Shown piece by piece: positions 1 through 64,000 of a stretch of DNA of 64,000 nucleotides; within the stretch, counting starts at the first letter, position 1, and the number at the start of each line of letters is the position of its first letter. This DNA comes from Alcaligenes faecalis. GTDB lineage: Bacteria > Pseudomonadota > Gammaproteobacteria > Burkholderiales > Burkholderiaceae_B. The stretch spans positions 310,001 through 374,000 of the forward strand of contig NZ_CP168006.1 in assembly GCF_041521385.1 (NCBI RefSeq). Direction: 5' to 3'. Under the pieces are notes generated by a model. The model did no database searches. It had not been told where the DNA came from and was given only the letters and a program-made list of their open reading frames with translations. The translations under genes were made by a program, and so were the position numbers.

Positions 1-1254
1 GTGTCCTGGACGCTGACCCTGATTGCCACCTTACTAGTCGTCATTATGGGCGGACTGGCCTATGTCGCCTTTGCCTATATGGAAGACGAGATGGTCAATG
101 CCATGCTGATCTCCTACGCCCGCAGCCCCACCCTCTTGCCCGATAACACCCCTGATCGCAGCAAAGCCTTGGGGGCTGAGCTGGACATCTATTGGTTCCT
201 GCCAGGCCAAACTTTAGACAGTCTGCCCGAGATTGCCCGCGTCCCCAAACCAGGTATCTACGAGTTCAATCTACGCAGTGACAACTGGCACGTGCTACGC
301 CAGGATACAGAGCAAGGCCAACTCTATCTGCTGTACCGTACCCCTCCTCACGAAGACCGGGTACGCGAGTTTGGCCTTATCCTGATTCTGATTGGCTCTG
401 CCACCATACTACTGGTCTTTCTACTAAGTCGCCGCGTCGCCCGTCATACCATCGCTCCCATGCTGACCCTGTCCCGCCACCTGGAAAACTGGGCACCAGG
501 CCGCTCTGGCCTGCCCGAGCATCAGGACGATGAAGCCGGACGTCTGATCCGGGCCTTTAATCGCATGCAGGAGCAAGTTGAAGAACTGCTGACCCATGAA
601 CGCGAGTTCGCCGCCAACCTGGGTCACGAGTTACGTACAGGGCTGACCGCCATACGCAGCGATTGCGAGCTTTTACTGCTACAACGGCCCGAAGGCCCGC
701 AACAACAACGTCTGCAACGCATGATGGTCCACGCCGATGCGGTCACTGCCAGCCTGGATGCCGCAGAAAGTCTGGCCTATACCGCAGAACGCCATATGCA
801 CGAGGTGGACATCCACGAACTGGCACAGCAGACTTGGCAGGCTGTCGCTTTGCTGGATACCGATAGCCACAAAGTACGTTGGAGCAACTTGGTACCCAAC
901 AACTTGCTCTACACGCTGGACCCCTATGCCCTGTCCATGTTGCTGCGCATCCTGATGCGCAATGCCATCGACCATGCCGCCCCGTGCAAGCTGCAGCTAA
1001 GCTGGATTTCGCCCTCGGTCCTGACCTTGCAGGATGACGGCCCCGGCATCGCCAAGCAGGATCAGATCCTGATTTTTGAGCGCCATTTCAGCCAAGGCAA
1101 GCAACTGGTGAACGGGCTGCGCGAAAAAGGCCACAAAGGTATAGGCCTGGCACTGGCACGCCAATTGGCACTGGCCCAAGGCTGGAGTCTAAGCGTACAA
1201 AGTGAGGCGAATGGCAAAGGCTGTATGTTCAAGCTGGATTTGGACCCAGCCTGA
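1..1254 (+). CDS. Sensor histidine kinase (possibly 5' partial)
   Basis: Membrane sensor kinase of a two-component system. As read from the GTG at base 1 it has 417 residues: a first membrane segment at about 3-27, a periplasmic stretch to about 122, a second membrane segment at about 123-142, a HAMP linker, a HisKA domain with the phospho-acceptor His209 in GHELRTGL, and a HATPase domain with an N-box (Asn321), G1 box DDGPGI at 345-350 and G2 box GHKGIGLAL at 377-385. The usual proline after HELRT is glycine here. The frame is open at the window edge, so the true start may lie upstream, where the partner response regulator is also expected because none follows. The ligand cannot be inferred. 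Confidence 0.85.
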   Translation: MSWTLTLIATLLVVIMGGLAYVAFAYMEDEMVNAMLISYARSPTLLPDNTPDRSKALGAELDIYWFLPGQTLDSLPEIARVPKPGIYEFNLRSDNWHVLRQDTEQGQLYLLYRTPPHEDRVREFGLILILIGSATILLVFLLSRRVARHTIAPMLTLSRHLENWAPGRSGLPEHQDDEAGRLIRAFNRMQEQVEELLTHEREFAANLGHELRTGLTAIRSDCELLLLQRPEGPQQQRLQRMMVHADAVTASLDAAESLAYTAERHMHEVDIHELAQQTWQAVALLDTDSHKVRWSNLVPNNLLYTLDPYALSMLLRILMRNAIDHAAPCKLQLSWISPSVLTLQDDGPGIAKQDQILIFERHFSQGKQLVNGLREKGHKGIGLALARQLALAQGWSLSVQSEANGKGCMFKLDLDPA

Positions 1255-1403
1255 TATCCTGAAGCAGCAACGTTATCTGTGCCAAGGACGTCACCCAGAA
1301 CAATAAAAACTCATGCAACAAACTAGTCCAACACTAAGTCAGTTGCTGTCGATCGCGGCGCCCAACCCTTGAAAAGACAGTTCAAAAGGCTGGGCAATGA
1401 GCA

Positions 1404-1437
1404 CAAAAAAACCCGGCCTGAAAGACCGGGTTTTTTA
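1404..1437. terminator. Bidirectional intrinsic terminator between the kinase and rpoD
   Basis: Arms ACCCGG (1411-1416) and CCGGGT (1426-1431) are flanked by an A-run on the left and a T-run on the right, so the hairpin has a U-tract on either strand. It sits between the convergent histidine kinase gene and rpoD and can end both transcripts. Confidence 0.85.
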
Positions 1438-1464
1438 TCTTGCCCAAGCAGACTGGCTAAAGAC

Positions 1465-3687
1465 TTACTGGCTTTCCAGGAAGCTCTTCAGTTTGTCAGC
1501 ACGGCTAGGATGACGCAGCTTGCGCAATGCCTTGGCTTCTATTTGACGAATACGCTCACGCGTGACGTCAAACTGCTTGCCCACCTCTTCCAGAGTCTGG
1601 TCGGTGCTCATCTCGATACCGAAACGCATGCGCAGCACTTTGGCTTCGCGTGGCGTCAGGGAGTCCAGGACATCTTTCACCACATCGCGCATGGAACCGT
1701 GCAAAGCAGAGTCCGATGGCGAAACGGTGTTGTTGTCCTCGATGAAATCGCCCAGGTGGGAATCGTCATCGTCACCGATCGGCGTTTCCATGGAGATAGG
1801 CTCTTTGGCGATCTTCAGGATCTTGCGAACCTTGTCCTCGGGCATGTCCATCTTCTGGGCCAAGGTTGCGGGATCAGGCTCGACGCCGGTTTCCTGCAAA
1901 ATCTGACGATTGATACGGTTCATCTTGTTGATCGTCTCGATCATGTGAACCGGAATACGAATCGTGCGGGCCTGGTCAGCGATCGAACGCGTAATGGCCT
2001 GACGAATCCACCACGTGGCATACGTGGAGAATTTGTAGCCGCGACGGTATTCGAACTTGTCCACTGCCTTCATCAAGCCGATATTGCCTTCCTGAATCAG
2101 ATCGAGGAACTGCAAGCCACGGTTGGTGTACTTCTTGGCAATGGAGATCACCAGACGCAAGTTGGCCTCGGTCATTTCGCGCTTGGCTTTACGTGCCTTG
2201 GCTTCGCCCGTGGTCATGCGTTTGTTGACTTCTTTCAGGTCCTTCAAGGGCAGCACAACGCTGGTTTGCAGATCGATCAGCTTTTGCTGAACTTCCTGAA
2301 TCGCAGGGATGTGACGCTCCAAAATGGCGCTGTAGGCGTGGCCAGCCGCCACTTCCTGCACCACCCAATCCAGATTGGTTTCGTTGCCAGGGAAAGCCTT
2401 GATGAAGTGCGCGCGTGGCATATCAGCACGATCCACACAGATGGTCAGGATTTCGCGCTCGTGCTGACGCACGATGGCAACCTGCTCACGCATGGTGTCG
2501 GCCAACTTTTCCACCATCTTGGCAGTAAAGCGAATGCCCATGAATTCGTTCAGAATGGTTTCCTGAGCTTGTACATAGCCTGCGCTCTTGTAGCCTTCGG
2601 ATTCGAAGGACACACGCATCTTGTCAAACCACTCGCCAATGATGTCGAATTTCTTGAGCGACTTGTTACGCAGGTATTCAATCTGCTTACTGCTCATGCC
2701 GCCGGCTGGACCTTCGTCCTCGTCGTCGGCGCTCACACCGGAACCGGCGTATTCTTCGCCATCGTCATCCACCAGACCATCGACCACTTCATCGATCTGC
2801 ATGACGCCTTCGCGTACACGCTGAACGTAGGCCAGGATCTCGTTGACCGTGGTAGGACAAGCGGCAATCGCCATCACCATGTGCTTCAAGCCATCTTCGA
2901 TACGCTTGGCGATTTCAATTTCGCCTTCGCGGGTCAGCAATTCCACCGAGCCCATTTCGCGCATGTACATACGCACAGGGTCAGTCGTGCGACCAAAGTC
3001 CGAATCTACCGTGGTCAGAGCAGCCTCAGCCTCGTCCTCGACATCGTCGTCGCTGGATGCCATGGGCGCGTTATCGCTCATGAGCAAGGTGTCAGCGTCG
3101 GGAGCCTGGTCGTACACCGAAATACCCATGTCACTGAAGGTGCCGATAATGCCATCAATGGCTTCGACATCCACCAGATCATCGGGCAGGTGATCGTTGA
3201 TTTCACTGTAGGTCAGGTAACCGCGGTCCTTGCCCAGCTTGATCAGGGCCTTGAGGCGGTTGCGGCGAGCTTCCTGCTCTTCAGGGCTCAGCTGACCACG
3301 GACACCGAACACATCTTTTTCGGCTTTGGCACGCTTGGCACCACGCTTGGCCACCGGCTTGAGATCAGGAATGACCTCTTCTTCGCCCATCTCGTCGTCA
3401 TCGACAAAGTCGATACCGTCGTTATTGGCATTTTTTGCAGGACGTCCACGGCGACCGCCAGTGGCGGCTTTAACCGCCGTTTTCTTGGCAGCCGCTTTTT
3501 TGGCTACCGTTTTTTTAGCAGCCGCCTTTTTTACTGCCTTTTTGGCAGGCGCTGCGCCTGGCTCTCCACTTTCGTGAAGCTCATCGAGCTCTACCGAGCT
3601 TGATGCCCCTGATTTTGCTGTCGCGGCCAAGGTTTTCTTAGCAGACCGAGAGACCGTCGTCGAGGTTTTACCAGTCGTTTGAGTCAT
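1465..3687 (-). CDS. rpoD: RNA polymerase primary sigma factor RpoD (sigma-70)
   Basis: Primary sigma factor that directs core RNA polymerase to housekeeping promoters. From the ATG at 3687 it has 740 residues, longer than the 613 of E. coli because of a Lys/Ala-rich N-terminal tail (about 48-75), common in betaproteobacteria. Region 1.1 lies at about 133-195, region 1.2 near 235-265 ([11 protein letters not shown]), region 2 at about 508-578 ([24 protein letters not shown]), region 3 at about 579-665 and region 4 at 677-740 with the helix-turn-helix [17 protein letters not shown]. The frame extends to an ATG at 3708, but that start has an AGGGG only three bases away, while the 3687 start has GGAAG at better spacing. 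Third gene of the rpsU-dnaG-rpoD set; a 259-base gap separates it from dnaG. Confidence 0.97.
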
Positions 3688-3946
3688 ATTTTCTTCCATA
3701 GACGCCATTTACCCCTGTGGCACGAAATAGGTAGCCACCGAGTCGTACAGGCAAGAGCCTGATGATGCGCGTGTCCACAACCGGCTTGCGCCTGGGCGTG
3801 TTGCACGAGCGAACCCTAAGTCATTTAATCCCTGGCTCATGGGCTCAAGGCATAAGATGGTTCACAATCCGCTAACCCGCCGCATTTGCTTGCGTACCAG
3901 TTTTAACCCCCTGGCCGGCCACAAACACAACACATAACCCAATATT

Positions 3947-5953
3947 TTACTTCACTTGCCGAGTATAAGCAGCATTCAACAAAGCAATACGGCGTGTCAA
4001 TTCTTGATAACGCTGACGCTGTTCGGGCTCTTGCAAGCCCGTAGCGACCAATGCCGACTGTTCTGCCTTGATCGCATCCAGTTCGATGCGATGCAACGCA
4101 TCACGCCATTCGCCTTGGGGATCAGGCAATTCTTCCTCGCCCAAAAGCTCCGTGGCCAGCGCCTCCAGCACAGGGGCCAGATCGGACTCGGGGTCCACGG
4201 CCTCCAGCAAAGCGCCTGCATGACGCGCCGAGCTGATATTGCTTAAGGCAATCAGCTCTTGCACTAAACGTAAGTGGGGACTTTGCGCCAAAATTTCAAG
4301 TTGTTGATCGCCCAGCTCGCCCACCAAGGTGGGATGCCCAATGAGCAAGCGCAGCAATCGCTTGGCCATCGGAGTCACGGCACGGCTGCCACCCAGGACA
4401 GCGCGCTCTTGCCGCTGACGATTATTCTTGCCACCCTTGCTGCGACCTGATGCTGGCCGCTCCTGATATTGCTCCTGAGGCTGCCAATCGGGCTCGTCCT
4501 GCCAGCCATCCATAGGCAGGCTGTCGGCAAAAGAGCCGTCAAAACCATCCTCAAACGGGGCCATCTCATCCGCTGCGGGCGCAGGCTGCACCGGTACGGC
4601 AGGCCTGGCAACCAGGCCATCTTGCGCCGGTGGCGTGTCGACAACCGGTCGACGCACCGGCTCTACTGTGCTCAGGCGCTGCGCCAGCTCGTCCGGCGTC
4701 AACAGCACCATGCGGGCAAATTCGTGCTGAATCTGCACTTTCAAGGTACTGTCGGCCAGCTCCAGCAGCAAAGGCAACGCTTCATGTACGCAGGCCGCAC
4801 GGCCTTCGGCCTCGTCCATGCGATGGCGAGCCGCCAGCTCATCCAGGAAAAAGCGCGATAAAGCGGCGGCTGCCTGGGCTTGCTCGCGAAACGCTTCCGC
4901 GCCGTACTCACGAACAAACGAATCCGGGTCGTGGTTATCCGCCAGGAACATGAAACGGATGGATACGTCGTCACGAACCAGGGGCAAGCAGGTGTTCAAG
5001 GCACGCCAGGCGGCTTTGCGCCCAGCCCTGTCACCATCAAAGCAAAACACCAGCCTGTCGCTGGCACGCATCAATTTGGTGATGTGGTGTTCAGTCGTCG
5101 CAGTGCCCAGAGTCGCTACGGCATTGTGCAAGCCATGTTGCGACAGCGCCACCACGTCCATATAGCCTTCAACAATCAGGACAAAACCTTCTTTGCGTAT
5201 GCCCTGACGCCCTTCCCACAAGCCGTACAGCTCGTGGCCCTTGGAAAACAGCGTCGTTTCTGGCGAGTTCAGGTACTTGGGCTCGCCTTTTTCGATCAGA
5301 CGGCCACCAAAGCCAATGATATGGCCCTTGGTACTGCGGATCGGAAACATGACGCGCGAACGAAAACGGTCGTAGCGACGACCATCCTCGGACTCGATCA
5401 CCAGGCCGGACTCAACCAGTTGCTTGTCTTCGTATTGTGGAAATACAGCCGATAGCCCACGTCGCTCCGTGCCTGTCCAGCCCAGGCCGAAACGGGCAGC
5501 AGTCTCCCCATCCAGGCCACGACGTTTCAGGTAGTCGATAGCAATGGGAGATTGTTTTAGCTGACGTAGGTAATGCCCCTGTGCCGTCTCAAGAATATGA
5601 TGCTGGCGCGATAGTTCGTCTTTACGACGCGCATCGGCAGCACGTTGGCGTGGGGTGCGATCTGCTTCGGGTACAGTCATTCCGACGGACCCAGCCAAGC
5701 TGCGTACCGCCTCGGGGAATGAAGCCCCGGTATGTTCCATCAGGAACGAGATAGCCGATCCGTGAGCGCCACAACCGAAGCAATGGTAAAACTGCTTGGT
5801 CGGACTGACTGTGAATGAAGGGGATTTTTCGTTGTGAAAAGGGCACAGGCCAAGCAAGTTGGCCCCGCCTTTACGCAACTGCACATATCGCCCGACGACA
5901 TCGACGACGTCGACACGGGCGAGCAGTTCCTGAACAAAAGATTCAGGGATCAA
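3947..5953 (-). CDS. dnaG: DNA primase DnaG
   Basis: Synthesises RNA primers at the replication fork. The 668 residues show a CHC2 zinc-binding domain (C37, H40, C58, C61), a TOPRIM catalytic core with VEGYMDVV (Glu262) and DGD (306-308), a low-complexity linker of about 100 residues rich in Pro, Gln and Asp after residue 440, and a C-terminal DnaB-helicase-binding domain. The start is a TTG: its N-terminus ([19 protein letters not shown]) aligns with the start of known primases, so no later start is possible. The TTG overlaps the rpsU stop codon (TTGA), which suggests translational coupling and a low initiation rate. Second gene of the macromolecular synthesis operon. Confidence 0.96.
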
Positions 5954-6162
5954 TACAAGCGTGGAGGCAGTTGTTGGCTGCGAATACGTTTGTAGTGACG
6001 CTTCACGGCGGCAGCGTGTTTGCGCTTGCGCTCAGCCGTTGGCTTTTCGTAGAATTCGCGCGAACGCAGCTCGGTCAACAGACCGGTTTTTTCAATAGTG
6101 CGTTTGAAGCGGCGCAGAGCAACTTCAAAAGGTTCGTTTTCTTTCAGGCGAACAATGGACAT
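5950..6162 (-). CDS. rpsU: 30S ribosomal protein S21
   Basis: Small ribosomal subunit protein of 70 residues needed for efficient translation initiation. The start at 6162 gives the canonical N-terminus [19 protein letters not shown] and is preceded by AGGGA at good spacing; the 27-codon upstream extension of the frame is not conserved in character. The C-terminal half is highly basic ([14 protein letters not shown]). It is the first gene of rpsU-dnaG-rpoD and shares four bases with the dnaG start. E. coli has an intergenic space with a terminator between these two genes; none fits here. Confidence 0.96.
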
Positions 6163-6210
6163 GTAATCCCTGACCTTTGTAAAAAGAGTTAGCGTAACAG
6201 ATAGCCCAAT

Positions 6211-6239
6211 ATGGTAGCACGATTGCAGGCATACACCAA
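6211..6239 (-). promoter_or_regulatory. Candidate sigma-70 promoter of rpsU-dnaG-rpoD
   Basis: Read on the minus strand, TTGGTG (6234-6239) and TACCAT (6211-6216) are separated by 17 bases, about 50 bases upstream of the rpsU start. The match to consensus is partial (3/6 and 4/6). Position and spacing are the main support. Confidence 0.35.
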
Positions 6240-6284
6240 GCAAGGTGCCATTAGGCTATCCACCAAGTATCTGAATGCCAGCGA

Positions 6285-6830
6285 TCAAGCCTGGCCAGTA
6301 CCCTTGCGGATCCAAGCGTCCAGCTGATGAGGGCGAATGCTATCGTAGTCCTCAAAAGGCTGATGAATCCAGGGATTTGTGGGCAACTTGGACACGTAGT
6401 AGTCTGGGTCGACCTGGGCGTGGCCTTTCCACCACAAAACAGCGGTTTTCAGCTCGGTAATCGCGGGAAACTGAGCACGCAAGTGATCACGTACACGCAT
6501 AAAAGTCTTGCCGGTATCGACCATATCATCGACCAGCAGCACATTGCCATCCAAGGTGCCACGGGTAATGGTGATGTATTGCGCAATATCCAGATCACCC
6601 TGTTCGGTACCGGCGGCTTCGCGATAGCTGCTGGTGGCCAAAATACCCAAGGGTACATCATAGATACGCGAAATAACGTCCCCCACTCTCATGCCGCCTC
6701 GGGCCAGGCAAACAATTTTGTCGAATTTCCAGCCTGATTCGTGAATGCTCAGGGCCAATTGTTCAATCAGGCGATTGTATTGTTCCCAGGAAACCCATTC
6801 ATCAGTATCGCTATTTGGGGGCAGACTCAT
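6285..6830 (-). CDS. Phosphoribosyltransferase, xanthine/hypoxanthine type
   Basis: Type I phosphoribosyltransferase of 181 residues that should transfer ribose-5-phosphate from PRPP to a purine base. The PRPP-binding loop LLVDDMVDTGKT lies at 98-109, and CLARGGMRVG (41-50) is the pyrophosphate loop region. The gene lies immediately downstream of purA, which agrees with a purine salvage role. The start at 6830 is chosen because the upstream 29 codons look non-coding and a GGA element precedes this ATG. Whether the base is xanthine, guanine or hypoxanthine cannot be told from the motifs. Confidence 0.85.
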   Translation of the reverse strand: MSLPPNSDTDEWVSWEQYNRLIEQLALSIHESGWKFDKIVCLARGGMRVGDVISRIYDVPLGILATSSYREAAGTEQGDLDIAQYITITRGTLDGNVLLVDDMVDTGKTFMRVRDHLRAQFPAITELKTAVLWWKGHAQVDPDYYVSKLPTNPWIHQPFEDYDSIRPHQLDAWIRKGTGQA

Positions 6831-6984
6831 ATGTATTCCAGATATAAATGCACTAGCTGCGCTTGGGTACCTGCAAAACAAGAGTCTGGTAGGCCAACGC
6901 AGCGTCCAGAACGACAAAGCGGCCCTTCAGGCCGCTCTGTACGCACCGTACAACGGTGCAAGGCATTATACCGCGAGAAATTGC

Positions 6985-9512
<2,528 letters not shown>

Positions 9513-9551
9513 ACTCGTGCCTCGGACTACTTATAAACGAAAGTTCCAGCC

Positions 9552-9592
9552 AAACAAAAAGCGACTTGGGGCCTGTAAGCCGCCTAAGTCGC
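9552..9592 (-). terminator. Intrinsic terminator between hflC and hisZ
   Basis: On the minus strand, arms GCGACTTAGG (9583-9592) and CCCAAGTCGC (9561-9570) form a ten-base stem with one G-U pair, followed by TTTTTGTTT. It lies between the hflC stop and the hisZ start, so it should end or attenuate the hfl transcript before hisZ. Confidence 0.75.
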
Positions 9593-9636
9593 ATGCGAAG
9601 TGGTGTGAGTAACTTACACGCTAGTATAAACGATCA

Positions 9637-9665
9637 GGGCCGTGGGTGGAACACCCAACGGCCCT
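9637..9665 (-). other. Strong hairpin just downstream of hflC
   Basis: GGGCCGTGGGTG and CACCCAACGGCCC form a stem of about 12 pairs with one bulge and a tiny loop, 18 bases after the hflC stop. No T-run follows on the minus strand. It may protect the 3' end of the hflKC mRNA or help termination at the next hairpin. Confidence 0.55.
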
Positions 9666-9682
9666 AAGTTCTCTAGCGGGGA

Positions 9683-10570
9683 TCAGTTCGCAGGTGCTGC
9701 AGATGACCCTTGCTCGCCCCAATACTTGAAGAAATCAGAGTCAGGACTGATGACCAGCGTATCGGTCTGTTTGCTGAAAGCACTGCGATAAGCTTCCAGG
9801 CTGCGGTAGAAACGGTAGAACTCAGGGTTCTTGCCATAACTATCAGAGTAAATAGCCGCGGCTTCCCCATCACCCTGACCACGGATGGCCTGGGCTTGAG
9901 CGTAAGCATCTGCCAGCAACTCTTCACGCTGACGTTCGGCCTCGGCACGGATACGCTCGCTTTCAGCGGCACCGGTGGCACGCAGACGATTTGCTTCTTG
10001 CGTACGCTCGGCTTCCATACGGCGGTACACCGACTCCGAAATCTCAGGGGCGAAGTCAATGCGGCGCAAACGCACATCAACCACCTCTACGCCCAAAGGA
10101 CGGGCACGGGCTTCAACCGCGGTGAGCACCTCGCGCATAATGGCATCACGCTCGGTAGACACCACTTCTTTAACGGTACGGACGTTCACCGATGCATTCA
10201 AAGCGTCACGAATCTGAGCCTGCAAACGCTCCACCGCACCCCGATCCGTTGCGCCGAAGGTCACGTAAAACAGGCGTGGATCGGAAATACGCCATTTGAC
10301 GTAAGAGTCAATCAGCAGGTTCTTCTTTTCAGCGGTCTGAATACGCTCGGGATCTTTGGTTTCAATCGTCTGCAGACGCTTGTCAAGAAACACCACATTT
10401 TCAAATGGCGGCGGCAATTTGAAGTGCAAACCGGGCGTCGTGATGGTATCGCGCACTTCACCCAGGGCGAAAACCAGCGCCGCATCGCGCTCACGCACGA
10501 TAAATACGGAAGACAGCAGCAGACCGACAATTACCGCCAGGGCCACCAGAGCAGGAAATAAACGTTGCAT
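9683..10570 (-). CDS. hflC: Membrane protease modulator HflC
   Basis: SPFH/prohibitin-family protein that with HflK forms a membrane complex around the FtsH protease and modulates its activity. The 295 residues have an N-terminal membrane anchor (about 4-24, LFPALVALAVIVGLLLSSVF), the SPFH domain, and a long charged coiled coil (about 185-245, rich in Glu, Arg and Ala). The ATG at 10570 is preceded by AGGAG at six bases; a TTG one codon upstream is less likely. It follows hflK by only nine bases, and the two are surely co-transcribed. Confidence 0.96.
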   Translation of the reverse strand: MQRLFPALVALAVIVGLLLSSVFIVRERDAALVFALGEVRDTITTPGLHFKLPPPFENVVFLDKRLQTIETKDPERIQTAEKKNLLIDSYVKWRISDPRLFYVTFGATDRGAVERLQAQIRDALNASVNVRTVKEVVSTERDAIMREVLTAVEARARPLGVEVVDVRLRRIDFAPEISESVYRRMEAERTQEANRLRATGAAESERIRAEAERQREELLADAYAQAQAIRGQGDGEAAAIYSDSYGKNPEFYRFYRSLEAYRSAFSKQTDTLVISPDSDFFKYWGEQGSSAAPAN

Positions 10571-10579
10571 CAAGCTCTC

Positions 10580-11899
10580 CTAGCGTGCGTATGGGGAATA
10601 AGGGCTGACCAGGGAGCCCAGCGAGGTATCCAGGCCGGCTGAGTTAGCAGGTGCCGGCGCTTTGGGTACCGAAGCCGGTGCGGGTGAACGGCTTACCTGC
10701 CCTTGCACCGACGCAGAAACGACTGGGGCAGACGGCTCCATATCGGTACGGCTACCCACCTGACGCACGATCTTGTCCAAAGGCAGATAAAGCATGTTGT
10801 TATCGCTACGGGTATCAACCAGTACCTTGCTGGTGCTTTCCAGGATTTCCTGAATCGTGGACAGGTACAAACGGTCTCGCGTGACACCAGGAGCCTTCAC
10901 ATACTCGGCCTCGACGCTGCCAAAACGTGCGGTATCACCCTTGGCATCACCAATGACGCGAGCCTTATAACCTTCGGACTCCTGCATCATGCGAGCCACT
11001 TGACCTGCCGCTTCGGGCAATACCTTGTTGGCGTAGGCCTGACCTTCATTGATCTGACGCTCGCGGTCCTGACCGGCCTTGACGGCATCATCAAAGGCTG
11101 CCTGAACCTGCTCGGGCGGTTGCACGTTCTGGATCGCCACCGTGCTGATCTGAATACCTGTGCGGTAACGGTCCAGAATGGACTGAGCCAATTGCTGCAC
11201 ATCCGACGCAATCTGTGTACGGCCAGAATACAGAACAGTGTCCATAGGCTGTTTGCCCACGACCTCACGCATGGCGGTCTCTGCCGCCTGACGTACCGAC
11301 TCGTCCGGATTATTGGTGTTGAACAAGTAGTCCGGTGCACCGGTAGGCAACAGGCGATACTGAACCACGTACTGCATATCAACGATATTCTCGTCGGTCG
11401 TCAGCATCAGGGACTCAGGCAAGACCTTGTTGCGCGCACTTCCGCGGTAGCCCACCTCGAAAGTACGCAACTGCGAAATATTGACGGTTTGATAATCCTC
11501 GATCGGGGCTGGCCAACGCCATTGCAGACCAGGATTCAAGGTCTTGGTGTACTCGCCAAAACGCGTCACCACAGCAACCTGACCTTCTTGCACAATGGTA
11601 AAGCCACTGGCCATCCACAAGCCTACTGCCACCACACCGCCGATAATCAGCAGCTTGGGTGAGCCTTTAGGCATGGTTGGGCCATTGCCACTACCCGGAG
11701 GCATGCCACCAGGAGGGGAACGACGCCCCTTTTTACCGAATAAAGATCCCAAGCGACTATTGAAGTCACGCCACACCTCGTCGAGGTCAGGCGGGCCATC
11801 TTGTTTCTCGGGGCGGCGAGGTGGCTCGGAACCGTTTTTGCCACTGTCTCGTCCCCAACCGGGATCATTGAGATTGAATATTTTATTGTTCAGACGCAT
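10580..11899 (-). CDS. hflK: FtsH protease modulator HflK
   Basis: Partner of HflC in the FtsH-regulating membrane complex. The 439 residues begin with a Gly/Pro/Arg-rich cytoplasmic tail (1-80), then one membrane segment (about 82-100, LLIIGGVVAVGLWMASGF), an SPFH domain, and a coiled coil after about 280. The C-terminal 50 residues are rich in Pro, Ala and Ser. The start at 11899 (MRLNNKIFNLNDPGWGRD) matches the family N-terminus and overlaps the 3' end of hflX by 17 bases. Confidence 0.96.
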   Translation of the reverse strand: MRLNNKIFNLNDPGWGRDSGKNGSEPPRRPEKQDGPPDLDEVWRDFNSRLGSLFGKKGRRSPPGGMPPGSGNGPTMPKGSPKLLIIGGVVAVGLWMASGFTIVQEGQVAVVTRFGEYTKTLNPGLQWRWPAPIEDYQTVNISQLRTFEVGYRGSARNKVLPESLMLTTDENIVDMQYVVQYRLLPTGAPDYLFNTNNPDESVRQAAETAMREVVGKQPMDTVLYSGRTQIASDVQQLAQSILDRYRTGIQISTVAIQNVQPPEQVQAAFDDAVKAGQDRERQINEGQAYANKVLPEAAGQVARMMQESEGYKARVIGDAKGDTARFGSVEAEYVKAPGVTRDRLYLSTIQEILESTSKVLVDTRSDNNMLYLPLDKIVRQVGSRTDMEPSAPVVSASVQGQVSRSPAPASVPKAPAPANSAGLDTSLGSLVSPYSPYAR

Positions 11900-12971
11900 T
11901 GTTTTCCGCGAAATGACCTGATTCGACGATTGCTGTACGCAAACCATCCAATCCGATGCGCTCTAAAGCGCTAACAAAGACTCGGGCAATAGTACCATGT
12001 TCATCCCGCTCTACCCTTGGCTCATAGCCGGCTTGGTCAATTTTGTTGTAAACCAAAATGCGAGGTATTTCATGGGCCCCGATGTCCTCCAGAACCTTAT
12101 GAACTTCAGCGATCTGCTCATCGCGTTGAGGGTTGGCCGCATCGACCACATGCAGCAATAAATCCGCATGGACCGTCTCTTCCAGCGTGGCCCGGAAAGC
12201 GGCAATCAGGGTCGGTGGCAATTCACGAATGAAACCCACCGTATCCGAAATCACGACCTGCCCTGCCCCTTCGATCCAGATACGACGCGTGGTGGTATCC
12301 AAGGTCGCAAACAACTGATCGGCAGCGTAGGCCTCCGCACGGGTCAAGGCATTGAACAAGGTGGATTTGCCCGTGTTGGTATAGCCCACCAGCGACACTG
12401 ACAAGGTGCCGCTGCGAGAACGGGCACGACGCTGGGTGCTGCGTTGGCGCTGTACCTTGGCCAGACGTTCGCGCAAGGTACGGACTTTGTCACCAATCAT
12501 CCGACGGTCCATTTCCAACTGCGACTCGCCCGGACCCCGCATCCCGATACCACCCTTCTGACGCTCCAAGTGCGTCCACATCCGGGTCAATCTAGACGTC
12601 AGGTGTTGCAATTGAGCCAGCTCGACCTGCAACTTACCCTCATGGCTTTGAGCGCGCAGGGCAAAAATATCCAGAATCAGAGCGACCCGGTCTACCACTC
12701 GCAACTCCAGCTTGCGCTCCAGGTTACGCTGCTGGGCCGGACTCAAAGCATGGTCAAACAGCACCACTTCAGCGCCGGTAGCTTTGACCAGGGCGACAGC
12801 CTCTTCCAGCTTGCCCGTACCGATATAGTAGGCAGAGTCTGGACGGGAACGACGCACGACCATCAGTTCCATAATCTGGGCGCCAGCGCCTTCAGCCAGC
12901 ATGACAAACTCTTCGGCATGGGCCTTGTAGTCCAGCTCGCCCATGTCCACACTAATGACCAGTGCCTTCAA
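11883..12971 (-). CDS. hflX: Ribosome-associated GTPase HflX
   Basis: GTPase that binds the 50S subunit and splits stalled ribosomes under stress. Counted from a TTG at 12971 (362 residues) it shows the HflX-specific N-terminal domain, the glycine-rich linker GGIGMRGPGESQLEMDRR (140-157), a coiled segment, then the G domain with G1 GYTNTGKS at 196-203, DTVGF, and NKID. The TTG is preceded by GGAG at six bases and begins at LKALVISVD, the first family-like segment. A GTG at 13007 would also open the frame but lies in the loop of a terminator-like hairpin, so I prefer the TTG. It is followed by hflK and hflC. Confidence 0.93.
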   Translation of the reverse strand: MKALVISVDMGELDYKAHAEEFVMLAEGAGAQIMELMVVRRSRPDSAYYIGTGKLEEAVALVKATGAEVVLFDHALSPAQQRNLERKLELRVVDRVALILDIFALRAQSHEGKLQVELAQLQHLTSRLTRMWTHLERQKGGIGMRGPGESQLEMDRRMIGDKVRTLRERLAKVQRQRSTQRRARSRSGTLSVSLVGYTNTGKSTLFNALTRAEAYAADQLFATLDTTTRRIWIEGAGQVVISDTVGFIRELPPTLIAAFRATLEETVHADLLLHVVDAANPQRDEQIAEVHKVLEDIGAHEIPRILVYNKIDQAGYEPRVERDEHGTIARVFVSALERIGLDGLRTAIVESGHFAENNASEQ

Positions 12972-12981
12972 CACTTGCTCC

Positions 12982-13020
12982 AGAAACAAAGACCCGCCCG
13001 CGGGCACCGCGAGACGGGTC
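12982..13020 (-). terminator. Intrinsic terminator or attenuator between hfq and hflX
   Basis: Arms GACCCG (12991-12996) and CGGGTC (13015-13020) with further GC pairing inside form a hairpin followed on the minus strand by TTTGTTTCT. It sits 30 bases after the hfq stop and just before hflX, so it probably separates the abundant hfq message from the hflX-hflK-hflC transcript. Confidence 0.65.
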
Positions 13021-13049
13021 TTTCAGAGTACAAAGAACTGGGTGAAGAT

Positions 13050-13286
13050 TTACTCAGCCTGCTCATCCGCAGCCAAAGTAACAGGGCGTGCAGGAACGAC
13101 GGTAGAGATCGCGTGCTTATACACCATTTGAGTGACGGTATTGCGCAGCAGTACGACATACTGGTCGAAGGACTCGATCTGACCTTGCAGCTTGATGCCG
13201 TTGACCAGGTAGATCGACACAGGAATATGCTCCTTGCGCAGCGCGTTCAAAAACGGGTCTTGTAGAATTTGCCCTTTATTGCTCAT
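13050..13286 (-). CDS. hfq: RNA chaperone Hfq
   Basis: Hexameric Sm-like chaperone that helps small RNAs pair with mRNAs. The 78 residues contain the Sm1 and Sm2 motifs, with the distal/proximal RNA-binding residues Q9 and YKHA (56-59). The C-terminal tail is short and acidic (ADEQAE), as in many betaproteobacteria, against the long tail of E. coli Hfq. GGAG precedes the ATG. It is the first gene of hfq-hflX-hflK-hflC and lies 116 bases downstream of hisC. Confidence 0.98.
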
Positions 13287-13402
13287 TGGTGAGGCTCCGG
13301 TTATGTTGTTTTTCCAGAAATGGAAGCGAATCCCATTACTTTACCGGGTTTTCCCTGAATTCGCACGTTCCAAACTGGAGATTTTTATCTAATAAGTGTA
13401 TA

Positions 13403-14485
13403 TCAGGCGCCTTGCCCTAAAATCTGCCGCAAACTGTTGCACAGTCGGGCACATTGCTCGGGCGATCCTACCGTAATACGTAAATACTGCTCAATGCGTG
13501 GCTGGCGGAAGTGGCGAACCAAAATCCCCTGTTCACGCAAGGCTTGCTGAATACCCGCTGCCGAATGCTTAGGGTGGGTTGCCATCAAAAAGTTCGCTTT
13601 CGAGGGCAAAATCTCGAAACCCAACGTCTCCAGATCAGCACGCAATTGTTCACGTGCATCAATCACTGCCTGACACTGACGGTCAAAATACGCCGTATCC
13701 TTCAGGGATGCGACGGCACCCACCTGGGCGATCGTATCCATGGGGTAGGAGTTGAAACTGTCTTTCACACGCTCCAGAGCCTGGATGATATCAGCACTGG
13801 CCAAGGCGTATCCCACCCGCAAGCCGGCCAAGGCACGCGACTTGGACATGGTCTGGATGACCACCAGATTGTCATACTTATCCAGCAGGCTGACCGAGGA
13901 CGTGCCACCAAAATCCACGTAAGCCTCGTCCACTACCACGGTCGTGTCAGGATTAGCAGCCAAGATAGCTTCAATATCTACCAAGGACAAAGGAATGCCA
14001 GTCGGCGCATTCGGGTTGGCAAAAATAATACCGGCCGGAGGCAGGCTGCGCTTGCGCACGTAGTCCTGCACATTCAGCGTGAAGTCCTCGCGCAGCGGCA
14101 CGATATCAGCAGGCACACCGAAATACGAGCAGTAAGTGGTGTAGAAGCTATAAGTAATATCGGGCAATAGAACTGGACGCACGCCGCGCAAAAACAAGGC
14201 ACTGAACACATGGGCCAGCACTTCGTCCGAGCCATTGCCCAAAAAGACATTATTGGCTTTGACGCCATGGTTGTGCGCCACAGCATCACGCAGCTCCTGC
14301 GCGCTATAGGAAGGGTAAAGACGCAAATCGTCGGTCGCCGCCTGACGGATCGCTTCCAATGCCTTAGGCGACGGACCGAAAGGATGTTCGTTTGTGTTCA
14401 ACTTCAAGAGGTTATCCAGCTTGACCTGCTCACCTGGCACATAGGGAGAAAGCCCTGCTACATGATCGCTCCACAAACGGCTCAT
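13403..14485 (-). CDS. hisC: Histidinol-phosphate aminotransferase
   Basis: PLP-dependent transamination of imidazole-acetol phosphate in histidine biosynthesis. The 360 residues show the fold-I aminotransferase signature: NPNAPTG (157-163), DEAYVDF (186-192) and the PLP-binding Lys215 in SKSRALAGLRVGYA. The start codon shares one base with the der stop (TAATG), so translation is coupled to the upstream GTPase gene. A second hisC copy elsewhere in the genome is possible, since Alcaligenaceae often carry paralogues; specificity for histidinol phosphate is the likeliest but not certain reading. Confidence 0.9.
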   Translation of the reverse strand: MSRLWSDHVAGLSPYVPGEQVKLDNLLKLNTNEHPFGPSPKALEAIRQAATDDLRLYPSYSAQELRDAVAHNHGVKANNVFLGNGSDEVLAHVFSALFLRGVRPVLLPDITYSFYTTYCSYFGVPADIVPLREDFTLNVQDYVRKRSLPPAGIIFANPNAPTGIPLSLVDIEAILAANPDTTVVVDEAYVDFGGTSSVSLLDKYDNLVVIQTMSKSRALAGLRVGYALASADIIQALERVKDSFNSYPMDTIAQVGAVASLKDTAYFDRQCQAVIDAREQLRADLETLGFEILPSKANFLMATHPKHSAAGIQQALREQGILVRHFRQPRIEQYLRITVGSPEQCARLCNSLRQILGQGA

Positions 14486-15843
14486 TACGCGTCCTTCAGA
14501 TAAGGGTTTTTAGATGACTTGAACTCGATGCGCAAAGGCGTGCCTTCCAGCTTGAAGGCCTCGCGAAAACGCGTCTCCAGATAACGGCGGTAGCTGTCCG
14601 AAATGGCATCCAGGGCGTTGCCGTGAATGACCACAATCGGTGGGTTCATGCCACCTTGGTGAGCATACCGCAACTTGGGACGGAAAATACCCTTGCGTGG
14701 CGGTTGTTGCTGTTCCACCGCTTCTTGCATGACACGGGTGAGTTTGGGAGTCGACAGTTTGGAGAAGGCGGCGGCATGCGCCGCATTGATCGACTTGAGC
14801 AAGGGATTGATCCCCTGCCCTTTCAGAGCCGACAAGGTGTGCATCTTGGCAAAGTTCAGGAAACGCAATTTGCGATCGAACTCACGCTTGATCCACTCTC
14901 GCTGGTACTCGTCCAGTCCATCCCACTTGTTGATGCCAACAACCAGGGCACGACCAGTTTCCACCACGAAGCCAGCAATACTGGCGTCCTGGTCGGAAAT
15001 TTCCGTGTGAGCATCGATCATCAGCAAGACTACGTTACAAGCCTCGATTGCCTGCAAAGTCTTGATAACAGAGAACTTCTCAACCGCTTCAAACACCTTG
15101 CCGCGCTTGCGCAAACCAGCCGTGTCGATCAGGGTGTACTCCACCCCGTTGCGCTCGAACTCGATTTCAATGGCATCACGCGTCGTACCGGGCTGGTCAA
15201 ACGCAATCACGCGATCCTCACCTACCAAGGTATTGATCAGGGTAGACTTGCCCACATTGGGACGCCCCACAATCGCCAGCTTGATACGATGCTGAAATTC
15301 CTCGTCGTCCTGGCCATCATCGACAGACTCAGGGTTCGGCACCTGCTCCAAAGCCAAGTTAATCAGCTCTTCTACGCCGTCACCATGAGAGGCGGAGATC
15401 AGGTAAGGCTGGCCCAGACCCAGTTCGTGGAATTCCACGCCACCGGCCTCGTAACGCATGCCTTCGGCCTTGTTGACGGCCAGCAGCACTTTCTGACCCA
15501 GCTTGCGCAGCAACTGCGCAATTTCCAGATCCAGTGCATTGACGCCTTCACGGGCATCGACCAGAAAGACGACCACGTCGGCTTCGGCAATCGCTTGCTG
15601 AGTCTGGCGAGCCATCTCCAGCAACATGCCGGTTTTGGCCACGGGCTCGAAACCGCCCGTATCAACCACGATATAGGGGCGGCTGCCAACCCGGCCTTCG
15701 CCGTAATGGCGGTCGCGGGTCAAACCTGGAAAGTTCGCCACCAGAGCCGCGCGTGAGCGCGTCAGGCGGTTGAACAAAGTAGACTTGCCGACGTTGGCCC
15801 GACCGACCAAAGCCACTACGGGCTTAAAAGAAACGCTTTTCAA
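14485..15843 (-). CDS. der: Ribosome biogenesis GTPase Der (EngA)
   Basis: Essential GTPase for 50S subunit maturation. The 452 residues contain two tandem G domains: G1 GRANVGKS at 14-21 and GRPNVGKS at 193-200, DTGGF and [11 protein letters not shown] as G3 regions, and NKAE and NKWD as G4. A C-terminal KH-like domain follows. The start overlaps the bamB stop by four bases (ATGA), and its stop overlaps hisC by one. This is the end of the rlmN-to-der block that E. coli also has. Confidence 0.97.
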
Positions 15844-17018
15844 TTGATTCCAACCAAGACCAAATTACCATTGCCGGTCTGGACCAGAACCCCACGTGGG
15901 GTTCCAATCAAGGGCGACACAATGGCACCACCGCCGACACTGACCCGGCCCAACAAGGTGCCGTCCAATCGCGATAGAAAGTGAACATAGCCTTCCATAT
16001 CACCGGCGGCAAGCGCCTGGGGCAGGACGGCCAAAGGAGCCAGAGCACGGTTACGCAACGCCTTCTGCGTCCAGATGGTTTGCCCGTCTGTCATGGCAAA
16101 CGCCTCAATCTGACTGCGGCTATTGGCGGCATACAACATATGGTTGTCCGCTGCGATACCGGTACCGGCCGAAAATTCCCTATCCCACACCAGACGCCCG
16201 CCTTGGGAGACGTCAAAGCAGGCAACGCGACCTTGGTAGGTTGCACCGCACAGCAGGGGATCGACGACCTGGGGAGCCCCCACGACGTCATTAATGCGCT
16301 CCAGGTCCGTCGCACCACGAGAAACAGAAATACTGCCTTCCCACACCAGATTACCCTGGGCCGCATCAAGCGCCATCAGGCGCCCATTGGGCATGCCTGC
16401 CAGCAACAAGCCGTCGATAATGCGCATTTGCATGCTGGTTTTCAAGGACAACGCCGGACCAGGACGCTGGATGCTCCAACGCAAATCCCCCGTACTGGCA
16501 TCAAAAGCCTGCAGACGGTAGTCGCTGGTGCGCACCACAACCACACCGGCACCCACAACTGGAGGCACATTCACGGCGCTGCTGCTACGGCTACGCCACA
16601 ACTCCTTGCCCGAGTCGTCAAATGCAATGACATTGCCGTCCACCGAAGCCACGGCTGTCACCACGCCATCGGAGCCCGCACCGGCCGTCAACTTCTTACC
16701 GGCATTGGTCGACCACTGCACACGGCCCGTGTCCAGGTCCACCTTGTTGACCTGACCCGATACCGTCGCGGCGTAGACCGACGAGCCGGCCACTTGCGGC
16801 GCGAAGCCTGAATCTGCACCGCTGCCAATAGAAGTACTCCAACTGATCTTGGCGGCCACACCAGGGGTGTATTCGGTCAAGGGAGCCGGCTCAAAACGTG
16901 GATCCTTGCTGGAGAACATGGAGCAACCAGCCAAAGCGGTCAGACTCAGGGCCAGAGCACTCAGGCGCAAGACACGCATGGCAGAGGATGAGGATGGGCG
17001 AGTAGTAGAAAGAGACAT
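15840..17018 (-). CDS. bamB: Outer membrane assembly lipoprotein BamB
   Basis: Beta-propeller lipoprotein of the BAM complex that folds outer membrane proteins. The 392 residues carry a signal peptide with lipobox LTALAGC (Cys32), followed by PQQ-type propeller repeats recognisable by recurring [14 protein letters not shown] and [13 protein letters not shown] segments. The ATG at 17018 has AGGAG at nine bases; the inner Met14 has no ribosome-binding site, although it would give a more usual signal peptide. It lies three bases after the YfgM-like gene and overlaps der by four. Confidence 0.95.
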
Positions 17019-17021
17019 GCG

Positions 17022-17657
17022 TTAAGCTCCTGCCAGGGCATCAAGTTTGATCTGAACCAACTGCGAAATAGGGTCTTGCTTGAGCAACTCCACGGCCTGT
17101 TTCCAGGCGTCACGCGCGGCATCGTTCTGTCCTTGAGCGGCCAGAATATCGCCTTTACGGTCCGCAAACAGACCGGCAAAGCTGGCAGGAGGATTCGTCA
17201 ACTGAGCCAGAGCTTGGTCGTAGTTCTTTTGTTCCAACAAGATGCCAGCCAGACGCAGATTTGCCAACGGAGTCAGCGCGGGGTCATGGTTGGTTTTGAC
17301 CATCCACTCCAGTTGCTCACGAGCTGGCGTCAAATTGCCGCGTTGCTGCAAAGCCTGGGCAGCCAGCAAGACACCACGAGAGGTGTAGCCAGACTTGGGA
17401 AAATCGTTACGCAATGTCGTGCTGGCAGCCAGAATACGAGCATCGGCCTCTTCGCCAGTCTGGGCCGCCGCACTTTCCAGCGCCTCAAAGTAGCCCATGG
17501 CCTGACCTGCCTGATGACCCTGATACCACTGCCAACCACGCCAGCCCGCTACCGCTGCCAAAGCGGCAAAAGCCAGCACGATGCACAAGGTGCCCCAGCG
17601 GTCCCACCATGCTCGCATGGCATCTAGTTTTTCCTGTTCTTCAAGATCGTAGGCCAT
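17022..17657 (-). CDS. YfgM-like TPR protein, SecYEG ancillary subunit
   Basis: Single-pass membrane protein of 211 residues: a short cytoplasmic N-terminus, one membrane segment at about 22-39, and a periplasmic domain with degenerate tetratricopeptide repeats (LAAQALQQRGN, LRLAGILLEQKNYDQALAQL, KGDILAAQGQNDAARDAWKQAVELL). The E. coli homologue YfgM works with PpiD at the Sec translocon. Position between hisS and bamB is the same as in E. coli. The ATG at 17657 has AAGGA at eight bases and overlaps the hisS stop region without a gap. Confidence 0.9.
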   Translation of the reverse strand: MAYDLEEQEKLDAMRAWWDRWGTLCIVLAFAALAAVAGWRGWQWYQGHQAGQAMGYFEALESAAAQTGEEADARILAASTTLRNDFPKSGYTSRGVLLAAQALQQRGNLTPAREQLEWMVKTNHDPALTPLANLRLAGILLEQKNYDQALAQLTNPPASFAGLFADRKGDILAAQGQNDAARDAWKQAVELLKQDPISQLVQIKLDALAGA

Positions 17658-17659
17658 GC

Positions 17660-18943
17660 TCAAATCCTTGCTGACAAAACACTGGCGAGTTCAGAAAAAT
17701 CAACAGACTGTTGCTGCTCGGCGCCATCCGCAGCACGCAACCATTTCACACTGGCCTGTTCTTTTTGGAGTTCGTCATCACCCAAAATAACGGCGACCTG
17801 CGCGCCACTGGCATCAGCCCGCTTGAACTGGGACTTGAAGCCACTGGAGCCTGCGTGGACAATCACCTGCAAACCGGCATCACGTAATTGCTCGGCCAAC
17901 AACGAGGCTTTGCGCTGGGCAGCCTCGCCTTGGTGAACCATATATACCTGACATTCAGGAATGGCTGGCTGCTCGCCATCTTGCGAGCACAGGTCCAGCA
18001 ATCGCTCCATGCCAATGGCAAACCCCACGGCAGGCGAAGGTTTGCCACCCATCAACTCAATCAGACCATCGTAACGGCCACCGCCGCACACGGTGCCTTG
18101 TGCGCCCAGTCGATCGGTTACCCACTCGAACACGGTCAAGTTGTAGTAGTCCAGACCACGCACCAGACGCGGGTTCAGCGTGTAGGCAATACCGGCATCA
18201 TCCAGACGATCACACACGCCCTGGAAGTGAGCACGAGACGCTTCGCCCAGAAAGTCGAACAGGCGTGGAGCCGCATTGGCCATTTCCTGCATGGCCGGAT
18301 TTTTGGTATCCAGCACGCGCAAGGGGTTGGTATACATACGGCGCTGGGCTTCTTCGTCCAGCACGTCCTTGTGAGCCTCCAGGTGCTCGATCAAAGCCGC
18401 ACGGTGGGCTGCACGCTCCTCTGCCTGGCCCAGGGAGTTCAGCTCCAGACGGATGTCCGTCAGACCCAGCTTCTTCCACAAACGGGCCAGCATGACGATC
18501 AGCTCGGCATCCACGTCCGGCCCGGGCAGACCCAGGGCCTCCACGTCGATCTGGTGGAACTGACGGTAGCGGCCACGCTGCGGGCGCTCGTGACGGAATA
18601 CCGGCCCCATCGCATACACACGATGAGGGCGATCGTACAAGAGGTTATGTTCGATAGTGGCGCGCACCATGCCCGCCGTAAACTCGGGGCGCATGGTGAG
18701 CTTGTCGCCGTTAAGCGAGTCGGTAAAGGAATACATTTCCTTCTCGACAATGTCGGTGACCTCGCCAATACCACGGGCAAACAACTGGGTATGTTCCAGC
18801 ACCGGGGTACGCATATTGCGATAGCCATAGCTGGCCAACCAGTCCCGCACCAGAGCCTCCAGGGCTTCCCACTGTGCGCTTTCACCCGGTAAGGTGTCTT
18901 TCATGCCCGTCAGGGCGCGGAGCTTTTGAAACTGCTGCGTCAT
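17660..18943 (-). CDS. hisS: Histidine--tRNA ligase
   Basis: Class II synthetase that charges tRNA-His. The 427 residues include motif 2 ([16 protein letters not shown], 116-131), the histidine-specific segment [15 protein letters not shown], motif 3 ([10 protein letters not shown]) and the C-terminal anticodon-binding domain (about 330-427). Compare hisZ at 8355, a paralogue without the last domain. The ATG at 18943 gives the conserved start [16 protein letters not shown]; a TTG eleven codons upstream is less likely. It lies 42 bases after ispG. Confidence 0.97.
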
Positions 18944-18985
18944 AATTCTAATGGTTTGCTCGCCATAGACTGACAAGCGTGTTGA

Positions 18986-20272
18986 TCAAACCGTTGATGT
19001 TTTGCCGTAGCGGCGCTCAACGTAATTCTGGACAATGGTCTGAAATTCCTGAGCGATAGTATCACCCTTCAGGGTCACCACCCGCTCGCCATCCACATAG
19101 ACGGGTGCCGAAGGCACTTCCCCGGTTCCTGGCAAGCTGATGCCGATATCGGCGTGGCGGCTTTCCCCCGGACCATTGACCACACAGCCCATCACCGCGA
19201 CGTTCATGGTTTCCACACCAGGATACAGATCTTTCCAAACGGGCATCTGGTCACGCAAATAGCCTTGAATATCGTTGGCCAGCTCCTGGAACACCGTACT
19301 GCTGGTGCGACCACAACCCGGACACGCCACCACCATCGGAGTGAAGGCACGCAAACCCATAGTCTGCAAAATTTCCTGAGCCACCACCACTTCACGGGCG
19401 CGATCGCCACCGGGTTCGGGCGTCAGGGAAATACGAATGGTGTCACCAATGCCTTGCTGCAGCAAGACGGACAAGGCGGCCGTAGATGCCACAATCCCCT
19501 TGCTGCCCATCCCCGCTTCGGTCAAACCCAGATGCAGGGCGTAATCGCAGCGCGACGACAAATCCTGATACACCGTAATCAAATCCTGCACATGGCTGAC
19601 CTTGCAGGACAGCACAATACGTGTGCCATCCAGGCCCAGTTCTTCGGCACGCTGGGCATTGCTGATGGCCGAAAACACCAGGGCATCACGCATGACAGCC
19701 TGAGCTGTCCAGGGGTGTACCCGTTGATTATTCTCGTCCATCATGCGGGCCATCAGCTCGTGATCCAGGCTACCCCAGTTCACACCGATACGCACGGCCT
19801 TGTCGTAACGGCAAGCAATTTCAATCATCTTGGCAAAGTTGTCGTCCCGACGCTTGCCCCCGCCCATATTGCCCGGATTGATCCGGTACTTGGACAAGGC
19901 TTGCGCACATTCCGGGAAATCTGCCAGCAGCTTGTGGCCGTTGTAATGAAAGTCCCCCACCAAGGGAACATTCACCCCCATGCGGTCCAGTTGTTCACGA
20001 ATAGCCGGCACTTCACGCGCGGCTTCCGGGGTGTTGACGGTAATACGCACCAGTTCGGAGCCGGCTCGCGCCAATTCCTTGACCTGGATAGCCGTTGCAA
20101 TGGCATCGACCGTATCCGTATTGGTCATGGACTGCACCACGACTGGCGCCGAGCCCCCCAGTTTCACGACATGGTTGCCCCAGCGCACATCCACCGTGCG
20201 CGTCACCCGTTTGGGTTGAGCACCAACCGGCAAGGGCTGGCAAGCAGAGGAAGTTCCGGGACCCTGCGTCAT
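18986..20272 (-). CDS. ispG: 4-hydroxy-3-methylbut-2-enyl diphosphate synthase
   Basis: GcpE/IspG, the penultimate step of the MEP isoprenoid pathway, converting the cyclic diphosphate MEcPP to HMBPP with a [4Fe-4S] cluster. The 428 residues show the cluster ligands C317, C320 (ACPGCGR) and C363 ([10 protein letters not shown]) with Glu370, and the N-terminal TIM-barrel with [11 protein letters not shown]. The ATG at 20272 shares four bases with the rodZ stop (ATGA); a TTG eight codons upstream is possible but unnecessary. Confidence 0.97.
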
Positions 20273-20763
20273 TTCTTCAAATCCTTGAGCCAATCAAACA
20301 CCAGCCACTGATCAGGAACCCAACCTCGATCAATAGCGTAAAAACCAGCGACCAACAACAAAACAACAATGATTAGAATCCAGATCCAGCCGGAACCGCC
20401 ACGCGACTCCGCATATAGACCCAAGTCCGCACCGGCCAGCCCCGAACCGGCATGATCGCGTGGCACGGGCTTGGGGGCTGCGGTATCACTGACCTGGGCT
20501 TCCAGCATGACGAGCACGGCCGAGACATCGGTCTCCAGAAAGCGCGCGTAATTACGCACCATGCCACGCAAAGGCTGCCCACCGGGCAACTGGTCCCACT
20601 CCTGAGCCTCCAGAGCCTCCAGTTGCCGAACTGAAAACTTCAGACGAGTAGAGACCTCGTTCAGCGTACACGACTGCGCCAGACGCAACTCACGTAGTGT
20701 GGGACCCACACCTGAGCCCGCTTCCGGCGCCGATTGCTTGGTGGGGTCCAGAGTCTCACTCAT
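20269..20763 (-). CDS. rodZ: Short RodZ-like HTH membrane protein
   Basis: Cytoskeletal linker family that connects MreB to the cell wall machinery. The 164 residues contain an N-terminal Cro-type helix-turn-helix (about 20-90, [20 protein letters not shown]), a linker and one membrane segment at 126-143. Only about 20 residues follow the membrane helix, so the periplasmic DUF4115-type domain of the 337-residue E. coli RodZ is absent. Both neighbours overlap it by four bases, so the gene looks intact rather than broken. Order rlmN-rodZ-ispG matches E. coli except that pilF/pilW is missing. Confidence 0.8.
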
Positions 20764-21908
20764 GCACGTTCCTGTTTGATTTGAATGACGGCCCGATCAG
20801 GCAAACGCTGTTCGATGCGGGTGCGATCACGAATATCACCCGCCAACTGTCCACAAGCGGCAGCAATGTCATCGCCGCGCGTCTTGCGTACTGTGGTGAC
20901 TACCCCGCCATCCATCAGCCGTTGGGCAAACTGCTTGACCCGGGCTGTTGATGAGCGTTTCAGACCGGACTGCGGAAAAGGATTGAAAGGGATCAAATTA
21001 AATTTGCAGCGCACAATGCGTGCGATGTCCAACAGTTCCTGCGCATGCTGGTCGGTATCGTTGATGCCGTCCAGCATGATGTATTCAAAGGTAATGAAGT
21101 CACGCGGGGCATGCTCCAGATAGCGATTACAGGCATCCAGAAGCTCAGCCAGCGGATACTTCTTGTTCAGCGGGACCAGGCGGTCACGCAGCGCATCATT
21201 GGGCGCATGCAGCGACACAGCCAGAGCCACCGGACAATCTTTGGCCAGACGATCCATCATGGGCACCACCCCGGAGGTGGATACCGTCACGCGACGGCGC
21301 GACAGACCGTAGGCATTATCGTCCAGCATCAGGCGCAAGGCACCGAGCACCTGATCATAATTGAGCAAGGGTTCGCCCATGCCCATCATGACCACATTGC
21401 TGATGACACGCGTGCTGGTTTGCTCGGCATCGCCAATACGGGCCGTTTCCGGCGCACCCAGCAAAGCACGGCGGGCAAACCAAAGCTGGCCAATGATTTC
21501 AGAAGTCGTCAGGTTGCGGTTGAAACCCTGGTAACCCGTGGAACAGAATGGACAGGCCACGGTACAACCAGCCTGACTGGATATGCACAGCGTGCCCCGA
21601 TCGTCCTCGGGAATGAAAACCGCTTCGACGGCGTTATTGCTGCCTACATCAAACAGCCATTTGCGGGTGCCGTCGGTAGATATATGTTCGTGCGACATGC
21701 TGGGCGCGGTAACGACACAATTGGCCGTCAGTTGCTCGCGGAACTCGCGCGCCAGATCCGTCATCTGCCCAAAATCGTCCTGTTGACGCTGGTGTATCCA
21801 ACGCTGCAGTTGACGCGCGCGGAAAGGCTTGCCACCCCATTGGGCGACCAGTTCAACGAGTTGCTCCGGGCCCAGGCCCAGAAGATTGGTAGGTTCGAGC
21901 GATGACAT
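20760..21908 (-). CDS. rlmN: 23S rRNA/tRNA adenosine C2-methyltransferase RlmN
   Basis: Radical SAM enzyme that methylates C2 of A2503 in 23S rRNA and A37 in some tRNAs. The 382 residues show the radical SAM triad C115, C119, C122 ([13 protein letters not shown]), and an invariant late Cys in AAACGQLAG that forms the methyl-transfer intermediate. It is the first gene of the rlmN-rodZ-ispG-hisS-yfgM-bamB-der-hisC block and overlaps rodZ by four bases. ndk lies 151 bases upstream. Confidence 0.97.
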
Positions 21909-21986
21909 AAAAAAATAATACCTTCACGCGGTCTGGCCATTACTTTCTTGCGATGATGCAAAAAAGCCCCCTCTTGTAGGATTTAC

Positions 21987-22016
21987 CCGGCACACCAGAG
22001 TTCCAGTGGGCCGGGC
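21987..22016 (-). terminator. Hairpin downstream of ndk
   Basis: CCCGGCcCAC and GTGtGCCGGG can pair into a stem of about nine pairs plus a mismatch, 44 bases beyond the ndk stop. A T6 run occurs only about 20 bases later on the minus strand, so this is a weak candidate for ndk termination. Confidence 0.4.
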
Positions 22017-22059
22017 AAGTCTTGATCAGAGTGCCGCCAGTACTGCGCGGTTTAGCCCA

Positions 22060-22485
22060 TTAGCGGCTGTAAACGTTGCACTCTGGGAAGAAGAAAGCGA
22101 TTTCGACAGCAGCGGTTTCAGGAGCGTCGGAACCGTGAACAGCGTTAGCATCGATGCTTTCAGCGAAGTCAGCACGGATGGTGCCGGCGTCAGCTTTCTT
22201 GGGGTCGGTAGCGCCCATCAGTTCGCGGTTCTTGGCAATGGCGCCTTCGCCTTCCAGAACTTGAACGAACACAGGACCGGAAACCATGAAATCAACCAGA
22301 TCCTTGAAGAAAGGACGCTCGGCGTGTACGCCGTAGAAACGCTCGGCTTCACCACGAGACAGGTGAACCAGGCGACCAGCGATCACTTTCAGGCCAGCGC
22401 CTTCAAAGCGGGAAATAATCTGACCGATCACGTTTTTAGCAACAGCGTCGGGCTTGATAATGGACAGAGTGCGTTCAATAGCCAT
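22060..22485 (-). CDS. ndk: Nucleoside diphosphate kinase
   Basis: Transfers the gamma phosphate between nucleoside tri- and diphosphates through a phospho-histidine. The 141 residues match the family length. KPDAVAK (11-17) and the active-site His117 in [12 protein letters not shown] are present. The start at 22485 ([15 protein letters not shown]) is the conserved one; the open frame continues 57 codons upstream without family similarity. It lies upstream of rlmN on the same strand, an order often seen in proteobacteria. Confidence 0.97.
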
Positions 22486-22505
22486 GTGAAAATCCAAATA
22501 AGAAC

Positions 22506-22529
22506 AATATAGTGTAGTCTTTGCTGCGT
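22506..22529 (-). promoter_or_regulatory. Candidate ndk promoter
   Basis: On the minus strand a -10-like TATATT (22506-22511) lies 20 bases upstream of the ndk start, with a weak -35-like CTTTAC about 16 bases further up. It would give a very short leader. The rest of the 253-base gap to valS shows no other clear signal. Confidence 0.3.
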
Positions 22530-22738
22530 AAAGCAAAATGCAGATCCGACGGTTCGCGCTAAATTTTTTAATGAAAACAAGCACTTTCATCAGATTTACG
22601 GCAACCCGGCATTTTACCACGCCAAAGACGCACGGCCACATCTTAAAATAGTGCATCTTACATTCGTTTTTTACCCAGGATTAGTCCCGCCCTCTCTGAC
22701 ACCAACCGTGCAATAAGGGGCAGGCAGACCGCATCACC

Positions 22739-25591
22739 ATGACCAACTCATCCGCAACGACCTCCGACGAGCAATTATCCAAGAGCTTTGAACCCCAGGA
22801 AATCGAAACGCGCTGGTACGCGCGCTGGGAGCAAGCCGACCTTTTCAAGGGGGGCCAACACGTCCAGCCCTTGGGTGATCACCAGTCCGAACCCTTTGTG
22901 ATCCAGTCCCCACCGCCAAACGTCACCGGGACTTTGCACATGGGCCACGCCTTTAATCAGACCATCATGGATGGCCTGACGCGCTACCACCGCATGAAAG
23001 GCGACGATACGGTCTACATTCCCGGCACCGACCACGCCGGGATTGCCACCCAGATCATTGTGGAACGCCAGCTTGATGCCCAGAACATCAGCCGCCACGA
23101 CCTGGGCCGCGAGAAATTCCTGGAAAAAGTCTGGGAGTGGAAAGAGAAGTCGGGCAATACCATTACCGGCCAGTTCCGTCGCCTGGGCGCATCCTGTGAC
23201 TGGAGCCGCGAATATTTCACCATGGACGACAATCTGTCTCGTGGTGTGCTGGAAACTTTTGTCCGCCTGTACGAGCAAGGCCTGATTTACCGCGGCAAGC
23301 GCCTGGTGAACTGGGACCCCGTGCTGGGCACCGCCGTATCCGATCTGGAAGTGGTCAGCGAGGAAGAAGACGGCCATCTGTGGGAAATCCGTTACCCGCT
23401 GACCACACCTCAAGGCGGTCTGACCCACCTGACGGTGGCCACCACCCGTCCGGAAACCATGCTGGGCGACGTTGCCCTGATGGTACATCCCGAAGACGAA
23501 CGCTATATCGGCTTGATCGGTCAAACCGTGACCCTGCCCCTGGTAGGCCGCTCCATCCCGATCATTGCAGACGACTACGTAGACCCGGCCTTTGGTACCG
23601 GCGTAGTGAAGGTAACTCCGGCCCACGACTTCAATGACTACGCCGTTGGCCAACGCCACGGCCTGGAAATGATCAGCATCCTGACGCTGGATGCCCATAT
23701 TGCCGACACCGCTCCCGAAGCCTACCAAGGCCTGGAGCGCTTTGCTGCGCGCAAGCAAATCGTGGCCGACCTGGAAGCCCAGGGCCTGCTTAAAGCGGTC
23801 AAACCCCACAAGCTGATGGTGCCACGCGGCGACCGTACCAATACGGTCATCGAACCCATGCTGACCGACCAGTGGTTTGTGGCCATGAGCAAGCCTGCTC
23901 CGGAAGATTCTCTGCACCCTGGCAAAAGCATCACCCAGGTTGCCCTGGACGTGGTGGCCGATGGCCGTGTGCGCTTCTACCCTGACAACTGGTCCAATAC
24001 CTACAACCAGTGGCTGAACAATATTCAGGATTGGTGTATTTCCCGTCAACTGTGGTGGGGTCACCAGATTCCCGCCTGGTACGCCGAAGACGGCAGCCTG
24101 TTTGTCGCCCACTCCGAAGAGGACGCCCTGGAACAAGCCCGCGCCGCTGGCGTGACCGGCCCACTGCGCCGTGACGAGGACGTGCTGGACACCTGGTTCT
24201 CCTCCGCCCTGGTGCCCTTCACCGATCTGGGCTGGCCTGAAGAAACCCCGGATCTGGCCCGTTACCTGCCCTCCAGCGTGCTGGTCACAGGTTTCGACAT
24301 TATTTTCTTCTGGGTGGCCCGCATGGTCATGATGAGCATGCACCTGACCGGCCGCGTTCCGTTCAACACCGTCTATGTTCACGGGCTGGTGTGCGATATG
24401 GAAGGCAAGAAAATGAGCAAATCCAAGGGCAATACCATTGACCCGGTGGATTTGATCGACGGCATCGATCTGGAAAGTCTGGTACACAAGCGCACCTTTG
24501 GCCTGATGAACCCCAAGCAGGCGCAAGGCATCACCAAACGCACCAAGAAAGATTATCCCGACGGCATCCCCGCCTTCGGTACGGACGCACTGCGCTTTAC
24601 CATGGCCGCCTACGCCACACTGGGCCGCAACATCAACTTCGACATGAAGCGTTGCGAAGGCTACCGCAACTTCTGCAACAAGCTGTGGAACGCCACCCGC
24701 TTTGTGCTGATGAACACCGAAGGTCATGAACTGCACACCGACGCGCCCGCCGAACTGAGCTTTGCGGATCGCTGGATCATCAGCCTGTTGCAAGGCCTCG
24801 AACAGGATGCCGAGCGCGGTTTTGCCGACTACCGTTTCGACAACGTTGCCAATGCCATCTACCATTTTGTGTGGGACGAGTACTGCGACTGGTACCTGGA
24901 ACTGGCCAAGACCCAGATCCAGAACGGCACGCCCGAGCAGCAACTGGGCACCCGTCGCACCCTGATCCGTGTGCTGGAAGTAGTGCTGCGCGTTGCGCAC
25001 CCCATCATCCCGTTCATTACGGAAGAGCTGTGGCAGAAAGTTTCGGTGGTAGCCGGCAAACGTGCCGCCAATGAAACTGCCAGCATTTCGGTCCAGCCCT
25101 ACCCTATCGCCAACCCGGCTGCCATTGACGAACAAGCCCAGGCCCAGGCTACAGAACTGAAAGCCCAAGTGGACGCCATCCGTGCCCTGCGCGGCGAAAT
25201 GAACATTTCCCCCGCTCAGCGCGTACCGCTGGTTGCCCAAGGCAATGCCGAAACCCTAAAAGCCAACAGCCCGTATCTGGCTGCGTTGGGCAAGCTGGAA
25301 AGCGTGGAAATTGTCGATCAGTTGCCTACCGATGCAGGCGCACCGGTACAAGTGATCGGCACCACGCAACTGATGCTGCACGTAGAGATTGACGTGGAAG
25401 CGGAGCGTATCCGCCTGTCCAAGGAAATTGAACGCCTGCAAGGCGAAATCAGCAAGGCCGAAACCAAACTGGGCAACGCCAGTTTTGTGGAACGTGCCCC
25501 AGCCGCCGTAGTGGAACAGGAACGACAGCGCGTCATTCAGTTTGGCGAAACCCTGGCTAAAGTCCAGCAGCAATTTGCTCGCTTGAACTAA
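22739..25591 (+). CDS. valS: Valine--tRNA ligase
   Basis: Class Ia synthetase charging tRNA-Val, with editing of misactivated threonine. The 950 residues show the HIGH-type motif HMGH in [15 protein letters not shown] (about 58-72), the CP1 editing domain ([13 protein letters not shown]), the KMSKS motif in [10 protein letters not shown], the anticodon-binding domain and a C-terminal coiled-coil tRNA-binding arm (about 885-950). Monocistronic: divergent from ndk and followed by a clear terminator. GGGGCAGG lies rather far from the ATG, so the ribosome-binding site is weak. Confidence 0.98.
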
Positions 25592-25627
25592 GGGCCGCCC
25601 AACACAAAAAACTGGCTCTAACGAACT

Positions 25628-25672
25628 ACACCCCAAAGATTGGAGGCCCATCCAAGCTTTGGGGTGTTTTTA
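25628..25672 (+). terminator. Intrinsic terminator of valS
   Basis: Perfect 11-base arms ACACCCCAAAG (25628-25638) and CTTTGGGGTGT (25657-25667) are followed by TTTTTAT, 37 bases beyond the valS stop. Confidence 0.92.
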
Positions 25673-25739
25673 TAACGAAGCAGGATAGATAGCTCAAACT
25701 GGCTGCATCATGGCACAGCCGTGCCCGACAAGAACATGC

Positions 25740-26588
25740 TCAGTCCCGACTGGCCTCAAGACCGTACATCAAAGGGATGCAAGCCTGGCCGTCGGGCGCA
25801 TACATTCGCCGCCCCGGGCCCTCATGCATCTGCTTAAAACCCTTCCAGCCATTGGAATAAGGATATTCTTCCAATTTTCGCAAACGCAAACCGGCCTCCA
25901 GCAAGACACCAACAAGTTTAGCCAGGCCCCAACCAAACTCCACACTGGGGTGCGGGTTCTCAAACTCCTGCACACCTTCAGTTTTGCCTGAAAGCAGCAA
26001 CCCTTCGCCTGATTCCGCCACGTAATCACCCACCCCTTCCGGGAACACCATAGGCTGGTTATTGAAATAATCGTATTTCAACGCCCAGTGCTCATCAAAA
26101 CAAAGCGCAAAGGGGTGGAACTCCACCAGCACCAAACGCCCCCCAGGTTTCAAAACAGACGCGACGCCCTGCGCCCACGCTTTTAAATCCGGCAACCAAC
26201 ACAAGACACCATAGCTACTGAATACAATATCGTATTGCAGGCCCTGACTGGCAGCCTGCCTCAACCACTGCACCACCTCTTCCCGATGAAACGCGGCCGG
26301 AATACCCGTATCCCGAGACAGAGCCGTCGCAAAGGAAATCGCCTCATCCGCGATATCAACCCCAGTCACAAGTGCCCCACGCATGGCCAAACTCAAGCTA
26401 TCCTGCCCGCAATTGCACTGCAAATGCAGCAGGGAGTGCCCCTTGAGCTCACCGAGCAGCTCCAGCTCCTCTGGAAACAAGGTAGAACCACCACGGCGAA
26501 AAAACTGAGCCTGATCCCCTTTATGGCTATTGTGAGCCAGTGTTGCCGCATTCCAGGACTGGCGATTTTGTTGCTCAACTTTACTCAT
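25740..26588 (-). CDS. Class I SAM-dependent methyltransferase
   Basis: The 282 residues fit a Rossmann-type methyltransferase: motif I LHLQCNCGQDSLSLA (54-68, an unusual CNCG in place of the common GxGxG), the acidic residue Asp78 in TGVDIADEAI, and a post-motif LKPGGRLVLVEFHP. The C-terminal third is family-specific and has no known substrate signature. The start at 26588 has a strong GAGGGGG; the ten codons upstream are unlikely. It lies 73 bases after trmD on the same strand, where E. coli has rplS. The substrate is unknown. Confidence 0.8.
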   Translation of the reverse strand: MSKVEQQNRQSWNAATLAHNSHKGDQAQFFRRGGSTLFPEELELLGELKGHSLLHLQCNCGQDSLSLAMRGALVTGVDIADEAISFATALSRDTGIPAAFHREEVVQWLRQAASQGLQYDIVFSSYGVLCWLPDLKAWAQGVASVLKPGGRLVLVEFHPFALCFDEHWALKYDYFNNQPMVFPEGVGDYVAESGEGLLLSGKTEGVQEFENPHPSVEFGWGLAKLVGVLLEAGLRLRKLEEYPYSNGWKGFKQMHEGPGRRMYAPDGQACIPLMYGLEASRD

Positions 26589-26661
26589 ATCCCCCTCATG
26601 GGCCACCCTAAGCTGCACACCGTCAGATTACTTGCCCAATGCGGCACCCATCCCAAGCCAC

Positions 26662-27423
26662 TTATGGCACGCCCCCGTCATCCAGCGAGGCCAGGAAACG
26701 CTCATCTGCCTTGCTCAGCTCACCCCGATGACGGGCCTGTTCGATCAACTCCGGGCGCCGCAAAGCGGTCAAACGCAAAGACTGCTCACGCCGCCATGCC
26801 TGAATGCGGCCATGATGACCGGACATCAAAACCTCAGGCACCGCCTGATCACGGTATATCTCGGGACGGGTGTAATGAGGACTATCCAGCAAGCCGCTAT
26901 TGTCAGCATGAAAAGAGTCCTGACGAGCTGAATCAGCATCATTCAGCACGCCGGGCAAGAGCCGAATCACGCTATCAATAATCGCCAGTGATGCTATTTC
27001 ACCGCCAGACAGCACAAAGTCACCCAAAGACAGTTCCTGAGTGATACGCGCATCAATAAAGCGTTGATCGATACCCTCATAGCGACCGCAAACCAGAACC
27101 GCACCAGGGCCTTGAGCCAGTTCTTGAGCCACCGTCTGATCAAAACGTCGCCCTGTAGGACTCAGCAAAATCACTTCCGGACTATCGCTACGATCAGCCA
27201 AAGCCTGATCCAGGGCATCATTCAAGGGCTCAGCCAGCATTACCATGCCAGGGCCGCCGCCATAAGGACGATCGTCTACGGTACGGTGTACATCGGTGGT
27301 GTAGTCGCGCGGATTCCAGGTCCGCATCTGCCAGATGCCCTGTTTGTGCGCACGGCCAGTAACACCAGCCTCGCTGACCACATCAAACATGTCCGGAAAC
27401 AGGGTCAGGGCATCAAATCGCAT
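26662..27423 (-). CDS. trmD: tRNA (guanine-N1)-methyltransferase TrmD
   Basis: Methylates G37 of tRNAs next to the anticodon, preventing frameshifts. The 253 residues belong to the SPOUT class: [11 protein letters not shown], the SAM-binding knot segment [10 protein letters not shown], and [20 protein letters not shown] with the invariant GGE. It is the last recognisable gene of rpsP-rimM-trmD. rplS, which follows trmD in E. coli, is not here. Confidence 0.97.
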
Positions 27424-27511
27424 GAGGACTCGGCAAGAGAAAAAAGCAGATACGCGTTACAAACTCCGACCGGTCGGGCCAGAACAATGCGCGTACGCAG
27501 GATTGAAACGA

Positions 27512-28111
27512 TCAAATCGCCCAGTGGCTGTGCAGTTCGCGGGCGGACATATCCACCGTATGCACAATGGCTTGCACAAAGGGAACCAGCTCTTCCAGCG
27601 GCCTGCCCTGCTCGTCTTTTACAGGCGTAAAGACACCTTCGACATCCCAGGAACCACGATGCACGACCAAAATGGAATGGGCACCGTTATCCAGTACTTC
27701 CACCACTTTGCCCAAGCTTTCAGGCTGGCCGTCTTGCTCGCCAAAGAAGCGACAACCGATCAGATCGACCCAATAAAATTCATCTTCGTCCGCTTTAGGA
27801 AAAGCGGCACGGGATACCCAAACGGTATGCCCCTTGAGAGCTTGAGCCAGCTCTCGATTATCCAGACCTTCAAACTGCGCCACGATGGTTGCACCATGCT
27901 GCTTTGCGGCTTGTATTTGTCTGGGTGACGTAGACGCAAAAACGCCCGCCTGAGATTCAGGCCGGGGCGTTTTTAACCACCACGTTTTTGCATTCAGCAG
28001 CGCCTTGGTCTGCATGGAGTGCGGCTGGATTTTGACCCAACCACGCACACCATAAGCGGAAACAATACGACCGAGCTCAACAAGGTCAGCAGGAATCGCG
28101 GGTTGCTTCAC
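27512..28111 (-). CDS. rimM: 16S rRNA processing protein RimM
   Basis: Assembly factor for the 30S head that binds S19. The 199 residues have an N-terminal RimM beta-barrel (ELGRIVSAYGVRGWVKIQPHS) and a C-terminal PRC barrel (EFYWVDLIGCRFFGE through LVPFVQAIVHTVDM). It is somewhat longer than the 182 of E. coli. An insert around residues 45-60 (TPRPESQAGVFAS) coincides with a terminator-shaped inverted repeat in the DNA at 27939-27975. Between rpsP and trmD, with gaps of 33 and 88 bases. Confidence 0.95.
   Translation of the reverse strand: MKQPAIPADLVELGRIVSAYGVRGWVKIQPHSMQTKALLNAKTWWLKTPRPESQAGVFASTSPRQIQAAKQHGATIVAQFEGLDNRELAQALKGHTVWVSRAAFPKADEDEFYWVDLIGCRFFGEQDGQPESLGKVVEVLDNGAHSILVVHRGSWDVEGVFTPVKDEQGRPLEELVPFVQAIVHTVDMSARELHSHWAI
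27939..27975. terminator. Terminator-like hairpin inside rimM
   Basis: On the minus strand AAAAACGCCC (27966-27975) pairs with GGGCGTTTTT (27939-27948) over ten bases, and inside this GCCTGA pairs with TCAGGC around a three-base loop; a two-base bulge separates the two stems. A-tract and T-tract give it the full shape of an intrinsic terminator on both strands, yet it is entirely within the rimM coding sequence (codons about 46-58). Confidence 0.7.
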
Positions 28112-28144
28112 ACTAGACGCTACTAAAAAAACAGGCGAATCAAC

Positions 28145-28405
28145 TTAGGCAGCCGAAGCAACCTTAGCCGAGTATTCTTTCAACAGGCGAGCCACAGCAG
28201 GCGAAACCTGTGCACCGTTGTCGGTGAAGTGCTTAACGCGATCCATTTGCAGACGCAGGTTTTCATGACCTTCGCCAGCGACGGGGTTGTAAAAACCCAG
28301 ACGTTCGATGAAGCGACCATCACGGCGTTGGCTCGCCTCGGCGGCTACTACGTTGTAAAAAGGACGCTTTTTGGAGCCACCACGGGCCAAGCGAATTACC
28401 ACCAT
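28145..28405 (-). CDS. rpsP: 30S ribosomal protein S16
   Basis: Small-subunit assembly protein. The 86 residues carry the S16 signature [20 protein letters not shown] at the start, followed by [14 protein letters not shown]. First gene of rpsP-rimM-trmD. A 136-base gap separates it from the TusA-like gene upstream; the promoter should lie there, but I see no strong consensus. Confidence 0.97.
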
Positions 28406-28531
28406 TGATAATCCCTTTATTGTGTAAGGTAAACAAAAAATTCTAGCACTATTCCGGCAAGCATGCCAAAAGTAACACGCTAAGATAGCAGATTCAGTGC
28501 TAGATACGCAACAGACAAAGCAGTATTCTAC

Positions 28532-28553
28532 CGCCGTCGGCTTAACGACGGCG
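28532..28553 (-). other. Hairpin spanning the stop codon of the TusA-like gene
   Basis: CGCCGTCG (minus-strand arm, 28546-28553) and CGACGGCG (28532-28539) form a perfect eight-base stem whose six-base loop holds the TAA stop. There is no T-run after it on the minus strand. It may mark the transcript 3' end or affect stop-codon events. Confidence 0.5.
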
Positions 28554-28796
28554 TAAAAAATGCAGAGTTTTTTCGGCTTGCTGGTGTTGAGCCAACAGTT
28601 CGTTGCCAGTTTGGCGACAAAAAGCCTGAAAATCTTGAATGGCGTGCTGATCGGTCGTGATGACCTTCAACACTTGCCCGGACTCCAACTGCGCCAAGGC
28701 TTTCTTGGCACGCAAGATGGGCAAGGGGCATTTCAGCCCGCTTGCATCTACCTGCAGGTCGCTGCTGGGCAAAGCGCCGGTCTCGGGCATCGTCAT
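28542..28796 (-). CDS. TusA/SirA-family sulfur carrier protein
   Basis: Small sulfur-relay protein of 84 residues. The CPxP motif (Cys23-Pro-Leu-Pro26) in [17 protein letters not shown] is the sulfur-accepting site, and the two-layer alpha/beta fold pattern of the family follows. The start codon shares one base with the alaS stop (TAATG), so it is translationally coupled to alaS. It may supply sulfur for tRNA thiolation, as TusA does in E. coli, or another thiol transfer; which one cannot be told. It is not adjacent to other tus genes. Confidence 0.88.
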
Positions 28797-31423
28797 TACG
28801 CACCCAACTTGCTTTGTACCCAGGCCTGCACGGAGGCATTGGCCTGTGGCAAGACGCTGGCATCGGTACCACCACCCATGGCCATCTCAGGACGGCCACC
28901 GCCCTTCCCGCCCATTTGCGAGGCCACAAAGCCCACCAGATCACCCGCCTTGACCTTGGAGGTCAGGTCAGGCGTCACGCCTGCCACCAGGCTGACTTTG
29001 CCGTCCGCCACGATAGACAGCAAAATCACGGCAGACTGCAGCTTGTTCTTCAACTGATCGGCCATTTCGCGCAGGGCTTTGGCTTCCACACCTTGCAACG
29101 TGGCCACCAGCAGGCGGCTGCTTTCATTCAACGGAACAGCCTGAGCCAGCAGATCCTGGCCTGCTGAAGCCGCCAGCTTGGATTGCATTTGTTCGCGCTC
29201 GCGCTCCAGATCCTTGATCTGACCTTGCAAGGCGCTGATACGGGCAACCAGACCTTCTGGCTGCGTACGCAGACTGGCAGAAGCGTCGTTCAACAAGCGT
29301 TCCTGGGCTTGTACCCAATGCAGGCTGTTGGTGCCGGTAATGGCTTCGACACGGCGCACGCCAGCGGCAACACCGCCTTCCGAGACAATCTTGAACAAGC
29401 CAATATCACCCGTGCGCTGAACGTGCGTCCCACCGCACAGCTCGCGCGAGAAACCGATGTCCAGCACACGCACTTCATCACCGTACTTTTCACCAAACAA
29501 AGCCATGGCACCGCCGCTGACAGCGTCGTCAAACGACATTAGTTGAGCTTGCACGGCCTGGTTAGCCAGAACCTGCTCGTTCACGATGGCTTCGACCTGA
29601 GCGATTTGCTCGGCTGTCATGGCGGCATCGTGCGCAAAGTCAAAACGAGTCTTTTCGGCGTCCACCAAGGAGCCGCGCTGTTGAACGTGACCGCCCAGCA
29701 CCTGACGCAAGGCCTTGTGCATCAAGTGCGTGGCCGAGTGGTTACGGATCACACGCTCACGACGCTCGGTATCCACCTGGGCTTGAACAGTCTGGCCCAC
29801 GGTCAACGTGCCAGCGTTCAGTACACCTTGGTGACCGAAAACCTGATTGGAAATCTTTTGGGTATCTTGAACGTCAAAGGACAGCCCTGTGGCGTCGCTC
29901 AAGACACCGGCATCACCCACCTGACCGCCGGATTCGGCGTAGAAAGGGGTGGCGTCCAGAACCACGACTGCTTGCTGGCCCTGGGCCACGGACGGCACCG
30001 AGGTGCCGTCCACATACAAGGCGGTAACCGTGCCGCTGCCTTCCAGGGTGGTGTAACCATCAAAGCGGGTTTGCACGCCGGAATAGCTCAGGCCTTCGGC
30101 TGTTTTGAACTTGCCCGAAGCACGGGCCATCTGACGCTGGTTTTCCATGGCGACGTCAAAACCGTCCAGATCGACCTCTATGCCACGCTCGCGGCAGATG
30201 TCGGCGGTCAAGTCCACCGGGAAGCCATAGGTGTCGTACAAGGTGAACAGCGTCTGGCCGTCCAGCTTGGCATTCTCTGGCAGGTTGGCCAAAGCGCCTT
30301 CCAGAATACGCATGCCGTTTTCCAGCGTTTCGCTGAAACGCTCTTCTTCCTGACGCAACACTTGCTCGATACGCTCGCGCTGGCTAAGCAGCTCGGGGTA
30401 GGCTTCGCCCATGGTCAAGCCCAGGTCCTGCACCAAACGGTAGAAGAACAAGCCCTTCTGACCCAGCTTGTGACCGTGACGCAAGGCACGGCGAATAATA
30501 CGGCGCAGCACATAGCCACGGCCTTCATTGCTGGGGATGACCCCGTCAATGATCAAGAAGCTGCAAGCACGAATATGATCCGCAATCACCTTGAGCGAGT
30601 TGTTGCTCAGGTCGCTGGTCTTGGTTTCGCGTGCGGCGGCCTGAATCAGGGATTGGAACAGGTCGATTTCGTAGTTGGAGTGCACGTGCTGCAGCACAGC
30701 CGAAATACGCTCCAGGCCCATGCCGGTGTCCACACAAGGCTTGGGCAGTGGTGTCATGGTACCGTCGGCGGAACGCTCGAACTGCATGAACACCAGGTTC
30801 CAGACTTCAATGTAGCGGTCGCCGTCTTCCTCAGGCGATCCGGGAGGGCCACCCCAGACGTCGGCGCCGTGATCGTAGAAAATTTCCGAGCAAGGGCCAC
30901 AGGGGCCGGTATCGGCCATCTGCCAGAAGTTGTCCGAGTTGTAGCGTACGCCGCCCTTGTCACCGATGCGGATAATGCGTTCTTTGGGTACACCAATTTC
31001 CGAGGCCCAGATATCGTAGGCTTCATCATCCTCTTGGTAGACGGTAACCCAGAGTTTTTCGGCAGGCAGCTTGTAAACCGTCGTCAGCAGTTCCCAGGCA
31101 TAGCGAATGGCGTCTTGCTTGAAGTAGTCACCAAAGCTGAAGTTGCCCAGCATTTCAAAAAAGGTGTGGTGGCGGGCGGTGTAGCCTACGTTTTCCAGGT
31201 CATTGTGCTTGCCACCGGCACGAACACAACGCTGAGAGCTGGTGGCCCGCTTGTAAGGGCGGGTTTCCTTGCCCGTGAACACATCTTTGAACTGCACCAT
31301 CCCTGCGTTGGTAAACAGCAAGGTAGGGTCATTGCCTGGCACCAGCGAAGCCGAGGAAACGATGTGGTGTCCCTTGGATTCAAAAAAAGAAAGAAACTTC
31401 TGACGAATTTCTGAGGTTTTCAT
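28796..31423 (-). CDS. alaS: Alanine--tRNA ligase
   Basis: Class II synthetase charging tRNA-Ala with a built-in editing domain. The 875 residues include the catalytic core ([32 protein letters not shown]), the editing site [11 protein letters not shown] and [11 protein letters not shown] with its metal-binding Cys and His, and the C-terminal oligomerisation/C-Ala domain ([16 protein letters not shown]). The ATG at 31423 starts [14 protein letters not shown], the family N-terminus; a TTG three codons upstream is unlikely. No strong ribosome-binding site is visible. Confidence 0.98.
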
Positions 31424-31603
31424 TACATGCAACGCGATGGAAAATTTAACTGCCTATTATAAGACGATCAGCCTTGCAGCCCATGCGCGCGCTGCGCTGG
31501 CACAACACCTGCCGCCCCGGCAAAGCAGTGAGAAGCCAGGACGCCACACTCCCTTTACGAGCGGCTGCGTAAGCGTCAGATAGTACTGTTTTCAGCGGGT
31601 AGA

Positions 31604-31636
31604 AACAACAATTCCGACCCTGGCGAGTCGGAATGT
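31604..31636 (-). terminator. Intrinsic terminator of puuE
   Basis: ATTCCGAC arms at 31613-31620 and 31629-31636 form a perfect eight-base stem followed on the minus strand by TTGTTGTTT. It lies 72 bases past the puuE stop, in the 284-base gap before alaS, which holds nothing else I recognise. Confidence 0.65.
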
Positions 31637-31707
31637 GGGTGCGTCCTGCTCAGATTCAGGATGCCGTCTTGTGAGGCCAGAAGGCGGGAGCCCTGGCCCT
31701 GCCCCAG

Positions 31708-32640
31708 TCAGGCCTTGGGCTGATAAGGATGGTGCTCAGCCCAGTGGCGAGCAATATCCACACGACGGCATACCCAGACCCGCTCGTGCGATTGCACATA
31801 ATCCAGGAAGCGTTGCAAAGCGCGGAAGCGGCCAGGACGGCCGATCAGACGGCAATGCAAACCGATGGACAGCATCTTGGGAGCCTCTTCACCTTCTTCG
31901 TAGAGCACGTCAAATGCGTCTTTCAGGTAGGAAAAGAAATGATCGCCGGTGTTGAAACCCTGAGGAGCCGCAAAGCGCATGTCATTGCTGTCCAGGGTAT
32001 AAGGCACGATCAATTGCGGCTTGACCGTATTGTCGCTGAGCTGAACCTCGGCCCAGAACGGCAGATCATCACCGTAGTAATCGGAGCTGTACAGGAACTG
32101 GCCCTCTTCGGCCACCAGACGCAAGGTATTCGGGCTATCGCGGCCGGTGTACCAGCCTTCGGGGTGGTGGCCCAGCAAGTCCGTCAGCACTTTCACGCAC
32201 TGGCGCATATGCTCACGCTCGACTTCTTCGGACACGTTCTGGTAATGAATCCAGCGGTAGCCATGGCAAGCAATCTCATGACCCAGGCGCACGAACTCCT
32301 GTGCCAGCTCGGGATGACGCTCCAGCGCCATGCCCACCCCAAACACGGTCATGGGCAGGCCACGCTTTTCAAACTCGTTCAGAATCCGCCAGACACCGGC
32401 ACGCGAGCCGTATTCGTAAATGGATTCCATGGACAGGTGACGGTCCGGGTAAGCCGCCGCACCAATAATTTCGGACAGGAACTGTTCAGAGCCCGGGTCA
32501 CCGTGCAGGACGCAATTCTCGCCGCCTTCTTCATAGTTCAAGACAAACTGCACCGCAATGCGCGCCCGATCAGGCCATTGTGCATGGGGCACGTTTTTAC
32601 CGTAACCGACCAGGTCACGAGGGTACTTGTTCAAGGACAT
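31708..32640 (-). CDS. puuE: Allantoinase PuuE (polysaccharide deacetylase family)
   Basis: Cofactor-light allantoinase of the NodB-like deacetylase fold that hydrolyses allantoin to allantoate in urate catabolism. The 310 residues show the PuuE-type segments QFVLNYEEGGENCVLHGDPGS written here in part (NYEEGGENC), EYGSRAGVWRIL, GHEIACHGYRWIHY and GWYTGRDSPNT. The start at 32640 has GGAGACGGT directly upstream and gives MSLNKYPRDLVGYG. It lies 11 bases after the GntR regulator gene and across from uraH and puuD, which supports the assignment. Confidence 0.9.
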   Translation of the reverse strand: MSLNKYPRDLVGYGKNVPHAQWPDRARIAVQFVLNYEEGGENCVLHGDPGSEQFLSEIIGAAAYPDRHLSMESIYEYGSRAGVWRILNEFEKRGLPMTVFGVGMALERHPELAQEFVRLGHEIACHGYRWIHYQNVSEEVEREHMRQCVKVLTDLLGHHPEGWYTGRDSPNTLRLVAEEGQFLYSSDYYGDDLPFWAEVQLSDNTVKPQLIVPYTLDSNDMRFAAPQGFNTGDHFFSYLKDAFDVLYEEGEEAPKMLSIGLHCRLIGRPGRFRALQRFLDYVQSHERVWVCRRVDIARHWAEHHPYQPKA

Positions 32641-32651
32641 ACCGTCTCCGT

Positions 32652-33407
32652 TTAGCGTTTTACGCTGAGGGCCCGCCAAGGATCGGCAGCACTGCCATCA
32701 CCCGCTTCGCTCATGCGATGTTCACAATCACTTAAGTGATGATGCATAGCCAGTTGCGCGCCGTCGGCATCGCCCTGACTAAGCTTGTCCAAAATCTCTT
32801 TGTGCTCGTAAAACGAGCAAGCCTGTTCGCCCGGCGTGTCGTGATACGCAATGATGAGTGTGGTGCGCGCGCACAAGGTGTGCATCAACTCGGTCAGCTC
32901 GTCATTGCCCGCGCAGCGCGCCAGCATCACGTGAAACGCATTGGACAGGCGCAACCAACTGATGCGGTCGCCATGTTCAAAGGCGTGCTGTTCACGCTCC
33001 ACCATTTCATATAAACCAGCCAGACGCGCCGGCAGATCCGGGGAGCGGATCAGTTTTTGCAGAATCAAGGCTTCCAGATCACGCCGCAGTTCAAACACGT
33101 CCCGTGTTTGCTTGGCCGTCGGCTTCCAGACAAAAGCACCCCGATTGGGCTCAATGACCACAATCTTGTCGTGTTCGAGGGCAGCCAGCGCCGCACGAAC
33201 GGTCGCCCGCGAGCACTCGAAAATCGTGCACAGCGTGGCTTCCGTCAGTTTGGTGCCCGGTAAAAGACGCCGATCCACCACCGCATCAAAGATCTGGCTA
33301 TAAACACGCCCGACCTCGCTATCTGCCATGCCTCCCTCTAGCAGCGAGGAGGCGCTGGGCGCATGGGATTCACTCGTCATCCCCTCTTGCCGCCGTATCT
33401 GAAGCAT
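32652..33407 (-). CDS. GntR-family (FCD) regulator of the urate locus
   Basis: Transcription factor of 251 residues: N-terminal tail, winged helix-turn-helix at about 33-98 (LPGTKLTEATLCTIFECSRATVRAALAAL), and an all-helical FCD ligand domain at about 105-235 with the metal-binding type histidines (NAFHVMLARC, YEHKEIL, MHHHLSDCEHRM). It is upstream of puuE on the same strand and divergent from uraH-puuD, so it is the likely regulator of urate breakdown, with urate or allantoin-type ligands plausible. The intergenic palindrome at 33469-33480 is its likely operator. Confidence 0.88.
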   Translation of the reverse strand: MLQIRRQEGMTSESHAPSASSLLEGGMADSEVGRVYSQIFDAVVDRRLLPGTKLTEATLCTIFECSRATVRAALAALEHDKIVVIEPNRGAFVWKPTAKQTRDVFELRRDLEALILQKLIRSPDLPARLAGLYEMVEREQHAFEHGDRISWLRLSNAFHVMLARCAGNDELTELMHTLCARTTLIIAYHDTPGEQACSFYEHKEILDKLSQGDADGAQLAMHHHLSDCEHRMSEAGDGSAADPWRALSVKR

Positions 33408-33427
33408 AGAAATTCTCGTTATTGACT

Positions 33428-33480
33428 ATTGACAATTATTCGGTACCCCGACAAAATCGTCAACATAAATTGTCGACAAT
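33428..33480. promoter_or_regulatory. Candidate GntR operators between the divergent urate genes
   Basis: A perfect 12-base palindrome ATTGTCGACAAT (33469-33480) and a related ATTGACAAT (33428-33436) lie between the GntR gene and uraH. Palindromes of the TTGTnnACAA kind are typical for FCD-type GntR regulators. The first site is 21 bases from the regulator start, so repression of its own gene is likely. Confidence 0.6.
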
Positions 33481-33612
33481 CTGATTCCTCAAACAGAGCG
33501 ACAGTTTCGGGGCCTCAACCCAGCGCACTGATCCTTGCACCGCTGGCCCCCGGCCGGTTCTCAAAACTGGGCTCGCTGGACCTTTTTTGATCACCATAAA
33601 CCGGAGACATTT

Positions 33613-33966
33613 ATGGGAAAGCTATCAACCCATGTCCTTGACACGACTCAAGGACGCCCAGCCAGCGGCGTGCGCGTCGATCTTTACTCCATCGAAAACG
33701 ATCAACGCACTCTGATCAAAACCACTCACACCAATAGCGACGGCCGCTGTGATGAGCCCCTGCTGCAAAGCCAGACCATGCACACGGGCGTTTTTGAACT
33801 GGTGTTCCATGCCGGTGACTACTTTGCCGCCAGCGGTGTGGCCCTGCCCGAGCCACGCTTTGTGGATCAGGTCGGCATTCGCTTTGGTATTGCTGATGCC
33901 AATGCCAATTACCACGTACCTCTGGTCGTCACCCCCTGGTCCTGGTCTACCTATCGCGGCAGTTGA
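33613..33966 (+). CDS. uraH: 5-hydroxyisourate hydrolase
   Basis: Transthyretin-related enzyme that hydrolyses 5-hydroxyisourate to OHCU, the second step of urate degradation. The 117 residues begin with LSTHVLDTTQGRPA (catalytic His7) and end in the diagnostic tetrapeptide YRGS (114-117), which distinguishes the enzyme from transthyretin. The start at 33613 has GGAG at good spacing. It is 58 bases upstream of puuD and surely in one operon with it. Confidence 0.96.
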   Translation: MGKLSTHVLDTTQGRPASGVRVDLYSIENDQRTLIKTTHTNSDGRCDEPLLQSQTMHTGVFELVFHAGDYFAASGVALPEPRFVDQVGIRFGIADANANYHVPLVVTPWSWSTYRGS

Positions 33967-34024
33967 TCGCGTATCCAAGTCGACTTTTCGCTTCTATACG
34001 AAACCACTCTGATACGAGATCTTT

Positions 34025-35257
34025 ATGTACGCTTACCTACTTGAGTACGGCAACCTGCTGCTGCGCTGGTTGCACGTCATTGCGGCCGTCGCCTGGATTG
34101 GCGAGTCCATCTACTTTGTGATGCTGGACAACGGCCTGAAACCACCTAAAGGCGAAGAAAGCAAGAAACGCGGTGTGTTTGGCGAGATGTGGGCTGTCCA
34201 CGGCGGTGGCTTCTATCACAACCAGAAATACCTGACCAACCCGGCCGAACTGCCCGATGACCTGCATTGGTCTTTCTGGAAGTCCTACACCACCTGGTTG
34301 TCCGGTTTCTTTCTGTTCGCCCTGCTCTACCTGACCAAGCCCGAGTTCTATCTGGTCAACCCCAACAGTCCCTGGGAATGGGCCGCTCAAATGACCGGTA
34401 CCCAAGCCAACGTCATGGCCATTGCTTTCCTGGTACTGGGCTGGGTGGTCTATAACGGCCTGTGCCGCCTGATCAGCCCCAACATGAACCGCGACGGTCT
34501 GCTGAGCGTGGCGGTGGCGATCATGATGGTGGTCGTGGCTTACCTGAGCGCGCACATCTTCTCGGGTCGTGCTGCTTTCTTGCTGACTGGCGCTGTCATG
34601 GCCACCAGCATGTCGGCCAACGTGTTCTTCTGGATCATCCCCGGCCAGCGCCGCATGGTCAAGGCACTGAAAGCCGGTCAGGCGCCCAACCCACTGGACG
34701 GCAAGCGCGGTAAACAGCGTTCGGTACACAATACCTACTTCACGCTGCCCGTTCTGCTGCTGATGCTGAGCAACCACTACTCGTTCACGTATAACAACCC
34801 CAATGCGTGGATCATCATGGTGCTGTTCATCTTTGCCGGCGCCCTGATTCGTCAATACTTCGTGCTGATGCACGCTGGCATCAAAAAGCCTGCCTACCCG
34901 GCTGCCGGTGTTGTGCTGCTACTGATCGTTGGCTACCTGGCTGCCCCTGCCAGCCTGAAAGGGGAAGTTGCCAGTGCGCCAGAAGCGGCGAGCGGTGCTG
35001 AAACCATCAGTGTTGCCCGTGTTCAGGAAATCATGGATGCACGATGTGTTCAGTGCCACGCGGCCAAGCCCAATGCCGACTTCGGCTTTACGGCGGCTCC
35101 TGCTGGCATGTTGCTCGATACCATCGATAACACGGTGCTGCACGCCGAGCAGGTGAAAACCGTGGTGCACTCTATGTACATGCCCTTGGGCAACATGACC
35201 AAAATGACCGACGAAGAGCGTGCTGCCATTGCCGCTTGGAGCGGTACCCGCGACTAA
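34025..35257 (+). CDS. puuD: Membrane urate hydroxylase PuuD with cytochrome c domain
   Basis: Converts urate to 5-hydroxyisourate at the membrane, replacing soluble uricase. The 410 residues carry an N-terminal multi-pass domain with about eight helices (LLRWLHVIAAVAWIGESIYF onward, DUF989-type) and a C-terminal periplasmic cytochrome c with heme motif CVQCH at 341-345 and axial Met candidates in MYMPLGNMTKMT. Electrons should pass to the respiratory chain, so no hydrogen peroxide is made. Adjacent to uraH and divergent from puuE. Confidence 0.93.
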   Translation: MYAYLLEYGNLLLRWLHVIAAVAWIGESIYFVMLDNGLKPPKGEESKKRGVFGEMWAVHGGGFYHNQKYLTNPAELPDDLHWSFWKSYTTWLSGFFLFALLYLTKPEFYLVNPNSPWEWAAQMTGTQANVMAIAFLVLGWVVYNGLCRLISPNMNRDGLLSVAVAIMMVVVAYLSAHIFSGRAAFLLTGAVMATSMSANVFFWIIPGQRRMVKALKAGQAPNPLDGKRGKQRSVHNTYFTLPVLLLMLSNHYSFTYNNPNAWIIMVLFIFAGALIRQYFVLMHAGIKKPAYPAAGVVLLLIVGYLAAPASLKGEVASAPEAASGAETISVARVQEIMDARCVQCHAAKPNADFGFTAAPAGMLLDTIDNTVLHAEQVKTVVHSMYMPLGNMTKMTDEERAAIAAWSGTRD

Positions 35258-35307
35258 TGCAGAACAAGGCTAAAGCCTGACGAGCGACAAGCTCCGTAGT
35301 CACTTCC

Positions 35308-35345
35308 AACCCCGATATGATGAAAATCATGTCGGGGTTTTTTCT
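35308..35345 (+). terminator. Intrinsic terminator of uraH-puuD
   Basis: CCCCGATATGAT (35310-35321) and ATCATGTCGGGG (35326-35337) pair over 12 bases with one G-U pair around a GAAA loop, followed by TTTTTTC. Confidence 0.93.
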
Positions 35346-35530
35346 TGTTTAGAGGGCAGTTGAATGGCCCACCAGGTCTGCTGGCGAACCGATAAGTACG
35401 GATGCGCAAGCGTACCAAACCAATGACATGGGGGCTCAAGAATAGGCGGAATTGGAAACTGAGCAGCCCCTAAATAGCAGCGGCCTGAAAAGCCCGAGTG
35501 TTGCCAAACACATGTCAAACTCTCCCGCAT
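35327..35530 (-). pseudogene. Coupled 67-codon reading frame after the PilP-like gene
   Basis: The ATG at 35530 shares one base with the stop of the PilP-like gene (TGATG), as expected of a next operon gene. The 67 residues (MRESLTCVWQHSGFSG onward) match nothing I recognise, and the frame ends inside the puuD terminator hairpin. It may be the 5' remnant of a lost pilus gene or a chance frame. Confidence 0.25.
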
Positions 35531-36018
35531 CAAGAAGGCAGACAGAGTTTGATGGATTGAGTTTCCGACTGCGACGGCTGAACCTGATCCGAGGCCACTG
35601 ACAAACTTGAATCTGGGGGCAGCCCAATTTCAAGCTCAATGCAGCGACTATCCAAAGACAAGAGGCGCATTTGCCTATCTCTCTCACGTCCTATCGGCCA
35701 TAGCTGGCCTTGCTGGAACACAAGCAGGCGCTGCTCATGCTGCACTTCAGCCAGCAATTGCGTGTCTCGTCCATAGACAGCTTTCAGCTTCAAGCCGGGG
35801 AAAGGTTTACCGGACCTATTCTTGCCCACACTGGGCTGAGCCAGATCCACACCCTCCAGCCCCTGTTCTGGCCCCGAACATGCCGCCATGTTATGCCGCG
35901 CTTGCTCAGCTTCCAGCAGCAACAGATCTCGCACGATAGAAACCATGCCTTCCGTAGCCTGAACTGGCAGGCTAAGCATCAGCATCCCGCCAAACAGAAT
36001 GTTCAAATACTTGCGCAC
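35530..36018 (-). CDS. PilP-like type IVb pilus assembly protein
   Basis: Small exported protein. Read from the GTG at 36018 (AAGGAGG just upstream) it has 162 residues with a signal peptide (VRKYLNILFGGMLMLSLPVQA ending near residue 21), a short helical segment (TEGMVSIVRDLLLLEAEQARHNM), and a beta-rich region (GLKLKAVYGRDTQLLAEVQHEQRLLVFQQGQLWPIG) that resembles the periplasmic domain of PilP of type IVb systems. An ATG at 36054 would add 12 Arg-rich residues. It overlaps the PilO2-like gene by 47 bases. The assignment rests on fold pattern and gene order. Confidence 0.55.
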   Translation of the reverse strand: MRKYLNILFGGMLMLSLPVQATEGMVSIVRDLLLLEAEQARHNMAACSGPEQGLEGVDLAQPSVGKNRSGKPFPGLKLKAVYGRDTQLLAEVQHEQRLLVFQQGQLWPIGRERDRQMRLLSLDSRCIELEIGLPPDSSLSVASDQVQPSQSETQSIKLCLPS

Positions 36019-37417
36019 GCTCCTCCTTCCCCGAACCCGCCCACTCATCAACATAGCCTTCCAGCTCCACGATAAAAACGCTGCCTAGCAGCGAGGGATA
36101 AGACTGCGGACTTACTGACAGGCTCAGCCTGTCCCACTGCAACTGAGGCAGTTGTGCGGCGAGCAGATAGGCTGAACGCAAAGGCGATTCGCTACTCCAT
36201 GTGCGACGCCAGACCTCTGATTTTGCTTGATCGCCTGTGCTCAGAGGGGCCAACACTTGGATGGGATTCTGGGTCTGCGCCCCAGTCTTTGCTTGCAACG
36301 GTATATCCACTTGATTGTCGGTTCGAGCCTGCCCTGAATAGGGGGGCTGGGGCTGAGCGTGCGCCTGAGCGAGTGATAAGCGTATAAATGCTGGTTGCAA
36401 GGCCTTCAATTCAGCCATCAGGCTGAGGGATGATCCAACAGGCTGCTCTTCCTGAGATCCCAACAATGGGAACCACGGGTCGTCTGCCTGATAGGTACGC
36501 TGCATATGCAACTCAGCCTGCCCGGCCTCAGTGAGCTCCAACCTGTTCGGAGCACGAGTTTGACGATGCATGGCCAGGCTGAAACGCTGTACATTGTCAA
36601 ATCTGTAACGCGCCTGGCAGTCCCAAAAAGCCGCTTGGCGACGACACTCCACCTGTTGCAAACGCCAGTCCACTCCCTGTGCGGGCAGTTCCTCAATCAA
36701 ACCCAGAACAGTCTGAGCACTGGATAACAGCAACTCATGACTCTGTTCAACAGCCCTCGCAGCAGCAAGCCCTCGTTCAGTCTTGATCCTGCCTGAACCA
36801 GCAGACAAGACTCCTCCCAGAGCAAGTGCCACCAGCAACGGTGCGACAAGCAAGCGAAGTGAGATCTTATTAGGTCGCCAAAGCTTCCCGCCACCTTGGC
36901 GCTGCATACGCGCCTGCGCTCGTCTGCCCTGCTCCAGGCATATCCATACATCATCGGGTTGCCGCAGTTCGCGTATGGTGGGATAGCGTTCCAGCATTGC
37001 CTGCCGCAAGGCCTGTACCTGTCCAACCTGTGCCAGCACACAATCACTGCCTTCCACAACCAAGCCCTGTTCCAGCACCAGAAACCACAGTTGGCCGGGG
37101 GCCACAGCCCATAAAAGAAAAACCGCTTCATTAGGATGATGCACCGCCATACAAGCGGCTGCAGAATACGCCTGTACTCGTCTGCATTTCGCCCACGTTG
37201 GCCCCTCTTGAGCCAAGCGCAATAGCGAGTGAGTTCGCTTGGTATAGAGCCACTTGTTTTGTACCCAGCCTATCCATTGTCCAGTTGCCCGCCCTTCCAA
37301 AGAACAAGCCCAATGCGAGCGTTTCAATTTTCGGGTTTGCGCCCAGCGCATATCCTGGCCAGGGTGATCCCATTGCAAACCAAACCAATACTCGCGCTTG
37401 ACGGTGGAAGAACTCAC
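35972..37417 (-). CDS. PilO2-like bitopic pilus assembly protein
   Basis: 481 residues starting from a GTG that overlaps the upstream stop (GTGA). The N-terminal half is cytoplasmic and resembles an actin-like/BfpC-type domain (QVQALRQAMLERYPTIREL, VWICLEQG); one membrane segment lies at 187-206, and the remaining 275 residues are periplasmic, Gln- and Ser-rich. This layout is that of the type IVb pilus inner-membrane protein PilO/PilO2 (R64). Position between PilN-like and PilP-like genes agrees. Family identity is an inference from architecture and neighbours. Confidence 0.6.
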   Translation of the reverse strand: MSSSTVKREYWFGLQWDHPGQDMRWAQTRKLKRSHWACSLEGRATGQWIGWVQNKWLYTKRTHSLLRLAQEGPTWAKCRRVQAYSAAACMAVHHPNEAVFLLWAVAPGQLWFLVLEQGLVVEGSDCVLAQVGQVQALRQAMLERYPTIRELRQPDDVWICLEQGRRAQARMQRQGGGKLWRPNKISLRLLVAPLLVALALGGVLSAGSGRIKTERGLAAARAVEQSHELLLSSAQTVLGLIEELPAQGVDWRLQQVECRRQAAFWDCQARYRFDNVQRFSLAMHRQTRAPNRLELTEAGQAELHMQRTYQADDPWFPLLGSQEEQPVGSSLSLMAELKALQPAFIRLSLAQAHAQPQPPYSGQARTDNQVDIPLQAKTGAQTQNPIQVLAPLSTGDQAKSEVWRRTWSSESPLRSAYLLAAQLPQLQWDRLSLSVSPQSYPSLLGSVFIVELEGYVDEWAGSGKEERAQVFEHSVWRDADA

Positions 37418-38265
37418 TTCACCCTCCCGTCACTGCCCAAAGGACGGCTAGCTCGCGCACTCTTCACATGCCATAACTCAGGCTGTTGCCTCAACGCCAA
37501 ACCCAATGCCTCCAAGCGTTCCGGCGTATCAGTCACCAACAAAACGTTCGGCGGCACACCGAGCACCTGGACCGTTCCAGCACGCGATAGAAAAGCTTGT
37601 GTCGTCTCTTGCAAATAAGCAAGGGCTGGATCGTTCAAGTGCGGCGTTTCAATCTGCACAGATATCACATTAGACTCGGAGGCGTTATCTACGGGCGTAC
37701 TCAAATAAGCAGAATTCACCGTTTTGCTAAGCGGTAAGGCAAAGCGACGCGTTTCAGTGCGATATAACTCGATACGTCCCGCCTGATAACGCCACCGGAC
37801 GCTATACACCGCTGAAACTTGATTCAGCAACTCCGGCAACCGTAATTGCTCAAAAACCAGGCTACCATCTTGGGGTGCCAGTTCCACCTGATCCCCCACA
37901 CTGAGCCGCGGCAAAAAATAAGCTAAAGGCAGTCGCGCCTCAGGACTGATGGACACCGTCAGATTCGACAACAAAGACAGGCGACGCGCCAATTCATCCA
38001 GACTGGGCAAAGGCGTTTCCAAGGAAAAGCTGAAAGTTTGCCTGGATCGCAAAAGGTCGGATGCGACTGCAGCTTGCTTGATGGGCACAGCGGCCCCCAC
38101 CAGCCAGGGTCGATCAACAGACTGGGTCAATGCACCTGTGGGCACTTCTGGTTTATCCAAAGAAACAGCCTCGTCAAGCCACGCCTGATCGAGGTGATGC
38201 CCCGTCGTTTGCAAGGTACAGCCCGATAGCAACGCCAGCAGCAACAAAAAAAACAAGGAGCTCAT
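37414..38265 (-). CDS. PilN-like lipoprotein lacking the secretin barrel
   Basis: 283 residues with a lipoprotein signal (LLALLSGC, Cys16). The middle (LDELARRLSLLSNLTVSISPEARLPL written here in part as LARRLSLLSNLTVSI) and the segment GTVQVLGVPPNVLLVTDTPERLEALG match the N0/N1-like domains of PilN-type secretins, where the TDTP segment normally leads into the barrel. Here the protein stops after another 25 residues. Overlaps of four bases on both sides (ATGA and GTGA) argue against a recent frameshift. It may be a pilotin-like or scaffold remnant; its function is uncertain. Confidence 0.55.
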   Translation of the reverse strand: MSSLFFLLLLALLSGCTLQTTGHHLDQAWLDEAVSLDKPEVPTGALTQSVDRPWLVGAAVPIKQAAVASDLLRSRQTFSFSLETPLPSLDELARRLSLLSNLTVSISPEARLPLAYFLPRLSVGDQVELAPQDGSLVFEQLRLPELLNQVSAVYSVRWRYQAGRIELYRTETRRFALPLSKTVNSAYLSTPVDNASESNVISVQIETPHLNDPALAYLQETTQAFLSRAGTVQVLGVPPNVLLVTDTPERLEALGLALRQQPELWHVKSARASRPLGSDGRVK

Positions 38266-39212
38266 GACTGCTCCTGATGCTGCACACTCGGGTCACACGT
38301 TTGCGGACTAGCCAAAACACGCAGCACCTGATTGGAATAAAAGCAGGCCTGCAAAGAATGGGCGTTCAGTTGTGCCGCCGTCAGCAACTGCTCGACCGCT
38401 GACTCAAAACTCCCCTCAAAGCGGGCGGCAGCCTTGACAGGAAAATCCACATCCAAAGTCCAATGTTCCGATGCAAAAACCCACTTCGCTTGTTTGGCCC
38501 AACGCACAAGCGCCTGCCTTAGCGTCCGGTCTTTCAAACGCAGTTCAAAAACAGTTGAATCAGGGTTCGGTAGATTGACCGCCCACATGTCCGAGCTGGC
38601 TTGAAAGGCAATCCGTTCCACCAACTGTACGGGTGCGGGCAATGCAGCGTTCTGAGACGAGCTGCCACGCCCGGCCTCCTTTTGCCCGGCATCCTGCCCC
38701 AGCCCGCCGGCCCTCCCTGGCTCCAGCTTCAGCACTGGTGGCTGCATCGCCCCCACTGGGTCCGGTTTCAAGGGATCTCCTACAGGCAAAGGTTGGGCTA
38801 AAACATCCGATTCCTCTGCCCCTGACAAGGTAGAGTCTTCACTCTGGCTACTCTTGCGCTGCAGACTGGCTTGTGCCTGCGCCCTGCCTGCACGAAACAC
38901 CAGCTCCGCCCACAAACCGTCGATTAACTGAAACTGCCCCGAAGGTCGTAATGACAGCAGCATTTCCTGCCCGTCCCTGCGACCAAACACCGCGGGCAAA
39001 ATCTGCTCTGGTGCAAAATGCAGCCAAATGCGCGTCCCATTATCAAAGACCTGCATAGGCCCCACTTGGGGGTCGCCGGCTAAGCGCCAATCAAAATTGA
39101 AGACGCGCGCTCCCGGATCGGCCAGCAGACCATCCGGCCCCGGACGGGTCTGACAGGCAGACAGCCCAAGAGCACACATTACCAACACGCAAAAACGGGC
39201 AAGAAAACGCAT
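38262..39212 (-). CDS. TcpQ/PilL-like pilus biogenesis lipoprotein
   Basis: 316 residues with a lipoprotein signal peptide (LGLSAC, Cys20). The N-terminal part (VFNFDWRLAGDP, VFDNGTRIWLHF) resembles VirB9/CagX-type beta-domains; a Pro/Gly/Ser-rich linker follows; residues about 221-300 (LKDRTLRQALVRWAKQ, FEGSFESAVEQLL) fit the TcpQ domain found in PilL of type IVb pili. First gene of the four-gene operon. The ATG at 39212 is preferred over 39239, because the latter lies inside the terminator of the upstream gene. Confidence 0.65.
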   Translation of the reverse strand: MRFLARFCVLVMCALGLSACQTRPGPDGLLADPGARVFNFDWRLAGDPQVGPMQVFDNGTRIWLHFAPEQILPAVFGRRDGQEMLLSLRPSGQFQLIDGLWAELVFRAGRAQAQASLQRKSSQSEDSTLSGAEESDVLAQPLPVGDPLKPDPVGAMQPPVLKLEPGRAGGLGQDAGQKEAGRGSSSQNAALPAPVQLVERIAFQASSDMWAVNLPNPDSTVFELRLKDRTLRQALVRWAKQAKWVFASEHWTLDVDFPVKAAARFEGSFESAVEQLLTAAQLNAHSLQACFYSNQVLRVLASPQTCDPSVQHQEQS

Positions 39213-39223
39213 CACAGACACCC

Positions 39224-39260
39224 AAAGAAAAAACCCCATGTCCCGTCAAGGGCATGGGGT
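39224..39260 (-). terminator. Intrinsic terminator after the UgpB-like gene
   Basis: On the minus strand ACCCCATG (39253-39260) pairs with CATGGGGT (39233-39240), with CCC/GGG pairing inside, followed by TTTTTTCTTT. It ends the dadA-binding protein transcript just before the pilus-like operon. Confidence 0.92.
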
Positions 39261-39315
39261 CTATCTTCAAGGATGCTTGCTCAAGCCGCTAGATCGGCTT
39301 GTACGCACAGATAAA

Positions 39316-40629
39316 TCAGCGTCCTCTCTGTGCCACCAAACGATTCGCTTGCGTAGCGGCAGTACGCAATGCGGTCATGGCAGGTTGCTGTCCATCCAGC
39401 GCACTTTCCAGACTCTGATTGAACACGGCACGAATCTGGCGGTAGTTGCGGAAATTGCCTTTAGCTGTGCCCGAGGTACCGCTGCTATAGGCGCCGACCA
39501 GATGCATCCAGTCGCCCTTATCCTTGTAATAGTCGTTGCCTGTGGCATTAAAGGCTTCACGGCTCACAGGCAAAAAGCCTGTGTTCTGATACCAGCGTGC
39601 CGCATTCTCGGGCTGAGCCAGCCAGTTGATAAAGCGGGCCGAGGCTTGATTCTGTTCGGCTTTATGACCTTTGACCGCCCACAGAGCCGAGCCGGTCACA
39701 AACGGTTTACCTGGAGTTTGGGTCACCTCAGGGTAATAAGGCAGACCGGTAACCGCATATTTCAAGCCACGTGTGTCGCTGTATTCACCAATATGGCCGG
39801 AGTTCGAGAACATAACGGCACATTCGCCCTTGGCAAAACGCTGGGGAGACTCGGGCAAGGTGCCAGGTTTGACCATCAGCTCGGATTTCACCCAACTGAT
39901 CATCATGGACAGGTGACGGATGTACATCACATCAAAGTCAAAGCCCACTTTGCCTTTAACCTTGGGGCCCGGTGCCAGACCGTAAATCTGGTTATTGACC
40001 GCTGCCAGGTTCTCCAGATTAATGGAAACCGACTGGTCTGAAGTCAACGGACAACGACGCGAGCCTTTATTGGCCAGATCAACCAACTGGGCCTGCAGGT
40101 CCAACCAGATACGACTGGGCACCGCAGGCTCAATCTTGGCTTTATCAAACGCGTCCAGGTTGTAATACATGACCGGAATCTCGGCCATATAGGGGAAACC
40201 TTGTAATTGGCCACGGCCATTGCGCACAAAAGAGTTCGAGGCCAGGAACCAGGACACATTATCCATTTTTTCCCGCGCCAGCAAAGTGTGCATGGGCATA
40301 ATGTAAGAGCGGTCAGCGACTTCATCCAGGCCGGACATTTCGCCTAATTGCACCAGATTGGGCAAATCCTTGCCCGCTTGCAAGACTTGCTCTAACGAGG
40401 CTTCCGAGTCATGAGCCTTGACCGACACCTTGACGTCGCTCTGGCTGCGATTGAAATCCCGAACCAGGCGTTCAAACTCATCTTGATTGTGCGAGTTCAA
40501 AGCAGTCCAGACCTGAATATCAACGGCTGCCAGGGCCGTCGACCCGAACAGCAAAGCGGCTGAGCCACCCGCTGCCATCGCCAAAGCCATAACACCACGT
40601 TTCAACAGTAATCCGCGTAGATTTTTCAT
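39316..40629 (-). CDS. ABC transporter substrate-binding protein, UgpB type
   Basis: Periplasmic binding protein of 437 residues with a signal peptide (1-35, ending STALAA). It belongs to solute-binding family 1 with the sugar/glycerol-3-phosphate layout: VDIQVWTALNSHNQDEFERL at the start of the mature protein, FAKGECAVMFSNSGHIGEY in the middle and ARFINWLAQPENAARWYQNTGFLPVS near the end. The ATG at 40629 has AAGGA just upstream. It is seven bases after dadA and is followed by a terminator; no permease or ATPase is nearby, so it must use components encoded elsewhere. Ligand unknown. Confidence 0.88.
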   Translation of the reverse strand: MKNLRGLLLKRGVMALAMAAGGSAALLFGSTALAAVDIQVWTALNSHNQDEFERLVRDFNRSQSDVKVSVKAHDSEASLEQVLQAGKDLPNLVQLGEMSGLDEVADRSYIMPMHTLLAREKMDNVSWFLASNSFVRNGRGQLQGFPYMAEIPVMYYNLDAFDKAKIEPAVPSRIWLDLQAQLVDLANKGSRRCPLTSDQSVSINLENLAAVNNQIYGLAPGPKVKGKVGFDFDVMYIRHLSMMISWVKSELMVKPGTLPESPQRFAKGECAVMFSNSGHIGEYSDTRGLKYAVTGLPYYPEVTQTPGKPFVTGSALWAVKGHKAEQNQASARFINWLAQPENAARWYQNTGFLPVSREAFNATGNDYYKDKGDWMHLVGAYSSGTSGTAKGNFRNYRQIRAVFNQSLESALDGQQPAMTALRTAATQANRLVAQRGR

Positions 40630-40636
40630 ACATCCT

Positions 40637-41890
40637 TCAAGATAAAAAAGGAAATTCAGGTTCGGGTTTGTGTCCCATGACCAGGTCTGCCAGGGCGCGA
40701 CCAGAGCCGACACCCATCGTCCACCCCAGGGTGCCATGCCCGGTATTCAGGTACAGGTTGGGTATGGACGAGCGGCCTATCAGTGGGATATTTGATGCTG
40801 TGGCAGGACGTAATCCTGACCAGAAATGAACATTATCAAAATCCAATGCGCTTGGGAACAGATCAGCCACATGCATTAACAAAGCCTGACAGCGGGCGGG
40901 GTTCAAACTGCGTGAATAGCCCGACAACTCTGCGGTTCCAGCGACCCGCAGGCTATCACCCAGACGGGAAAAAACCAGTTTGTGATCTTTATCAGTCAGG
41001 CTGACCGTAGGCGCCCCCTCGGGAACCAGTACCGGGAAAGTGGCCGAATAGCCTTTAGCCGGGTAAACAGGGCAGGCAATCCCCAGCGGCTGCAAGACCG
41101 TGGGACTGAAACTGCCCATAGCCACCACAAAGGCGCCTGCCTGTATGGACTCGTACGCACCGTCCGAACCAATGACCTCGACGCCCACCACGCGGCCCTT
41201 GGCCGTCAGCAGACGGGTGATTTGGGTGGAAAAGCGAAACTCCACCCCGGCCCGCTTGGCCATGGCTGCCAAACCGCAGGTGAACTGGTTTGCATCGCCG
41301 GATTCATCATCTTTGGTGTAATCGCCCCCCACGATCTGGCCGCGAGCCGAGGCCAGAGCAGGCTCCAACTGCACCAGTTCGTCCACGCTCATGATGCGGC
41401 GGTCCACCCCCATATCGCGCATGACATCGGCCATTTGCTGGGAGTCATCCAGACTTTGAGCATCCCGGTAAAACGTGATGATGCCTTTTTCCTGATGGCG
41501 ATAATCAAAATCCAGACTGGGACGCAATTGCTTGAGTGTGCTGCGGCTGTATTCCGCCATGGCCACCAGAGCGCGCACATTGGGCGCAACCCGCCCCGGC
41601 AGGCACTCTCGCAGGAAAGACAGGCACCAGCGCCACTGGCGCAGGTCCAGACGCGGACGGAACAACAAGGGAGCATCGTCCTGCAACAACCATTTCAGCA
41701 GTTTGAACGGCATTTTCGGGTTGGCCCAGGGCTCGGCATAGGACACCGAGATTTGCCCGCCATTGGCACGCGAGGTTTCCTGCGCGGGACCGGTTCCCCG
41801 ATCCACAACCACCACCTCACAACCTTGCTGGCTGAGCCACCAGGCAGTTGATACCCCAATAATGCCGCTGCCCAGAACTGCTACTTTCAT
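40637..41890 (-). CDS. dadA: D-amino acid dehydrogenase, small subunit type
   Basis: FAD-dependent membrane-associated oxidase that deaminates D-amino acids (D-alanine in E. coli) and feeds electrons to quinone. The 417 residues show the N-terminal dinucleotide fold GSGIIG (7-12), the ATSRANGGQIS-type DadA segment (here ETSRANGGQISVSYAEPWANP) and the C-terminal FAD segment NTGHGTLGWTMGVGSGRALADL. No alanine racemase (dadX) lies next to it; instead a binding-protein gene follows seven bases later. Substrate may differ from D-alanine. Confidence 0.88.
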   Translation of the reverse strand: MKVAVLGSGIIGVSTAWWLSQQGCEVVVVDRGTGPAQETSRANGGQISVSYAEPWANPKMPFKLLKWLLQDDAPLLFRPRLDLRQWRWCLSFLRECLPGRVAPNVRALVAMAEYSRSTLKQLRPSLDFDYRHQEKGIITFYRDAQSLDDSQQMADVMRDMGVDRRIMSVDELVQLEPALASARGQIVGGDYTKDDESGDANQFTCGLAAMAKRAGVEFRFSTQITRLLTAKGRVVGVEVIGSDGAYESIQAGAFVVAMGSFSPTVLQPLGIACPVYPAKGYSATFPVLVPEGAPTVSLTDKDHKLVFSRLGDSLRVAGTAELSGYSRSLNPARCQALLMHVADLFPSALDFDNVHFWSGLRPATASNIPLIGRSSIPNLYLNTGHGTLGWTMGVGSGRALADLVMGHKPEPEFPFLS

Positions 41891-41927
41891 GTGTACTGTC
41901 CGCTTGTTGAGCTATTGACCAAGACGC

Positions 41928-42962
41928 TTACTTTACGTCAGCCAGGGACGTAAAGGCATCTGCAAAGTAATTGTCCGGATTCAGTTGGGCTTGCTCCACA
42001 AAATCCTTGCGGGCTGCTTCAACCATACCCGGCGCGCCACAGGCGTACACCTGCCAGGCCGACAAATCCGGCAAATCAGCCAGTACCGCCTGATGCACAA
42101 AGCCCGTACGGCCTGTCCAGCCATCTTCAGGCTGAGCGTCGGAAATTACCGGAATGAAACGCAAGTTAGGCAGTTCACTGGCCCATTTCTCGGCCAGTTC
42201 GGACTGGTACAGATCCTTGGGTCGACGCCCGCCCCAGTACAGGGCTACTTCGCGCTGGCTGCCGGTTTGAATCAGGCGCTCGATCAAGGCCTTGATAGGA
42301 GCAAAACCTGTACCGCTGGCAAGAAAAACCATAGGAGCCGCGCTATCTTCACGCAGGAAGAAAGAACCCAAAGGCGCTTCCACGCGCAAAATTTCGCGCT
42401 CTTTCATGGCAGTGGCGCCAGCACCGAACACGTGATCGGTAAATACGCCGCCGGGCATGTGACGAATATGCAATTCCACCTGATTGTCTTCCCGTGGCGG
42501 TGTGGCCATGGAGTAGCTGCGACGGCTGCCGTCCTTCAGGATGAACTCCAGATACTGGCCTGGGTAATAACGGAATGGCTCGGACGACGGCATTTGCAGA
42601 CGCACCACCATCACATCATCACGTACCTTCTCCAGGCCCACCACGCGCGAGGGCATTTTGCGAATCTGGATATCAGTCGCCATACGAATTTCGTGGGACT
42701 CGATCAGCATGTCGCTGCTGGGCTTGGCCTGACAAAACAGAGTGTAGCCTGCCGCGCGATCCTCTTCGCTGAGCAATTGCTCAGGTGCGCGGCCTGCATC
42801 GTATGCACCTTCAATGACCTTGCCACGGCAAGACGAACAGGTGCCATTACGGCAGCTATAGGGCAAGACGATACCGGCATTCAGCGCGCCATCCAGCACA
42901 GACTGTCCGGGCTGTACGTCAAAACTGTGCCCGCTGGGCTGAACCGTGACTTTGAAACTCAT
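41928..42962 (-). CDS. 2Fe-2S ferredoxin/FAD/NAD(P)H oxidoreductase
   Basis: 344 residues with three domains: an N-terminal plant-type ferredoxin (cluster ligands C37, C42, C45, C77), an FAD-binding barrel (RRSYSMATPP) and an NAD(P)H domain (ASGTGFAPIKALIE, and CGAPGMVEAA). This is the layout of reductases of oxygenases (benzoate or phenol type) and of CDP-6-deoxy-glucoseen reductases, by which name such proteins are usually annotated in betaproteobacteria. The electron acceptor is unknown; it could serve the dioxygenase encoded at 51526-53447. It lies between parC and dadA on the same strand. Confidence 0.85.
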   Translation of the reverse strand: MSFKVTVQPSGHSFDVQPGQSVLDGALNAGIVLPYSCRNGTCSSCRGKVIEGAYDAGRAPEQLLSEEDRAAGYTLFCQAKPSSDMLIESHEIRMATDIQIRKMPSRVVGLEKVRDDVMVVRLQMPSSEPFRYYPGQYLEFILKDGSRRSYSMATPPREDNQVELHIRHMPGGVFTDHVFGAGATAMKEREILRVEAPLGSFFLREDSAAPMVFLASGTGFAPIKALIERLIQTGSQREVALYWGGRRPKDLYQSELAEKWASELPNLRFIPVISDAQPEDGWTGRTGFVHQAVLADLPDLSAWQVYACGAPGMVEAARKDFVEQAQLNPDNYFADAFTSLADVK

Positions 42963-42972
42963 ATCCAACACT

Positions 42973-43010
42973 CAAAAAAGAAATCTATCAGGCGGAGGCC
43001 CAGCCTCCGG
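42973..43010 (-). terminator. Possible terminator after parC
   Basis: CGGAGGC (minus-strand reading of 43003-43009) and GCCTCCG (42993-42999) form a seven-base stem with a three-base loop; a T6 run follows 13 bases later on the minus strand. Moderate support. Confidence 0.4.
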
Positions 43011-43023
43011 CGGCTATACAAAT

Positions 43024-45333
43024 TCAGGCCTGCTCAGGCCGATGCAGCACAGGGTCGTTCAATTTGAGCGACAGGGTCTTGCCCTTGCCTGCCCGCTTGC
43101 CCAGATAATTGGCCAGCATGTCCAGATCCATCACGATGGTCGACGCACGCTTGCGATTCACCCCACTGACGGCCAAACCCGCTTCACCAAAGGCCACCCA
43201 TTGGCTAAGCGTATCGCCCTCGTTCAGCTTGATCAGTACCGTGCCACGTCCCCCTTTGGACAGCACTTTCAGTTCCTTGATGTCCACCACCAGGAAACGC
43301 CCCTGCTCGCTGAGCAGCCCCACGTACTGATCGTCCGGACGCAAGGCCAAAGGTTTGAGCAACTTTTTGCCATCCTCAATGGTGACAAACTGCTTGCCCG
43401 CTTTCTGACGTGTGTTCATGTCACCCTGGGAGGCCACAAAACCGTAGCCGTCGCAGGCAGCCAGCACGTAGTACTGATCCAGAGGTGCCCCCAGAATGTG
43501 CTCGATAGGCGCGCTGGGGCTGACTTCAATCATGGAGGTAATGGGCTGACCGTCTCCACGCGCCGAAGGCAAGCTGGAAACCGGAACAGTATAGACCCGG
43601 CCATCGGTGCCGATGGCGACCAGATCCGTGGTACTGCGGCACTCCAGCGCATCGCGCAAACTATCCCCCGTCTTGAAACTGAACTGCGAAGCGTCGTGAC
43701 CATGACCCTGACGCGAACGCAACCAGCCTTTGCGCGACACAATCACGGTAACTGGCTCGTCAACCACCTTGCTTTCCAGCACGGCACGCTCGGCCGCTTC
43801 AATCAAGGTACGACGGTCATCACCGTAGGTTTTCACGTCTGCTTCGATTTCACGAATCATCAGGCGTTTCAAGGCCTTGGGATCGTCCAGCAGCTTTTGA
43901 AGAGACTCCTGTTCGTCCAGGCGTTCTTGCAGCTCTTTCTCGATCTTGAAGCCTTCCAGACGTGCCAACTGACGCAGGCGCATTTCCAGAATATCATCGG
44001 CCTGACGTTCGCTTAAATCAAAGCGATCCATCAAGGCAGCACGCGGCTCGTCGGACTCACGAATGGTTTGAATGACCTCATCCACATTCAAATACACTAC
44101 CATGCGCCCTTGCAGCACATGGATACGGTCGGTGACCTTGTCCAGACGATAGCGCGTACGGCGTTCCATCGTACGACGGCGGAACTCCAGCCAGTTCAGC
44201 AGGATCTGGCGCAAAGAACGCTGACCGGGTCGGCCATCCGTATCGATACACACCAGGTTAATAGAGACGTTGCGCTCCAGGCTGGTCTGCGCCAGCAAGG
44301 TCGTCACGAATTCGTCCCGATCAATGGCGCGAGACTTGGGTTCAAACACCAGACGCACCGCAGCCTGCTTGCCGGACTCATCGCGCACGGCGTCGAGCAT
44401 GTTCAGCATCAGGGCTTTGGTTTGCTGTTGTTCCGTGCTCAGGGACTTCTTGCCCGCCTTGACCTTGGGATTGGTGCGTTCCTCGATCTCTTCCAGAATC
44501 TGCTGGGAAGAGCTGCCGGGCGGTAATTCGGTAACCACCAACTGCCATTGACCACGTGCCATTTCCTCGAAGACCCAACGGGCACGAGCCTTGATGGAGC
44601 CACGGCCTTGGGCGTACACCGCTGCGATATCGTCAGCGGCGGAAATGATTTGGCCACCACCCGCAAAGTCCGGGCCGGGGACGATCTCGTGAATTTCCTG
44701 ATCGCTCAAATTCGGGTTGCGCAGCAGGCTGACGCAGGCTTGCGCCACTTCACGTAGATTGTGCGACGGAATCTCGGTCGCCATCCCGACGGCAATCCCC
44801 GATGCGCCGTTAAGCAGCATGATGGGCAAGCGTGCTGGCAAAGTCACCGGCTCTTTCTGGCTGCCATCGTAGTTGGGGATGAAGTCCACCGTACCTTCGT
44901 CCAGCTCGTCCAGCAGCAGACGCGAGAACGGTGTCAAACGTGCTTCCGTGTAACGCATGGCGGCGGCATTGTCACCGTCGCGCGAACCAAAGTTGCCCTG
45001 CCCGTCTACCAGCGGATAACGCAGCACAAAATCCTGCGCCATACGCACCATGGCGTCATAGGCGGCCTGGTCGCCGTGCGGGTGATACTTACCCAGCACA
45101 TCCCCCACCACACGGGCCGATTTCACGGGCTTGGCCGTTGAGCCCAGGCCCATGGCATCCATGGCGTACAGAATGCGGCGTTGTACCGGCTTCTGGCCAT
45201 CAGTCAGGTCGGGCAAAGCTCGTCCACGTACCACTGAAACGGCGTAATCCAGATAAGCCTGTTCCGCGTAAGTTGCCAGCGTGATGCTATCGTCCGATCC
45301 CGCCGGCTCAAAATCCAATTGATTGCTGTCCAT
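43024..45333 (-). CDS. parC: DNA topoisomerase IV subunit A
   Basis: Breaks and rejoins DNA to decatenate daughter chromosomes. The 769 residues include the active-site Tyr128 in [11 protein letters not shown], the GyrA/ParC core, a long coiled coil and a C-terminal beta-pinwheel. The helix that binds quinolones reads [13 protein letters not shown], with Gln88 where many ParC proteins have Ser and Asp92 where they have Glu. The start is 20 bases after parE, so both are co-transcribed. The GyrA-box of gyrase is absent, which with the pairing supports ParC over GyrA. Confidence 0.95.
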
Positions 45334-45353
45334 AAATAACTCTTAAATCGGGC

Positions 45354-47315
45354 TCAGACGTCCAGATCGGCCAAATTGCCTTTTTCTTCCAACCAGGCAC
45401 GGCGGGCAGAGGCCTCGCCCTTGCCCATCAACATGGTGAACATGGCTTGCGTGCCGCTCAGCCCATCTTCGCCCCAATGCACGGGCAATAAACGACGGGT
45501 ATCCGGATTCATGGTGGTGTCCCACAACTGCTCCGCACTCATTTCACCCAGGCCTTTGAAACGGCTGATGCTCCAGGACTCGTTGCGTATGCCTTCGTTG
45601 CGCAGTTTTTCCAGAATCGCATCCAGTTCACCCTGATCCAGACAATAAATCTTGCGAGCCGGGCGTTTGCCGGCGGCAGGCACGTCTACGCGGAACAAGG
45701 GAGGGCGAGCCACATACACATGACCAGCCTCGATCAGCTTGGGGAAATGGCGGAAGAACAAGGTCAGCAAGAGCACCTGAATGTGCGAGCCGTCCACGTC
45801 TGCATCAGACAGGATACAGATGCGGCCATAGCGCAAGCCGGACAGATCCGGCTCGGACTGGGCGTCGTGCGGGTCCACACCGATAGCCACGGAAATATCA
45901 TGAATTTCCTGGTTGGCGAACAGACGATCACGGTCCACTTCCCAAGCGTTCAACACCTTGCCACGCAGAGGCAAGATGGCCTGAAACTCCTTGTCACGGC
46001 CCATCTTTGCAGAACCACCGGCCGAGTCCCCCTCGACCAGAAACAGCTCCGACCGCTCCAGATCGTGCGATTCGCAATCTGTCAGCTTGCCAGGCAACAC
46101 GGCCACGCCCGAACTTTTACGCTTTTCCACTTTTTGGGCCGAACGGGTACGGGCCTGAGCCTGACGCACCGCCACTTCTGCCAATTTTCGACCCTGATCC
46201 ACATTCGCATGCAGATGCAGTTCCAACGCATTACGCACATAGCCGCTGACCAGACGCACAGCATCGCGACTGTTCAATTTTTCTTTGATTTGCCCCTGGA
46301 ATTGCGGGTCTAGCACTTTGGCCGAGAGCACAAAGCTGGCACGGGCAAAGACGTCCTCGGCCTGCAGTTTGACACCTTTGGGAATCAGGCTATGCAGTTC
46401 AGCAAAACTGCGCACGGCTTGATACAAGCCGTCACGCAAGCCCGATTCATGTGTTCCCCCCGCTGGGGTTGGAATCAGGTTGACATAGGATTCACGCACA
46501 ATATTGGAGTCCAGCGCCCAGGCCACCACCCAATGCGCACCTTCGCCGGCGGAGAAATTATCGTCATCTTGTGGGGCATACTGGCGGCCCTCAAACAGGG
46601 GAACCAGCAGCTCCACCCCTTCCATTTCCTCTTGCAGGTAGCCGCGCAAACCGTCCTCGTAGCGCCACTGTTGGCGCTGACCGGTTTTTTGCTGCACCAG
46701 TTCCACCGTCACGCCTTCCAGCAGAACGGCCTTGCTATGCAGGATATGAGTCAGTTGGGCCAGGGGAATCTGGGCGGAATCAAAATATTTGGCATCGGGC
46801 CAGACCCGCACACGGGTCCCGGTTTTGCGCTTGCCCACTGTGCCCGTCTGGGTCAGGGGCTGTTCCAGCTCGCCATCGGCAAACACAATCTCGTTAGCCT
46901 GGCCATCGCGCCAGACCAGCACTTCCAGGCGACGCGACAAGGCGTTGGTCACCGACACCCCCACCCCGTGCAAACCGCCGGAGAAGGCATAGGCACCGCC
47001 ATTGAGCTTGTCGAATTTACCCCCGGCATGCAGTCGGGTGAACACCAGTTCCACCACGGGCGCATTTTCCTCTGGATGCAAGCCAACGGGAATACCGCGC
47101 CCATCGTCTTCGACCTGTATGCCGCCGTCCTCCAGCAAGGTGACAGTCAGGGTGCGGGCAAAACCAGCCAGGGCTTCGTCGGCCGCGTTATCGATGACCT
47201 CCTGCACAATATGCAGGGGATTATCCGTGCGGGTATACATGGCCGGGCGCTGACGGACCGGTTCCAGCCCTTTGAGCACCCGTATAGAAGATTCGTCGTA
47301 ACGTGTAGTAGACAA
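45354..47315 (-). CDS. parE: DNA topoisomerase IV subunit B
   Basis: ATPase subunit that drives strand passage with ParC. The 653 residues show the GHKL ATP-binding elements (EVIDNAADEALAG, DDGRGIPVG, GGLHGVGVSVTNALS), the transducer domain and the TOPRIM domain (VEGDSAGGSAKMGRD, PLRGKVLNAWEVD, SDADVDGSHI). First gene of parE-parC; trxA lies divergent 233 bases upstream. That gap contains no gene I can support. Confidence 0.97.
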   Translation of the reverse strand: MSTTRYDESSIRVLKGLEPVRQRPAMYTRTDNPLHIVQEVIDNAADEALAGFARTLTVTLLEDGGIQVEDDGRGIPVGLHPEENAPVVELVFTRLHAGGKFDKLNGGAYAFSGGLHGVGVSVTNALSRRLEVLVWRDGQANEIVFADGELEQPLTQTGTVGKRKTGTRVRVWPDAKYFDSAQIPLAQLTHILHSKAVLLEGVTVELVQQKTGQRQQWRYEDGLRGYLQEEMEGVELLVPLFEGRQYAPQDDDNFSAGEGAHWVVAWALDSNIVRESYVNLIPTPAGGTHESGLRDGLYQAVRSFAELHSLIPKGVKLQAEDVFARASFVLSAKVLDPQFQGQIKEKLNSRDAVRLVSGYVRNALELHLHANVDQGRKLAEVAVRQAQARTRSAQKVEKRKSSGVAVLPGKLTDCESHDLERSELFLVEGDSAGGSAKMGRDKEFQAILPLRGKVLNAWEVDRDRLFANQEIHDISVAIGVDPHDAQSEPDLSGLRYGRICILSDADVDGSHIQVLLLTLFFRHFPKLIEAGHVYVARPPLFRVDVPAAGKRPARKIYCLDQGELDAILEKLRNEGIRNESWSISRFKGLGEMSAEQLWDTTMNPDTRRLLPVHWGEDGLSGTQAMFTMLMGKGEASARRAWLEEKGNLADLDV

Positions 47316-47548
47316 CTTGATTCCCGGTAGATCGTACAGAAAAACGCTATTTTACGAGTGGTTAGGCGCCAGTGGGGAAACGCTTTATTGACGCGCGTTG
47401 CGCAGTGAATGCACATTATCAACCAGACGCAATGGTATCCTGTCAAAAATTGGCAACAAGACCGTCGCAATTGGCCGTAGAATACATTGTGCTCAGGTCA
47501 CGCCACACGTATAGTTTTTCGTTATCTTTTATTTTTTTGCATTTTGCC

Positions 47549-47875
47549 ATGAGCGACTCCATCATTCACGTTACAGACGCCTCCTTCGAGAGCGACGTCC
47601 TCAAAGCCGATCTCCCCGTTCTGGTCGATTACTGGGCTGCCTGGTGCGGCCCCTGTAAAATGATTGCCCCTTTGCTTGATGAGGCTGCCGAACTGTATCA
47701 AGGTCGTGTTATCATCGCTAAGCTCAATGTCGATGAAAATCCCGACACTCCTGCTCAATTCGGTGTTCGCGGTATTCCAACGCTCATGCTGTTTAAAGAC
47801 GGTCAAGTCGCCCAGACTAAAGTCGGCGCACTGTCCAAGTCTCAACTTAGCGCGTTTCTCGACAGCTCCCTGTAA
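47549..47875 (+). CDS. trxA: Thioredoxin 1
   Basis: General protein disulfide reductase. The 108 residues contain the WCGPC active site at 32-36 and the cis-Pro segment GIPTLMLF. The start at 47549 ([18 protein letters not shown]) gives the standard length; the frame stays open upstream without similarity. No Shine-Dalgarno sequence is visible in the T-rich leader. It precedes rho by 69 bases, an order shared with E. coli. Confidence 0.97.
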
Positions 47876-47891
47876 TCTCTGATTAACCGCA

Positions 47892-47914
47892 CGCAGGCCC
47901 ATCGCTGGCCTGCG
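47892..47914 (+). other. Hairpin between trxA and rho
   Basis: CGCAGGCC (47892-47899) and GGCCTGCG (47907-47914) form a perfect eight-base stem with a seven-base loop, 17 bases after the trxA stop and 31 before the rho start. No U-tract follows. It could shape the leader of rho, a gene that E. coli autoregulates by attenuation in its leader. Confidence 0.5.
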
Positions 47915-47944
47915 GTCTGCTGCTGAAAGCCCTTCCCCACACTC

Positions 47945-49201
47945 ATGCACCTGAACGAATTAAAAGCTCTGCACGTCTCGCAGCTGCTAGAAATGGCTGC
48001 CACTCTGGAAATCGACAACGCGAACCGCTTGCGCAAGCAAGAGCTGATGTTCGCGATCATGAAAAAGCACGCCAAAAAAGGCGAGCAGATTTTCGGTGAC
48101 GGGGTACTTGAAGTCTTGCCTGATGGTTTTGGTTTCCTGCGTTCGCCCGAAACCTCCTATCTGGCCAGCACAGACGATATTTATATCTCCCCCTCGCAGA
48201 TTCGCCGTTTCAATCTGCACACGGGTGACTCCATTGAAGGTGAAGTGCGCACCCCTAAAGACGGTGAACGCTACTTTGCTCTGGTCAAGGTCGACAAAGT
48301 CAACGGCATGCAGCCCGAGGCCATCAAACATCGCATCATGTTTGAGAACCTGACCCCACTGCATCCTGATCAGCCCATGCGCCTGGAGCGTGACATCAAA
48401 AGCGAAGAGAACATCACAGGCCGTATCCTGGATATCTTCTCGCCTATCGGTAAAGGCCAGCGCGCCCTGATCGTCGCCAGCCCCAAGTCTGGTAAAACCG
48501 TGATGATGCAGCACATCGCTCATGCCATCACCACCAATTACCCCGAGGCCACCATGATCGTCCTGCTGGTGGACGAACGCCCCGAGGAAGTGACCGAAAT
48601 GCAGCGCACCGTGCGCGGCGAAGTGGTGGCCTCCACCTTTGATGAACCCGCTACGCGTCACGTGCAAGTGGCCGAAATGGTTATCGAAAAGGCCAAACGC
48701 CTGGTTGAATTGAAAAAAGACGTGGTGATCCTGCTGGACTCCATTACCCGTCTGGCCCGCGCCTACAACACGGTGGTCCCTGCTTCGGGCAAGGTTTTGA
48801 CCGGTGGTGTGGACGCCAACGCCCTGCAGCGCCCCAAACGCTTTTTTGGCGCTGCCCGTAATCTGGAAGAAGGTGGCTCCTTGACCATCATCGGTACTGC
48901 CCTGATCGAGACCGGCAGCCGCATGGACGAGGTCATCTATGAAGAATTTAAAGGTACCGGCAACTCCGAGATCCATCTGGAGCGCCGCCTGGCCGAAAAA
49001 CGCATTTACCCTGCCATCAACCTGAACAAGTCAGGTACACGTCGTGAAGAGTTACTGATCAAGCCCGACCTTCTACAAAAGGTCTGGGTTCTGCGCAAAT
49101 TCATCCACGGAATGGATGAAATTGAAGCCATGGAGTTTATCCTGGACAAAATCCGGGCAACAAAAACCAACTCCGAATTCTTCGACATGATGAAGAAGTA
49201 A
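47945..49201 (+). CDS. rho: Transcription termination factor Rho
   Basis: Hexameric RNA-dependent ATPase that ends transcription. The 418 residues (419 in E. coli) show the cold-shock RNA-binding domain with DGFGFLR, Walker A SPKSGKT, Walker [16 protein letters not shown] and the conserved [16 protein letters not shown]- and R-loops are present ([14 protein letters not shown]). No insert of the kind seen in GC-rich actinobacteria. It follows trxA and is followed by a hairpin. Confidence 0.98.
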
Positions 49202-49215
49202 ATCGAACATCCTGC

Positions 49216-49242
49216 GCAAGCCTCTCTATACGAGAGGCTTGC
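49216..49242 (+). terminator. Hairpin terminator candidate after rho
   Basis: Perfect 11-base arms GCAAGCCTCTC (49216-49226) and GAGAGGCTTGC (49232-49242) with a five-base loop lie 15 bases after the rho stop. The downstream sequence lacks a T-run, so it may act as an mRNA 3' end stabiliser or weak terminator. Confidence 0.55.
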
Positions 49243-49343
49243 TTGCGATGGGCGTATTGATCGGGTGCAATCCCATGCATCCATTCTTTCAATCTGCTGA
49301 GTTCTACTCGAAATCTCAGTATTGCAAACAGAGTTCGCTTGCA

Positions 49344-50684
49344 ATGAAATCTATCTCTCTAGAGCAGTTCCTAGCCAGAGTGCAGTCCCGCGACCCACAT
49401 CAGCCTGAATTCATGCAGGCCGTACGGGAAGTGATGACCAGCTTGTGGCCCTTCATCGAGAAAAACCCCCAGTACGCCGACCATGGTCTGCTTGAGCGTC
49501 TGGTCGAACCCGAGCGTGTTATCCAGTTTCGTATTTCCTGGGTAGATGATCGTGGTCAGGTTCAGGTCAATCGCGGTTTCCGCATTCAGCACAACAATGC
49601 CATTGGTCCTTTCAAGGGCGGCATGCGCTTTCACCCCTCGGTCAATCTGTCTATCCTGAAGTTCCTGGCTTTTGAGCAGACCTTCAAAAATGCCTTGACC
49701 ACGCTACCCATGGGCGGCGGCAAAGGCGGTACGGATTTTGACCCCAAAGGCAAAACAGATGGCGAAGTCATGCGCTTTTGCCAGGCCCTGATTGTCGAGC
49801 TGTACCGTCACCTGGGTCCAGACACCGACGTTCCTGCGGGCGATATCGGCGTGGGCGCACGTGAAGTGGGCTTTATGGCCGGCATGATGAAAAAACTCTC
49901 CAACAGTGCAGCCAGTGTCTTTACCGGCAAGGATTTGTGCTTTGGCGGCAGTTTGATCCGCCCTGAGGCCACGGGTTATGGCACCGTATATTTCGTACAA
50001 GAAATGTTGGCGCGTAAAGGGCTATCTTTAGATGGCATGACCGTGTCCGTTTCTGGCTCGGGCAATGTCGCCCAGTACGCCATTGAAAAATGCCTGGACC
50101 TGGGTGCCAAAGTGGTTACCGTTTCCGACTCGCAAGGTTGCGTGGTGGATATGGATGGCTTTACGCGTGAAAAACTGGCTTCTCTGATGCACATTAAAAA
50201 TGTACAGCGTGGCAGCTTGGTCGATTACGCCCAACAACACCGTCTGCTGTACGAGCACGGCAAGCGCCCCTGGCATATCCCCGTCGACGTCGCCCTGCCT
50301 TGCGCAACCCAGAATGAACTGGATGGCAAAGACGCCGAGATCCTGATCAAGAATGGTGTACGTTGCGTTGCCGAAGGCGCCAATATGCCCAGCACGCTGG
50401 ACGCAGTCGATGCCTTTATCCACGCCAAGATTCTGTATGCCCCAGGCAAAGCCAGCAATGCGGGTGGTGTTGCCGTATCGGGTCTGGAAATGAGTCAGAA
50501 CGCCCAGCGTTTGAACTGGACGCGTGAACAAGTTGACGCAAAACTGCACTCCATCATGCGTGACATCCACGAAAATTGTGTGAACTATGGTCAAGAAAGT
50601 GACTTCATCCACTACGTTAACGGCGCCAATATTGCCGGCTTTGTCAAAGTCGCCAATGCCATGCGTCATCAAGGTGTTTATTAA
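49344..50684 (+). CDS. gdhA: Glutamate dehydrogenase, NADP-type
   Basis: Reductive amination of 2-oxoglutarate with ammonia. The 446 residues equal the hexameric NADP-enzyme length (447 in E. coli). FKGGMRFHPSVNL, the lysine-containing GGGKGGTDFDPKGK and the coenzyme loop SGSGNVAQYAIEK (the usual NADP type) are present. The start at 49344 begins MKSISLEQFLARVQSRDP; an upstream GTG/ATG extension of 35 codons has no family character. Monocistronic, between two hairpins. Confidence 0.95.
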   Translation: MKSISLEQFLARVQSRDPHQPEFMQAVREVMTSLWPFIEKNPQYADHGLLERLVEPERVIQFRISWVDDRGQVQVNRGFRIQHNNAIGPFKGGMRFHPSVNLSILKFLAFEQTFKNALTTLPMGGGKGGTDFDPKGKTDGEVMRFCQALIVELYRHLGPDTDVPAGDIGVGAREVGFMAGMMKKLSNSAASVFTGKDLCFGGSLIRPEATGYGTVYFVQEMLARKGLSLDGMTVSVSGSGNVAQYAIEKCLDLGAKVVTVSDSQGCVVDMDGFTREKLASLMHIKNVQRGSLVDYAQQHRLLYEHGKRPWHIPVDVALPCATQNELDGKDAEILIKNGVRCVAEGANMPSTLDAVDAFIHAKILYAPGKASNAGGVAVSGLEMSQNAQRLNWTREQVDAKLHSIMRDIHENCVNYGQESDFIHYVNGANIAGFVKVANAMRHQGVY

Positions 50685-50707
50685 GTTTTGCGCCTTGCTC
50701 AGTAGTC

Positions 50708-50738
50708 AAAAAAACCGCCCACAAGGCGGTTTTTTTTT
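50708..50738. terminator. Bidirectional terminator of gdhA
   Basis: ACCGCC (50714-50719) and GGCGGT (50725-50730) are flanked by an A7 run and a T9 run, giving a U-tract on both strands. It lies 24 bases after gdhA and 160 bases beyond the stop of the convergent flavin reductase gene. The remaining intergenic DNA shows nothing else. Confidence 0.93.
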
Positions 50739-50897
50739 GCTTCTGTCCAAGCCGGAAGTGTCTGTCGCCCATGTGGAGCTATCCGCCCTTGAAAGCCATA
50801 GTCCAGTTATCAGTGTAAAGTCGCCAACCATGGTCATAGCGAAGCCTGCTTGCCTACACACATAGCCAGGGTCCAGATCAGAAACCAAGCAATGACA

Positions 50898-51518
50898 TCA
50901 GGGAAGGAGAATATCCCCACGCTGCGCATAATACGGCCCGGCCCACCGAGCCAAAGGCCGATACGCCTCCAGATCCACTTTCCCCTTCTCGTCCATCAAG
51001 GACGAATCCACATGAAAAGCCAGCACTTCCAGAATATGCAGCTGGTTAACCCCACGTCCCAAATCCACCACCTGATCCAGCTTGCACTCCATCTGCACAG
51101 CAGCGCCATCCAGACGAGGCACGCGCACATGCTGACTGGGCACGAGGTGCATGCCCAACGCCTTTACCTCGCTCTGGCCGGGCGGCAAGGCAGCAGCACT
51201 GGTGTGAACCGCCGCCAGATCAGACTGACGGGACAACTGCACCACACATTCCTTATTCGCCTGCAGATTTCGAGCGGTATCCTTCAGACTGCCATCCTCA
51301 TTGCGGTTGATATTGATCGCCAGCATGGGCGGGCTGTGCGCCATGTAATTAAAGGAGCTGAACGGTGCCAGATTCACACTGCCCGACTCCTCCAAAGTAC
51401 ATATCCAGGCAATAGGACGCGGCACGATCAGGGACGTCAGCAAGCGGTAGGCCATGCTGTCGTCCATGCCCTCACAAGACAGGCTGCGATAGCAAGATGA
51501 TGTGTCAATCGTGTGCAT
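50898..51518 (-). CDS. FMN-binding flavin reductase-like protein
   Basis: 206 residues of the split-barrel flavin reductase family: YRLLTSLIVPRPIAWICTL, NLAPFSSFNYMAHSPPMLA (the FMN-binding strand-loop) and VMQ-like ECVVQLSR. Such proteins reduce FMN with NAD(P)H for monooxygenases or act as FMN-dependent esterase/decarboxylase helpers. It is seven bases downstream of the dioxygenase beta gene and last in the operon. Whether it feeds electrons to the dioxygenase is unproven: Rieske enzymes normally use an iron-sulfur reductase. The start at 51518 gives MHTIDTSSCYRSLSCEG; upstream codons are unlikely. Confidence 0.82.
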   Translation of the reverse strand: MHTIDTSSCYRSLSCEGMDDSMAYRLLTSLIVPRPIAWICTLEESGSVNLAPFSSFNYMAHSPPMLAININRNEDGSLKDTARNLQANKECVVQLSRQSDLAAVHTSAAALPPGQSEVKALGMHLVPSQHVRVPRLDGAAVQMECKLDQVVDLGRGVNQLHILEVLAFHVDSSLMDEKGKVDLEAYRPLARWAGPYYAQRGDILLP

Positions 51519-51525
51519 AGGCGGC

Positions 51526-52134
51526 CTAAATAAACAGCTGAATGGTGGGCAAATAACCATCCACACTCAACAAATCCACCCGTTTCTCCACGATCTCCCA
51601 AGCCTGATCGACGGCGCGCAAACGGTAGGAGGCAGTAGCGGGCAGAACCTCGGTTTTTTGCTTCTGATACTCCGAATAAATCAGATTGGTGCGCACGGTA
51701 TAGCAGCCGTCCTCATCAGGATGGTCGGACTGAACGCGCGGGTTTTGAATCACACGCAGGCCACGTACACCGGGTTGCAAGGAAAAGGCACGGTGATGCG
51801 ACAGGCGATCAATACGCAAGCGCATCAACATACGATTTTCCAAAGCAATGCACATGCGTCCTTCGGGGCTTTCCTGGCCGGATTCACCGGGAATCCAGTA
51901 CAGGCCATCCTGCGCGAATAGCTCGTACCATTCATCAAAGCGCCCCTCGTCCAGCAAGGCGTTCTCTTGCCATACAAAGTTCTGCAGGCTTTGTTGCAGG
52001 CTCATCGTTTGGTCCAGACGCTGGCCTGGCTCCTGGCTTTGCTGCGGATTCAATGGTTGCTGCTGTTGCTGCCCCTCTTGCAATGCATGCTGTACTTGGC
52101 CACTGCGCTGGCCCTGCTCTTGCGCCATCCCCAT
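51526..52134 (-). CDS. Aromatic ring-hydroxylating dioxygenase, beta subunit
   Basis: Structural small subunit (SnoaL/NTF2-like fold) of a Rieske dioxygenase. From the ATG at 52134, which shares a base with the alpha stop (TGATG), it has 202 residues. The family-like part starts near residue 44 (MSLQQSLQNFVWQENALLDEGRFDEWYELF) and includes RIDRLSHHRAFSLQPG. The first 43 residues are rich in Gln (a run of five) and look like an extra tail. Met3 at 52128 has the better-spaced AGGAG; the internal Met44 at 52005 is the shortest alternative. Confidence 0.88.
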   Translation of the reverse strand: MGMAQEQGQRSGQVQHALQEGQQQQQPLNPQQSQEPGQRLDQTMSLQQSLQNFVWQENALLDEGRFDEWYELFAQDGLYWIPGESGQESPEGRMCIALENRMLMRLRIDRLSHHRAFSLQPGVRGLRVIQNPRVQSDHPDEDGCYTVRTNLIYSEYQKQKTEVLPATASYRLRAVDQAWEIVEKRVDLLSVDGYLPTIQLFI

Positions 52135-53447
52135 CACTCCTGCTCCTGCTGCGTCATGCCTTGCTTCCAGGCACGGTATTGGTTGCGTATGACCCATTCA
52201 TTATTCGCATCGTCAAAGCTGCCCTTGCCCTGCTCACCTTCCTGCGCATCGTATTGACGCAGCAGATTCACCCACGGATTGCCTTGGGCTTTCAGGCTGG
52301 CTTGCTGGCTCTCGAACAAGTGCACATCGTCATGGGCGACAACACTCATGGGGGAGTAAACCAGACGGCTATAAGTCAGGCCGCGATCCAGCATTTCACG
52401 CGGTGCCCCTTTGGGCTGAAACACCCACACTTCCAGCAAGGTTCGGTCTACCGCCAAAGGTCGCAATACACGAATAATCTGCGGCGAACCCTTGGCTGCC
52501 ATGCTGGGGTAAAACACCACATTTTGTGGATTGAAGCCCAGCACCCGAGCCGCTTTCTCCTCGCCCCAGGCTTCGTTCATCATGGCTTCGTAACCCGGAA
52601 TCCCGGAATAGTCGGTATGAATGCTGAACTTGGTGCCCAGAATGCTGTGCCCGTTCGGGTAAGTTTCCACGCCCATGCGTGAATAGAAGTCATAGCCCGA
52701 ACCGAAGGGCAGCAATTGCTCCAGCGCGGTGGGGTCTTCTTCCTTGAACACTTCACCCACTTTGGCTGCCGAGCTGGAGGCCGACTCATGCGTGGAGATG
52801 GGATGCACGGTGTCGTTGATGTTCTCCATGTACATCTTCCAGTTGCAGTTGATGACGGTACGAATCGAACCGCCAGCCACCTGCAACTCCCCTTCCGGAG
52901 AGCGATCCGCCATATTGTCCAGGGCCTGCAACACATCACCGAAATATTCTTGCAGGCTGAACCCTTCCCTGCTGAGGCGGGCAAACACAAAGCCGCGATA
53001 GCTTTCTACCGCCCCCGGTGTGGACAGGCCGCCTGCAGCCGGACATTGCGAAAACTCCGTGTTTTCATAGGCATTTTTCAGCGGCACCGCCAGCAGCGAG
53101 CCATCCAGCTTGTAGGTCCAGGCGTGGTACGGACAACGCAGCATCTTGCCCACATTACCGCTGGGTTCGCTGACCAGTCTGGCCCCCTTATGGGCGCAAC
53201 GGTTCATCACGACCCGCACCGAGCCATCGCTATGGCGCAGCATGATGACGGGGCTTTGTGCCAAGGTCACCGATACATAATCGCCCGTTTTGGGCACCTG
53301 ACTTTCATGGCCCACGTAGAGCCAGGCACGGCTGAACAGCCGTTCCATTTCCAGTTGAAAGACGTCCTCGTCCAGATAGGCATCCCGATGGACCTGATGG
53401 TCCTGGGTCAGGCCCGACAAGGCGGCCTCGTTATTGGCATAACTCAT
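52134..53447 (-). CDS. Aromatic ring-hydroxylating dioxygenase, alpha subunit
   Basis: Catalytic large subunit of a Rieske non-haem iron dioxygenase that adds both atoms of O2 to an aromatic ring. The 437 residues have the Rieske [2Fe-2S] ligands C84, H86, C105 and H108 (CAHKGAR, CPYHAWTY) and the mononuclear iron site with the D-x2-H-x4-H pattern D212, H215, H220. The overall size and layout resemble benzoate/anthranilate-type alpha subunits. Substrate is unknown. It is 32 bases downstream of the ABC ATPase and overlaps the beta gene by one base. Confidence 0.93.
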   Translation of the reverse strand: MSYANNEAALSGLTQDHQVHRDAYLDEDVFQLEMERLFSRAWLYVGHESQVPKTGDYVSVTLAQSPVIMLRHSDGSVRVVMNRCAHKGARLVSEPSGNVGKMLRCPYHAWTYKLDGSLLAVPLKNAYENTEFSQCPAAGGLSTPGAVESYRGFVFARLSREGFSLQEYFGDVLQALDNMADRSPEGELQVAGGSIRTVINCNWKMYMENINDTVHPISTHESASSSAAKVGEVFKEEDPTALEQLLPFGSGYDFYSRMGVETYPNGHSILGTKFSIHTDYSGIPGYEAMMNEAWGEEKAARVLGFNPQNVVFYPSMAAKGSPQIIRVLRPLAVDRTLLEVWVFQPKGAPREMLDRGLTYSRLVYSPMSVVAHDDVHLFESQQASLKAQGNPWVNLLRQYDAQEGEQGKGSFDDANNEWVIRNQYRAWKQGMTQQEQE

Positions 53448-53479
53448 AGTGCTTCCTGTAAATACGAGTAAAACGGGAT

Positions 53480-55366
53480 TCAGACCGCCATAGCGGGTAC
53501 TAAAGCAGGTGCAGCCTCACCCACGGTTTGGGACGGACAGTCCAAAGGCGCAGGCCAGATCTGGCTGGAATCATCCGGCGGCACACTGCCCAGCAAAAGA
53601 CGGGTATAGGGATGCTGCGGGTCGGCAAACACCTCGGCGGTATTTCCTTGCTCTACAACTTCACCGTTTTTCATCACCAGCACTCGTGTGCACAAATAAC
53701 GAATCACGGACAAGTCGTGCGAGATGAACACCACTGCGATGCCCAATTCCTTATTCAGTCGCAGCAAGAGATTCAAAATCAGCGCCTGCACCGACACATC
53801 CAGACCAGACACAATCTCGTCCGCCACCAACAGACGCGGCTGCACGCATAAGGCGCGGGCAATGTTCACGCGTTGCTTTTGCCCACCGGACAGTTCCGAG
53901 GGGAAACGCAAACCCGCATCCTGGGCAATGCCCACCTGCGCCATCAACTCGTCGGCTTTCTGACGACGCTGCTCGGGCGTCATCCCCGGCTGCAACTCCA
54001 GTACCTGCGTTACCAACTGCTGTACGCTGCGGCGTGGATTCAAGGCCGAATCCGGGTCCTGAAAGACCATCTGAATCGTCTGCGACAAGGACTCGCCCTG
54101 CCCTTTGGCAAACTGCTCGCGGGACTGACCTTGCACCAGCACTTGGCCACCGCTGGGCTGCAACAAACCCACCATCAAGCGGGCGACCGTGCTTTTGCCA
54201 CTACCGCTTTCCCCCACTACGCCGACCATCTCGCCAGGGCGCACGCTCAAGGACAGGGGCCGCAAGGCATACATCAGGTTACGACGGCCATTACGTGTCA
54301 CTCGGTAGCTGCGCTCCACGTTCTGAAACTCCACTAGCGGGGCGGACTCGTCAGAAGGCCCTTGCGGCAGGACATGCAGCTGGGCTTGCGCCGCCACATC
54401 ACGCGTCATACAGGGGCCGGCGCAACTGACCCAATGACCGGGCTTCACCGCTTCCAACTCTGGCGCACGCTGTTCACAAACCGCATTACGCGTAGGACAA
54501 CGACGGGCAAAACGACAGCCCGGCAAATCCCGCATGTCTTTCAGGCCAGGCATGATGTCGGCCAGCGACGGCAAGGCATACAAAGGGCCATTCAGTGCTG
54601 GCGTCGCATTCTTCAAGGCCCAGGAATAAGGATGTAGGGGTGTATCCAAGACATCCGCGGCAGGACCTTGTTCCACCACATCCCCGGCATACAGCACGGC
54701 CACCTCGTCACAGACGTGAGCAGCCATGCGCAGATCGTGGGTGATCAGAATCACGGCGGTTTGATGGCGCTGCTGCACATCGCGCAGAATCCGGATGATT
54801 TGCGCTTGGGTAATCACATCCAAGGCCGTTGTCGGCTCATCAGCCACAATCAATTCTGGGTCGCCGGAAAAAGCCATGGCAATCAAGATACGCTGGCACT
54901 GTCCGCCGGAAAGCTCATGGGCATAGCGTCCCAGCATGGACGGTGGATCAGGCAGACCCACTTCATGCAGACGTTCCAGGCAATATTGCTCGCGGGATGC
55001 ACGGGGAATACCCAGTCGAGCCAAGTGCTCGAACATCTGCTGGCGTATGGTCAGCACCGGATTCAACGAGGACAAGGGCTCCTGCGGCACAAAGGTCACT
55101 TTGCGACCCAGCAGACGACGCATTTGTGCACCCGTGACCACTGAACCCTGAAAACAGACCTGGCCCGAGGACAGACGCAGGTTGCTGGGCAACATGCCCG
55201 AGATCACCCGCCCTATCATGCTCTTGCCCGCGCCGGACTCCCCGACCAGACCCAAGGTGCGGCCTGCTTGCACCGCAAACGAGACCTTGCGCAGCAGCTC
55301 GACCGATTGCCCTTGTACCGGCACCGAGACACTGACTTGCTTGAATTCAATAACCGGCACGCTCAT
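53480..55366 (-). CDS. Fused double ATPase of an oligopeptide-type ABC importer
   Basis: 628 residues joining DppD-like and DppF-like ATPases. The first domain has Walker A GESGAGKS (42-49), signature ELSGGQCQR and Walker B LIVADEPTTALD, followed by the Cys-rich oligopeptide motif (GCRFARRCPTRNAVC). The second has GESGSGKST, ELSGGQKQR and LLVADEIVSGLD. Both sites look catalytically complete. The start shares one base with the DppC-like stop (TGATG). Such double ATPases serve peptide, opine and nickel importers; specificity cannot be read from them. Confidence 0.93.
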   Translation of the reverse strand: MSVPVIEFKQVSVSVPVQGQSVELLRKVSFAVQAGRTLGLVGESGAGKSMIGRVISGMLPSNLRLSSGQVCFQGSVVTGAQMRRLLGRKVTFVPQEPLSSLNPVLTIRQQMFEHLARLGIPRASREQYCLERLHEVGLPDPPSMLGRYAHELSGGQCQRILIAMAFSGDPELIVADEPTTALDVITQAQIIRILRDVQQRHQTAVILITHDLRMAAHVCDEVAVLYAGDVVEQGPAADVLDTPLHPYSWALKNATPALNGPLYALPSLADIMPGLKDMRDLPGCRFARRCPTRNAVCEQRAPELEAVKPGHWVSCAGPCMTRDVAAQAQLHVLPQGPSDESAPLVEFQNVERSYRVTRNGRRNLMYALRPLSLSVRPGEMVGVVGESGSGKSTVARLMVGLLQPSGGQVLVQGQSREQFAKGQGESLSQTIQMVFQDPDSALNPRRSVQQLVTQVLELQPGMTPEQRRQKADELMAQVGIAQDAGLRFPSELSGGQKQRVNIARALCVQPRLLVADEIVSGLDVSVQALILNLLLRLNKELGIAVVFISHDLSVIRYLCTRVLVMKNGEVVEQGNTAEVFADPQHPYTRLLLGSVPPDDSSQIWPAPLDCPSQTVGEAAPALVPAMAV

Positions 55367-56250
55367 CAGTGCGCTCCTCGTTGCTTGAGCCGAGGATCCA
55401 GCGTGGTGCGCAAACCATCACTCAGCAAATTGAAACCCAGCACTGCAAACACAATGCCAATCACTGGCGCCATCAGACCCCAGCCTGCCTGGTAAATCTG
55501 GTCACGACCATCAGCCAGCATCACGCCCCAGGCCACCACATCAGAAGGAACAGAAAGGCCCACGAAACTGAGGATGGCTTCAACCACAATAGCCACCCCC
55601 ATTTGCAGGCTGAACAAAGTGACGATTAGTGGCGCCACGCTGGGCAGCACTTCGCGCAGCATGATGCGCAGGTGGGAAAAACCCAGCAGATGCGCGGCAT
55701 ACACATAATCACGCTGACGCGCCACCAGCACTTCGGCCCGAACCACGCGATAAAAACGGGTCCAGTCCACCAGCACCACGGCCAGAATCACATTGAACAG
55801 ACCCGTGCCCAAACCCACCATCAACATCATGGAAAACACCACGGGCGGGAATGCCATCCACAACACCACCAGGGAGCTGACTCCCCGGTCGAACCAGCCA
55901 CCGATATAGCCCGCCAAAATCGCCAGCACCGTGCCCAGCACCATGGTGCCGGCGGCAGCGGTCACCGCCACCTGAAAGGCCACACGGCTGCCATAAATCA
56001 GGCGCGACAAAATACATCGCCCCAGGCCATCCGTTCCCAAGGGATACTGCGCCAGACCGCCGTCCTGCCACGCGGGTGGCAAGAGCGTGGCCAGCAAGTC
56101 CTGAGCATTAGGATCATTGGGCGCCAGCAAAGGGGCAAACAAGGCCACCAGAGCAAAGATCAAGACCAGAGTGCCGCCAACCAGCACTTTGGGATGGGCC
56201 AGCACAGGCCGCAGCCGCGCTTGCCAGAAAGAATGTGGATGCGCGCTCAT
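55366..56250 (-). CDS. ABC importer permease, DppC type
   Basis: Inner membrane permease of 294 residues with an N-terminal membrane helix (VLVGGTLVLIFALVALFAPLL), a periplasmic loop (PLGTDGLGRCILSRLIYGSR) and five further helices. The EAA loop is HLLGFSHLRIMLREVLPSV, for ATPase contact. The ATG at 56250 overlaps the DppB-like stop by four bases; a frame open to 56523 gives a non-membrane tail and is an artefact. Part of the SBP-B-C-DF operon. Confidence 0.92.
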   Translation of the reverse strand: MSAHPHSFWQARLRPVLAHPKVLVGGTLVLIFALVALFAPLLAPNDPNAQDLLATLLPPAWQDGGLAQYPLGTDGLGRCILSRLIYGSRVAFQVAVTAAAGTMVLGTVLAILAGYIGGWFDRGVSSLVVLWMAFPPVVFSMMLMVGLGTGLFNVILAVVLVDWTRFYRVVRAEVLVARQRDYVYAAHLLGFSHLRIMLREVLPSVAPLIVTLFSLQMGVAIVVEAILSFVGLSVPSDVVAWGVMLADGRDQIYQAGWGLMAPVIGIVFAVLGFNLLSDGLRTTLDPRLKQRGAH

Positions 56251-57260
56251 GCGGACCTCAGACGTGGATTCATAACGCTGTACAAGCCATCGACACAGAA
56301 GTTGACAGCCAGCACCATCAAACAGAACACCAGGGCCACGCCCTGAATCAGGGGAAGGTCGTGGTTCTTGATGGCTTGCACCATCAGATTGCCGATACCG
56401 GGGAAGGAGAAAATGACTTCGATCAGCAAGGTGCCGCCAAACAAAAAGCCAAATTGCACACCGATCAAGGTCAAGGTAGGCAGGGCCGCGTTTTTCAGCA
56501 TATGCACCAGCAACACGCGCCATTCCGGCACACCGCGCAGGCGGGCGACATTCACGTACTGGCTATTGGCCGTTTCAATCAGGCTGGAGCGCAGCACACG
56601 AATCACGATGGGACTGAAAGCCAGGGCCAAGGCCAGGGCGGGCAGAAGCAAATGCGAAAAGGCATCCCACCAGGCTTGCCACTGACCGCGTATCAAGAGG
56701 TCAAACAGCAGAAAGCCCGTGCCGCCATCCACAGCGGGTGTCCCTTCCATCCGCCCCATAAAGGGCAGGACCGGGAACAGCACACCGAACACCACGATCA
56801 AAATAATGCCCCACAGAAAGGACGGCACTGACAGAAGCAGCACCAGCACAAAGTCGGCCACAAATTCGATCTTTTTCTTGTCCAGCAAGTACAGAACAAG
56901 GCCGCCGGGAATGGAGATCAGCAAAGCCATCAGCAAGCTGATACAGGCCAGCTCCAGCGTGGGTGGCAAGGCTTGCGCCAGCAAACCTGTCACTGGCTGA
57001 TGAAAGAAGATGGAGTTGCCCAGATTGCCACGAAACACACCGCTCAACCAAACCTGGTACTGATGCAAGGCCGAGCCATCCATGCCCAGCTCAACACGCA
57101 GCGCCTGCGCATCGGCTTCGGTGGCCGAAGGAGGCAGCATCATGCCCAGAGAGTCAGCGGGAATGACGCGCAGCATGAAGAACACGATCATGGACAGCAG
57201 GAACGCCGTCACCAGCACGAAGACGAGCTTGCGCGCCATCAGGAAGCAAACGTTTTTCAT
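56247..57260 (-). CDS. ABC importer permease, DppB type
   Basis: Inner membrane permease of 337 residues with six predicted helices. The N-terminus (LVFVLVTAFLLSMIVFFMLRVIPAD) and the EAA loop (RLRGVPEWRVLLVHMLKNAALP) are typical of the DppB/OppB family. The ATG at 57260 (MKNVCFLMARKL) is used; Met8 (57239) is an alternative. Neither has a good ribosome-binding site. It is 82 bases downstream of the binding-protein gene, with a strong hairpin in between. Confidence 0.92.
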   Translation of the reverse strand: MKNVCFLMARKLVFVLVTAFLLSMIVFFMLRVIPADSLGMMLPPSATEADAQALRVELGMDGSALHQYQVWLSGVFRGNLGNSIFFHQPVTGLLAQALPPTLELACISLLMALLISIPGGLVLYLLDKKKIEFVADFVLVLLLSVPSFLWGIILIVVFGVLFPVLPFMGRMEGTPAVDGGTGFLLFDLLIRGQWQAWWDAFSHLLLPALALALAFSPIVIRVLRSSLIETANSQYVNVARLRGVPEWRVLLVHMLKNAALPTLTLIGVQFGFLFGGTLLIEVIFSFPGIGNLMVQAIKNHDLPLIQGVALVFCLMVLAVNFCVDGLYSVMNPRLRSA

Positions 57261-57305
57261 GAAGAGAACCGCAGGAGAAAATACGCCGGGAGGAACCCGG
57301 TAGAC

Positions 57306-57332
57306 CACCCCGCAGCACGATGCTGCGGGGTG
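57306..57332 (-). other. Strong hairpin between binding protein and permease genes
   Basis: CACCCCGCAGCA and TGCTGCGGGGTG form a perfect 12-base stem around a three-base loop, 10 bases after the binding-protein stop. No U-tract follows, so it is not a terminator. Such elements often shield the upstream message from exonucleases and so raise binding-protein levels above permease levels. Confidence 0.7.
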
Positions 57333-57342
57333 CATGAAAGGC

Positions 57343-58866
57343 TTACTGCCAGGAATATTCCTGCGGCAGGATGTAGCCCGTCTGATAGGTGTTGAGCTTC
57401 AGGCCCTTTTTGTAGGCAATGGTGGAGATGGACTGCAGCACCGGCAGACTCCAGGCCTGTTCCGCCGCTTCACGATTCAGCGCCTGATAACCAGCTACTC
57501 GCTTGTCCTCGTCCATCTGCCGGTTCAGCTCATCCAGGGTGCCCGCCAAACGCTCTTCTTTCCAGGTGGAAAAACGCAGGCGTGGGTCCAGAATGCGGCC
57601 CGTGAAAATCTCCGGATCGCCCGTTGCATTGGCCCAGCTGTACAGCATCACACCCGTCAATTTGGACGAATGACTCAGCTCCAGATACTTGGCCACGGTA
57701 ATTTCCTCAACCGTGGTTTGCACGCCAATCTGGCTCCACATTTGTGCCACCGCACGGGCGACGTCGTAGTCCGATGGGAAGGTGTTATTGGTGGAGTACA
57801 AAGTAATGGTCAGCGGTTTTTCCGTGCTGTAACCCGCTTTGGCCAATTCCTCCACCGCCGCTTTCTTGTCAAAAGGAATGTTCAGATCAGGCACATCACC
57901 GGGCGAGCCTTTGGTAGCCAGAACCGACAAGGGCTGGGCGACATTTTTGTAAAAGGCACGAGACAGACCGGCCTTGTCGATAGCCATATTCATGGCACGA
58001 CGCACGTGCACATCCTTGAAGCTGTCCACATAGCTGGGCATCTGCAGAATGTAGATCTCGCTATACGGGTAGACCTTGGCTTCCAGCTTGGGATTCTTTT
58101 CCAGACGGGCAATTTCGCGCACCGGGATCTGAACCGAGACATCAGCCCGACCGGACTCAACCGCAGCGACGCGTGCCGAGGAATCCGGCACAATTTCAAA
58201 CACGACCTGCTTCAGGTCTGGTGCACCTTGCCAGTAGTCCTCAAAGGCTTCCAGAGTGATGCGGGAACCACGCTGATAATCGCTCAGCTTGTATGGGCCT
58301 GCGCCAATTGGGCGCTTCAGGAATTCCTCTTCCCCTACCTTCTCGAAATAGGCTTTGGGCAGGATATAGGCCGACAAGAAGGCCAGGCCTTTTGGGGCCG
58401 TTGGCGTGGGCGAACTGAAATGAATAATGGCTTCCAGCGGGCCGGTCACTTCCACCGACTTCAGGGTGGGCAACATGCCGTTCAGAGCCAGTGTTTTCTT
58501 GTTGATTGCACGATCGAAGGTGAACCTCAAGTCCTCGGCCGTCATGTCGCTGCCGTCATGGAATTTCACTTTGTCGCGCAGCTTTACCTTCAAGGCCTGG
58601 CCTTGCTCGTCTGCCCATTCCCAGGACTCGATCAGGCGTGGTGCCACCTTCAAATCGTCACCCACAAACAGGGGTGAATCAAACACGGCCTTGTAGATCG
58701 ACTGGCCAGCCGGAAAGGTGACCGAGGTCGGATCCCAGGACGGAATATCAACTGGGAAAGCAATTTTCAATTCGCTCCCGGCTGCCTGGCTGGCCGTCCC
58801 CCAGCCCATCATCAAGGCAGCCCCCAAGGCCAGCCCCATTACGCTTTTTCGCAACGCTTTCACCAT
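57343..58866 (-). CDS. Extracellular solute-binding protein, family 5
   Basis: Periplasmic ligand-binding protein of an oligopeptide/dipeptide-type importer (507 residues). The signal peptide (1-29, ending TASQAA) is followed by the family 5 elements: LKIAFPVDIPSWDPTSV, VKFHDGSDMTAEDLRFTFDRAIN, YKLSDYQRGSRITLEAFEDYWQ, and MNMAIDKAGLSRAFY. The ATG at 58866 has AGGGG; a GTG seven codons upstream is less likely. First gene of the minus-strand transport/dioxygenase operon. Ligand unknown; oligopeptide-type binding proteins also bind opines, glutathione and other non-peptides. Confidence 0.93.
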   Translation of the reverse strand: MVKALRKSVMGLALGAALMMGWGTASQAAGSELKIAFPVDIPSWDPTSVTFPAGQSIYKAVFDSPLFVGDDLKVAPRLIESWEWADEQGQALKVKLRDKVKFHDGSDMTAEDLRFTFDRAINKKTLALNGMLPTLKSVEVTGPLEAIIHFSSPTPTAPKGLAFLSAYILPKAYFEKVGEEEFLKRPIGAGPYKLSDYQRGSRITLEAFEDYWQGAPDLKQVVFEIVPDSSARVAAVESGRADVSVQIPVREIARLEKNPKLEAKVYPYSEIYILQMPSYVDSFKDVHVRRAMNMAIDKAGLSRAFYKNVAQPLSVLATKGSPGDVPDLNIPFDKKAAVEELAKAGYSTEKPLTITLYSTNNTFPSDYDVARAVAQMWSQIGVQTTVEEITVAKYLELSHSSKLTGVMLYSWANATGDPEIFTGRILDPRLRFSTWKEERLAGTLDELNRQMDEDKRVAGYQALNREAAEQAWSLPVLQSISTIAYKKGLKLNTYQTGYILPQEYSWQ

Positions 58867-59028
58867 TTGTCCCCTTTTGTTATGCACTTCATTCCAGCGT
58901 CAGTCCGCCTTGCGAAAAAGTATATAGTTTATTCTTAAATTAAATGGATAATGGTTTTCCCTATAATTTATTTTCTTTAATATCAATCTATTATCAAAAA
59001 AAACAAAACAATATACTTTTCTTTAAAA
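58867..59028. promoter_or_regulatory. AT-rich divergent promoter region with a long-spaced inverted repeat
   Basis: This region between the transport/dioxygenase operon and the V4R gene is far more AT-rich than its surroundings. A 10-base repeat AAAAGTATAT (58916-58925) recurs in inverted form as ATATACTTTT (59011-59020). A -10-like TATAAT occurs at 58962-58967. The pair of sites is a candidate for binding by the adjacent GntR regulator with looping across both promoters. Confidence 0.5.
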
Positions 59029-59538
59029 ATGACTAAATTCAGAGACAGATTAAGCTGGGATACGGCACAGGGCCAGATTTTGGACGCCGATCGGCGCTAC
59101 ATGATGATGCGTGCCGACGTGTTGATGGGGCTGTTTCGCCGGCTGGATGAACCCGCCCGAACGCAGGCGCTGGATGCCCTGGGGCAGGCCGTAATGGAAC
59201 AAGGCGGCTTGTCAGCCAAGGCGTACTGGGAGGCCATCGAACACAAGCCACAGGCTTTACTGGACAGCATCGCCGACATCTCGGCACAACTGGGCTGGGG
59301 AAACTGGGACATTCAAGCAGAGGCCACGGGAGCTTTACAGGTTCGTGTGAAAAACAGCCCCTTTGCCTGGGGATTTGGCCCCCATGATCGGCCCCTGTGC
59401 CGGCCTATCGTTGGTATGCTTACAGCCGTCGGCCAACTGATCTATGATCAGCCCGTCCAGGTGCAGGAAACACACTGCTGCGCACAGGGACGCCATGCCG
59501 ACTGCCTGTTCACCGTCTTGCCCAAAACCAATGAATAA
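59029..59538 (+). CDS. Stand-alone XylR_N/V4R-domain ligand sensor
   Basis: 169 residues that match only the N-terminal sensor part of phenol/aromatic-sensing activators (DmpR, XylR, MopR). Residues about 10-85 fit XylR_N (LDADRRYMMMRADVLMGLFRRL). Residues about 90-165 fit V4R with a putative zinc site C124, E147, C151, C159. There is no AAA+ domain and no DNA-binding domain. The GntR gene begins inside its last codons (eight-base overlap). No Shine-Dalgarno is visible. It probably binds an aromatic ligand; how the signal is passed on is unknown. Confidence 0.82.
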   Translation: MTKFRDRLSWDTAQGQILDADRRYMMMRADVLMGLFRRLDEPARTQALDALGQAVMEQGGLSAKAYWEAIEHKPQALLDSIADISAQLGWGNWDIQAEATGALQVRVKNSPFAWGFGPHDRPLCRPIVGMLTAVGQLIYDQPVQVQETHCCAQGRHADCLFTVLPKTNE

Positions 59539-60211
59539 AAACCAGCCTGCCGCCCCCAAACTGAACATACGCCAGCAGGTCTACAAACACCTGCGCAGCC
59601 GCATGCGCAGTGGCGACATCAGCTATGACGACCGTCTGGTCGACCATGAAATTGCTGCTCAACTGCAAGTCTCGCGCATGCCTGTGCGCGAAGCCTTGCT
59701 GCAACTGACCAACGAAGGACTGCTGGAGGGCACCTCGCGCGGCTTCATGCTGCGGCGCTTCACCCCGGCCGATATTGCGCAGATTTTTGAAATACGCATG
59801 TTGCTGGAGCCTGAAGCGGCCGCTGCTGCCTGCTTGCAAGCCAATCTGGAAGGGTTGGCCTTGATGAACAAGGCGGCCAATGCCTCAGAAAAAGCCCATG
59901 CCGCCGCCGACCCCATGCAATACATGATTGCCAACGATGCGTTTCGGGAAAGCTGGATTTCGCTATGCCCCAACCCGCACTTGAGCACCATGATTTTTCG
60001 CCTGAGTGACCACGTAGAAGCGGTACGTCTGGCCACCTTACGCGATACGCGCTATCGGGAACTGTCCATGCAGGCAACCCGTGGCATCCTGCAATCCTTT
60101 CTGGATAAAGATCCGGAACAGGCGCGCGAGCATGTACGCACGAATCTGCGCCATGCCTCCATGAGCTATTACGCAACGCTGGATGAAATGCTGGAGCGTC
60201 AAGCCAGCTAA
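59531..60211 (+). CDS. GntR-family (FCD) regulator
   Basis: 226-residue transcription factor: winged helix-turn-helix at about 8-75 (VYKHLRSRMRSGDISYDDRLVDHEIA, SRMPVREALLQLTNEGLL) and an FCD ligand domain at about 85-215. Its ATG overlaps the V4R stop (ATGAATAA), so the two proteins are translationally coupled. It is divergent from the ABC-dioxygenase operon and is the only regulator nearby, so it is the likely controller. Ribosome-binding site is absent, in line with coupling. The FCD histidines are less evident than in the urate regulator at 32652. Confidence 0.88.
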   Translation: MNKNQPAAPKLNIRQQVYKHLRSRMRSGDISYDDRLVDHEIAAQLQVSRMPVREALLQLTNEGLLEGTSRGFMLRRFTPADIAQIFEIRMLLEPEAAAAACLQANLEGLALMNKAANASEKAHAAADPMQYMIANDAFRESWISLCPNPHLSTMIFRLSDHVEAVRLATLRDTRYRELSMQATRGILQSFLDKDPEQAREHVRTNLRHASMSYYATLDEMLERQAS

Positions 60212-60244
60212 GTGGCCTGTCACCGCCAGTGCCCACCAACTGAT

Positions 60245-61120
60245 TCAAGGCTGTGCTTTCTGATCCACTGCCTGTGCAATTACGTTGCCGATAGCCGCGA
60301 TGGCCGCATTGCGCGCTTGCATCGAGGCTTTCGTTTCCGTGATGTAGACAGCAGCCACCAGCGGCGCACGCTCTGGTGGCCACATCACCGCCACCACCCC
60401 ACGCGTGCCGTACCCTGCGGCTCCCGTTCGATCTGCCACGATCCAGCTTTCAGGTACTCCCGCCCGCAGCAAAGGCCCACCCACTTCGTTATGACGCAGC
60501 CAATCAATCAGCCGATCACGGTCTGGGGTTGTAAGCGCATCGCCCAGGACCAGACTTTGCAAGGTCTGAACCATGGCTTGTGGGGTCGTTGTGTCACGCA
60601 GATCGCCGGGCGTGGCTTCATTCAGACTGGGCTCATTACGGTCCAGACGCGTCACCGTATCGCCGATCGTGCGTAGAAAGGAGGTGACAGCCTGCGGTCC
60701 ACCCAGCATCTCCAGCACCCCATTGGCAGCGGTATTGTCGCTGTTGCGCATCGTAATCGCACACAATTGAGCCGCTGACACATACTGGCCGATCAGGTTT
60801 TCCGTCGTGGGGGCGTAAGACTGAACAGCTTCCTCTTTAATTCGCCAGGCCGTCTTCATCGCCCCTGGCCCTCTGGCCAACAAGGCAGAACAAATCAAGG
60901 CTTTGCTGGTGCTGGCCATGGGGAAACGTTCGTCGGCGCGATACTGCCAGAGCTGGCCATCTGCCGTATCCAGCACGGCCAGACCGATACGGGCCTGCAA
61001 GGACTGCTCTGCCTCTTGTGCGGCCTGAACCACCGGATGGGTTTGCGCTCCAAGCACATGGAAAGGCAAGCCCGCCATGATCAAGGTCGCTGCCAGTGGT
61101 TTCAGTCTTTGTGTGCTCAT
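60245..61120 (-). CDS. Class A beta-lactamase with an R-T-G box
   Basis: Periplasmic serine beta-lactamase of 291 residues with a signal peptide (about 1-25). The active site is complete: S70-T-S-K73, SDN at 127-129, the omega-loop Glu163 in EPSLN, and RTG (231-233) in place of the usual KTG. Cys77 and Cys120 fit the disulfide of TEM-like enzymes; the extra pair of class A carbapenemases is not apparent. An R-T-G box is characteristic of carbenicillin-hydrolysing (CARB/PSE) enzymes. It is a monocistronic chromosomal gene with no LysR-type regulator next to it. Its spectrum cannot be predicted. Confidence 0.92.
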   Translation of the reverse strand: MSTQRLKPLAATLIMAGLPFHVLGAQTHPVVQAAQEAEQSLQARIGLAVLDTADGQLWQYRADERFPMASTSKALICSALLARGPGAMKTAWRIKEEAVQSYAPTTENLIGQYVSAAQLCAITMRNSDNTAANGVLEMLGGPQAVTSFLRTIGDTVTRLDRNEPSLNEATPGDLRDTTTPQAMVQTLQSLVLGDALTTPDRDRLIDWLRHNEVGGPLLRAGVPESWIVADRTGAAGYGTRGVVAVMWPPERAPLVAAVYITETKASMQARNAAIAAIGNVIAQAVDQKAQP

Positions 61121-61215
61121 CGACCCATTCTTTGCATAAGAGTTAGAAAACAGAAAACCTTGCTACGACCCTGACAACAAGCTATGCAAAACTGCTCTGA
61201 GTAAGGTGCTGGGCA

Positions 61216-64000
61216 TCAAGGCTCAATCCGAGGCTGTTTCTCTTGCTTGGCCTTACTAACGGCAGGGACCTCCAACTCTTTGAGCTGGGGATCATCCATC
61301 TTGCCTGTTACCGCATACGTGACAGACAGGTGGCTGCTCATCGGAATCTGCATCAGCCACTGCGTCAGCAAGGCCCCAACTCCTACCATGGGATTGACCG
61401 TGAAATAGGCCGCAATTGCCGCGCCACTCATATCCAGATTCGGATTGACTACCGCAATCAAATCCAGCGTCTCATCCTTGATATCAATCCAGCCCTCCAG
61501 GTTGACCGCTCCGGCCGGGCCTTTGATCTGATAATTGTCCAGTTCCAGCTTGCCCTGCGACAGGTTCATGCGCCCGGTCAGGCTATCGAATGCAAACCCC
61601 TCCTTCACGGCACCGAACAAGTCCATATCCAGTCTGCTCAAGCGTGAAATAGACTGCAAGCTAAGCAACTCCAGCAATTTGGCCGAGCGCGATTTCAGGC
61701 TGATAAAGCGTCCTTTGCGAAGATCCACATTGAACTGACCGCGGATGTTGCGCTTATCAAAAGACCAGGGAAAATTGCTCCAGAACAAGGCCGCCTGCAC
61801 CGTGCCGTCACCATCTTTGATGGACTCGGTCAACAAGCCACTGACATCCACAAACTGCCCCAAATTGCTTACCTGGCTATTGGCAAGCAATTCCAGCCCC
61901 CGCTGCGGCCCACTCAATGCCAAAGAACCGTAACCGTGAAGCTGCATGCCCTGTGCATTCAAGGAAATGTTTTCCAAAGTCCACTTGTGGCCCGTTCCTG
62001 CTGGTTTGCCTTTAGCTTCCAACGCGCCAAAGCGCACGCCCTGTATCTGCAAATCATCTACCTTGAACGAGATCGCGGGCAAAGCCAGATCGTCATTCAT
62101 GGGCAGATCAGCCTCGGGCCAAGCCCAATCAGGTCTGCCACCACCGAGGTACAAATGGGAAAAATTGGCGTTGAACATGCCGGTATAGCGGCCACCTTGA
62201 TGTTGCGCCTGCAGTCGCCCTTCGGCTTGCTTGGCCTTCAGGTTCAGAAACAAGCGGCCAGCAGCATCTTCTGTACTTTCCATCTCCAACTGATCCAGCA
62301 CTTGCCCTCTGAAAAATGCCTGGTCCGCTTTCAGGCGCACCCGCTCCAGCAAAGGCAACAAGGGACGGCCCGACGGAGCCAAAGGGCTGCCGTCCAGATT
62401 CTGACCAAACTCCTCGACAACCCTCTCCCAGGCATCCAGATCCATACGGTCATAGCGGCTATGTAATTCCAAGCCACGTTGGGGCCAACTCACCAGTCCA
62501 GGCGTCCCCATGCTGCCACTTTGAAAGTAACTACCCTGACGGGAGCCTTGAGCATGCAGCAGGTTCAGCAAAAAAGTCTGCCTGTCCTCCAGGCTGATCT
62601 GCAAGCGGTCCATTTTTGCAGCGGAGTCGCTACTCCAATCCGCCTTCAATTTAGCTGCGCGCTCGGCAGGCTTGTAAAAAGGCTCGGGCAAGTTCAGTGC
62701 CAGCCCCGTCAGATCGGACTCGGCGCCAAAGGAAAAAGAACCCTTGGCATCCAGCTTCATCAACACACTATAGGGAGTCTGACCTTGCAAACGCTGCACC
62801 CCCTTCAACTCCAGGTACTGCTCCAGGCCTTTGGCTGTCAGTACACCATTCAGGCGCAAACCGGGTGTGCCGGGTTCGAGCACACCGCTGATTTGGGTGT
62901 CGCCGCCCAGCATTTTGCCGCTCAAGGCTTGGGCACTGACGCCTTTTTCACTGAAGGCCAGCTCGCCCTTCAAGGCCGTCAACGACGGCGCTTCAGGCAT
63001 GTACTGAAACTCGCCATTGCTCATCTGGATTTGGCCCTGTACCTGGGCGTCGTCCGCATTATCCAAAGGAATCTGCAAATTGATGGGTACGGTCCAATCC
63101 CCTTTAACGCGACTGTCAGCCAGCAAGCCATCCAGCAAGGCATTCAAGGGCGATTGATGAACCAGGGCCAGATAACTGGTCGCCGGAGCCTGCGACACGC
63201 CCTCAAGCTTCAAAAAGCTGTTTTGCTCCAAGGACGTAATGTGGGTCTGAATATCGCGCAGCACGATATCCTGTTGCTTGGCGATAGGCATGCGTGCCTG
63301 CTGGGCCACAATGTCCAGATTGTCGTTATGCATGCGTATGCTGCCTTGCACGTCTTCCAGACGCGGCCAGGCCAAACGCTTGGGACGGGCGGGCTGATAA
63401 TCCACAATCCCATCGTCCAATCTACCGGCCACTTCAAAACTGCCATCCTCCGGACTCAAGCCATACGGAAAAGTATCCAGCCCCCCTTGCAGCCGGATTG
63501 TTCCGTCTCGCACTGCCCCCTGCACCAGTCCAGCCTGCATCCATTCGCGCGCCAGAGGGTTGACCGTCAAAGGCAGATAATTCACCAAAGCCGCCAGATT
63601 CAGGTGCCTGAATTGCCCCTGCCAATCGGCCACACCGGCCTCGAACTTGGCATCCTCACGCCAGTTGCCTGTCAACTGCGCATCCAGATCAGGATTGCGC
63701 AAGGCCAGATTCATTTTGCTGACGCTGAGTCTGGCCTGCTCATCCCGGTGGACGGTGCCTTGGGCATTGAGCTGATCCACCGCCCAATACTGGGCAAACA
63801 AATCCGGCACACGCAGACCAAAACCCTTCATCGACAAGGCCCACTGCACATCACCACTTTGCTTGCCTTGGGCCAGCGCCTGCACATCATTCAGCTCCCC
63901 CTCCAGCTCCAGACTGGCTTGCTCCAACTGCAAGCGATCTTCGCTATCCGTCAGCACGGCCACATCCTGCAATTGGGCAGCCAACTGCATCTGTACGGCC
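61216..64000 (-). CDS. YhdP/AsmA-like membrane-associated protein (5' partial)
   Basis: C-terminal 928 codons of a very large envelope protein; the frame stays open to the window edge, so the N-terminus is missing. Repeated segments of long amphipathic beta-strands (GRLDDGIVDYQPA, QISGVLEPGTPGLRLNGVLTAKGLEQYLEL, LDLIAVVNPNLD) and the C-terminal DUF3971/AsmA_2 region (LDSLTGRMNLSQGKLELDNYQIKGPAG written in part as GRMNLSQGKLELDNY) match YhdP, a bridge-like protein that helps move phospholipids to the outer membrane. The end is basic and Lys-rich. Confidence 0.85.
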   Translation of the reverse strand, partial: AVQMQLAAQLQDVAVLTDSEDRLQLEQASLELEGELNDVQALAQGKQSGDVQWALSMKGFGLRVPDLFAQYWAVDQLNAQGTVHRDEQARLSVSKMNLALRNPDLDAQLTGNWREDAKFEAGVADWQGQFRHLNLAALVNYLPLTVNPLAREWMQAGLVQGAVRDGTIRLQGGLDTFPYGLSPEDGSFEVAGRLDDGIVDYQPARPKRLAWPRLEDVQGSIRMHNDNLDIVAQQARMPIAKQQDIVLRDIQTHITSLEQNSFLKLEGVSQAPATSYLALVHQSPLNALLDGLLADSRVKGDWTVPINLQIPLDNADDAQVQGQIQMSNGEFQYMPEAPSLTALKGELAFSEKGVSAQALSGKMLGGDTQISGVLEPGTPGLRLNGVLTAKGLEQYLELKGVQRLQGQTPYSVLMKLDAKGSFSFGAESDLTGLALNLPEPFYKPAERAAKLKADWSSDSAAKMDRLQISLEDRQTFLLNLLHAQGSRQGSYFQSGSMGTPGLVSWPQRGLELHSRYDRMDLDAWERVVEEFGQNLDGSPLAPSGRPLLPLLERVRLKADQAFFRGQVLDQLEMESTEDAAGRLFLNLKAKQAEGRLQAQHQGGRYTGMFNANFSHLYLGGGRPDWAWPEADLPMNDDLALPAISFKVDDLQIQGVRFGALEAKGKPAGTGHKWTLENISLNAQGMQLHGYGSLALSGPQRGLELLANSQVSNLGQFVDVSGLLTESIKDGDGTVQAALFWSNFPWSFDKRNIRGQFNVDLRKGRFISLKSRSAKLLELLSLQSISRLSRLDMDLFGAVKEGFAFDSLTGRMNLSQGKLELDNYQIKGPAGAVNLEGWIDIKDETLDLIAVVNPNLDMSGAAIAAYFTVNPMVGVGALLTQWLMQIPMSSHLSVTYAVTGKMDDPQLKELEVPAVSKAKQEKQPRIEP

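Follow-up and report, generated by a model that had tools for sequence, protein, structure and literature searches.

A free-standing V4R protein with a DmpR/MopR-type sensor fold, co-encoded with a GntR regulator and divergent from an importer and Rieske oxygenase operon in Alcaligenes faecalis

It has been proposed that V4R domains bind hydrophobic ligands and signal in cis or in trans, although the evidence for this is limited (PMC2253512). In DmpR, the zinc ligands are given as Cys151, Glu172 (as printed), Cys177, and Cys185 (PMC7264223). In Variovorax, the breakdown of indole-3-acetate is initiated by the oxygenase IadDE (PDB 9o71; PMC12633357). An earlier note on the DNA analyzed here stated that no regulatory pair of a V4R sensor and a GntR protein was known to have been described, and our literature search likewise found no paper on such a pair or on a V4R domain with a Rieske oxygenase, and 0 occurrences of the word V4R in the main texts of the iad papers searched; stand-alone V4R proteins are nevertheless already in print, together with the idea of cis or trans signaling (PMC2253512).

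We analyzed a 64,000-nucleotide stretch of the A. faecalis genome (the window; NZ_CP168006.1, positions 310,001 to 374,000) in which a V4R–GntR gene pair is transcribed divergently from an operon that encodes an Opp-type importer, a Rieske oxygenase related to IadDE, and a flavin reductase (Table 1). By sequence and structure model, the V4R protein is a free-standing, complete effector-binding fold of the DmpR/MopR type with zinc ligands, co-encoded with an FCD-type GntR. The V4R frame (59029-59538) and the GntR ATG (59531) overlap by eight bases, as the earlier note had stated, and the overlap reads ATGAATAA. Convergent with the GntR gene is a class A beta-lactamase gene (window 60245-61120), which scores above the NCBIfam bla_class_A cut-off and for which the top-scoring model, SCO, falls under that model's own cut-off.

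Table 1. Features of the V4R–GntR pair and its divergent target operon (window coordinates)
Feature	Coordinates	Strand	Basis or remark
Flavin reductase-like protein, last operon gene	50898..51500	-	PDB 3bpk, 1e-33; ORF open from 51566
Rieske oxygenase beta subunit, IadE relative	51526..52137	-	Best PDB match 7yls_A (same sequence in 9o71), 3.6e-23
Rieske oxygenase alpha subunit, IadD relative	52134..53447	-	52% identity to 9o71
Fused OppD-OppF-type ATPase	53480..55366	-	Two ABC_tran stretches (Pfam)
OppC/DppC-type permease	55366..56247	-	Approximate start
OppB/DppB-type permease	56247..57257	-	Approximate start
SBP_bac_5 solute-binding protein, first operon gene	57343..58866	-	Pfam 3.3e-79; start by eye, ORF open from GTG 58887
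Probable operator 1, AAAAAGTATATAGTTT	58915..58930	.	Transporter side; palindrome conserved across genera
Central conserved element GGTTTTCCCTATAATTT, core CCCTR after A+T-rich stretch	58953..58969	.	Intergenic comparison
Probable operator 2, AAACAATATACTTTTC	59006..59021	.	7 nt before V4R start; 91 bp from operator 1
Stand-alone V4R protein, complete DmpR/MopR-type sensor fold	59029..59538	+	169 aa
GntR family regulator, FCD subfamily, 226 aa	59531..60211	+	Pfam GntR 1.3e-13, FCD 2.3e-19

The earlier note had assigned both XylR_N and V4R domains to the 169-residue protein. A Pfam scan retains V4R as the sole domain; XylR_N has no Pfam match at E<=1, and none of 40 aligned V4R family members matches that model at E<=0.01. 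The structure model, on the other hand, aligns with the MopR, DmpR, and PoxR sensors end to end, over residues 1-169, and the full sensor unit is therefore present. This fold takes up all 169 residues, leaving no room for a DNA-binding domain, and Pfam finds neither an AAA+ nor a DNA-binding domain in the chain; the view that the sensor has been split from these parts, and is encoded in an operon with GntR, is thus borne out.

The probable zinc ligands, from alignments with MopR, are C124, E147, C150, and C159. Three of these had been proposed before, with C151 as the fourth; it is C150, not C151, that aligns with the MopR/DmpR cysteine, and the C124–C150 spacing of 26 equals that of Cys151 and Cys177 in DmpR (PMC7264223). 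Among the 40 aligned sequences, window included, C124, E147, and C150 never vary and C159 hardly does, whereas C151 is not conserved. Counting without gaps from the zinc cysteines, DmpR pocket residues 155, 159, and 170 (Cys+4, Cys+8, and Cys-7) correspond to V128, T132, and V143, so that a phenol-type pocket would not be expected here.

The pairing of V4R with GntR is strict within the family. Among 268 family genomes, 28 contain a V4R match at E<=1e-3, and the 22 with a strong match (E<=1e-39) all carry GntR directly downstream (22/22), confirming that the pair is conserved in relatives. In the six other genomes (G013, G018, G036, G037, G119, and G263), all V4R matches are weak (E 1e-7 to 3e-4) and perhaps represent other stand-alone V4R proteins; these genomes were excluded from the pairing count. 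With the nearest start taken, the interval between the V4R stop and the GntR start measures -8 in the genus Alcaligenes, where the ATG at this position is kept in 6/6 other loci of the pair table; of the other cases, four have -4 to -1, nine have +7 to +15, and two have a longer or unsettled interval.

A window-type Rieske protein (>=56% identity) is found in 26 family genomes, the 22 with the pair plus G085, G090, G122, and G123. Twelve family genomes have a GntR match without a strong V4R match, and loci were opened in five of them (these four and G055). G085 and G090 carry Rieske and importer genes together with the GntR gene, split over two contigs in G090, and keep both operator sites, with 2 and 3 mismatches and 88 bp apart, and neither yields a V4R, even by profile search. 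Both belong to the same genus as G084, and the absence of V4R may represent a single loss event. In G122 and G123, the Rieske gene is present, and importer, GntR, and V4R are absent from the stretches fetched.

In GntR, the winged helix and the FCD domain both score above the curated Pfam cut-offs. At the positions of the metal-binding Asp/His residues in the FCD consensus, the protein has N, R, T, and N (alignment, by eye). By the same consensus, these ligands are replaced in the paired GntRs and equally in three unpaired GntRs aligned (the second copy in locus L008, L007, and L020), and we thus rejected the idea that their loss marks a transfer of sensing to V4R. The genome also encodes a GntR paralog (G000:C1:2501263) with no adjacent V4R gene; near this paralog is an operator-like site with 3 mismatches, upstream of an apparent acyl-CoA ligase gene (by eye). 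A protein search retrieved 151 GntR relatives (E<=1e-12) versus 13 V4R relatives (E<=1e-3, among 50 candidates), a comparison in which most of the 151 are not sorted by V4R presence. At E<=1e-30, GntR occurs in 5/399 genomes of the order, its own included, and a plasmid search for it gave no match.

The intergenic region contains two sites resembling the palindrome AAACARTATAYTGTTT, each with 2 mismatches, and they are the sole two in 64 kb (0.01 expected). Genome-wide, eight places match at 2 mismatches, of which only the window pair lies close together, and at <=3 mismatches 28 matches compare with 29 in a reversed control; with no genome-wide excess, the case rests on the local pair and how well it is conserved. 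Across 22 intergenic regions (the window plus 21), a site at <=2 mismatches occurs in 20 (0.023 regions in Markov shuffles) and two sites at <=3 mismatches in 17 (0.000 in shuffles), counts that describe rather than test, because the palindrome was derived from the same regions. Sixteen relatives space their paired sites by 86-89 bp; G157, G159, and G161 have one site each, and G227 and G205 have none. Of the 22 regions, that of the window among them, 20 have the central element, placed between the two sites or, where there is one site, just past it; in the two V4R-less loci, it is absent between the sites, and CCCTG lies just beyond site 2 instead. This element could be part of a promoter or a further binding site; a sigma-70 promoter scan of 58800-59100 was uninformative (1 found versus 0.8 expected). 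In L008, two palindrome copies (5267-5307; 1 and 0 mismatches, 25 bp apart) lie at the downstream end of the second GntR gene and precede a minus-strand ORF (4234-5202).

Among solved structures, the Rieske alpha and beta subunits are most like IadD and IadE, with 9o71 as best match (7yls and 8h2t contain near-identical chains). The window cluster is not the canonical iad locus itself, which we located elsewhere in the same genome (G000:C1:2332000-2351900; genes by eye, except IadD), and the window system is therefore paralogous. The canonical IadD copy (G000:C1:2343217) is 58% identical to 9o71, versus the lower value for the window alpha subunit (Table 1), and groups with 9o71 in an eight-row set with support of 100/100; the window protein falls outside the clade of characterized IadD. 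Seven of the nine indole-3-acetate pocket residues listed in PMC10374108 are kept in the window protein, the changes being L211I and H311Q, and K322, R329, and the iron ligands are retained. The substrate is probably a related aromatic or indolic acid. Residue 211 is I or V and residue 311 is Q in 25/25 V4R-linked Rieske proteins (those of G085 and G090 were left out of the residue 311 comparison), and the IadD clade (eight rows) keeps H311. We set Gln311 aside as a marker of V4R linkage; it is shared by 15/18 database relatives, which are not sorted by V4R presence. The V4R-linked Rieske proteins do not form one clade: 9 changes are required when rows of unsorted V4R state are counted as lacking it, on a tree whose very long outgroup branch makes the root unsafe. 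On G000:C1, pairs of matches with identical scores recur at constant offsets of 39,112 and 45,250 bases, which suggests either two large duplicated segments of about 39 and 45 kb, both carrying a Rieske oxygenase gene, or an artefact of assembly.

The structure matched by the flavin reductase-like protein, 3bpk, is nitrilotriacetate monooxygenase component B. Because the operon itself has only this flavin reductase-like gene, we considered a BenC-like ferredoxin-NAD reductase gene (window 41928-42971), ~8 kb from the Rieske genes, as a possible electron donor for the Rieske pair.

GntR is very probably a repressor that binds AAACARTATAYTGTTT sites near both starts and, so placed, would control the catabolic operon as well as the two-gene operon that includes its own gene. 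The ligand of V4R may be the acid taken up, an aromatic and probably indole-like one, or the product of its first oxidation, and V4R could tune the GntR switch in trans, either by touching GntR or by holding effector for it; it would act as an accessory, not an obligatory, sensor. We give this accessory role in the GntR switch a probability of about 0.45 and favor it over a metabolic binding protein. Several findings count against it: G085 and G090 hold the whole module without V4R, the GntR paralog has no adjacent V4R, GntR relatives outnumber V4R relatives in the protein search, the FCD metal ligands are lost in unpaired GntRs as well, and the palindrome was counted on the regions that yielded it.

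A further objection comes from V4R genes outside the family, which also speak for the strongest alternative, that V4R is a pathway carrier or buffer for a hydrophobic aromatic or indolic substrate or intermediate, handing it on to enzymes rather than regulating, and in Alcaligenaceae simply ended up in the repressor operon. In 35 V4R loci from genome contigs (a set overlapping the family genomes), GntR lies directly downstream in 12, all Alcaligenaceae, and an IadD-like Rieske gene or fragment is found in 25. In the remaining loci, V4R lies among genes for CoA-transferase, opine-type dehydrogenase, TRAP or ABC transporter, acyl-CoA-dehydrogenase-like, and Rieske proteins (neighbors Pfam-scanned in L007, L012, L014, L016, L017, L030, and L037). 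Outside Alcaligenaceae, where FAD oxidoreductase genes are also among its neighbors, it often overlaps enzyme or transporter genes by 4 nt, with no adjacent intact GntR. Regulator genes do occur in some of these loci (some contigs are short): MarR in L023, L029, L037, and L132, GntR in divergent orientation in L020 and further away in L132 and L133, and two GntR genes, one intact and the other broken, in L007. None of three plasmid records with V4R has an adjacent GntR (0/3); in the two annotated plasmid loci, V4R lies between TRAP permease and FAD oxidoreductase genes and between two oxidoreductase genes, respectively. A role as pathway protein is a serious possibility, to which the retention of GntR without V4R in two genomes also points; what argues against it is the strict 22/22 pairing, the sensor fold, and the occurrence of V4R with differing enzymes, which means that it is not a fixed enzyme subunit. 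In L030, L035, and L036, V4R–Rieske loci without GntR, repeated GGCATCAA boxes lie in the divergent promoter region between the opine-type dehydrogenase and V4R genes, maybe as the site for another regulator.

It is unlikely that the two proteins form a split one-component regulator, in which V4R would be the obligatory effector sensor of GntR, in a stable complex that leaves DNA upon ligand binding. The overlapping genes, the invariable pairing, and the sensor fold would fit, but in G085 and G090 no V4R was detected although GntR, the target operon, and both sites persist, and the paralogous GntR does without V4R; together with the V4R genes in catabolic operons outside the family that have no adjacent intact GntR, this speaks against a dependence of GntR on V4R. 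That V4R merely survives from a former sigma-54 activator, without a present role, is highly improbable: it is the fastest evolving of the three genes compared (dN/dS of 0.10-0.18 against four Alcaligenes relatives, versus 0.03-0.07 for GntR and 0.01-0.02 for Rieske alpha), its open frame in G205 is short (128 aa), and it is missing from two genomes, but that dN/dS range, the invariant or near-invariant zinc ligands, and a widespread free-standing family of about 150-215 aa all oppose decay. V4R is under purifying selection, beyond what chance would give.

Returning to V4R as an accessory modulator, a broader and rather doubtful extension would make the DmpR-type effector-binding domain a separate, portable subunit that reports ligand to GntR in trans in Alcaligenaceae and serves other aromatic or indolic catabolic operons in other proteobacteria; V4R-dependent control might then also involve the central CCCTA element, which the two V4R-less loci lack at that place. 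Here, a free-standing V4R protein comes with a constant gene partner, a predicted operator and a defined target operon, and some natural relatives lack the V4R gene only; signaling in trans is therefore directly testable. In addition, the locus points to a second oxygenase system of the IadDE type, equipped with an importer of its own, in bacteria known for auxin degradation.

Among described systems, the V4R protein is closest to the sensor domains of DmpR, MopR, PoxR, and XylR, sharing their fold across 169 residues and their zinc ligands and spacing, whereas the AAA+ and DNA-binding domains of those activators are absent from it; the archaeal stand-alone V4R protein MJ1460 is more distant in both structure and sequence. 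GntR resembles FCD-subfamily GntR repressors in its two domains and in the palindromic sites (predicted operators) of the divergent promoter region but differs in the replacement of the FCD metal ligands. Finally, the iad locus, with IadCDE and the MarR-type IadR, is matched in the Rieske alpha and beta subunits, K322, R329, and the iron ligands; His311 of IadD is Gln in the window alpha subunit, and the window system instead has a dipeptide-type importer with V4R–GntR alongside.
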